37,701 nucleotides of DNA from Gammaproteobacteria bacterium (GTDB taxonomy: Bacteria > Pseudomonadota > Gammaproteobacteria > GCA-001735895). Below, piece after piece: positions 1 to 37,701 of this stretch (position 1 is its first letter; every line of letters starts with the position of its first letter). A model generated the notes under the pieces. The model saw nothing but the letters and a program-made list of their open reading frames with translations, was not told where the DNA came from and searched no databases. The position numbers were made by a program, and so were the translations under genes. The DNA lies in the NCBI GenBank assembly GCA_030066335.1, contig JASJBV010000009.1, forward strand, positions 1 through 37,701. The letters are read 5' to 3'.

Positions 1-2
1 AC

Positions 3-50
3 CGAATCATTGCTCCGCTGAAGCCACTGCCAGAATCCGCTGACCGATGA
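3..50 (+). CDS. possible 3' end of an unidentified gene
   Basis: One forward frame is open from the window edge and stops with TGA at 48-50, giving a C-terminal tail that reads IIAPLKPLPESADR. The other two forward frames close sooner. It would converge on the protease gene at 110-1234. Fifteen codons are too few to identify a family, so this is only a possible gene end. Confidence 0.25.
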   Translation, partial: RIIAPLKPLPESADR

Positions 51-56
51 CTGACC

Positions 57-96
57 AACCGAATGCCCGGGATGCACACCCGGGCAGGCGTCGGTT
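57..96. terminator. GC-rich stem-loop after the protease gene
   Basis: TGCCCGGG at 64-71 pairs with CCCGGGCA at 79-86 across a 7-nt loop, and AACCGA (57-62) can pair with TCGGTT (91-96) outside it. It lies just downstream of the minus-strand protease gene. There is no clear U tract on either strand, so termination is inferred from position and the strong stem only. Confidence 0.35.
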
Positions 97-109
97 ACCG
101 GGTTAAGCG

Positions 110-1234
110 TCACTGTAACATCACCTCGACTTCCAGTTCCTGGCCCAGGCGCCAGATTTGCAGCGTCACCTGCTGACCGATGTTGAACTGATCGAGCAAT
201 GACAGCAGGTCGTTGACATCTTCAATCTGTTCCCCATTTATTGACAGGATCACATCACCCGGAATGACGTCACCATTCTGGTCCACGCTGGTCGCTTGCA
301 GCCCCGCCCTCTCCGCTGCGGAGTTCGGCTCGACCCGCAATACCAGAACGCCCTCCAGATCGAGCTGCTGCATGATCTGTTGGTTGATATCCTGGTCGAC
401 ATTGATGCCCAGCGTGGGACGGATATATTTGCCCTTGGCGATCAGCTGAGGCACCACCCGGTTGACCGTATCCACCGGCACCGCGAAGCCGATTCCGGCA
501 TAGGCGCCGGAGGGGCTGTAGATAGCGGTATTGATCCCGATCAGACGCCCGGCACTATCCAGTAAGGGGCCACCCGAATTGCCCGGGTTGATCGCGGCGT
601 CGGTCTGGATCAGGTGATCGATGCTGCCACCGTTATCGCCCTCGATGGAACGATCCAGCGCCGATACCACGCCGGTAGTCAGGGTATGGTCGAGGCCGAA
701 CGGATTGCCGATGGCCAGGACCTTTTGCCCCACCTTGAGATCATTGCTGGTGCCGATCGGAATCGCCGGCGGCAGGTTAAAGGGCACGTTGATCCGTAGC
801 ACCGCCAGGTCATGGGCCGGACTCGAGCCGATCAACACCGCCTTGTAACTGCGACCATCGATCAGGCGCACGTTGGCCTCGGAGGCCTGGTCGATAACAT
901 GGTTATTGGTCACCAGGTGCCCATGCTCATCCCACAACACGCCCGAGCCGGTGCCCCGTTCCACGTTGAAAATGTTGCGGGTCCAGAAATCCATCACCCG
1001 CTGGCTGGTTGTTATGAACACTACCGATTGACTGGATAAGTCGAAGATATCGATGGTATTGCGTTCGGATTCCGCGAGTTCACCACGCGCGGTAATGCTG
1101 CGCGGTTCTGCCGTCAAACTGATCAATTGGCGTTCCACCCAGGGTATCAGGTTCCACACCAGCAAGACGATCAACAAGGCGATTACCACCCAGCGTAAAC
1201 GCTGCAGAAACGGATCCGGGGTCTGACTATTCAT
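110..1234 (-). CDS. membrane-anchored S1C (DegS/DegQ-like) serine protease with one PDZ domain
   Basis: This 374-aa protein is a trypsin-like protease of the HtrA/Deg group. One hydrophobic segment at about residues 14-32 would anchor it in the inner membrane with the protease domain in the periplasm. The catalytic triad is visible: H112 in TNNHVID, D142 in HDLAVL and S220 in GNSGGP. A single PDZ domain covers about residues 270-370, with the architecture of DegS/AlgW rather than two-PDZ DegP. DegS-type enzymes sense misfolded outer-membrane proteins and cleave an anti-sigma factor, but that role is inferred here. The gene starts 8 bp after the tupB-like gene ends, so the two may be cotranscribed, an unusual pairing. 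The N-terminal protease region is not close to AlgW, so I give no symbol. Confidence 0.9.
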   Translation of the reverse strand: MNSQTPDPFLQRLRWVVIALLIVLLVWNLIPWVERQLISLTAEPRSITARGELAESERNTIDIFDLSSQSVVFITTSQRVMDFWTRNIFNVERGTGSGVLWDEHGHLVTNNHVIDQASEANVRLIDGRSYKAVLIGSSPAHDLAVLRINVPFNLPPAIPIGTSNDLKVGQKVLAIGNPFGLDHTLTTGVVSALDRSIEGDNGGSIDHLIQTDAAINPGNSGGPLLDSAGRLIGINTAIYSPSGAYAGIGFAVPVDTVNRVVPQLIAKGKYIRPTLGINVDQDINQQIMQQLDLEGVLVLRVEPNSAAERAGLQATSVDQNGDVIPGDVILSINGEQIEDVNDLLSLLDQFNIGQQVTLQIWRLGQELEVEVMLQ

Positions 1235-1242
1235 CTTAAGGA

Positions 1243-1944
1243 TCAGTAGCCGGGCGAACGCTTGTGTTCGATCGAATGCAGAAAAGCATTGAGCATGAAC
1301 GACAACAGCACCAGGACGATACCGAGCGCGATGCCCTCGGCAAAGTTACCCTTACTGGTCTCCAGTGCAATCGCGGTCGGGATGTTACGGGTATAGTGCA
1401 GGATATTGCCGCCCAGCATCATCGATGCGCCAACCTCGGCGATAATCCGGCCATAGGCCGCCAGTAGCGCGGTCAACAGGCCGAAGCGGACTTCGTACAG
1501 CAGGGTGTAGAAGGCCTGCATCGGACCCGCACCCAGGGTTCGCGCGGTTTCCCAGGCCCGGCTGTCGACCGCGCGCAATGCCGCCAGCGACATACTGACC
1601 AGGATCGGAAAGGCCAACAGGAACTGGCCCATGATCATCGCGGTCTGGGTGAACAACAGGCGCATGTCACCCAGGGGACCCTGCCGGGATAACAGGATAA
1701 ACAGGGTCAGCCCGACCACCACTGCCGGTACCGACAGCAACGCACTGAAGATCGAGATCAACAGGTTGCGGCCGGGAAAACGAAAATGGGCGAGGATAAA
1801 CGCGGTCAATAACGCCGGCGGGATGGCACAGATGATCGCCAGGGTGGATACCCGAAACGAGATCCAGATGATCCCCCAGATGTTGGGGTCTCCGGTCAGC
1901 AGCAGGCGCAGGGCCTGTAACGAGGCGTCGGTCAGGGATTCCAT
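1243..1944 (-). CDS. tupB: TupB-like tungstate ABC transporter permease
   Basis: A 233-aa integral membrane protein with about five or six hydrophobic segments. The permease EAA loop, which contacts the ATPase, is visible at about residues 128-150 (AWETARTLGAG). The stretch GRIIAEVGASMMLGGNI followed by TAIALETSKGN is typical of TupB rather than ModB. TupB works with a periplasmic binding protein (TupA) and an ATPase (TupC), but neither gene is in this window. It is divergent from the tungsten aldehyde oxidoreductase operon, which supports tungstate as substrate. The ATG at 1944 is the natural start, giving a normal family length. It is followed after 8 bp by the protease gene. Confidence 0.88.
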   Translation of the reverse strand: MESLTDASLQALRLLLTGDPNIWGIIWISFRVSTLAIICAIPPALLTAFILAHFRFPGRNLLISIFSALLSVPAVVVGLTLFILLSRQGPLGDMRLLFTQTAMIMGQFLLAFPILVSMSLAALRAVDSRAWETARTLGAGPMQAFYTLLYEVRFGLLTALLAAYGRIIAEVGASMMLGGNILHYTRNIPTAIALETSKGNFAEGIALGIVLVLLSFMLNAFLHSIEHKRSPGY

Positions 1945-1999
1945 CGCTGGCGTTGGTGATGTTCAGGGTTGATTGTTTGCACCGATACTAAGGAATCGG

Positions 2000-2045
2000 G
2001 GATAAACCCGTCAACCTCCGGCGAACTGATAAACAGGGTTTATCC
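2000..2045. promoter_or_regulatory. 10-bp inverted repeat between tupB and aorA
   Basis: GGATAAACCC (2000-2009) and its perfect reverse complement GGGTTTATCC (2036-2045) are separated by 26 bp in the divergent spacer. The spacing suits a protein-binding dyad or an RNA stem in a tupB leader. It does not match the ModE site pattern as I know it. Function is inferred from position. Confidence 0.35.
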
Positions 2046-2090
2046 GGGTTTTGAATGAGGCTAAAAGAAATTTATAGGCACAAAAACAAA

Positions 2091-2119
2091 TTGAATCACA
2101 ACGGGATTCAAAGTATAAA
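2091..2119 (+). promoter_or_regulatory. sigma-70-like promoter with overlapping dyad for the aor operon
   Basis: TTGAAT (2091-2096) and TATAAA (2114-2119) are spaced by 17 bp, a good -35/-10 pair. Transcription would start near 2126, leaving a leader of about 87 nt before aorA. A perfect 7-bp inverted repeat, TTGAATC (2091-2097) and GATTCAA (2105-2111), covers the -35 element and spacer, a position expected of a repressor or activator site. This is by eye only. Confidence 0.5.
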
Positions 2120-2212
2120 TTATCCCTCACTCATTAAGTTTAGGACCGAGCACCACCAACCATATTTCCCAAGCATTTACAGAATAAGCAAAAAAGCATT
2201 TTGGAGGAGAAA

Positions 2213-2692
2213 ATGCAAAAATCCCTACATATCGATCCGGTCAAATGCACCGGCTGTTTACAGTGCGAACTCGCCTGTTCCTACGAACATACCGGCAGTT
2301 TCAATCCCTCACGTTCATACATCAAGGTGTTTACCTTTCATCACGAGGGCCGCTTTGCACCCTATACCTGCACCCAGTGTGACGAGGCCTGGTGTCAGCG
2401 CGCCTGCCCGGTCGATGCGATCAGTGTCGACTTCACCACCGGCGCCAAGGTCGTGGCGGATGCCAAGTGTGTTGGCTGCAAGGTGTGCACCATTGCCTGC
2501 CCGTTCGGCACCATCAATTACTCCCAGGCAACCGGCAAGGTGGTCAAGTGTGACCTCTGTGGGGGTGACCCGGCCTGCGCCAAGGCCTGCCCGACCGACG
2601 CCATCACCTATATCGATGCTGACTGGACCGGCTACGATCGCATGCAGGCCTCTGCGGCGAAAAGCCTGCCGTCTGCCGAAGCCAACGCCTAG
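2213..2692 (+). CDS. aorA: AorA-like four-cluster ferredoxin subunit of aldehyde oxidoreductase
   Basis: A 159-aa polyferredoxin of the HycB/NrfC/DmsB type. Sixteen cysteines are grouped as C12-C15-C18-C22, C53-C56-C61-C65, C86-C89-C92-C96 and C113-C116-C122-C126, enough for four [4Fe-4S] clusters. It would pass electrons between the tungsten subunit AorB and the flavin subunit AorC in the cytoplasm, as in the Aromatoleum aromaticum enzyme. There is no signal peptide. I chose ATG at 2213 because GGAGGAG (2204-2210) lies just upstream; an in-frame TTG at 2201 would place that ribosome site inside the gene. aorB follows after 14 bp. The last 20 residues are low in complexity and alanine rich. 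Confidence 0.92.
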   Translation: MQKSLHIDPVKCTGCLQCELACSYEHTGSFNPSRSYIKVFTFHHEGRFAPYTCTQCDEAWCQRACPVDAISVDFTTGAKVVADAKCVGCKVCTIACPFGTINYSQATGKVVKCDLCGGDPACAKACPTDAITYIDADWTGYDRMQASAAKSLPSAEANA

Positions 2693-2706
2693 AGGAGGAT
2701 AAGACC

Positions 2707-4560
2707 ATGTCGTGGACACGAAAAATTCTACGGGTCAACCTGACCGAGGGTAGCTGTAACGCGGAAGATCTGAACATGGACTGGGCTGACCAATACCTGG
2801 GCCAGCGCGGACTTGCCACCAAGTACCTGGTCGAAGAGGTCGATCCCAAGGTTGATCCTTTGAGCCCTGACAACAAGATGATCATGGCCACCGGGCCGTT
2901 GACCGGGACCATGGCGTCAACCGCCGGGCGCTACTCGGTGGTCACCAAGGGCCCGTTGACCGGCGCCATCGCCTGTTCCAACTCCGGTGGCTTTCTCGGC
3001 AACGAATTCAAAAACGCCGGCTGGGACATGATCATCTTTGAGGGCAAGTCGCCCGAACCGGTGTACCTGTGGATCCACAACCAACACGCCGAACTGCGCA
3101 GCGCCGCGGACCTCTGGGGCAAGACCGCCTGGGAGGTCGATGACATGCTGCATGCGATTCACCAGGATCCGCAGGTGCGGGTCGCCACCATCGGCCGTCC
3201 GGCCGAGCAGGGTTGCTACTATGCCGCGGTGATCAACGACAAGCATCGCGCTGCCGGTCGCTCCGGGGTGGGCACCGTGATGGCGTCGAAGAACCTGAAG
3301 GCGGTCGCGGTGCGCGGTACCCTTGGGGTCGGCAACATCGACAACATGAACCAGTTCCTACAAGCGGTCAACGATGGCAAGCAGGTGCTGGCGGATAACG
3401 CGGTAACCGGCCAGGGTCTGCCCGCCTATGGCACCCAGGTGCTGATGAACGTCATCAACGGCATCGGTGGACTGCCTGCGCACAACATGAAAAACGCCGG
3501 TTTCGACGGCGCCGAGAATATCTCCGGCGAGGCCATGCATGAGCCACGCAAGAGTGACGGCAAGCCCAACCTGACCACCAATGCCGGCTGTTTCGGCTGC
3601 ACCATTGCCTGCGGCCGGATATCCACCGTCGACCCCGAGCACTTCTCGATCCAGGGCAAGGGCGAGCAATACCAGGGTGCTTCCGGTGGCCTCGAATACG
3701 AGGCGGCCTGGGCGCTCGGTGCGGACACCGGCGTCGACGATCTCGATGCGCTGACCTATGTGAACTTCCTGTGTAACGAGGACGGTATTGACCCCATCAC
3801 CTACGGCGCCACCGTTGCCGCCGCGATGGAAATGTACGAGGACGGTGTGCTGACCAAAGAGCATACCGGTGGCATCGATCTGCGCTTTGGTAATGCCGAG
3901 GCGTTCGTCGCCGCTACCGAGGCACTGTGCAGCGGAGAAGGGATCGGCCCGGACCTGGCGCTCGGCTCCAAGCGCCTGTGCGAAAAATACGGCCGGCCGG
4001 AACTGTCGATGAGCGTCAAGGGCCAGGAATTTCCGGCCTATGATCCACGTGGTATTCAGGGTATCGGCCTCAATTACGCCACCTCTAACCGGGGTGCCTG
4101 TCACTTGCGTGGGTACACCATTGCCTCGGAGGTTCTGGGCATTCCGGTCAAGACCGAGCAGACCGATACCGATGGTAAGCCGGAGCTGGTGAAGGCGTTC
4201 CAGGATGCCACCGCCCTGGTCGATTCCTCCGGCCTGTGCCTGTTTACGACCTTTGCCTGGGGTATGGACAATATCGCTCCGCAAATCGATGCGGCCTGCA
4301 GTGGTGACTGGAGTGTGGAGAAATGCCTCGAGGTCGGTGAACGGATATGGAACATGGAGCGCGACTTCAATAACGCGGCCGGGTTCACCGCAGATGATGA
4401 CAAGCTGCCCAAGCGCCTGCTCGAGCAGGCTATCGTCGGCGGCCCGACCGATGGCCAGGTCAACCGGCTTGGCGATATGCTGCCTAAATATTACGAGATA
4501 CGCGGCTGGAACGCGCAGGGAGAACTGACCGACGAAACCCGCCAACGCCTGGCGCTTTAA
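2707..4560 (+). CDS. aorB: AorB-like tungsten aldehyde:ferredoxin oxidoreductase catalytic subunit
   Basis: A 617-aa member of the AOR family, close to the usual length of about 605-620. The family uses W-bis-pyranopterin to oxidise aldehydes to carboxylic acids, and the reverse with low-potential electrons. The single [4Fe-4S] cluster ligands are visible as C295, C298 and C302 (CFGCTIAC), with the distant fourth cysteine at C511 (DSSGLCLF). The N-terminal beta domain is also typical (GPLTGTMASTAGRYSVV). The ATG at 2707 is preceded by GAGGAGG. Placed between aorA and aorC, it would form AorAB protomers. The physiological aldehyde or acid cannot be read from sequence. The order and the FAD partner favour the AorABC type over the monomeric archaeal AOR. 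Confidence 0.95.
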   Translation: MSWTRKILRVNLTEGSCNAEDLNMDWADQYLGQRGLATKYLVEEVDPKVDPLSPDNKMIMATGPLTGTMASTAGRYSVVTKGPLTGAIACSNSGGFLGNEFKNAGWDMIIFEGKSPEPVYLWIHNQHAELRSAADLWGKTAWEVDDMLHAIHQDPQVRVATIGRPAEQGCYYAAVINDKHRAAGRSGVGTVMASKNLKAVAVRGTLGVGNIDNMNQFLQAVNDGKQVLADNAVTGQGLPAYGTQVLMNVINGIGGLPAHNMKNAGFDGAENISGEAMHEPRKSDGKPNLTTNAGCFGCTIACGRISTVDPEHFSIQGKGEQYQGASGGLEYEAAWALGADTGVDDLDALTYVNFLCNEDGIDPITYGATVAAAMEMYEDGVLTKEHTGGIDLRFGNAEAFVAATEALCSGEGIGPDLALGSKRLCEKYGRPELSMSVKGQEFPAYDPRGIQGIGLNYATSNRGACHLRGYTIASEVLGIPVKTEQTDTDGKPELVKAFQDATALVDSSGLCLFTTFAWGMDNIAPQIDAACSGDWSVEKCLEVGERIWNMERDFNNAAGFTADDDKLPKRLLEQAIVGGPTDGQVNRLGDMLPKYYEIRGWNAQGELTDETRQRLAL

Positions 4561-4573
4561 CAAGAATAGAGCT

Positions 4574-4601
4574 AACCCGGGGCGCGATTGCGCCGCGGGT
4601 T
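4574..4601 (+). promoter_or_regulatory. intercistronic stem-loop between aorB and aorC
   Basis: AACCCGGGGCGC (4574-4585) and GCGCCGCGGGTT (4590-4601) form a 12-bp stem with one mismatch and a GATT loop. No T-run follows, so it is not a standard terminator. It ends 26 nt before aorC. A likely role is partial attenuation or 3' protection of the aorAB message, but this is inferred. Confidence 0.6.
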
Positions 4602-4627
4602 ATGATTCTGGCTGAGGAGGCAATTCT

Positions 4628-5881
4628 ATGCAGCATGTAATCATAGGCGCGGGCCCGGCCGGGGTGATCGCTGCCGAAACCCTGCGTAAGCAGGACCCCG
4701 CGGCATCGATAACCCTGATCGGTGACGAACCCGAACCACCCTATTCACGTATGGCGATCCCCTATTACCTGATCGGTAATATCGAGGAAGCCGGCACCTA
4801 TCTGCGTGAACCTGACCAGCACCTGCGCGGACTCAACATCGACCTGCTGCATACCACGGTTACCGGGGTGGATCCTGCCAGCAAGACCTTGAGCCTGAGC
4901 AGCGGCGACCCGGTCAGCTACGACAAATTGCTGATCGCGACCGGTTCACAGCCGGTGTCGCCACCGATCGCCGGCATGGATCATGAACGGGTCAGTAGTT
5001 GTTGGACCCTGGAGGATGCGCGCAAGATTATCGCCAATACCGAGGCCGGTTCCGAGGTCGTGCTGATTGGTGCCGGTTTTATCGGCAGTATCATTCTCGA
5101 GGCCCTGGTTCAGCGCGGGGTCAATCTGAGCGTGGTTGAGACCGGCGACCGCATGGTGCCGCGGATGCTGGATGACAAGGCCGGTAACCTGCTCAAACGC
5201 TGGTGTGAGTCCAAGGGGGTCAGGGTGTTTACCTCCTGTAGCGTACAGGCGATCTCAGATGCTGGTGACGGCGTCAGGGTCAGCCTGAGTAACGGCGATA
5301 GCCTCGCCGCGCAATTGGTGATCAGTGCCACCGGGGTCAAACCCAATATCGACTTCCTCGCCGGCAGCGGTATCAAGACCGACCAGGGGGTGCTGGTCAA
5401 TGAATGGCTGCAAACCTCGGATCCGAACGTCTATGCCGCCGGTGATGTCGCCCAGGGTCTCGATTTCTCCACTGGTGAACACAGTGTGCAGGCGATCCAG
5501 CCTACCGCCACTGATCATGGCCGGATCGCGGCGTTGAATATGGCCGGTATCCGCCATCAACATCATGGCTCGGTCAACATGAACGTGCTCGACACGCTGG
5601 GCCTGATCTCGCATTCCTTCGGTTTATGGATGGGCGTCAACGGTGGTGACAGCAGCACCCTGTATACCCCCGATGACTACAAGTACCTGAACCTGCAATT
5701 TGATGGGGAGCACCTGGTGGGTGCCAGTTGTACTGGCATGACCCAGCATATCGGTATCCTGCGCGGTCTGATCGAAACCCGGCTGCCGCTGGGTGACTGG
5801 AAACCCCGGCTGCTGCAGGACCCGACGGCATTTGTCGAGGCTTACATGGCCAGGACCCAGGAAATCGGTTATCACGCTTAG
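4628..5881 (+). CDS. aorC: AorC-like FAD-dependent NAD(P)H oxidoreductase subunit
   Basis: A 417-aa pyridine nucleotide-disulfide oxidoreductase fold protein. The FAD-binding GAGPAG motif is at residues 7-12, the LLIATGSQP motif near 101-109, the second nucleotide-binding GAGFIG at 148-153, and the FAD GD motif (AAGDVAQ) near 268. No redox-active disulfide is evident, as in NADH-dependent ferredoxin reductases. In AorABC enzymes this subunit couples the iron-sulfur chain to NAD(H). The start has a strong GAGGAGG 7-8 nt upstream. The stop codon TAG is built from TA of the gene and G from the MITE-like element that begins at 5881. Removing that element would give a protein one tyrosine longer. 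Confidence 0.9.
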   Translation: MQHVIIGAGPAGVIAAETLRKQDPAASITLIGDEPEPPYSRMAIPYYLIGNIEEAGTYLREPDQHLRGLNIDLLHTTVTGVDPASKTLSLSSGDPVSYDKLLIATGSQPVSPPIAGMDHERVSSCWTLEDARKIIANTEAGSEVVLIGAGFIGSIILEALVQRGVNLSVVETGDRMVPRMLDDKAGNLLKRWCESKGVRVFTSCSVQAISDAGDGVRVSLSNGDSLAAQLVISATGVKPNIDFLAGSGIKTDQGVLVNEWLQTSDPNVYAAGDVAQGLDFSTGEHSVQAIQPTATDHGRIAALNMAGIRHQHHGSVNMNVLDTLGLISHSFGLWMGVNGGDSSTLYTPDDYKYLNLQFDGEHLVGASCTGMTQHIGILRGLIETRLPLGDWKPRLLQDPTAFVEAYMARTQEIGYHA

Positions 5882-6020
5882 CAGACTGTTGAAAAGGCCT
5901 ATGGTGGCACGATCCTGCGTTGAATTGCGGCTCAAAATGCTCATGTACTAGCGTGTACACTCCGCTTTTTCGCCCCACGGCCTTGTCTCGCACTCAGCAT
6001 AGACCTTTTCAACAGCCTGC
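5881..6020. mobile_element. 140-bp MITE-like element with terminal inverted repeats, inserted in the aor operon
   Basis: The ends are near-perfect inverted repeats: GCAGACTGTTGAAAAGG at the left and CCTTTTCAACAGCCTGC at the right, about 21 of 23 positions matching when extended to CTATG. The flanks carry a 3-bp direct repeat TTA (5878-5880 and 6021-6023), consistent with target duplication. The element has no useful ORF and contains a small GTGTACAC palindrome. Similar TGTTGAAAA-ended repeats are, from memory, common in proteobacterial genomes. Its transposase and copy number elsewhere are unknown. Confidence 0.75.
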
Positions 6021-6046
6021 TTACTGACAAAGGATTTTTATATCGT

Positions 6047-6298
6047 ATGAAGATGCACCTTGAGCTTTACGCGTCGCTGATGGAGAAATTGCCACCGGGT
6101 AACGCGCGCTTCCGCCGGACCCTGGATGTCGACGAGGGTACCAGCGTGCAACAGCTTATCGAACGCTTTCGCATCACTGACGAGGAAGCGCACATCGTGC
6201 TGGTCAATGGTCATTTTGTCTGCGGCGAGGATCGCTCGCAACGGATTCTCGAGACCGAGGACGTGGTTTCGATCTGGCCTCCCGTCGCCGGCGGGTAA
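6047..6298 (+). CDS. MoaD/ThiS-like ubiquitin-fold sulfur carrier
   Basis: An 83-aa protein with the MoaD-like pattern: beta-grasp core, the stretch DVVSIWPPVAGG and a C-terminal Gly-Gly, the residue pair that is adenylated by a MoeB-type enzyme and thiocarboxylated to deliver sulfur during molybdopterin synthesis. A MoaD homologue is expected next to tungsten-pterin AOR genes. No moaE lies beside it, so it is either a dedicated carrier using a housekeeping MoaE or has another substrate. AAAGGA at 6029-6034 lies 12 nt before the ATG at 6047; a second ATG at 6053 is possible. The MITE-like element separates it from aorC. Confidence 0.85.
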   Translation: MKMHLELYASLMEKLPPGNARFRRTLDVDEGTSVQQLIERFRITDEEAHIVLVNGHFVCGEDRSQRILETEDVVSIWPPVAGG

Positions 6299-6304
6299 AC
6301 CTGG

Positions 6305-6616
6305 ATGTGCAGTGCGCGTATTCGTGATCTCGACATGGGTTACACCCTCGATGAATTTGCCAAGGTATTACAGGGCAATTTTTCCGCTGCGGATTCACCC
6401 TATCGGGTGGAGCAGGTCGCTGCCGGCCAGTGGCGGGTAGCCAGTCAGTCGGACCTCGCGGTGACCATTTCAGTCAAACAGAAACCGGAGCGCCAGCTGG
6501 GCTTGTTGAATCTGCCGGTGCTCGCGGTATCCTTCGCGGTAACTGCAGGCAACGATGACGAGGAACAGGCTTTTTATGACAAGTTCTTCAAGTATTTTCA
6601 TAAAGGTGGCGGCTGA
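6305..6616 (+). CDS. small unknown protein of the aor operon ending in GGG
   Basis: A 103-aa soluble protein with no family I recognise. It has a mixed beta core (YRVEQVAAGQWRVAS, LPVLAVSFAVTAG), then an aromatic, charged helix (EEQAFYDKFFKYFHK) and a terminal Gly-Gly-Gly. It sits 6 nt after the moaD-like gene and 3 nt before the E1-like gene, so it is surely in the operon. The start is uncertain: ATG at 6305 has a weak GGCGGG upstream, while ATG at 6335 (MGYTLDEF) looks like the better protein start but lacks a ribosome site. It may assist cofactor maturation or be a second substrate of the neighbouring enzyme. Confidence 0.8.
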   Translation: MCSARIRDLDMGYTLDEFAKVLQGNFSAADSPYRVEQVAAGQWRVASQSDLAVTISVKQKPERQLGLLNLPVLAVSFAVTAGNDDEEQAFYDKFFKYFHKGGG

Positions 6617-6619
6617 GTC

Positions 6620-7363
6620 ATGATCGACCCGCAACAGGTATTGCGTTATGACCGCCAGATCAAGCTGAGCCAGATCGGCGCGGAAGGCCAGCAGAAAATC
6701 AGTCAGAGCAGTGCCCTGATCATCGGCATGGGTGGACTCGGTTCCCCGGCCGCGATGTACCTGGCCGCGGCCGGGATCGGTAAACTGGTCATCAGTGATT
6801 ACGATGTGGTCGAGGAATCCAATCTGCAGCGCCAGATCATCCACCGCAACCACCAGCTTGGGGTGTTGAAGACCCAGTCCGCGCAACAGACCCTGGCCGA
6901 ATTGAATCCGCATTGCCGGGTATCCACGGTTGACTACGAGCTGGCGGAGCAGGAGATGCGGCAGTATGTCAAACAGGCCGACATTGTGCTCGATTGCAGC
7001 GATAACTTCGAAACCCGGTTCCGGGTCAACCGCCTGTGCGTGGATACGGCTACCCCGCTGGTATCCGCAGCGGCGATTCGTCTCGAAGGCCAGATCATGA
7101 GTTATCTGCCAGAGTCAGGCTGCCCCTGTTACCAGTGCCTGTACAACGAACAGTATGAGAATGTACAAACCTGTGAAATGGAGGGCGTGCTGGGGCCCGT
7201 CGTCGGGGTGCTGGGGACGATGCAGGCCTTGATAACCCTGCTGATATTGACCGGCCATACCCAGGAAATAAAAGGTAAACTGTGGTTGTTCGACGGGATG
7301 AATATGAGCTGGCAGCAGGTCAAGTTGCCCAGGAACCCGCAGTGTCCGGTGTGCTCCAATTAA
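6620..7363 (+). CDS. MoeB/ThiF/HesA-family E1-like adenylyltransferase
   Basis: A 247-aa enzyme of the MoeB/ThiF group, which activates the C-terminal glycine of MoaD- or ThiS-like proteins with ATP. Visible features are the nucleotide-binding GMGGLGSPA at about 36-44, the conserved arginine segment SNLQRQIIHR at 67-76, and the zinc cysteine pairs C170/C173 and C242/C245. C185 is in the position of the E1-type cysteine (TCEMEGVLGPVVG). It overlaps no neighbour and lies 3 nt after the GGG-ended protein. A second, separate MoeB is encoded at 28058-28804, so this copy is probably dedicated to the aor operon. Confidence 0.9.
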   Translation: MIDPQQVLRYDRQIKLSQIGAEGQQKISQSSALIIGMGGLGSPAAMYLAAAGIGKLVISDYDVVEESNLQRQIIHRNHQLGVLKTQSAQQTLAELNPHCRVSTVDYELAEQEMRQYVKQADIVLDCSDNFETRFRVNRLCVDTATPLVSAAAIRLEGQIMSYLPESGCPCYQCLYNEQYENVQTCEMEGVLGPVVGVLGTMQALITLLILTGHTQEIKGKLWLFDGMNMSWQQVKLPRNPQCPVCSN

Positions 7364-7396
7364 ATGCATGACACTGACTTTTTTTCATCCCGGTTT

Positions 7397-9022
7397 CTAG
7401 CCCTGTTGCTTAAAATGAAACTGGTCAATCAGGTCATCAAGACCTTTGGCCAGGCGCACCAGCTCATCACTTTGTTGGGCGGTATTTTCGCTATCCGCGG
7501 TGGTATTTTCCGACAGCTTGCTGATGTTGGAGATGCTCAGTAACACCTGGCTGGTAATTTCAGCCTGTTTCACCATGGTCTCATTCATCGTCTCGTTGAT
7601 GCGGTGAATTTCACTGACATCCTGGGCGATGCCTTTGAGGGTGTGGTCGGCGGTTTGTACCTCGCTCTTGCGTGACTCGGCCTGTTGCTTGGCCTCGGTC
7701 ATGACCTCAACCGCCTGCCGGGCACCGTTTTGCAGCTGTTCAATAATCCGCTCTATCTCCTGGGTCGATTCATGTGAGCGGATGGCCAGGGTACGGACCT
7801 CGTCGGCAACCACGGCAAAACCGCGGCCCTGTTCACCGGCCCGAGCGGCCTCGATCGCGGCATTTAACGCGAGCAGATTGGTCTGTTCGGCGATCGAGCG
7901 AATCACATCGAGTACCGCGCCAACCCCTTCGCTTTGCTGATTCAGCGCGGTGATGACTTCCGCCGCGTTTTCGATATTACCCACCAGCTTGAAGATACCA
8001 TCTATCGCCTGCTGGGTGGTCTCGGCCCCCTGGGTGGCGGCCTCGTCGGCCTGCCTGGATACCTGGGCCGCATTGGTTGCTGACGCGCCAACCTCGCTCG
8101 CGGCCTGTTCCATCTGCGACACGGCGTTGGCAACTGATTCGGTTTCCTGTTGTTGATTTCTTGCCGCCCGGGTGGTTTCCTCGGCCGAGGTGGAAATGGC
8201 CGAGGAATTCTGGTTCAGTTGGGTCACGCTGTTGCGGACCTGGCTCAGGCTGTGCGAGAAGTTCTCCAGCATCTTGTTGAATGCCAGCGCGACATGACCA
8301 ATCTCATCATCACTGGTGATATCGATCGCCTGGGTCAGGTCGCGTTTGTCGGCATTCTTGCTCATGATGTCACGGATTTTCTCCAGCGGATTCAAGGCGA
8401 CGTAGCCCAGGTACCACTGGATCAGGAACAGACCGACCACGGTGACGGCAATATTGATCAGCAACAGGTTCCACAGGTTATTGCTAATCTTGTTGTCGAG
8501 TGATTGCAGCGAGTAGTCGACCCTGACCGTGCCCAGCAGGGTGTCCTCATCGACGACATGGCAGGTCAGGCAATTGGTTGCCTTGTAATTGCTCGAAGCT
8601 GGTAACGGCAGCACGATCGAAACCATCCGCCCCTGGTCATTCTCGCCCTTGACGATCAGGGGCTCGGAGCTGTTCATGCCCTGCCGATCGATATCGTCTT
8701 CGATAACCTGTTCCGGGTTGCCCGGTCCGAACAGCTTGACGATGTTATCCGCGCGGATGATCTTGACGTTGCTGATACCCGGTTCTTCCAGCAGTTTCTG
8801 CCGCAGCAATGAACGTTGCGCCATGGTACCGGACAACATCATGGTGTTGATATTATCGAAATAGGTATTGGCGATCAGCTGGGTCTTATCGATGGCCAGC
8901 TGCATGACCATGTCGCGTTCATTGCTGGCGGTACGGATAGTGGTGATAACAATGATCAGGGCAAACACCACGAACAAGGCAACGAGGATTTTGCTTTTGA
9001 TACTCTTGATGGCTAGAAACAT
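7397..9022 (-). CDS. methyl-accepting chemotaxis protein with periplasmic CxxCH motif
   Basis: A 541-aa transmembrane chemoreceptor. TM1 is at about residues 10-28, a periplasmic sensor domain spans 30-180, TM2 is at about 183-205, HAMP follows to about 265, and the cytoplasmic signalling domain carries the invariant hairpin tip ([19 protein letters not shown]). The sensor contains NCLTCHVV, with C151, C154 and H155 forming a c-type heme attachment motif, next to a PAS-like segment ([11 protein letters not shown]). This resembles the heme-containing chemoreceptor sensors described in Geobacter, so redox, oxygen or NO sensing is a reasonable inference. A sigma-28-like promoter lies upstream. 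It converges on the aor operon with a 33-nt gap. Confidence 0.93.
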
Positions 9023-9061
9023 GAAAAAGACTCACAATCGAACAATCTGCTGTACCAACTG

Positions 9062-9088
9062 TTATCGGAGAAAACTGGAATTTCTTTA
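9062..9088 (-). promoter_or_regulatory. sigma-28 (FliA)-type promoter for the chemoreceptor gene
   Basis: On the minus strand TAAAGAAA, 11 nt, then TCCGATAA matches the FliA consensus TAAAGTTT-N11-GCCGATAA, including 7 of 8 bases in the -10 element. It lies 39 nt upstream of the chemoreceptor start codon, a fitting distance. This ties the receptor to the flagellar/chemotaxis regulon. Confidence 0.75.
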
Positions 9089-9305
9089 GGGTTTTTTCAG
9101 TACAAAGCAATGCTCGGGTAACTAACCGAACTGGCGTAAATGCCGGTCAGACTACCCGAGGTATCTACCGGCTGATTTTATGCTCTAGCTTGGCCCCGGT
9201 TTGGCAATTCTTCACCTGAGATTAAACCCCCTGCGATCAACCGTGACGCCAGCGGTGATCATCGTTAACATAGAAGGCCGAAGAGATTACAGCGAAGCGA
9301 ACCGC

Positions 9306-9758
9306 ATGCTGGTTATCCGTGAAGTCAGCGAGAATGATATCGATCAATGGTCACAGCTCAGAACCGCGCTCTGGCCCGATACCGATGATGCTCATCTGGC
9401 TGAGATCAACAGCTATTTTGCCGGTACCTCGAACGATATGGTCATCGTTTACATCGCCCAACTGGAGCAGGCAACGATAGGATTCCTTGAATTGAATCTG
9501 CGCACATGCGTCGAGGGCAGTCGCAACCCGAAAGTGCCGTATGTCGAGGGATGGTATATCAGGCCGGAACAACAGGGGCGGGGTTATGGCAAGAAATTGC
9601 TGCAGCAGGCAGAACGATGGGCCAGGGAAAAAGGCTATGCAGAACTGGCGAGTGACACGGAAATTGATAACCGTCACAGCATTTCCATCCATAAGCATTT
9701 AGGATTCCGCGAAACCGAGCGCATTGTTTGCTTTGTCAAAAATCTGCAACAAGAATAA
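9306..9758 (+). CDS. GNAT acetyltransferase, aminoglycoside 6'-N-acetyltransferase (AAC(6')-I)-like
   Basis: A 150-aa GNAT protein. It carries the AAC(6')-type features LRTALWP near the N terminus, VEGWYIRPEQQGRGYGK (acetyl-CoA motif A) and ASDTEIDNRHSISIHKHLGF, where the family usually reads SD..LDN..S...H..LGF. Such enzymes acetylate the 6' amine of aminoglycosides, but many chromosomal members have other substrates. I chose ATG at 9306 (MLVIREV), which aligns with the family start; the frame extends upstream to 9201 with no better start. It stands alone, divergent from the chemoreceptor gene. No transposon or integron signs flank it. Confidence 0.8.
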   Translation: MLVIREVSENDIDQWSQLRTALWPDTDDAHLAEINSYFAGTSNDMVIVYIAQLEQATIGFLELNLRTCVEGSRNPKVPYVEGWYIRPEQQGRGYGKKLLQQAERWAREKGYAELASDTEIDNRHSISIHKHLGFRETERIVCFVKNLQQE

Positions 9759-9843
9759 CCGCCAAGCTTGCATTTCCCTGGTGCCGCAGTCAGTTGAGCG
9801 ATTGGATTAATTTAACTCGCTATGTGTATGGAAATTATGCGCT

Positions 9844-9860
9844 TTTAATCTAGGATTAAA
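9844..9860. promoter_or_regulatory. AT-rich palindrome upstream of the HD-GYP gene
   Basis: TTTAATC-TAG-GATTAAA is a perfect 7-bp dyad with a 3-bp centre, 60 bp before the HD-GYP start in an AT-rich spacer. It could be an operator. No clear promoter pair was identified nearby. Confidence 0.25.
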
Positions 9861-9920
9861 TATCAGGAAACTTTAATTTAATTCCTTCACATAATTACTG
9901 CAGCGGCCGATAGCTTATTC

Positions 9921-11189
9921 ATGGACGACGAAGACAATATTTTTATTACGGTAGACCAATTACGGATCGGGATCTACGTGCATCTCGACCTCGGCTGGGC
10001 CGACCATCCGTTTACCTTCAACAGTTTCAAAATCAAAAATAAACAACAGGTTCAAACCATCAGGCGTCTGGGTAAGAAAACCATTCGTTGGGAACCTGAT
10101 CGTAGCGATGTAGAGCCTCTCAGTAGCAAGGATAGTTCGGAAGTCGAAGAGATAAGCGATCAAGATGAATTGGCATTAGACGAGCAGATTTGTACAGAGT
10201 TGGCGAATAAGCAGTTACGTGTCCAACAGCTGGCGGACTATCGAAAAAAGATAGAAGCGGTCGAAGAGTCTTTTCTCAAGGCCTCACAGAGTACCCAACA
10301 GATCATCAAGAAAATCATCGCCAAACCCGAGGAATCGGTGGCCCAGGCATCCGCCCAGGTCAAGGAAATCATCGATTGCATGTCCGGCGCGCCGGAACTG
10401 GCGTTACAGGTTATCTCCGGCAAGAATGGCAATGCCTCGATTTACTCGCATGCATTGAATGTCTCGGTGATGTCGATCATCTTTGCCTACGAGTTGGATT
10501 ATCCGAGCGAGAAGGCTTTCGTCACCGGCCTCGGCGCGATGTTGCATGATATTGGGCTGATTCGAGTTCCTGACCGGGTCACCAAGAGCCGCGGCCAATT
10601 GAGCAAGTACGAGATCGCAGCCCGGCAAATGCACTGTCAATACGGTGTTGATATCGCCAAACAGGCGAATCTGGGCCAGGACTTGCAGGATATCATTTAC
10701 CAGCACCATGAATATTTCGATGGCAGTGGTTATCCGCAGGGATTGCAAGGCGACGAGATCGATGAGATCGCCCAGTTGGTCGGCCTGGTCAATCACTATG
10801 ACAATATGTGCAATCCGCAGAACGTGTCATCGGTGTTGACCCCGCATGAGGCATTATCGACGATGTATGCCCGGCAAAGTCATTTGTTCGAGCCGAGGTT
10901 GCTGCAGGGATTCATCCGCTTCATGGGGGTCTATCCACCGGGGTGCGTGGTCAACCTGTCCAACGACACCGTCGGGATCGTGATCAAGGTCTATTCCTCG
11001 ACCCCGCTGCGGCCGACGATCATTGTTTATGATGAGGACATCCCGAAACACGAGGCGGTCATCCTGGACCTGAGGGAAGAGTCCGATATCAATGTCAGCA
11101 AGGCGATCAATCCCTCGCGTCTGCCGCCGGAAATCTTTACCTACCTGAGTCCGCAGGAGCGGATCAACTATTATTTCGATACGGTGTAA
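9921..11189 (+). CDS. HD-GYP domain protein with N-terminal DUF3391-like region
   Basis: A 422-aa cytoplasmic protein. Residues 1-130 resemble DUF3391, often found before HD-GYP domains. The HD-GYP domain (about 150-350) would hydrolyse cyclic di-GMP. Visible are the early histidine ([10 protein letters not shown]), [11 protein letters not shown] and [16 protein letters not shown], with a later metal-side aspartate in LVNHYD. The usual lysine of HDIGK is replaced by leucine, which may affect activity. It ends 2 nt before the hybrid kinase gene, so the two are translationally coupled and probably act in one pathway. No strong ribosome site precedes the ATG at 9921. Confidence 0.9.
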
Positions 11190-11191
11190 TA

Positions 11192-13153
11192 ATGGATCCC
11201 TCTGAATTGCTCAACAACATGCTACACCGCTACTCGAGGGATTTGATGTTGGTGGTGGAACCGGCAACCCTGATGATCATCGATGCCTCCAACGAGATGC
11301 TCAAGCGCTTACGCTATTCAAGGAATGAGCTGATCGGCAAGAAGATAACCGACATCGATCATAACCTGTCGTCGGTCATTTTCTGGAACGAACTGCAACG
11401 CGGCAATGAAGTGCAAGTGATCAATGCGGAAAGTGATTTCCTGATGAGTAATGGCCAGCAGTTCCAGGTCATGAAAAATGTCAAACATATCAACTTTCTC
11501 GATCTTAACTGGCTCATTGTAGAAGCGACTGATAACTCGAAGATAAGGCGCGATGAAGACGTGCTGGTAAAACTTTCATCACAGTTGAAGTCGACCCTGG
11601 AAGCTGCCGGCGACGGTATCCTGGTGATCAGCACCAATGGCAAGCTGAGTAACATGAATCATCGCTTCAGCAGTATGTGGAATATTCCCAACCATATCCT
11701 GGATGAAGGCATAGAGGCGATCAACTGGTGGGTTGCCCAGGCCTTAACCGAGCCTGAGGTCTACCAGCGTTTGCTCGAGCATCTTGATGAAAATATCGAA
11801 AACGATACGCCGCTCAAGCTCGAACTGAAGAATGGCCAGATCTTCGAAACCCGGATTTACCCGCAAAAGTCTGCCGGCGAGCTCGAGGGCCATGTCCTGA
11901 ACTTCCACGATATTACCGATCATGTTCAATACGAACAGGCATTGATCCTGGAACGTGAAAAGGCCGAACAATCGAGTCGCTATAAGAGCGACTTTTTATC
12001 CAACATGAGTCATGAGCTGCGCACGCCGTTGAATGCCATTCTCGGCTTTTCCCAGATCATGGGGCTGGATGCCGATTTGAGCGATGACAACAAACAATAT
12101 GTACAGGAAATCATCAGCGCCGGTAACCATTTACTCGACCTGATCAATGAGGTGTTGGATCTGACCAAGATCGAATCGGGGCATTTCGATTTGGCCGTGG
12201 AAGAATTTCATGTCGGCCAACTGATCCATGAGTGCCTGGTGCTGGTTGCCACCCTGGCCAATGACGCGAATATTCAACTGCATTACCAGAATGTGGATGA
12301 CATCAAGATCAAGGCGGATAGAAAGCGACTGAAACAGGTATTGCTGAATCTGTTAGCCAACGCGGTCAAGTATAATCTGCCCCAGGGCCAGGTTTACGTC
12401 AGCGCTGCGATCGGCAAGGATGATAGATTGCTGATCAACATCAAGGATACCGGACCGGGGATTGCGCAGGACCGGATTCCTGAATTATTTCAACCGTTCA
12501 ATCGGTTGGATGCGGAGAAGCGGCATATTGAAGGCACCGGTATCGGTCTTACCCTGTCGCAGAGGATCGTCAGCATTATGGATGGCGCAATAGAAGTCAG
12601 TAGTGAGGAAGGTAAGGGCAGCACCTTTACCATCAATTTGCCGGTCAGCAACCAGGCTGCCGTTCAGGATAAACAGGCCGCCAACAACCAGGTTGCAACA
12701 GCGGCAGCAGAAATCAATCAAGCCACGGTGCATATCATCCTCAACGTCCTGGTCGCTGAAGACGTGCTGGCGAATCAAATCGTGGCCAGGAAATTGATCG
12801 AGAAGTTTGGCCATAAGGTCCATATCGCTGACAATGGTTTTGCCGCGATCGAAGCGGTTAAACATCGTCATTATGATCTGGTGTTTATGGACATGAAAAT
12901 GCCCGAGATGGATGGGCTGGCAGCGACCAGAGAAATCAGAGAGTTGGGCCATGAACCATCACAGTTGCCGATTATTGCGATGACAGCCAATGCCACCAGG
13001 GAAGACCAGGAACAATGCATGCAGGCGGGCATGAATGATTTTATTGCCAAACCGATTAATATCGAGGAATTGGAGCAGATCTTTCAATCGATCATCGATA
13101 AAAAAATTCTGGATCCTGGCTTGGGGCAAAAAGTCAGCGGGTCTGATGAATAG
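11192..13153 (+). CDS. cytoplasmic hybrid sensor histidine kinase (PAS-PAS-HisKA-HATPase-REC)
   Basis: A 653-aa protein with no membrane segments. Two PAS-like domains cover about residues 10-120 and 130-250. The HisKA phospho-acceptor is H274 in [12 protein letters not shown]. The ATPase domain shows the N box ([12 protein letters not shown]), G1 (DTGPGIA) and G2 (GTGIGLTLS). A C-terminal receiver domain has the phospho-acceptor D567 in [11 protein letters not shown] and the downstream TANA motif. The signal is unknown; soluble PAS domains suggest an internal cue. Coupling with the upstream HD-GYP gene suggests control of cyclic di-GMP turnover. No histidine phosphotransfer protein lies nearby. 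Confidence 0.93.
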
Positions 13154-13191
13154 TTGAGCGGACGCTGACACTTCCGGTCCGGTTTAAGAAA

Positions 13192-13884
13192 ATGCAAACC
13201 CGGTTAAACCTGCTGCTCTGTTTATGTCTGCTGACGTTATCTATGCCTGCGTCGGGTTTTAATGAGCTCACCCCTGAACAGCTGGAACAATGGTTCGAGG
13301 ATGATGAACGTGATCATCCTTATGAGACAAGCAGCAACGACGGGGATTTGGTCTTTCTACCCTCAGCACCGGCCAGGCCTACACTGCATTCCAGCAACAT
13401 CCTGACCATTGAACCGCATAGCCTGCAGTCGGGCTGGGTGAATGTCGAACAATGTTATCGGCGGCTAGATCCCATCACAAAGGTCGAGGTGGTCTATCGC
13501 TATAAACAGATGCGAGGCCTGCGTATTACCCAAACATCGAGCATCGGCAAGGCCCGGGTGGAAGGCCAGTCAATCCAGCTCGAGGATGTGGCCAGGCATG
13601 CCTCGCTATGCATGCAGGCACAGGCAAGGATACTCTACCGCCAGCAAGACGGTAGTTGGCTGCTGCGCAATGGTCCTTTTCAACGCCGATTCCTCGATGG
13701 TTACTTTCCCATGCAGGTGACGCTCACGGTCAGCTACCCCGATGAGCTTTTGTCATTACAGCAAGTGAGTCCCGCCGCTGCGAATGGATTTGAAGTGCAG
13801 GCAGAGCCGGGGCGAATCCATATCAACACCTGGTTCGAGGGCAAGTTGATGATCGAGCTTGCCTTCGGCGGACGAGTCAAATGA
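13192..13884 (+). CDS. unknown exported protein
   Basis: A 230-aa protein with a Sec signal peptide, with a hydrophobic run at about residues 5-20 and probable cleavage after PASG near residue 22. The mature part is soluble, with an acidic N-terminal segment (EQWFEDDERDHPYE) and a beta-rich remainder containing VEVVYRYKQMRGLRI. I do not recognise the family. It follows the hybrid kinase by 38 nt in the same direction and may be cotranscribed. It converges on the sugar acetyltransferase gene with a 12-nt gap, leaving little room for a terminator. Confidence 0.75.
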   Translation: MQTRLNLLLCLCLLTLSMPASGFNELTPEQLEQWFEDDERDHPYETSSNDGDLVFLPSAPARPTLHSSNILTIEPHSLQSGWVNVEQCYRRLDPITKVEVVYRYKQMRGLRITQTSSIGKARVEGQSIQLEDVARHASLCMQAQARILYRQQDGSWLLRNGPFQRRFLDGYFPMQVTLTVSYPDELLSLQQVSPAAANGFEVQAEPGRIHINTWFEGKLMIELAFGGRVK

Positions 13885-13896
13885 CTGCGCTACCCC

Positions 13897-14475
13897 CTAT
13901 TTTTTGGATGCGCGCTGAGGATCATCAGGATTAATGACCCTCGCTGGATTGCCGGCAACAACCGCATCCGCCGGAATGTCCCTGGTAACCACAGCCCCGG
14001 CACCGATGACGCATCTATCGCCAATCGTCACGCCAGGCAATACGATGGCGCCGCCGCCAAACCAGCAATCATCGCCAATCCTGATGGGTTTGGCATATTC
14101 AAGACCTTGCCGTCTTGTCTCCGCATCGGTGGTATGAGTTGCGGTATAAATTTGCACATTGGGGCCAAACATAACATTCGCTCCGATCTTGATCGGCATG
14201 ACATCCAGTAATGCACAGTTGAAATTAAAGAAAACCTTGGTGCCTGCGAAAATATTGTATCCATAGTCGCAATAAAAGGGTGGTTCTATCGTGATATCCG
14301 GCGCCGCATTGGGTAACAGGGCATCTATGATTTCTCGATAAGAGGCCTGGTTGCCGTATTCCGTGCAGTTCAGCCTGTGGGCCAATGCTCGAGCCTTTTT
14401 CTGTTCCTGGGCCAGCACCGGGTCGGCAGCGTTATACAGCTCGCCGGCTAACATCTTTTCTTTTTCGGATTTCAT
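13897..14475 (-). CDS. maltose/galactoside O-acetyltransferase family protein
   Basis: A left-handed beta-helix acetyltransferase of the Maa/LacA group, 192 aa from the chosen start, a normal length. The N-terminal Maa domain reads EKEKMLAGELYNAADP, and hexapeptide repeats follow (IGANVMFGPNVQIYTATH, IGDDCWFGGGAIVLPGVTIG, VIGAGAVVTRDIPADAVVAGNPA). The catalytic histidine is in TATHTTD. It transfers acetyl from acetyl-CoA to a sugar hydroxyl; the substrate is unknown. I chose the ATG at 14475 because it aligns with the family start; an ATG three codons earlier (14484) is possible. Confidence 0.88.
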   Translation of the reverse strand: MKSEKEKMLAGELYNAADPVLAQEQKKARALAHRLNCTEYGNQASYREIIDALLPNAAPDITIEPPFYCDYGYNIFAGTKVFFNFNCALLDVMPIKIGANVMFGPNVQIYTATHTTDAETRRQGLEYAKPIRIGDDCWFGGGAIVLPGVTIGDRCVIGAGAVVTRDIPADAVVAGNPARVINPDDPQRASKK

Positions 14476-14567
14476 TGCGGTCATTTGGCAACAGTTCGGT
14501 TATCGGCAGAACCTGTTGGCAGCAAGACTCGAATGATCCGGGCAAATAGCCTTTGTTTGCATGTGGC

Positions 14568-15191
14568 TCAGCTTTCCTGCTCGTTGAGAAATGCCTCGAT
14601 CAAGGCTCTGGCCTCGGCCGAACCCCAATCGAGCATACCCAGTGCGCCACCGCGCATGTTGCCGTCGCGATCGATCAGGAAAGTGGACGGTAGGGTATCG
14701 ATACCGAAGATGCGGGCAAACTGCGAATCAGGGTCGTAATAGGTTGTCAGTTCCTGCAAACCGAGTTTACGCAGAAACTCGGCCGGTTCTTCCTCACCCT
14801 GGCGACCACTTGCCACCGGTATGACGAGGAAACCCTGTTGCTTGTATTGAGCCTGCAGGGCGTTGAGCGCCGGCATTTCACGAATGCAGGGTGGACACCA
14901 GGTAGCCCACAGGTTGAACAATACCAGCTTGCCCTGAAACCGCTCGAAAGACAGCAACTGGCCAGCCTCGTCATGCATTTCGACGTCGGGCACAGGCGGC
15001 GTGTTGCTGATCAGGTTAAAACCGATCAGCTGGTCTGACGCGGCCCTGATCCGGGCCTGCGGCAGTAACGGCGGGTGCAGTGCGGATGTCGCCTGCCGAT
15101 CCATCGGGGCTGGTCCCTGGCTAAAGCCATTACCACTGACCCCGGACAGCAGTACCACAATGACGAACAGGAGTGTACGGTTGACTCGCAT
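14568..15191 (-). CDS. TlpA/ResA-like periplasmic thioredoxin
   Basis: A 207-aa secreted or membrane-tethered thioredoxin-fold protein. A hydrophobic N terminus (residues 5-20) directs export. After a linker of about 40 residues rich in proline and alanine, the thioredoxin domain shows the WATWCPPC active site with C99 and C102, then the cis-proline segment TLPSTFLID. Such proteins reduce periplasmic disulfides, often for cytochrome c maturation or copper-site assembly. The long N-terminal linker is unusual for ResA. No cytochrome assembly genes are adjacent; the tRNA-Met gene lies upstream and the acetyltransferase downstream. Confidence 0.88.
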   Translation of the reverse strand: MRVNRTLLFVIVVLLSGVSGNGFSQGPAPMDRQATSALHPPLLPQARIRAASDQLIGFNLISNTPPVPDVEMHDEAGQLLSFERFQGKLVLFNLWATWCPPCIREMPALNALQAQYKQQGFLVIPVASGRQGEEEPAEFLRKLGLQELTTYYDPDSQFARIFGIDTLPSTFLIDRDGNMRGGALGMLDWGSAEARALIEAFLNEQES

Positions 15192-15273
15192 AAGGTCTCT
15201 TTGTGATTCGTTGTCGGTAGTCTACTGGCCCTTGCAGCAGGGAACAAATCAAAGAGTCAATGGAAAGGGAAAA

Positions 15274-15350
15274 TGGTGGCTACGCCCTGATTTGAACAGG
15301 GGACCCCATCATTATGAGTGATGTGCTCTAACCAGCTGAGCTACGTAGCC
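15274..15350 (-). tRNA. tRNA-Met (CAT), with encoded CCA
   Basis: The minus strand folds as a cloverleaf starting GGCTACG, paired with CGTAGCC at the 3' end, discriminator A and encoded CCA (15274-15276). The D-arm reads AGCTCAGCTGGTTAGAGC. The anticodon loop is CTCATAA, anticodon CAT, and the T-arm is CCCTGTTCAAATCAGGG. The GGCTACG acceptor stem fits elongator tRNA-Met. A tRNA-Ile2 with modified CAT is less likely but not excluded. Confidence 0.93.
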
Positions 15351-15468
15351 ATGTATTTTCGAAGGGGGCGAATTTTCGCCATTCCCACCGCCGGTGTCAA
15401 GTGCAGCGGTTGGAACTTTTGGCTTGATCGGGCAACTAAACCTGATCTATTGTGGAGTCATGACTAAC

Positions 15469-16035
15469 ATGCGGAAAAGAATCATCTACCTGCTGCTGGC
15501 GCCTTTGCTCGCCGGTTGCTCGGTTTCCGGTGACTGGAGTACCGCCAGCCGCGAATCGGCCGGCATCGCACCTGATCCGAGCGAGTTTCAGGACGCGATC
15601 ATCCAGGTTTACGGTGCGGATGCCTGGGGCTGGCGTGGCTGGTTTGCGATTCATACCTGGATCGCGGTCAAGCGTGCTGGAGAGCAGCAATACACGGTGC
15701 TGGATGTGGTGGGTTGGCGCTCATACTGGAATTCCCGGGTAGTCAGGGCCAGTTACGATATCCCGGATCGCCACTGGTATGGCGCGCGTCCGGATCTGTT
15801 GCTGGAAATCCGCGGCGATCAGGCCGAGGTCCTGATTGACCGCATCGAATCTGCCGTCGCCGAGTATCCGTGGAAAAATGAATACAAGGCATTCCCCGGA
15901 CCCAATAGCAATACCTTCGTGGCCTGGGTTGGGCATAGGGTGCCGGAACTCGAGCTCGACCTGCCTTTTTCCGCGATCGGCAGTGGCTACGTGACCCAGT
16001 ACAAACCTGAGCCGACGTTGACGATAATAGACTGA
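15469..16035 (+). CDS. DUF3750-like lipoprotein
   Basis: A 188-aa protein with a lipoprotein signal: a short basic start, a hydrophobic run and the lipobox LLAGC with the lipidated cysteine at residue 17. The mature domain has many conserved tryptophans (WGWRGWFAIHTWIAVKR, VVGWRSYWNSRV, RHWYGARP), the pattern of DUF3750, whose function is unknown. I chose ATG at 15469 since GTGGAG (15452-15457) is well spaced from it; ATG at 15460 is too close to that site. It converges on ychF with only 4 nt between the stops. Confidence 0.8.
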   Translation: MRKRIIYLLLAPLLAGCSVSGDWSTASRESAGIAPDPSEFQDAIIQVYGADAWGWRGWFAIHTWIAVKRAGEQQYTVLDVVGWRSYWNSRVVRASYDIPDRHWYGARPDLLLEIRGDQAEVLIDRIESAVAEYPWKNEYKAFPGPNSNTFVAWVGHRVPELELDLPFSAIGSGYVTQYKPEPTLTIID

Positions 16036-16039
16036 GCAG

Positions 16040-17131
16040 TCAGACGTTGAAGCGGAAATGCACGACATCGCCCTCGTGCATGACGTAATCCTTGCCTTCC
16101 AGGCGCCATTTACCGGCATCCTTGCAGCCCTGTTCGCCGTTGTACTCGATGAAGTCATAGAAACTCATGACCTCGGCGCGGATGAAGCCTTTCTCGAAAT
16201 CGGTGTGGATCTTGCCGGCCGCCCTGGGTGCAGTATCACCGACCGAGATGGTCCAGGCGCGCACTTCCTGCGGCCCGGCGGTGAAATAGGTCTGTAGATG
16301 CAGCAGGTTATACCCGGCATGGATCACGCGGTCGAGGCCGGGTTCATCCAGCCCCATTTCCTGCAGGAATTCTTCCGCCTCTTCGCGGCTGAGTTCGGCG
16401 ATTTCGGACTCGATCGCAGCACATACCGGCACCACCTCGGAACCCTCTTTAATCGCATAGTCATGGAGTGCGTCGAGATGCGGGTTATCGGCGAAACCCT
16501 CTTCCGCCACGTTGGCGATATACAGGGTCGGCTTGGCGGTGATCAGGTGTAGGTAATGGAACCAGGCCTGCTCGTTGTCGTCCACCTCCATGGTTCTGGC
16601 CGGATTGCCGTCGGCAACATGGGCCTGTACCTTTTGCATGAATACATGCTTGGCCTTGGCTTCCTTGTCATTGGACTTGGCCTGCTTGGCCGCGCGTTCG
16701 ACCTGCTTGTCGATGGATTCCATATCGGCCAGCAATAACTCGGTGTTAATGGTTTCGATATCCCCAATTGGATCGATCGTGCCGTTGACATGGACTACGT
16801 CGGGATTTTCAAAACAGCGCACGACCTGGGCGATCGCATCGGTTTCACGGATATGGCCGAGGAACTGGTTGCCCAGACCCTCACCCTTGGAGGCGCCGGC
16901 CACCAGCCCGGCGATATCGACGAATTCCATCGTCGTCGCAATGATCTTTTTCGGCTGCACGATGTCGGCGATCTGTTGCAGACGCTTGTCGGGCACCTCG
17001 ACCACCCCGACATTGGGGTCGATGGTACAAAACGGATAATTCTCCGCCGCGATGCCGGCTCGGGTCAGCGAATTGAACAGGGTGGATTTGCCCACATTGG
17101 GTAAACCGACGATGCCGCACTTGAATCCCAT
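16040..17131 (-). CDS. ychF: redox-regulated ATPase/GTPase YchF (Obg-like, OLA1 family)
   Basis: A 363-aa P-loop NTPase of normal YchF length. The Walker A motif is GLPNVGKS at residues 8-15, switch regions contain [12 protein letters not shown] and the G3 motif reads DIAGLV. Instead of the usual NKxD, the G4 region reads IANV, as in YchF, which prefers ATP. A coiled-coil region follows G3, and the C-terminal TGS-like domain ends in [13 protein letters not shown]. YchF binds ribosomes and affects stress responses. It is the last gene of the run prs-rplY-pth-ychF, 13 nt after pth, and has GAGG upstream of its ATG. Confidence 0.97.
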
Positions 17132-17144
17132 TTAGTGTACCTCT

Positions 17145-17729
17145 TTACTTGGTATGTAATTGCTGCATGGCCTTGTCGAGATGGCCGTTGAGCAGGGTTG
17201 GCAAAACTTTCAGCGAACGCTTATTGCCATCCTCGATCTGGTCCAGGTCTTCCCTGGACGGGCTCTTCAACACGTAATTGACCACCATGTTGCGATCACC
17301 AGGATGACCGATGCCGATGCGCAGGCGCAGGAACTCCTTGCCGAGATGATTGATGATATCGCGCAGGCCGTTATGGCCGCCATGACCACCGGCCTTTTTC
17401 AGGCGATTGTCGCCGGGTGCCAGGTCCAGCTCGTCATGCATGACCAGGATCTGCTCGGTCTTCAGCTTGTAGTATTTACTCAGTGCCGCGACCGCCTGGC
17501 CGCTGCGATTCATGAAGGTGGTGGGCTTGAGCAGGAAGATGTCCTTGCCAGCGCTGCGGATCTTGCCTACCTCGCCATGAAACCGGGTTTCGTTGCGCAG
17601 GCCGATAGCATGCTCACGGGCGATGTCGTCAACCATCCAGAAACCGGCATTATGCCGGGTAAAATGATAATTGGCCCCGGGGTTGCCGAGGCCAACGATC
17701 AGTCGAATGTCAACAAGATGGGCTGACAT
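17145..17729 (-). CDS. pth: peptidyl-tRNA hydrolase
   Basis: A 194-aa enzyme that releases peptides from prematurely dropped peptidyl-tRNA. The family signature VGLGNPGANYHFTRHNAGFW is at residues 12-31, including the catalytic histidine in RHNAG. Also visible are the substrate-binding asparagine in TTFMNRSG and the aspartate in LVMHDELDLAPG, followed by KKAGGHGGHNGLRDI. Length is normal. It lies between rplY (20 nt upstream) and ychF, the standard gammaproteobacterial order, and is probably cotranscribed with both. Confidence 0.97.
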   Translation of the reverse strand: MSAHLVDIRLIVGLGNPGANYHFTRHNAGFWMVDDIAREHAIGLRNETRFHGEVGKIRSAGKDIFLLKPTTFMNRSGQAVAALSKYYKLKTEQILVMHDELDLAPGDNRLKKAGGHGGHNGLRDIINHLGKEFLRLRIGIGHPGDRNMVVNYVLKSPSREDLDQIEDGNKRSLKVLPTLLNGHLDKAMQQLHTK

Positions 17730-17749
17730 GACAGCGCGAAGCGCGGGGC

Positions 17750-18403
17750 TTATTCTTCAGCAGCCTCTTCGCCGCCTTCTTCAGCTGCTGCTTCACCTTC
17801 TTCAACGACTTCTTCTACCGATTCACGGGTCTTGTTCACTGCGGCCACCCCGGTGTCATGGTCTTCACCATGGGTCAGGGCGACGATTTCCACACCCTCG
17901 GGCAGGCTGATGTCAGACAGGTGCAGGCTCTCACCCAGCTTCAGCTCGGCCACGTCGAGTTCGAGGAACTCCGGCAAGTGCTTCGGCAGACAGGAGATTT
18001 CGACCTCGGACACCAGGTGGTTGAGCAGGCCGCCTTCCATCTTGACGCCGTGACAGGTCTCTTCGTTGATGAAATGCAGCGGCACGGTGACGGAGATTGC
18101 CTTGTTCTTGTCGATGCGCTGGAAGTCGGCATGCATGACCAGGTTCTTGTAAGGATGACGCTGCAGATCACGCAGGATCACGTCTTCCTTTTTCTTGCCA
18201 AGCTTGACAGACAGCACCTGTGAGTAGATGGCTTCCTTTTCTAGTTCATGGATGAACTCGTTATGCGCCAGGGTGATCGACTCAGGATCGTCGCCGCCAC
18301 CATAGATAATTGCTGGTACCATTCCGGTCTTGCGCAGGCGGCGGCTCGCACCTTTCCCCATGTCAGACCGGGGTTCAGCATTCAGTTCGATTTTATCGGA
18401 CAT
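17750..18403 (-). CDS. rplY: 50S ribosomal protein L25, long (TL5/Ctc) form
   Basis: A 217-aa 5S rRNA-binding ribosomal protein. The N-terminal L25 domain (residues 1-95) has the usual [19 protein letters not shown] pattern and the 5S-contact segment. A TL5-type C-terminal beta domain follows (about 96-190), so this is the long Ctc form rather than the 94-aa E. coli L25. The tail from about 193 is very acidic (glutamate and alanine repeats). A GGAG site lies 8 nt before the ATG. A rho-independent terminator separates it from prs, so it may also have its own promoter. Confidence 0.97.
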
Positions 18404-18423
18404 TGCTGTACTCCAATTTAAGT

Positions 18424-18454
18424 TAAAAATAAAAAATCACCCTAAAGGTGATTT
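18424..18454 (-). terminator. rho-independent terminator between prs and rplY
   Basis: On the minus strand AAATCACC-TTTAG-GGTGATTT (18434-18454) forms an 8-bp stem followed by a T-rich stretch ending near 18424. It lies 32 nt after the prs stop and before rplY, so it would end or attenuate prs transcription. Confidence 0.8.
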
Positions 18455-18486
18455 CTTTACCTACTCTTGCGACCAGAGCAGGATCG

Positions 18487-19422
18487 TCAGTCCATGTACA
18501 ATGAACTGACAGATTCTTCAAAGTGAATGCGGCGAATGGTTTCAGCCAGCATCCAGCCTATCGATACCGTGCGAATCTTGTCGCAGGTCTTGGCCTCGTC
18601 GGACAGCGGTATCGTGTCGGTGACAATTAACTTGTTAATCACCGAGTTGTTCAAATTCTCGATCGCGTTGCCTGACAGTACCGGATGGGTACAGTAGGCA
18701 AATACGCCGGCAGCATCATGATCCTTGAGCGCCTGTGCCGCCTTGCACAGGGTGCCCGCGGTATCGACCATGTCATCGACGATGATACAGGTCTTGTTAG
18801 CGACATCACCGATGATGTGCATGACCTGGGCCATATTGGCCTTCGGTCGACGCTTGTCGATGATCGCCAATTCGGCGTCACCCAGTTGCTTGGCCACCGC
18901 CCGGGCTCTGACCACGCCGCCGACATCGGGGGACACCACGATCATATCCGGGTATTTCTGTTTCCAGATATCACCCATCAGGATCGGTGACGCGTAAACA
19001 TTGTCCACCGGCCGATCGAAGAAGCCCTGGATCTGGTCGGCATGCAGATCAACCGTCAACACCCGGTCCACGCCGACGCTGGTCAGCATGTTGGCAACCA
19101 CCTTGGCGGTGATCGGTACCCGCTGCGAACGTACCCGTCGGTCCTGCCGGGCATAACCGAAGTACGGGATGACCGCGGTGATGCGATAGGCCGAGGCCCG
19201 TTTCACCGCATCGATCATGACCAACAATTCCATCAGGTTATCGTTGGTCGGCTTACAGGTCGGTTGTACGATGAAAACATCCTTACCGCGGACGTTGTCA
19301 CGTATCTCTACCGATATCTCCCCGTCGCTGAAACAGGTGACACTGGCCTGCCCCAGGGGGATATCCAGGTGGCGGGTAATTGCTTTTGCCAGCTCGGGGT
19401 TGGCATTCCCCGTAAACAGCAT
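18487..19422 (-). CDS. prs: ribose-phosphate pyrophosphokinase (PRPP synthetase)
   Basis: Makes PRPP from ribose 5-phosphate and ATP for nucleotide, histidine and tryptophan synthesis. The protein is about 311 aa from the chosen start. Visible are [10 protein letters not shown], the catalytic [13 protein letters not shown]-type loop, and the PRPP-binding segment [11 protein letters not shown] prefer the ATG at 19420-19422 ([11 protein letters not shown]) because AGGA lies about 5 nt upstream and it aligns with the family N terminus; the frame also allows an ATG nine codons earlier, at 19449, with no clear ribosome site. Its leader contains tRNA-Gln-derived repeat units, so its message probably arises from a transcript processed at the tRNA. 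Confidence 0.95.
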
Positions 19423-19480
19423 TATGTCCTGTGTAACGTTACCGACCATCTGGGTTCTACGCTAATAGTAAAAACATCGT

Positions 19481-19600
19481 TGGGCCGGCAGGATGATGTC
19501 GGGCGTCCTGCCCTCCACCCTGCGGGTTGCTCACATGCGGTCGCAATGCAAAATCGTTCCAGACGATTTTGTCGAACCTTTACGGTTCGAACCCTGCCCA
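19481..19600 (-). repeat. tRNA-Gln-derived structured repeat, unit D (prs-proximal)
   Basis: The unit begins TGGGCCGGCAGGAT, the 3' end of tRNA-Gln, and closes with a complementary CCTGCCCA end. Inside are several hairpins: GGCAGGA/TCCTGCC, CAAAATCGT (19549-19557) with ACGATTTTG (19563-19571) around TCCAG, and GAACC (19574-19578) with GGTTC (19584-19588). No D-arm or anticodon arm is present, so it is not a tRNA. It lies in the prs leader. Confidence 0.75.
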
Positions 19601-19653
19601 CTCAACTATCCTGCATAATGACATCAAGCTGGATAACGAGCTTTAAATAATGG

Positions 19654-19766
19654 CTGGGCCGGCAGGATTATGTCAGACTGCGTCCTCCACCCTTCGGGCC
19701 AGCGGAGCTGTTCAACTTTGGAAAAACACAAAGTTGTCGAACCTTTAAGGTTCAAATCCTGCCCAG
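19654..19766 (-). repeat. tRNA-Gln-derived structured repeat, unit E
   Basis: Begins with CTGGGCCGGCAGGATT and shares the flank AATAATGG with the intact tRNA-Gln, then carries the same inserted multi-hairpin design as unit D. CAACTTTG (19713-19720) pairs with CAAAGTTG (19729-19736), and GAACC (19739-19743) pairs with GGTTC (19749-19753). The ends CTGGGCC and GCCCAG close the structure with a 4-nt offset. The hairpin sequence differs from units B and D but pairing is kept. Confidence 0.75.
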
Positions 19767-19814
19767 TCGTCTGATCTTAATCAAAACCTACCGGGACAAC
19801 AGCATTCCAAATAA

Positions 19815-19889
19815 TGGCTGGGCCGGCAGGATTCGAACCTGCGCATGCCGGGATCAAAACCCGGTGCCTTACCGCTTGGCGACGGCCCA
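19815..19889 (-). tRNA. tRNA-Gln (TTG), with encoded CCA
   Basis: The minus strand gives an intact cloverleaf: acceptor TGGGCCG with CGGCCCA, discriminator G and encoded CCA (19815-19817). The D-arm contains CCAAGCGGTAAGGC, the anticodon stem-loop is CCGGG-TTTTGAT-CCCGG with anticodon TTG, and the T-arm is GCAGG-TTCGAAT-CCTGC. It lies between ispE and prs, its usual place in gammaproteobacteria. It is the only intact member of the local array. Confidence 0.96.
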
Positions 19890-19907
19890 ATTAATCTGTA
19901 CTTTCTG

Positions 19908-20064
19908 AATCCTGCCTCCATCCGGCAGGATTATCTCGGGCGTCCTGCCCTCGGCCCTTCGGGCTGCTCCCGATGGTCGCAATGCTAAGTTGTTCCATAC
20001 AACTTAGTCGAACCTGCGCATACCGGGATCAAAACCCGGTGCCTTACCGCTTGGCGACGGCCCA
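19908..20064 (-). pseudogene. tRNA-Gln copy (unit B) split by a 76-bp insertion in the T-loop
   Basis: From the 5' end at 20064 the copy matches the intact tRNA-Gln through acceptor, D-arm, anticodon (TTG) arm and the first half of the T-arm (GCAGGTTCG). Then 76 bp (19933-20008) interrupt the T-loop before AATCCTGCC. The insert contains CTAAGTTGT (19985-19993) paired with ACAACTTAG (19999-20007). The 3' acceptor strand is lost and replaced by a perfect hairpin, AATCCTGCC (19908-19916) and GGCAGGATT (19924-19932). It cannot form a normal acceptor stem. Confidence 0.8.
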
Positions 20065-20083
20065 ATAAATCAGTTCTTTTTGC

Positions 20084-20183
20084 ATCCTGCCACTTTCCGC
20101 AGGATCATCTCGTCGAACCTGCGCATGCCGGGATCGAAACCCGGTGTCTTACCCCCTGGGAGTAAGAGAGGCGCGACGGCCCA
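20084..20183 (-). pseudogene. degenerate tRNA-Gln copy (unit C) with anticodon TCG
   Basis: The 5' TGGGCCGTCGC and the anticodon arm match tRNA-Gln, but the loop is TTTCGAT, changing the anticodon from TTG to TCG (an Arg anticodon). The D-arm is expanded by about 14 nt, and the T-loop holds a short remnant of the unit B insert (GTTCG-ACGAGATG-ATCC). ATCCTGC (20084-20090) and GCAGGAT (20099-20105) form the same type of 3' hairpin as in unit B. It is the first unit after ispE in the direction of transcription. Confidence 0.75.
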
Positions 20184-20202
20184 ATAAATCTTGGCTTGTA
20201 GT

Positions 20203-21045
20203 TTAGTCTATACAAGCGTCTGTGACAGGATTGGTGTTCAGCCCCTGGACAACATACCCAGACCACTTTTCGGGTAGCCGAGATTTTACGCTATATGCCT
20301 TTTCTGCACTATCGAAAGCGGCAAATATACAGGCACCGGTTCCTGTCATTCTGGCCTGGCCGAATTGGTCCAACCAGTCGATCGCTTGCTGTATCTCCGG
20401 ATACAGTTTAGCGGCCACCGGCTGGCAGACATTACTGCCCGCACCTTCCAGAAAGGCGCGTATTGTGATGGGATGGCAATCCCGTGTCAAATCCTGCGCG
20501 GAAAAAACCTGTGCCGTCGAGACAAATATATTCGGATGCACAATCAGATACCAGGAATCGGGCAGATCCAGGGCGGTCAGATGTTCACCAATCCCTTCAC
20601 CCCAGGCATTGCGGCCGAAGATAAATACCGGCACATCGGCCCCCAATTGGAGACCGATCTGCTGTAATTTTTCGGTCGATAAATCAAGTTGCCAGAGTTG
20701 GTTCAGCGCCATCAGCGTGGTGGCTGCGTCCGAGCTACCACCACCGAGACCGCCACCCATCGGTATCTGTTTATCGATCTGGATATCAACTCCTTGCGCA
20801 ACCTCGTATTGCCGTTGCAACAGCTTTGCCGCCTTCACCGTCAGGTCGTCTGCTTCCGCCACTGCGGAATTGGCACTATTGCGGGTGATTTCGCTGTCTT
20901 CGCGGATAGTAAATGTCAGTTGATCATACAGGCCGATTAAGCGGAACACCGTCTGCAGTTCATGGTAACCGTCGTCACGGCGTCCGGTGATATGCAGCAT
21001 CAGGTTGACCTTGGCCGGTGACAACAAACGCAGCGAGTTTGTCAT
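20203..21045 (-). CDS. ispE: 4-diphosphocytidyl-2-C-methyl-D-erythritol kinase
   Basis: A 280-aa GHMP kinase that phosphorylates CDP-methylerythritol in the non-mevalonate isoprenoid pathway. The N-terminal SPAKVNLMLHITGRRDDGYH is the substrate/ATP region, and the GHMP glycine-rich motif PMGGGLGGGSSDAA is at about residues 91-104. Length is normal. It starts one nucleotide after the lolB stop, so translation is coupled, and it is followed by the tRNA-Gln array and prs. Confidence 0.97.
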   Translation of the reverse strand: MTNSLRLLSPAKVNLMLHITGRRDDGYHELQTVFRLIGLYDQLTFTIREDSEITRNSANSAVAEADDLTVKAAKLLQRQYEVAQGVDIQIDKQIPMGGGLGGGSSDAATTLMALNQLWQLDLSTEKLQQIGLQLGADVPVFIFGRNAWGEGIGEHLTALDLPDSWYLIVHPNIFVSTAQVFSAQDLTRDCHPITIRAFLEGAGSNVCQPVAAKLYPEIQQAIDWLDQFGQARMTGTGACIFAAFDSAEKAYSVKSRLPEKWSGYVVQGLNTNPVTDACID

Positions 21046-21046
21046 G

Positions 21047-21700
21047 TTAATTGGTGAAATCTGGGAATAACCGGGAAGGGTTCAGGTTTTGCTCAGCCTG
21101 CCATTGATCGATCAGGATCTTCAGTGCGACTTTTTCCCGTTTCATGTACATCTTGCGCGGTAATGCCGGGTTGTTGAATTGTTCCAGCCGGGCATCCCGA
21201 TACTCAAGAAAGTTGATCTGCCAGTCATCCTGTTGCAAGGAGGTTGCGCGCCCCTGGTGATCGATCAGTGGCAGGTAGGCGGAGTCAGGATGGTTGATAC
21301 CTTTGATCCAGTACACCAGCCCCTCGATCGGGATCGACCAGCCGGTGGATTGCCATAATACCTGTTGAGCATTGCTGCCGTAAAAGGTCTCGCCCTCGGA
21401 AGTGGTCAGTTTGACCTCATGGCCATTCTTTTCCAGCAACACCAGGCCCTGGCCCAGCGAGGCCTCGAGCTTGATTCGGTTATCCTGTTGCTGCCGGGTC
21501 CAGCCCAGGCCCAGGTTGTAAACATCGTCATCGAGGTACAGGGCGACCCTTCCACGAATCGACCAGGCATCCAGCCCTGCCAGTTGCTGTTGTCGTTGCG
21601 ACCACTGCTCGTGGCTTTCGTCGGTGACCAGGGGTGGTGGCTGTGGGGTGGCGCAGCCGCCAAGCAGGGCGACCAGCAGACTCAGTACTATCAGGCGCAT
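21047..21700 (-). CDS. lolB: outer-membrane lipoprotein insertion protein LolB
   Basis: A 217-aa lipoprotein of the LolB family, which receives lipoproteins from LolA and inserts them in the outer membrane. The signal MRLIVLSLLVALLGGC ends in a lipobox with the lipidated cysteine at residue 16. The mature protein has W.I.GR.AL (DAWSIRGRVALY) and the later INHPDSAYLPL region typical of the family. It lies in the conserved order lolB-ispE-prs, 15 nt after the TPR gene and 1 nt before ispE. Confidence 0.93.
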   Translation of the reverse strand: MRLIVLSLLVALLGGCATPQPPPLVTDESHEQWSQRQQQLAGLDAWSIRGRVALYLDDDVYNLGLGWTRQQQDNRIKLEASLGQGLVLLEKNGHEVKLTTSEGETFYGSNAQQVLWQSTGWSIPIEGLVYWIKGINHPDSAYLPLIDHQGRATSLQQDDWQINFLEYRDARLEQFNNPALPRKMYMKREKVALKILIDQWQAEQNLNPSRLFPDFTN

Positions 21701-21715
21701 ACAGGGGGCGGGTGA

Positions 21716-23446
21716 TTAACGCAGGTTGAACCTTTGCATGGTTTCCAGGACGAAGGGATCTTCCGGTGATTTTTCCAGCGCCTTGTTCCAGACGTTGATC
21801 GCTTCCTGTTGCTGTCCGGTGACCCACAGCACCTCACCGAGGTGGGCGGCAATCTCGCCGTCTTCCATCTGCGACAGCGCTTTCCGCAACAGGCGGATCG
21901 CTTCCTTGTAATTGCCCAACCGGTAATTGACCCAGCCATAGCTGTCGATGATCGCCGGATCATCAGGCATGATCTCGATGGCTTTCTTCAGGTACTGATA
22001 GGCTTCTTCGATGCGATTGGTCTGGTCGGCCAGGGTGAAACCGAGGGCGTTGAGCGCATGTGCATTATCCGGTTCGGTCTCGAGAATGGTCAGCATATCG
22101 TCTTCCAGCATCTGCAGGTTACCGACCTTCTCCCCGGTCAGACCGCGTGCATATAGCAGGTCGGTATTGCCAGGAATCACCAGCAATGCCTGGTTGTAGA
22201 CGTCGATCGCCTCGTGATGACGTTTGGCCTGATTGAGTACTTCACCCTTGGCCAGATAGATGCGGACCAGGGAGGCCTTGGACTGACTGTTGTCTGCCAT
22301 TTTTTTCAGCTGGGCGATCGCTCCATCGGTATTGCCCTGGGTGGCCAACAGGTTGGCGCTGCGGATCTGGGCATCGAACCTGTATTCACCGCTTTGCACC
22401 CTGCTGTACCATTCAACTGCCTGTTCATACTGGTTGCGGCTTTCATGAATCCGTCCCAGGTAATATTGTGCTTCACCCCGGCGCTTGCCGGTGGCCAGCA
22501 GGCTGGTCAGGTATTTCTCCGCATCATCGAAACGTTGCGCTTCCAGCGATAACAATCCCAGGGTGTAAAGCAGGTCGGCATCATTGGGCGCCAGCAGGTG
22601 AAGTTTTTCGAACTCGACCCGGGCTCTCTCGTATTCCTTGACATCGACCAGCAACCGGGCATAGGCAAGCCTCAGTTGCTTGTTGTTGGGCTGCACCGAA
22701 ACCGCACGTCTGAGGCTGACCACTGCTTCTTCACGCTTGCCCAGCTTGATCAGCATCTTGGCACGGATTGCATGAGCATCGGGGATATCCTTTATTTCCA
22801 GCGCATTGTCCAGGTAATCCAGAGACTCCTCTGCCAGTTCGGAGCGGGATGCCAGCGAGCCATGCAGGTAATAGGCGTAGGCATAACCGCAATATTCGTC
22901 AGCGATACGCTTGGATACCTTCAACACCGTTTCGGTATTCTTTTCCCTGGCCAGCACCGCCAGCAGGGAGACAAAGATCTGGTCATTGATCTCGCTATGC
23001 GAATCTATGACCTGCTTGAGATAGGTAAAGGCCTGCTCATCATCGCCCAGGCGAATGAAAATAGCCGCGATAATCTGGCGCGACTCGAGGCGTTCGGGGT
23101 CCAGTTCTATCCAACGCTCAGCGGCCATCAATGCGGCATTCATATCATTGCCGTAAACTGCCACTCTGACCGCACGTTCAGCGATCTTGGGGTCTTCCAG
23201 GTTCAGGGCCAGGGACAGGTAATTGGACACAGCCAGCTCGGTTTGCCCGGTATTCACCGCCATTTCCGCCACCATCAACTGGTAGGCCGGGTCCTCCTGC
23301 TCGGCATCCGCGGCATCCAGCGGATTGATTGTTACATCCTGGCGTCCCAACAGGTAGTCATTCGAGCGCGGGCCGAGCGTGCTACAGCCAGCCATCAGGC
23401 TGCTGAACAAAATGACGAGAAGGGTTTTTGTCAGGTTGAAAGACAT
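21716..23446 (-). CDS. TPR-repeat lipoprotein
   Basis: A 576-aa protein with a lipoprotein signal (SSLMAGC, lipidated cysteine near residue 21) and a mature part made almost wholly of tetratricopeptide repeats, for example NADLLYTLGLLSLEAQRFDDAEKY-type units and a final set ending near residue 560. TPR proteins at this position before lolB are common in gammaproteobacteria. The role is probably as an envelope scaffold, but no specific partner can be named. It heads the minus-strand run and is divergent from hemA across 263 bp, which must hold promoters for both. No catalytic domain is visible. Confidence 0.88.
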   Translation of the reverse strand: MSFNLTKTLLVILFSSLMAGCSTLGPRSNDYLLGRQDVTINPLDAADAEQEDPAYQLMVAEMAVNTGQTELAVSNYLSLALNLEDPKIAERAVRVAVYGNDMNAALMAAERWIELDPERLESRQIIAAIFIRLGDDEQAFTYLKQVIDSHSEINDQIFVSLLAVLAREKNTETVLKVSKRIADEYCGYAYAYYLHGSLASRSELAEESLDYLDNALEIKDIPDAHAIRAKMLIKLGKREEAVVSLRRAVSVQPNNKQLRLAYARLLVDVKEYERARVEFEKLHLLAPNDADLLYTLGLLSLEAQRFDDAEKYLTSLLATGKRRGEAQYYLGRIHESRNQYEQAVEWYSRVQSGEYRFDAQIRSANLLATQGNTDGAIAQLKKMADNSQSKASLVRIYLAKGEVLNQAKRHHEAIDVYNQALLVIPGNTDLLYARGLTGEKVGNLQMLEDDMLTILETEPDNAHALNALGFTLADQTNRIEEAYQYLKKAIEIMPDDPAIIDSYGWVNYRLGNYKEAIRLLRKALSQMEDGEIAAHLGEVLWVTGQQQEAINVWNKALEKSPEDPFVLETMQRFNLR

Positions 23447-23709
23447 ATTTAGCTGGACGTTAAGCGATGCTTGGGTTTCCGGACATGATAGGAGTGTAGC
23501 ATTCAGGCATAATCGCGAGAAGTTTATTATTTCTAGGTTATTGGTCTGATCGACAAATAACCGCTTGGTTCCATTCCCTGCGCATCTGGCTGGAAATTAT
23601 GCCTAAGCTGGCATGTATTATCATTATTCGGGCCTGACAGGCCTAATTCTTGCTATTCACCAGGCAATCGCTGAAAATTGCGCGTTGATATTTTGAAGTT
23701 GTCACTGGC

Positions 23710-24960
23710 ATGTCCTTATTAACACTGGGAATTAATCATCAGACCGCTCCGGTTGAGATCCGCGAAAAGGTAACCTTTGCGCCGGATCAGATGGTTGATG
23801 CTTTGCATCAGGCGGTTGCCCTGAACGCGGTGAACGAGGCGATTATCGTTTCCACCTGCAACCGTACTGAGCTGTATTGCGAGGTCAATGAACAGCATGA
23901 CAGTGCCGTGTCCCAGTGGTTATCCGACTTCCATCATCTGCAGCATGATGAACTCGTACCCTACCTTTACCAGTACAAAGACCAGGAGGCCACCCGCCAT
24001 CTGTTTCGCGTCGCCAGTGGTCTGGATTCGCTGGTCCTCGGCGAACCCCAGATCCTGGGCCAGTTGAAAACCGCGTTTGAAACCGCCTGTGCCAGCAACA
24101 CGGTCAAGACCGTGTTGGGTCGTTTGTTCCAACATGGTTTTACCGTGGCCAAGAAGGTCCGTACCGATACCGCGATCGGATCCAACCCGGTGTCGGTGGC
24201 GTTTGCCGCGGTATCATTGTCCAAGCAGATTTTCGGTGACCTGTCTCCATTGCAGGCCTTGATGATTGGTGCCGGTGAGACGATTGAATTGGCCGCACGC
24301 CACCTGCATGGCCAGCAAATCGGTCACATCACGATTGCCAATCGGACCCTGGAGCGAGCCCAGGATCTCGCTGTCGAACTAGGCGGAGATGCTATTACCA
24401 TCGGTGAGATACCGGAGCAGCTCGCGCAAGCGGATATCGTCATCTCCTCCACCGCCAGTCCATTACCGATTCTCGGCAAGGGTGCCACCGAGGCGGCACT
24501 GAAAAAGCGTCGGCACCGCCCGATCTTCATGGTCGACCTCGCTGTGCCACGCGATATCGAGCCCCAGGTCGGCGATCTCAACGATGTTTACCTGTACACG
24601 GTGGATGATCTGAAGGAGGTCATCGACGAGAATCGTCGTTCCCGCGAGGAAGCCGCCAACGAGGCGCTGGATATTATCCAAACCGAGGTCCAGCACTTTG
24701 ATCACTGGATCAAAACCCATCAGTCTGCCGATGAAATCCGCCTGTTGCGGAGCAATGCTGACAACGTCAAGCGGGAGTGCCTGAAGAAAGCCCAGGCCAT
24801 GCTGGAGAATAACGAGGACCCGGGCAAGGTACTCGAATCGCTGGCCGCCAACCTGACCAACAAGTTGATGCATGGTCCGACCATCGAGATGCGCAAGGCG
24901 TTGAAGGAAGAGGATCAGGAACTGATCCAGCTGTTGCATGACCTGATCAATCACAATTGA
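23710..24960 (+). CDS. hemA: glutamyl-tRNA reductase
   Basis: A 416-aa NADPH-dependent enzyme that converts glutamyl-tRNA to glutamate-1-semialdehyde, the first step of C5 heme synthesis. The catalytic cysteine is C50 in [20 protein letters not shown] is the GluTR signature, and the NADPH-binding region contains [17 protein letters not shown]-terminal dimerisation helix ends the protein. The upstream 263-bp spacer holds a GGCCT-GAC-AGGCC dyad (near 23630-23645) but no promoter pair I would defend. prfA follows 13 nt later, the standard gammaproteobacterial order. Confidence 0.97.
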
Positions 24961-24973
24961 TCGGGAGCCATTG

Positions 24974-26062
24974 ATGAAACCTTCCATTCTGACCAAACTG
25001 GAACTGCTGAGTGCGCGCCACGAGGAGATCGCGGGGCTGATGTCAGAGCCGGAAGTGATCAACGATCAAAACCGTTTCCGCAGCCTGTCGATGGAATATG
25101 CGCAACTGGAAGACGTGGTCAAGACCTTTGCCGATTACCAGTCGACCGAACAGGATATGCAGGCTGCCGAGGAGATGCTGCAGGAAGACGATGCCGAGAT
25201 GCAGGCACTGGCGCAGGAAGAGATCGATCAGGCTAAACAGCATCTGGAGCAACTGGAGCAGGCACTGCAGAAACTGCTGTTGCCGAAAGATCCCAATGAT
25301 AACAGTAATGTTTTCCTCGAGATTCGCGCCGGTACCGGCGGTGATGAGGCCGCGATCTTTGCCGGTGACCTGTTCCGCATGTACAGCCGCTATGCGGAAG
25401 CAAAAAGATGGCAGATCGAGGTGCTCAGCAGCAGCGAGGGTGAACATGGCGGCTACAAGGAAATCGTCGCCCGCATCATCGGTGCCGGGGCCTATTCCAA
25501 CCTCAAGTTTGAATCCGGTGCGCACCGGGTGCAGCGGGTGCCGGAGACCGAGTCACAGGGACGGGTGCATACTTCCGCCGCTACCGTGGCGATCATCCCC
25601 GAAGCCGATGATATCGAGCTGATAGAGGTCAATCCCGCCGACCTACGCATCGATACCTTCCGCGCTTCCGGTGCCGGAGGCCAGCATGTCAACAAGACCG
25701 ACTCGGCAATTCGCATCACCCATCTGCCGACCGGCACCGTGGTCGAATGTCAGGATGAACGTTCCCAGCATAAGAACAAGGCCCGCGCGATGTCGTTGCT
25801 GCAGGCCCGTCTGTACGATGCGGAAAAACAAAAACAACAACAGGAACAGGCAGCAGAACGTAAGTCCCTGGTCGGTAGTGGCGATCGCTCGGAACGTATC
25901 CGTACCTATAACTTTCCGCAGGGCCGGATGACCGATCATCGGATCAACCTGACCTTGTATAAACTGGATGAAATCATGCAGGGCAATATCAACCAGGTAC
26001 TGGAACCGCTGATGAATGAATACCAGGCCGAGCAACTGGCGAGCCTGGCGGAAGAGCTTTAA
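24974..26062 (+). CDS. prfA: peptide chain release factor 1
   Basis: A 362-aa class I release factor that reads UAA and UAG. The catalytic GGQ is at 235-237 ([15 protein letters not shown]), and the codon-recognition tripeptide is P190-E191-T192 ([14 protein letters not shown]), the RF1-type PxT. The start ATG at 24974 has CGGGAG about 6 nt upstream; an in-frame TTG at 24971 is not needed. It follows hemA and is followed by prmC, which methylates its GGQ glutamine. Confidence 0.97.
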
Positions 26063-26074
26063 CCAGCTGCAACC

Positions 26075-26920
26075 ATGGCTAACACCATTCGCCAGCAGCT
26101 CGCATGGGCGACGGCTTTATTCGAAGCCATTAGTGACTCTGCCCGCCTCGACAGCGAGATCCTGCTCGCACATTGCCTCAAGCGCGATCGCAGCTACCTG
26201 ATGACCTGGCCCGAACGCGAGCTGGATGCCGGGCATATCGACTGTTTCCATAGCCTGGTCCAGCGCCGCCTCGAGCCGCAGCCAGTGGCCTACCTGGTCG
26301 GTAGCCGTGAATTCTATTCGCTGCAGCTGGAGACCACGCCGACAACCCTGGTACCGCGACCGGAAACCGAGCTGCTGGTGGAAAAATCACTGCAATTGCT
26401 GGCATCCAAACAGTCGCCATCGATCCTCGAACTGGGTACCGGCACCGGTGCCATCGCCCTGGCATTGAAACAACATTGTCCGGATTGTCGCCTGACCGCG
26501 ACGGATATCAATGCCGAGACCCTCGAAGTCGCGCGTCGAAACGCAACAAAGCATGGGCTTGAAGTCGAGTTTATCCAGTCCGACTGGTACCGGTCACTGG
26601 ACCCTGATCATGGTTATGACCTGATCGTATCCAATCCACCCTATATTGCGGCCAATGATCCCTACCTGTCCAACGGCGACCTGCCGGCAGAACCGCGCAA
26701 TGCCTTGTGCAGCGGTGAGTCTGGATTGGAAGCGCTGGAGGTGATCATCCGTGGCGCCGTGGACCATCTGCAACCCGGTGGCTGGCTGGTGCTCGAACAT
26801 GGCTATGACCAGCAGCAACAGGTACAACAGCTGCTACTTGGACAAGGTTTCGATCTGGTAGAAACCTTTCATGATTTCAATAACTTGCCGAGAGTTAGTG
26901 TCGGCTGCACCAATAAATAA
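26075..26920 (+). CDS. prmC: release factor glutamine methyltransferase
   Basis: A 281-aa SAM-dependent methyltransferase that methylates the glutamine of the GGQ motif in RF1 and RF2. The N-terminal helical domain precedes the SAM motif ILELGTGTGAIALAL, and the catalytic NPPY is in IVSNPPYIAANDP. The family region LVPRPETELLVE is also present. It begins 12 nt after prfA, consistent with coupled expression of enzyme and substrate. Confidence 0.97.
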   Translation: MANTIRQQLAWATALFEAISDSARLDSEILLAHCLKRDRSYLMTWPERELDAGHIDCFHSLVQRRLEPQPVAYLVGSREFYSLQLETTPTTLVPRPETELLVEKSLQLLASKQSPSILELGTGTGAIALALKQHCPDCRLTATDINAETLEVARRNATKHGLEVEFIQSDWYRSLDPDHGYDLIVSNPPYIAANDPYLSNGDLPAEPRNALCSGESGLEALEVIIRGAVDHLQPGGWLVLEHGYDQQQQVQQLLLGQGFDLVETFHDFNNLPRVSVGCTNK

Positions 26921-26969
26921 CAGCAATAAAATTGTTGAAATATGCTAATCCTCGTCGTAGGCTCTGGGT

Positions 26970-27350
26970 ATGGACGATCAAGCCTATTACCGCAAAAGAA
27001 TGATCTGTCTGGCTCGCAATGGAGACACCACGCAGGCCCATGCAGCCTGTGAAGCACTGCGCAGCATCAAGGGTATCATCGAGGCCAACCCCATCAGCCA
27101 TTACCGCCTGACCCTGACCTATTCCCTGCAGAACCTGACCTTTGAGCTGATCGAAAACCTGTTAAAGGAATTGGGCTACTATCTGGATGATTCCCTGTTC
27201 GCGTTGATCCGCCGCAATATCTATCAATACCTGGAAGACAATGCGCGGGAAAAGATCCAGATCGATGAAGAGAAGCACAAGCTGATTTGTGATGTCGATA
27301 CCGAACTGCCGCACCAGGAGCCGGATAAGTATTGGCATAATTATCGCTAA
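26970..27350 (+). CDS. small conserved protein, possible HMA-like fold
   Basis: A 126-aa soluble protein. The central part (ISHYRLTLTYSLQNLTFELIENLLKELGYYL in its full run, about residues 42-72) has the strand-helix spacing of a ferredoxin/HMA-like domain, but no metal-binding CxxC is present. It ends with charged, helical sequence. I cannot name the family with confidence. It lies 49 nt after prmC. Downstream is the 0.6-kb repeat island, which now separates it from moeB; the usual order has moeB near prmC. Confidence 0.75.
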   Translation: MDDQAYYRKRMICLARNGDTTQAHAACEALRSIKGIIEANPISHYRLTLTYSLQNLTFELIENLLKELGYYLDDSLFALIRRNIYQYLEDNAREKIQIDEEKHKLICDVDTELPHQEPDKYWHNYR

Positions 27351-27431
27351 CTCGGTCTCTGTTTCTCTCTGATTTGTTTTCACACGCAAGACCTTTCCCT
27401 GCTTCGTAGTCTCTGACGAGTACGCGTGCGA

Positions 27432-27463
27432 GTTACTTCTTGCCTACAGCAACAAGAAGTAAC
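27432..27463. repeat. stem-loop in the left part of the repeat island
   Basis: GTTACTTCTTG (27432-27442) and CAAGAAGTAAC (27453-27463) are perfect 11-bp arms around a 10-nt loop. It mirrors the TTACTTTTCTC stem-loop near the island's other end. Confidence 0.8.
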
Positions 27464-27500
27464 CAAGAAATGCCGCCCACACCGAGTGGCCTGCGGCTTC

Positions 27501-27607
27501 CCGAAAATAGACGGCTTTTGCAGGGCACGGGTCGATTCGCATCCGTGCTCAACGCCCCTCAGCGCACGTCCGTGTGCGCTGACCCTGCAAAAGCCGCCTA
27601 TTTTCGG
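27501..27607. repeat. long inverted repeat with 25-bp arms
   Basis: The arms 27501-27525 and 27583-27607 (CCGAAAATAG...CAGGG and its complement) match at 24 of 25 positions. The interior holds a second dyad, CAGCGCAC/GTGTGCGCTG, near 27559-27582. The strand-symmetric ORFs here are products of the repeat. Confidence 0.85.
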
Positions 27608-27645
27608 CACTCACTGATGGGATAAACAACCTAACATAAACTCTC

Positions 27646-27724
27646 CGTCATTCCGGCGCAGGCCGGAATCCATTGCACAGGTTGGCTCCGTTTTAAATGG
27701 ATTCCCGCCTACGCGGGAATGACG
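27646..27724. repeat. 79-bp interspersed repeat with CGTCATTCC ends
   Basis: The unit starts CGTCATTCCGGCGCAGG and ends CCTACGCGGGAATGACG, with inner TGGATTCC/GGAATCCA arms. This is a well-known type of dispersed palindromic repeat in proteobacteria. It is nested in the middle of the larger island. Confidence 0.85.
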
Positions 27725-27779
27725 ATGTTTAACGGAGGGCTTTTAGAATCCCCATTCAAGCCCGCGGCAAAAGGGTGGT

Positions 27780-27933
27780 CAAATCGGGGGAAAACGGCAG
27801 GGACGCCGTTTTAGGTCCGGTAGCGGTTGGACCCGCGTCTGGACCGACCCCGATTTGGCCGCGCTTTTGACGAGATAAGGGCTTGGTCGGGGCGGCGCTT
27901 TTGCTTACTTTTCTCGCTGTTGAGAAAAGTAAG
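27780..27933. repeat. multi-stem repeat in the right part of the island
   Basis: CAAATCGGGG (27780-27789) pairs with CCCCGATTTG (27848-27857) and encloses AAAACGGC/GCCGTTTT (27791-27798 and 27805-27812). Next, CTTACTTTTCTC (27904-27915) pairs with GAGAAAAGTAAG (27922-27933). Each pair is perfect. Confidence 0.8.
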
Positions 27934-28057
27934 TTGCACTCGCACTCGTAAGTCACTACGACAGACCAACCAGCTTTTGAGTGCGAAACCCTTACTAAGT
28001 CAGTTACTATGAATTATCTTTGCGTGAATAAATTCGATTCGAACAATTGAAAGTAGT

Positions 28058-28804
28058 ATGAACGACGACCAACTCCTCCGCTACAGCCGCCAAATCATGC
28101 TCCCCGACATCGATGTCGCCGGCCAGCAAAAACTCCAGGATGCCAGCGTGTTGGTGATGGGACTCGGCGGCCTGGGTTCAGCAGCGGCCTATTACCTGGC
28201 GGCGGGTGGTGTCGGTCACCTGGTGCTGAATGATTTCGACGAGGTCGACTGGAGCAATCTACAGCGGCAGATAGTGCATGATGAGTCACGTATCGGTATC
28301 AACAAGGCCGAGTCGGCGCGGCAAACCCTGCAGGCATTGAATTCGGATATCCGCATCACCACCGTGACCGAAAAACAGGATAAACAGGAATTGCTGGAGT
28401 TGGTGCAACAATGCAATGTCATCGTTGACGGCAGCGATAACTTTGCCACGCGTTATCTACTCAATGAAATCAGTCTGTTGGCGGCGACGCCGCTGGTATC
28501 GGGTGCGGCGATCCGGATGGAAGGACAGGTCAGTGTTTTCAATGCCACGGCCAGCAGCCCCTGCTACCGGTGCCTGTATGGCCATAGCCGGGAGCAGGAG
28601 GACATGAGCTGTTCCAACAACGGGGTACTGGCGCCATTGGTGGGGATCATCGGCGCGATGCAGGCGGCGGAGACGATCAAGCTGATAGCCGGTTTTGGCG
28701 AGACTCTGGACGGTCGCCTGTTGATCCTCGATGCCAGGACCATGGCGATAAAAACCCTGGCGTTATCCGCGGACCCGGCTTGTGACTGCCGGCGGCAGCG
28801 TTAG
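28058..28804 (+). CDS. moeB: molybdopterin-synthase adenylyltransferase MoeB
   Basis: A 248-aa E1-like enzyme that adenylates MoaD in molybdopterin synthesis. Visible are RYSRQIMLP, the nucleotide-binding GLGGLGS at about 35-41, SNLQRQIVHD at 66-75, and SGAAIRMEGQVSVF. One zinc pair is normal (C169/C172, CYRC), but the C-terminal pair reads C242-D-C244, CxC instead of CxxC, and the tail is basic. Its position after prmC is typical for moeB. Its TAG stop overlaps by 2 nt the TAA of the convergent exporter gene. It is a paralogue of the aor-operon enzyme at 6620-7363. Confidence 0.92.
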   Translation: MNDDQLLRYSRQIMLPDIDVAGQQKLQDASVLVMGLGGLGSAAAYYLAAGGVGHLVLNDFDEVDWSNLQRQIVHDESRIGINKAESARQTLQALNSDIRITTVTEKQDKQELLELVQQCNVIVDGSDNFATRYLLNEISLLAATPLVSGAAIRMEGQVSVFNATASSPCYRCLYGHSREQEDMSCSNNGVLAPLVGIIGAMQAAETIKLIAGFGETLDGRLLILDARTMAIKTLALSADPACDCRRQR

Positions 28805-29718
28805 CTAGCGGGCGCGGATTGATTGTCCTGCGGGCGGTTAACCAGGTAAACGCCACTAAGAATCAATGCTGCCCCGATCAAAAGGGACAGAGTCATGGTT
28901 TCATCCAGGATCAAGTAGCCGAGCAGGATGGCAGTCACCGGCACAAAGAAAACGAAAACCGCACCCTGGGCAGCGCCGAGCTCCCTGACCCCCTGAAAAT
29001 ACCAGACAAAGCCGGCCACGGTTCCGAGCAGGGCCAGGTAGCCAATGGAGAAGACCAGCTCGAAGCTGGGCTGTGCGGTAAAAGCCTGCCCGCTGATCAT
29101 CATCCACAGTGCCAGAATCAGGCTGCCACTGACGCATGAATAGCTGACCAGGGCCAGGGGATCGAGGGCGAAATCAGAGTGCATCAGTTTCTTGCCGAGC
29201 AGGGTGTAAGCCGCCCAGCATAATGCACTGCCCAACAGGGCCAGTTCGCCGCTGCCGATCTGTGCGCTGAGCAGGGAAGCGACATCACCTCTGGATAAAA
29301 CAATGCTGACGCCGATGATACACAGCACCAGGCCGAGGATTTGCCAGGGCCTGATCGCCTGGCGAAAAAACCAGGCGGCTCCGAGTGCGACCCAGATCGG
29401 GTTGGAGGTGATGATCAGGGCACCGCGTCCGGCCCCTACCGATTGCAGGCCATAAAAGAAAAACAGGTTGTAAACCGCAACCCCGGTCAGGCCCAGCAAA
29501 ACTACATAATAGGCCTGGCGCAGATTCAGCCGCGGCAGGTACCCAAGGTGCAGATAAAGGATTAACAGCAACGCCAGCGACGCGATGACAAAACGCAGCA
29601 GCGCGGCCATCTCGATGGAACTGTCGATGGTGGCAAACTTGGCCGCCACGAAGGTGCCGCCCCAGGCCAGCACCGCTCCGAGTAACTTCAGGTAGGTGAG
29701 CAGTGGGCCGGGCATCAA
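28801..29718 (-). CDS. DMT-superfamily (EamA/RhaT-like) transporter
   Basis: A 305-aa membrane protein with ten hydrophobic segments arranged as two EamA repeats (about residues 8-140 and 155-290). The first repeat begins LGAVLAWGGTFVAAKFA and includes NPIWVALGAAWFFRQ; the second includes ALCWAAYTLLGKKL and GTVAGFVWYFQGVRELGA. Such proteins export metabolites or amino acids; the substrate is unknown. The start overlaps the TraB/GumN stop by 4 nt (ATGA), so translation is coupled. Confidence 0.9.
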   Translation of the reverse strand: MMPGPLLTYLKLLGAVLAWGGTFVAAKFATIDSSIEMAALLRFVIASLALLLILYLHLGYLPRLNLRQAYYVVLLGLTGVAVYNLFFFYGLQSVGAGRGALIITSNPIWVALGAAWFFRQAIRPWQILGLVLCIIGVSIVLSRGDVASLLSAQIGSGELALLGSALCWAAYTLLGKKLMHSDFALDPLALVSYSCVSGSLILALWMMISGQAFTAQPSFELVFSIGYLALLGTVAGFVWYFQGVRELGAAQGAVFVFFVPVTAILLGYLILDETMTLSLLIGAALILSGVYLVNRPQDNQSAPAS

Positions 29719-30572
29719 TCCAGTTGGGTGATCCGGTAGCCTTGTTGTTGCAACAGCTGCAACAAGCCATCCGGGCCGAGTAGATGAGCACTCCCGACCA
29801 GGACCAGTTCGGTATCGGGCGTGGTCAGCATGCTGATGATTTGCGGCAGCCAGTTGTGGTTTCGCTGTACCAGCAGTTGCTGGTAAATCGGCGCAAAATC
29901 CTGCCGCATGGGATCGACGAACAGGGTCTTTAACTGCTTTCGGTCGCCTTTACGCCAGCTACTGACCATATCATTGAACAGTTGCTGTAACTGTTGGATA
30001 TCATCGAGGGTTTGTTCGATCAGCAGGTTTTCCTGGCCCTCGCCCATCCGGCTGAGGAATTCCAGTTGTTGCTGGCTGGTCTCCAGGGCATGAATTTTTT
30101 TGCCATCGCCCATCGCCTTGACGAAATAAAACTGGTCAACGCCATGGGTGCCGGCACCGAGTTTGATCAATTCCTGCAGGACCAGGGTTATCGCGACCAT
30201 GGCCGGTTTCATTCTGGCGAACTGGTCCAGGCTCATCTGATTGGCGTTAAGATAGTTTTGCAGGCGCTCAAGGGTGTTGGGTTCAAGCAATTGTTGCAGG
30301 CTGGTATCCACTGGTAGCATCATTAACCGCATGACCTGGCGCGAGAATTCAGGGCTCTGACTGGCCATGATGTCGGTTTCAAATGCCAACAACTCGGACT
30401 GCGCATAGGCCTGTTCGAAAGCCGGGGGTAGCGGGTAGTCAGATGCTCGTAATACATGGATGGTGCCGGCAAGATACAGGCTGCTGTTGTCGGTCTCGAT
30501 TTTCCATACCGGGCTTTGCGCCCACGAGATCGGTAGATACAGGCAAAAGATGAATAGGATAAGGCGCTTCAC
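29715..30572 (-). CDS. TraB/GumN family protein
   Basis: A 285-aa exported protein. A Sec signal (residues 1-18, cleavage near WAQ) precedes the TraB/GumN domain, recognised by LYLAGTIHVLRASDYPLP near the N terminus and LVLVGSAHLLGPDGLLQLLQQQGY at the C terminus; the GTIH and GSAH histidines are the likely metal or catalytic pair of this Tiki-like fold. Some relatives are metalloproteases; activity here is inferred. It is cotranscribed with the DMT exporter and divergent from mnmG. Confidence 0.9.
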   Translation of the reverse strand: MKRLILFIFCLYLPISWAQSPVWKIETDNSSLYLAGTIHVLRASDYPLPPAFEQAYAQSELLAFETDIMASQSPEFSRQVMRLMMLPVDTSLQQLLEPNTLERLQNYLNANQMSLDQFARMKPAMVAITLVLQELIKLGAGTHGVDQFYFVKAMGDGKKIHALETSQQQLEFLSRMGEGQENLLIEQTLDDIQQLQQLFNDMVSSWRKGDRKQLKTLFVDPMRQDFAPIYQQLLVQRNHNWLPQIISMLTTPDTELVLVGSAHLLGPDGLLQLLQQQGYRITQLD

Positions 30573-30660
30573 TCTGGCTCCAGGGCGTTAGTCAAAACAG
30601 CAATATGAAGTGCCCGCCCCCATCTGTCAAAAGATATACTCATTGCTGAGTCAGGCTAAT

Positions 30661-30690
30661 TTGCCTGAGGCCCTGTAAACCGACTAAAAT
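30661..30690 (+). promoter_or_regulatory. possible sigma-70 promoter for mnmG
   Basis: TTGCCT (30661-30666) and TAAAAT (30685-30690) are separated by 18 bp, 41 nt before the mnmG start. The -10 matches at five of six positions; the -35 is weaker. The spacer shows no DnaA-box cluster. Confidence 0.4.
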
Positions 30691-30731
30691 AGTCAGTTAT
30701 CTTTTTCACCCGCACCGCGGTTAGCTATCAG

Positions 30732-32621
30732 ATGGATTATTCCCGACGCTTTGATGTCATTGTCATAGGTGGTGGTCATGCCGGTACCGAGGCCGCGCTT
30801 GCCTCTGCGCGTATGGGCGCCAGCACCCTGTTACTGACCCATAACATCGATACCCTCGGCCAGATGAGTTGCAATCCGGCGATCGGTGGTATCGGCAAGG
30901 GTCACCTGGTCAAGGAGATCGATGCCCTGGGCGGGGCGATGGCCCTGGCGGCCGACCGGGCCGGCATCCAGTTTCGCATCCTGAACCGGCGCAAGGGCCC
31001 GGCGGTACGCGCCACCCGGGCGCAGGCCGACCGCCAGTTGTATCGGATGGCGATCCGCGAGACCCTCGAACACCAGCCCAACCTGTCCCTGTTTCAACAG
31101 CCGGTGGTCGACCTGATCGAAAATCAGGGCCGGATCGAGGGCGTCGAGACCGAGATGGGGCTCAGGTTTTATGCGGCCAGGGTGGTGCTGACGGTAGGTA
31201 CCTTCCTTGCCGGCAAGATCCACATCGGTGAGGCGAATTACACTGGTGGCCGCGCGGGTGATCCTGCGGCGAGCAGGTTGGCCCAACGCCTGCGGGAACG
31301 GCCGTTTCGGATCGATCGGTTGAAAACCGGTACCCCGGCAAGGCTCGATCGCAAGACCCTGGATTACTCGAAGATGCAGGAGCAACCGGGCGACGATCCT
31401 CTGCCGGTATTTTCCACTATGGGCGCAGTGGATATGCACCCGCGCCAGGTCAGTTGCCACATCACCTACACCAGTGAGCAAACCCACGACATCATCCGCG
31501 GCGGACTGGATCGTTCGCCGTTGTTCAGCGGCGTGATCGAGGGCACTGGCCCGCGTTACTGTCCGTCCATCGAGGACAAGGTGGTAAGGTTTGCCGATAA
31601 AACCTCACACCAGATCTTCGTCGAGCCGGAGGGACTGAACCTGTCCGAGGTCTACCCCAACGGGATTTCCACCAGTCTGCCCTATGACATCCAGGAAAAA
31701 CTCATTCACAGTATCCCGGGTTTTGAGCAGGCCCACATCATCCGCCCCGGCTATGCGATCGAGTATGATTATTTCGATCCGCGTGACCTGCGTCCGGATC
31801 TGCAAACGCGTTATTTTGACGGGCTTTATTTCGCCGGCCAGATCAATGGCACCACCGGTTATGAAGAGGCAGCGGCGCAGGGTTTGCTGGCCGGCGCCAA
31901 TGCCGCGGCCGCGGTCCTGGGTCGGGAGCCGCTCGAGCTGTCACGTTCGCAGGCCTACATGGGGGTACTGATCGATGATCTGATTACGCGCGGCACCAAC
32001 GAACCCTATCGCATGTTTACCAGTCGCGCCGAGTATCGCCTGATGCTGCGCGAGGACAACGCGGATCTACGCCTGACCGAGATCGGTCATGACCTCGGCC
32101 TGGTAGACGAAGCGCGCTGGGCCGCTTTCAACGATTACCGGGAGCAACTGGAGCGTCTGCAACAGTCATTACGGGACAGTTGGGTGCGCCCGGACAGCGA
32201 AGCGCAAAAGCAGCTGGAACCGTTGTTGCAGAACCCGGTCAATCGCGAATACCGTCTCGCCGAGATGCTCAAACGTCCGGAAATTTCCATCTCGCACCTG
32301 CTGCCATTGCTCGATGATCCGCAGCAGTTTTCCGAGCGCGCGCGGGAGCAGGTCGAGATCAACAGCAAGTATGCCGGCTACCTGTCACGCCAACAGGAAG
32401 AGATCAACAAGGCGCTGAAACATGAAACCACCCGGCTGCCGCTGGATATGGATTATGCCCAGGTCAAGGGGCTGTCCAACGAGGTGCGCAGTAAGTTACA
32501 GGATATCCGCCCGGAAACCATCGGTCAGGCCGGTCGCATCTCCGGGGTTACGCCGGCCGCGATCTCCCTGCTGCTGGTACATTTGAAACGCCAATCCCTG
32601 GTGGATAAGAAATCAGCCTGA
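30732..32621 (+). CDS. mnmG: tRNA uridine-5-carboxymethylaminomethyl modification enzyme MnmG (GidA)
   Basis: A 629-aa FAD protein that, with MnmE, modifies the wobble uridine of certain tRNAs. The FAD motif [10 protein letters not shown] is at about residues 13-22, followed by the family stretch [22 protein letters not shown] and [11 protein letters not shown]. The C-terminal helical domain is complete and length is normal. Here its upstream neighbours are the TraB/GumN and DMT genes, not mnmE-yidC, so the usual near-origin order is broken on that side. rsmG follows, as in most gammaproteobacteria. Confidence 0.98.
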
Positions 32622-32656
32622 TACCCATAGCCTCGGTTGCTGACGGTCTGGCGGCG

Positions 32657-33253
32657 ATGCAAATTGGCGCGAGCCCGCAGCAGATCGAACAACTGACCGA
32701 TTATCTGAAACTTCTGCAAAAGTGGAACCGCAGCTATAACCTTACTGCGATCGACGAGCCGGCGAAAATGGTCAGTTACCATGTGCTGGACAGCTTGTCG
32801 ATTATGTCCGCTATCGATCAGCAGGCTCGCTGTCTGGATGTAGGTAGCGGCGCCGGGTTGCCGGGGATACCGCTGGCCACTCTGTTACCACAGAGCCGCT
32901 GGGTTTTGCTCGACAGCAATGGCAAGAAAACCCGGTTCATTCAGCAGGCGGTGGCTACCCTCGGTCTGGAAAATGTTAGTGTTGTACACTCGCGTGTTCA
33001 GGATTATCATGCGGAACAGGGTTTCGATGTGATCGTCAGCCGGGCTTATGCCTCACTCCAGGATTTTGTCCAATCGGTGCAACATCTTTGGCAACCGCAC
33101 ACCCGGTTGCTGACGATGAAAACTGAACTGGACGCCAGCGAGCAACAGCAACTTGAAACCAGTCTGTACCAATTACAGGTAACTCCGTTAAAGGTACCGG
33201 GCATCGCGGAAAAGCGCAGCCTGGTCATAATAGAACGCAAGGATCATGACTAA
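32657..33253 (+). CDS. rsmG: 16S rRNA (guanine-527 N7) methyltransferase
   Basis: A 198-aa SAM-dependent methyltransferase. The family segment [14 protein letters not shown] is at residues 22-35 and the SAM motif [16 protein letters not shown] follows near 57. The first ATG is at 32657, but residues encoded upstream (ADGLAA) align with the family N terminus, and the frame is open back to a CTG at 32618 overlapping the mnmG stop. A non-AUG start is therefore possible. The stop overlaps parA by 8 nt. Confidence 0.95.
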
Positions 33254-34031
33254 GACCATAACCATCGCCAACCAGAAAGGTGGAGTTGGCAAAACCACCA
33301 CCACGGTCAACCTGGCCGCGTCGCTGGCCGCGACCAAGCGCCGAGTGCTGCTGATCGATATGGATCCCCAGGGCAATGCCACCATGGGTAGTGGTGTCGA
33401 CAAGAACGAGTTGGCGGCCTCGGTTTGTGACGTGTTACTAGGTGATGCCACGGTCGAACAGGCGACGGTCAGAAATCTACAGGCTGGATTTGACCTGTTG
33501 CCGTCCAATGCCGACCTGACCGCAGCGGAAGTGCAGCTGATGAACAAGATCGGGCGCGAGCGCCAACTGTCGCTGGCGCTGGAGCAGGTGCGTGATCAAT
33601 ATGAATATATCCTGATCGACTGCCCGCCCTCGCTGAACATGTTAACGGTCAATGCGCTGGTGGCGGCGAATGGCGTGGTGATCCCGATGCAGTGCGAATA
33701 TTACGCCCTGGAAGGCTTGACCGCCTTGCTGGATACGATCGAACAGATCCGCATCAGCGTCAATCCGGAGATCAAGCTGGAAGGGCTGCTGCGTACGATG
33801 TATGACCCGCGCAACAACCTGTCCAACGATGTTTCCAGTGAATTGCTGGAGCATTTTGGTGATCGGGTCTACCGTACCGTGATTCCGAGAAATGTCCGCC
33901 TGGCCGAGGCCCCCAGTTTTGGCCAGCCAATCCTGCACTATGACAAGAACTCCCGTGGCTCCCTGGCCTATCTGGCATTAGCCGGTGAAGTGCTGAGAAG
34001 AGATGCCAAGCAGCATCATTATGTCAATTAA
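33246..34031 (+). CDS. parA: chromosome partitioning ATPase ParA (Soj)
   Basis: A 261-aa deviant Walker ATPase that drives chromosome origin segregation with ParB. The deviant Walker A motif KGGVGKTTT starts at residue 11, with the signature lysine K11 and K16. The Walker A' aspartate is in [12 protein letters not shown], and Walker B is YILIDCPP. The short N terminus, without the helix-turn-helix of plasmid ParA, marks it as chromosomal Soj type. It overlaps rsmG and is followed by parB after 17 nt. Confidence 0.97.
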
Positions 34032-34048
34032 TCTACCGGGCTGAAGTA

Positions 34049-34915
34049 ATGACGGTTAAGAAGAAGAGACTGGGTCGTGGACTGGGTTCGCTGATCGGTA
34101 ATGTCGACGAAATAACCCAGGCCAGCCAGCAAGAGATCCAGACCGGGCTCACCCATCTGCCGATCGACAAGATCCAGCGTGGCGCTTACCAGCCGCGCAA
34201 GACTTTTGATGAAGAAGCACTGCAGGAGCTGGCCAATTCCATCTCTGCCCAGGGTGTGGTGCAGCCCATCGTGGTGCGCCGGGAAGGCAGTGTCTACGAA
34301 CTGATCGCCGGTGAGAGACGCTGGCGCGCATCGCAGCTGGCCGGGCTCGATACCATTCCGGCGGTTATCAAGGATATAGATACCCAGTCAGCGGCGGCGA
34401 TCGCGTTGATCGAGAACATTCAGCGCGAGGATCTGAATCCGCTGGAAGAGGCGAATGCCCTGCAGCGCCTGATCGATGATTTTGAACTGACCCACATGCA
34501 GGTGGCCGAGGCCGTCGGCCGTTCGCGGGTGGCGGTGAGCAACCTGTTGCGCTTGCTGGAACTGGCCGAGCCGGTCAAGGAGCTGGTCAATAAGTCCCTG
34601 TTGAGCATGGGGCATGCACGTGCGCTGCTGGCACTGGCGGAACATGACCAGCCACAACTGGCCAAGGTAGTGGTCAACCGCGGATTATCGGTGCGCGAAA
34701 CCGAGGCATTGATCAAAAAACACCTGGCCCCGCATAAACCCAAGGCTGAACAGGCCGCGCCGGATCCGAATATTCAACGCCTGGAGCAGCAAATCAGCGA
34801 CAACCTGTGTGCCCAGGTCAAGATCAAAACCGGCAAAAAAGGTGCGGGTCAGCTGATCATCAACTTCCATAGTAATGACGAACTGGATGGCATTCTGCAG
34901 CACCTGATGGATTGA
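34049..34915 (+). CDS. parB: chromosome partitioning protein ParB (Spo0J)
   Basis: A 288-aa parS-binding CTPase. The N-terminal KKRLGRGLGSLIG is the ParA-interacting region, followed by the ParB/Srx-like domain with GAYQPRKTFDEEAL and the CTP-binding GERRWRASQLAGL motif near residues 89-101. A helix-turn-helix (LTHMQVAEAVGRSRVAVSNLL) binds parS, and the C terminus dimerises. I saw no parS-like TGTTTCACGTGAAACA site in the window. Confidence 0.97.
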   Translation: MTVKKKRLGRGLGSLIGNVDEITQASQQEIQTGLTHLPIDKIQRGAYQPRKTFDEEALQELANSISAQGVVQPIVVRREGSVYELIAGERRWRASQLAGLDTIPAVIKDIDTQSAAAIALIENIQREDLNPLEEANALQRLIDDFELTHMQVAEAVGRSRVAVSNLLRLLELAEPVKELVNKSLLSMGHARALLALAEHDQPQLAKVVVNRGLSVRETEALIKKHLAPHKPKAEQAAPDPNIQRLEQQISDNLCAQVKIKTGKKGAGQLIINFHSNDELDGILQHLMD

Positions 34916-34969
34916 TCTGGCCTATGTTGACTATTTACTAATTGAGGCATTAATTTTTTGATTGGCCAA

Positions 34970-34998
34970 TTGATTCTTGCCAGACAACTCCTTATACT
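34970..34998 (+). promoter_or_regulatory. sigma-70-like promoter of the atp operon
   Basis: TTGATT (34970-34975) and TATACT (34993-34998) are separated by exactly 17 bp. Transcription would start near 35005, leaving a leader of about 44 nt with a short GCCCG/CGGGC hairpin before atpI. This argues against any atpI start upstream of 35005. Confidence 0.6.
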
Positions 34999-35048
34999 TC
35001 GCCCGGCGTAATTCGGGCTGGGGTTTGCACGCTGGTAAACGCCCGATT

Positions 35049-35408
35049 ATGAAAACTCAGGTCAAATTATTGCTGACCGTCCAGTCGGTGATGATGCTGG
35101 TATTTCTGGCCCTGGTTTTGTTACTGCAGCTGGGTGACTGGATTTCAGCCCTGACTGGCTGTCTGGCCAGCCTGGTTCCGAGTATCTACTTCAGCATCAG
35201 AATGTTGCGGCAGGCAGATAATAATGAGGCTGCCGCGTGGCTGAGTTACGCTTACCGGTCCGAGATTGCCAAATGGGTGATGGCGGGGATTATATTTGCC
35301 GTGGCGTTCACCTCAGGCTATCCCTGGGACCCGATGATTTTATTTATCGGATATCTGCTGGTGCAGGTATCGGGTATGTTTGTACCACTAATACAAAAAG
35401 GTATTTAG
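35049..35408 (+). CDS. atpI: ATP synthase assembly/auxiliary protein AtpI
   Basis: A 119-aa membrane protein with four hydrophobic segments (about residues 8-26, 31-48, 70-90 and 95-115). AtpI is a non-structural protein helping c-ring assembly and Mg2+ homeostasis, and it starts the atp operon in gammaproteobacteria. I chose ATG at 35049 because the frame upstream (to 34977) would run into the predicted promoter. atpB begins 6 nt after the stop. Confidence 0.88.
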   Translation: MKTQVKLLLTVQSVMMLVFLALVLLLQLGDWISALTGCLASLVPSIYFSIRMLRQADNNEAAAWLSYAYRSEIAKWVMAGIIFAVAFTSGYPWDPMILFIGYLLVQVSGMFVPLIQKGI

Positions 35409-36257
<849 letters not shown>

Positions 36258-36274
36258 ATTTTCAAAACGTTTAA

Positions 36275-36541
<267 letters not shown>

Positions 36542-36589
36542 GCAAGAAGCTGAGCAACATCCAAGTTTAATCTCACAGAGGACAGCACT

Positions 36590-37060
36590 ATGAATTTCAA
36601 TGCAACCCTGATCGGCCAAATGATCACGTTTGCCGTGTTTGTCTGGTTCTGCATGAAATATATCTGGCCGCCGTTGATGCATGCGCTGGAAGAACGTAAG
36701 GCTAAGATCGCTGATGGACTCGCCGCTGCAGAACGAGGTCAGAAAGACCTGGAGCTGGCACAGGCAAGGGTCACTGACAACCTGAAAGAGGCGAAAGTGC
36801 AGGCCCAGGAAATCATCAACCAGGCGCACAAGCGTGCCAATGAAATGGTCGATGAGGCAAAAGAGGTCGCCCGCGAAGAGGCCGACAAAATCAAGGCCGC
36901 CGCCAGCGCTGATATTGAGCAGCAAATCAATTCGGCACGTGAACACCTGCGCAAGGAAGTGGCTGCGATTGCCATCGCCGGTACCGAGCAAATCCTGAAG
37001 CGTGAAGTCAACGCGGAAGCACATGGCAAGGTAATCGACGACATGATGGCGCAGATCTAG
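36590..37060 (+). CDS. atpF: F1Fo ATP synthase subunit b
   Basis: A 156-aa peripheral stalk protein. One N-terminal TM segment (about residues 5-25) precedes a long, charged coiled coil (RKAKIADGLAAAERGQKDL through the C terminus). Length equals the E. coli subunit. It links Fo to subunit delta. The start lies after AGAGGACAGC, and atpH follows after 9 nt. Confidence 0.97.
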   Translation: MNFNATLIGQMITFAVFVWFCMKYIWPPLMHALEERKAKIADGLAAAERGQKDLELAQARVTDNLKEAKVQAQEIINQAHKRANEMVDEAKEVAREEADKIKAAASADIEQQINSAREHLRKEVAAIAIAGTEQILKREVNAEAHGKVIDDMMAQI

Positions 37061-37069
37061 GAAATCACG

Positions 37070-37621
37070 ATGGCTGATTTTGAAACTGTTGCCCGGCCTT
37101 ATTCGAAAGCGATCTTCGAACTGGCCAGCGAACAGAAAAACCTCCAGTTCTGGTCTGATGTCATGCAACTGGCATCTTCGGTTGTCAGTGATGAGGCGAT
37201 GCAGGCTTTGGTAGCTTCTCCTTCCATGCTGGCAACGGATGTGACCGAGCTGTTTGTGTCGGTATTGTCCTCGGTCAAAGATGGACCGGAGATCAACCAG
37301 GAAGTGAAAAATCTGGTGGCCCTGTTGGCGGAGAACGATCGCCTGCTCGCCTTGCCCGAGATTGCGGCTGGTTTTGAAACCTACAAACAGGAAGCGGAAG
37401 GCACGATCGAGGTGATCGTAACCTCAGCACGAAAACTGTCTGTGCCCCAGGAAAAGAAAATCGCCGATAACATGAAGCAACGACTCGGTAAGGAAGTCAC
37501 CATCACTTCCGAGATCGATCAGTCGCTGATTGCCGGCGCCATTATCAAAGCGGGTGATCTGGTCATCGACGGGTCGGCTCGCGGACAGCTGGATAAATTG
37601 ACATCACAGCTGAACAAATAA
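37070..37621 (+). CDS. atpH: F1Fo ATP synthase subunit delta
   Basis: A 183-aa peripheral stalk subunit, near the usual 177-180 aa. The N-terminal helical domain begins VARPYSKAIFELA, the family signature, and the C-terminal domain contains the segment VTITSEIDQSLIAGAIIKAGDLVIDGS, typical of OSCP/delta. It caps the F1 hexamer and binds subunit b. atpA starts 30 nt later. Confidence 0.97.
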   Translation: MADFETVARPYSKAIFELASEQKNLQFWSDVMQLASSVVSDEAMQALVASPSMLATDVTELFVSVLSSVKDGPEINQEVKNLVALLAENDRLLALPEIAAGFETYKQEAEGTIEVIVTSARKLSVPQEKKIADNMKQRLGKEVTITSEIDQSLIAGAIIKAGDLVIDGSARGQLDKLTSQLNK

Positions 37622-37651
37622 CACTGAATATATTTATTACGGGATAACGCT

Positions 37652-37701
37652 ATGCAACTTAATCCGTCAGAAATTAGCGAACTGATAAAAGAGCGCATCA
37701 A
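37652..37701 (+). CDS. atpA: F1Fo ATP synthase subunit alpha, 5' end (cut by window edge)
   Basis: Only the first 16 codons are present, reading MQLNPSEISELIKERI, the conserved N terminus of subunit alpha (E. coli MQLNSTEISELIKQRI). It follows atpH in the standard operon order. The ribosome-site region is CGGGATAACGC. Confidence 0.93.
   Translation, partial: MQLNPSEISELIKERI

Follow-up and report, generated by a model that had tools for sequence, protein, structure and literature searches.

The gap between ispE and prs in a gammaproteobacterial draft genome holds an array of units derived from tRNA-Gln, and it raises the question of what the folded sequence inserted into them is and where it came from. 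The window, which here means the whole stretch of 37,701 nucleotides that was analysed, is one contig of this genome (230 contigs, 82% complete). A preliminary description had reported five tRNA-derived units with a hairpin insert whose stem covaries, and had offered two readings, a tRNA-parasitic small element or a leader-RNA module of prs. The observation was real, and its coordinates and letters were verified. On the minus strand the order was ispE, pseudogenes A and B, the intact tRNA-Gln(TTG), units E and D, and prs (Table 1). Five units were present, but they are of different sorts, and only the tRNA-Gln gene is complete, as had been stated. Units A and B, pseudo-tRNA variants lying upstream of this gene, retained tRNA-Gln sequence from the 5′ side as far as the T-loop. 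Units D and E lay 3′ of it on the same strand, lacked the 5′ tRNA half and had on their left side a T-arm copy in inverted orientation (GGCAGGAT..GAACC). The 3′ end of unit E, 18 nt long (ATCCTGCCGGCCCAGCCA), was identical to that of tRNA-Gln at 18 of 18 positions, and unit D kept this end for 14 nt only.

Table 1. Features of the ispE–tRNA-Gln–prs region in the window. R1 is the covariance model built from seven core copies of the same genome.
Feature	Position	Strand	Evidence and remarks
ispE	20203..21045	-	ORF; IspE relatives across gammaproteobacteria; neighbour upstream of the array, same strand
Unit A, tRNA-Gln pseudogene with altered D-region	20099..20183	-	Sequence; T-loop GGTTCGA joined to CGAGATG and ATCCTGC
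Unit B, tRNA-Gln pseudogene with core in T-loop	19907..20064	-	5′ half intact to GGTTCGA; truncated 3′ end ATCCTGCCGG, then GGCAGGATTC
Core copy of unit B	19932..20007	-	R1 74.2 bits (B in seed); H1 loop ATGGA, H4 loop AGGAC
Intact tRNA-Gln (TTG) with CCA	19815..19889	-	ARAGORN; Rfam tRNA 64.7 bits
Unit E, RtT-type: P1 GGCAGGAT/ATCCTGCC, P2 GAACC/GGTTC, core, 3′ end	19651..19764	-	Rfam RtT RF00391, 31.2 bits, E = 6e-4; fold z -3.2
Core copy of unit E	19669..19736	-	R1 41.4 bits, E = 9e-9 (E outside seed); loops without GGA
Unit D, RtT-type: P1, P2, core, 3′ end ATCCTGCCGGCCCA, then lost	19481..19599	-	RtT 18.1 bits, weak; fold z -3.4
Core copy of unit D	19495..19571	-	R1 75.4 bits (D in seed); H1 CAAAATCGT-CTGGA-ACGATTTTG; H4 GGGC-AGGAC-GCCC
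prs	18487..19449	-	ORF and translation, named from sequence; neighbour downstream of the array, same strand

Unit A is a deletion remnant of a B-type unit from which the core was removed. Pseudo-tRNA-Gln units like A, with the T-loop core retained, were found upstream of tRNA-Gln in two relatives (L135 in G006 and L140 in G008). In most of 80 named ispE loci, tRNA-Gln lay just behind ispE, and judging from these loci the ispE–tRNA-Gln order is an old one. The ispE-prs gap of Acinetobacter (L070, L087) held four complete tandem tRNA-Gln genes, not one. Upstream of tRNA-Gln in another relative (L138, G012) there was a 5′ tRNA-Gln fragment whose D-region was broken by a hairpin insert of another sort (GATGAGGATCAGGAAATGACATTTAACATGTCATTT), with the direct repeat GGGCCGGACGCAGCTACAGGGATGTAAGAATGCGCCACAAATAAA on either side.

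The insert, hereafter the core, was joined at one point of the T-loop in all three of units B, D and E (GGTTCGA^ATCCTGCC, that is, TTCGA^ATCC), in agreement with the preliminary description. It was 68-77 nt long and formed four hairpins, namely H1, H2, CCCGNAGGG and H4. The H1 stems were CTAAGTTGT/ACAACTTAG in B, CAAAATCGT/ACGATTTTG in D and CAACTTTG/CAAAGTTG in E; they differ in sequence and yet each pairs perfectly, as had been noticed. The loop TCCA(G/T) reported earlier was present as well, and is better given as the plus-strand reading of NTGGA, the apical loop on the strand presumed to be transcribed. Units D and E did share the GAACC/GGTTC stem (P2) and the closing stem (P1), which together correspond to the inverted T-arm copy. 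D and E folded better than shuffled sequences (z values in Table 1), and B did so modestly (z = -2.05).

The claim that the stems covary was borne out. In the seed alignment of seven copies, double changes occurred in 12 of the 22 pairs, a number that 0 of 500 shuffles reached and for which slid controls gave 0-3, and 92.9% of the cells were paired (32-42% when slid). With 127 copies from relatives, double changes were seen in 22 of 22 pairs, 94.8% of the cells were paired compared with 24-47% in slid controls, and the covariation score was 0.612 compared with 0.03-0.07; this alignment was fitted to the model and is biased towards it, and related copies also inflate the covariation figures. 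The slid controls nevertheless lie very far below these values, and pairing and compensation are far beyond chance. Among orthologous first units behind tRNA-Gln within one genus, H1 was TAAAATCGT/ACGATTTTA (G001), TAACTTTGT/ACAAAGTTA (G003, G007) and the stem of unit E in the window, with several pairs differing and every one of them compensated. Such a pattern could also come about if one core copy replaced another in its entirety. Moreover, G.U pairs made up 1.6% in core stems compared with 5.0% in the tRNA stems of the same loci (Fisher p 4e-12). This scarcity hints that the palindrome is held, at least in part, at the DNA level, by mobilisation or template switching. These results support a folded form, either RNA or single-stranded DNA, that is under constraint or is itself the form that is copied.

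tRNA-linked repeats (TLR) date back in the literature to 1978, chiefly through the E. coli examples, and had no established function or origin. The preliminary description missed this kind and its identification was to that extent incomplete: the array is firmly assigned to the TLR, of the kind held in Rfam as RtT, at a tRNA-Gln locus, by its anatomy and by homology in both directions, although the window copies miss the Rfam cut-off. The RtT model (RF00391) matched unit E end to end and unit D weakly, both below its gathering score of 45 bits. In relatives the same model was found in 13 of 30 genomes and exceeded the gathering score in two (46.6 and 46.2 bits), both from the family of the window genome and both with the match behind tRNA-Ser. 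Of 14 control genomes, E. coli alone was positive. A tRNA (Ser, Gln or Val) was present at 12 of the 14 RtT-matched loci examined from the relatives, and at most of these loci the unit repeated the 3′ end of its own tRNA letter for letter. Where a tRNA preceded a core seated in a T-loop, the 17 nt that follow the core agreed with this tRNA at 16 or more positions in 33 of 51 cases, compared with 0 of 1998 comparisons with other tRNAs. This is the defining property of TLR, in which 18-19 bp of the 3′ end are identical to the upstream tRNA or rRNA (PMC8144298).

In the other direction, R2, a model built from 127 R1 matches in relatives and including no E. coli sequence, matched the three tyrV repeats and the tyrT-tyrV spacer repeat of E. 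coli (E 2e-6 to 6e-4). It also matched the rrnB T1-T2 repeat (RrB) with 76.1 bits (E 2.6e-17), in which the repeated 5S 3′ end harbours the core, once more preceded by GA (GTAGGA^core^AACTGCCAGGC). Among the selected tRNA and rRNA loci of E. coli K-12 that were searched, R2 had no match at the proL, proM and leuV regions. E. coli K-12 carries 22 tRNA-linked repeats at ten loci, and the tRNA-linked members have no known function, an early claim of a stringent-response role for the tyrT repeat having been withdrawn (PMC8144298).

A search by covariance model, which the preliminary description had proposed, found further copies both in the own genome and in relatives. With B and D in its seed and E outside it, R1 matched the own genome 24 times when E values up to 0.1 were allowed; 21 of these matches, unit E among them, had E below 1e-6. 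The same model found the core in 23 of 30 relatives. With R2, the core was detected in 169 of 369 sampled gammaproteobacteria, about half, and in 94 of 398 genomes of a phylum sample, of which 54 lay outside the class and mostly in one family; in both of these broad surveys a genome's core count is a lower bound once it reaches 12-13. Cores of the own genome lay at tRNA-Gln, Arg-CCT, an Arg/His/Leu cluster with tRNA-Pro 3′ ends, Ser-GGA and Lys, and others far from tRNAs. Across genomes the units adjoined Ser, Arg, Val, Pro, Lys, Tyr and other tRNAs, and cores were seated in T-loops and tRNA-Ser D-loops, in tandem, nested and within other repeats, often inside broken tRNA copies. The suggestion of a tRNA-parasitic small element came close, as the core is a dispersed module often found in tRNA T-loops and D-loops. 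Upstream of tRNA-Ser(GGA) in the own genome (L005/L008, C205), a duplicated 5′ tRNA piece (TCTGGAGAGGTGTCCGA) bore a core and was followed by another core and a tRNA-Ser-like piece. A further dispersed repeat (GCGCGGCCAAATCGGGGTCGGTCCAGACGCGGGTCCAACCGCGACTGGACC...) lay near two other cores of this genome (L003 and L004; C190 and C111).

The sites themselves showed signs of insertion. Three cores lay head to tail within one T-loop in G007, one core was nested in the CCCGA^AGGG of another (L041), and in tRNA-Ser fragments the core lay in the D-loop (GAGTGGCTGA^). At 98 non-redundant other sites, position -2 was G or C in 89, position -1 was A in 91 and position +1 was A in 75; the junction bases lie within the covariance model, so these figures are upper bounds, and the GA..A signal may partly reflect selection by the search. 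The C204 copy interrupts a dispersed repeat of another kind, and the joined flanks (CTCGCA^ATGACG) aligned across the junction with at least six uninterrupted copies of equal length in the same genome. By comparison with these empty sites, nothing was lost and no target duplication was visible at C204. In G140 and G264, where many copies score equally, the core lay inside larger repeats, which may carry it and do not fix its ends; in G264 (L341-L352) many near-identical larger repeats (CCCCCTCTCCCTCTGGGA^core^CAGGGATGGGGTGAGGG...) bore the core, as if it were hitch-hiking. Decayed copies were also found, namely unit A and the second unit in G001. This anatomy indicates that the core is probably a non-autonomous, dispersed element and that it was inserted on many occasions, in the own genome as in relatives. 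The tRNA-linked/RtT repeats are a known kind, and in the open-access literature no description of their core as a dispersed insertion module was found. A general targeting of hairpin loops, suggested by the T-loops and the nested copy, was rejected: a hairpin of at least 5 bp surrounded the junction at 8.4% of 95 other sites, compared with 11.5% in controls.

GGA in a hairpin loop is the recognition element of CsrA/RsmA. It was present in the H1 apical loop of 154 of 164 distinct cores, which had 79 different H1 arms, and in the H4 loop of 141 of 182. In the window, B and D had GGA in both H1 and H4 loops and E in neither. Both loops had it in 33 of 62 cores downstream of tRNAs compared with 60 of 97 away from them. 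Of the 30 genomes searched, 29 had csrA, as did the own genome, and the core-bearing G026 (75% complete) had no detected csrA. In several relatives about 1 kb or less separated csrA from a core (G006:C140, G008:C176, G010:C430, G012:C63, G027:C114 and G029:C104), at tRNA-Ser loci in several of these cases. csrA beside tRNA-Ser is an old gene order, so its proximity to the core may be incidental. At non-tRNA sites, the orientation of the core relative to neighbouring genes had no clear bias. For the binding of CsrA by RrB an overall Kd near 100 nM has been reported, and changing three GGA abolishes it (PMC8144298). By this precedent and from their own loops, B and D might bind CsrA as well, a prediction that we make tentatively. 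Against it stand the GGA-free loops of unit E and the low scores of the E. coli tRNA-linked members as CsrA RNAs (PMC8144298).

Taken as a whole, the TLR array at tRNA-Gln probably formed around a dispersed hairpin module. The core (~70-77 nt, four hairpins) would enter the T-loops of tRNA-Gln copies at TTCGA^ATCC, and each repeat would be a copy of part of the tRNA with a core in its T-loop. Insertion would take place at GA^A or CA^A without visible target duplication, at a site that T-loops and tRNA-Ser D-loops offer. Tandem units at one tRNA probably arose afterwards, when the repeated tRNA 3′ ends recombined with each other. The units lie on the same strand as their tRNA and are very probably co-transcribed with it. 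In B and D, but not in E, both outer hairpins have GGA loops, which would then be predicted to bind CsrA/RsmA, as for the 5S-linked RrB, and some core copies are likely kept as CsrA/RsmA-binding RNA.

Other explanations were weighed against this reading. The array immediately precedes prs, in the same orientation, and could be imagined as a leader RNA regulating this gene, the second reading of the preliminary description. However, the same units occur at many unrelated tRNA loci, the core was in the ispE-prs gap of only 1 of the 80 named ispE loci (L041), and several relatives that share this gene order lack it. A prs-specific leader was rejected on these counts and is hardly credible. A non-autonomous element of the REP/RAYT or IS200/IS605 type would likewise be small, palindromic and dispersed without visible target duplication, and Y1 transposases occur in 26 of the 30 relatives, but no core lay within 1.5 kb of any of 30 Y1 loci examined, the own genome has about 21-24 cores against one Y1 gene, and the GTAG foot typical of REPs was not seen in the core. 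RAYT mobilisation was rejected for want of linkage, and an origin of this type seems quite improbable. The perfect stems might also be unselected, being quasi-palindromes perfected by intrastrand template switching in replication, which changes both arms at once. The 619 two-sided Watson-Crick changes against 39 G.U cells, with few one-sided intermediates, fit such a process, but it leaves unexplained the conserved GGA loops, the lengths and the four hairpins kept together across the class, and we regard it as unlikely.

More weight falls on two other readings. The core could be wholly selfish: an insertion element without a host function that depends on structure and moves as single-stranded DNA or via RNA, its hairpins and GGA loops being recognised by the mobilising enzyme and its copies decaying after insertion. 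The dispersal of cores to non-tRNA sites, the tandem, nested and decayed copies and the scarcity of G.U pairs agree with this, as does the finding that GGA in both loops was at least as common away from tRNAs as downstream of them. Against it stand the perfect compensation in orthologous units of one genus, which suggests continued constraint in place, and the CsrA-binding RrB, which with RrA and RrF is kept downstream of 5S in 12 enterobacterial genera (PMC8144298). The purely selfish reading is a real possibility that falls short of being probable. Alternatively, the tRNA-linked units could be processed from tRNA transcripts and act as CsrA/RsmA decoys that bind via two GGA hairpins, by which free CsrA/RsmA would be tied to tRNA transcription. 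The GGA kept in both outer loops while the stems differ, the wide presence of csrA, in places close to a core, and the RrB precedent (PMC8144298) argue for decoys. Only about half of the tRNA-linked cores have both loops, however; the nearness of csrA may be incidental, orientation at non-tRNA sites shows no clear bias, and G026 bears cores without a detected csrA. A decoy function is therefore conceivable and deserves to be taken seriously, though we would not expect it with confidence.

If the core is viewed as an insertion module that is dispersed and follows a simple rule at its junctions, it would give the tRNA-linked repeats an origin, join the tRNA-linked and 5S-linked members, and predict which copies bind CsrA, all three of which can be tested in E. 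coli and other laboratory strains. In a wider and somewhat doubtful extension, the tRNA-linked repeats and the 5S-linked RrA/B/F would be insertions of one mobile mini-element across a large part of the Pseudomonadota, which would seed CsrA/RsmA-binding hairpins into tRNA and rRNA transcripts and let tRNA output feed Csr/Rsm regulation in many lineages.

Among known systems, REP/REPIN sequences with their RAYT transposases are likewise short dispersed palindromes, whereas the core has no linked RAYT, has different ends and is often seated in tRNA loops. The decoy RNAs CsrB/CsrC and RsmX/Y/Z also carry GGA in hairpin loops, but units B and D have only two such loops each and no unit is a dedicated gene. 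The RtT repeats of E. coli tyrT-tyrV (rttR) share with the array the unit plan P1-P2-core-tRNA 3′ end, the T-loop insertion point, the 3′ end copied from the upstream tRNA and a tandem spacing of ~175 nt (TLR criterion ~178 bp; 174 and 164 start to start in the window). They differ in that the window copies score below the Rfam cut-off, lie at tRNA-Gln and have a different H1 and H4, and the tyrV repeats, unlike B and D, have loops without GGA. RrA, RrB and RrF, which lie between the rrn terminators of E. coli, are linked to 5S rRNA and not to a tRNA, and expression and CsrA/Hfq binding have been reported for them (PMC8144298). They nevertheless have the same core, GGA in two loops, a repeated 5S 3′ end and the junction GA^A.
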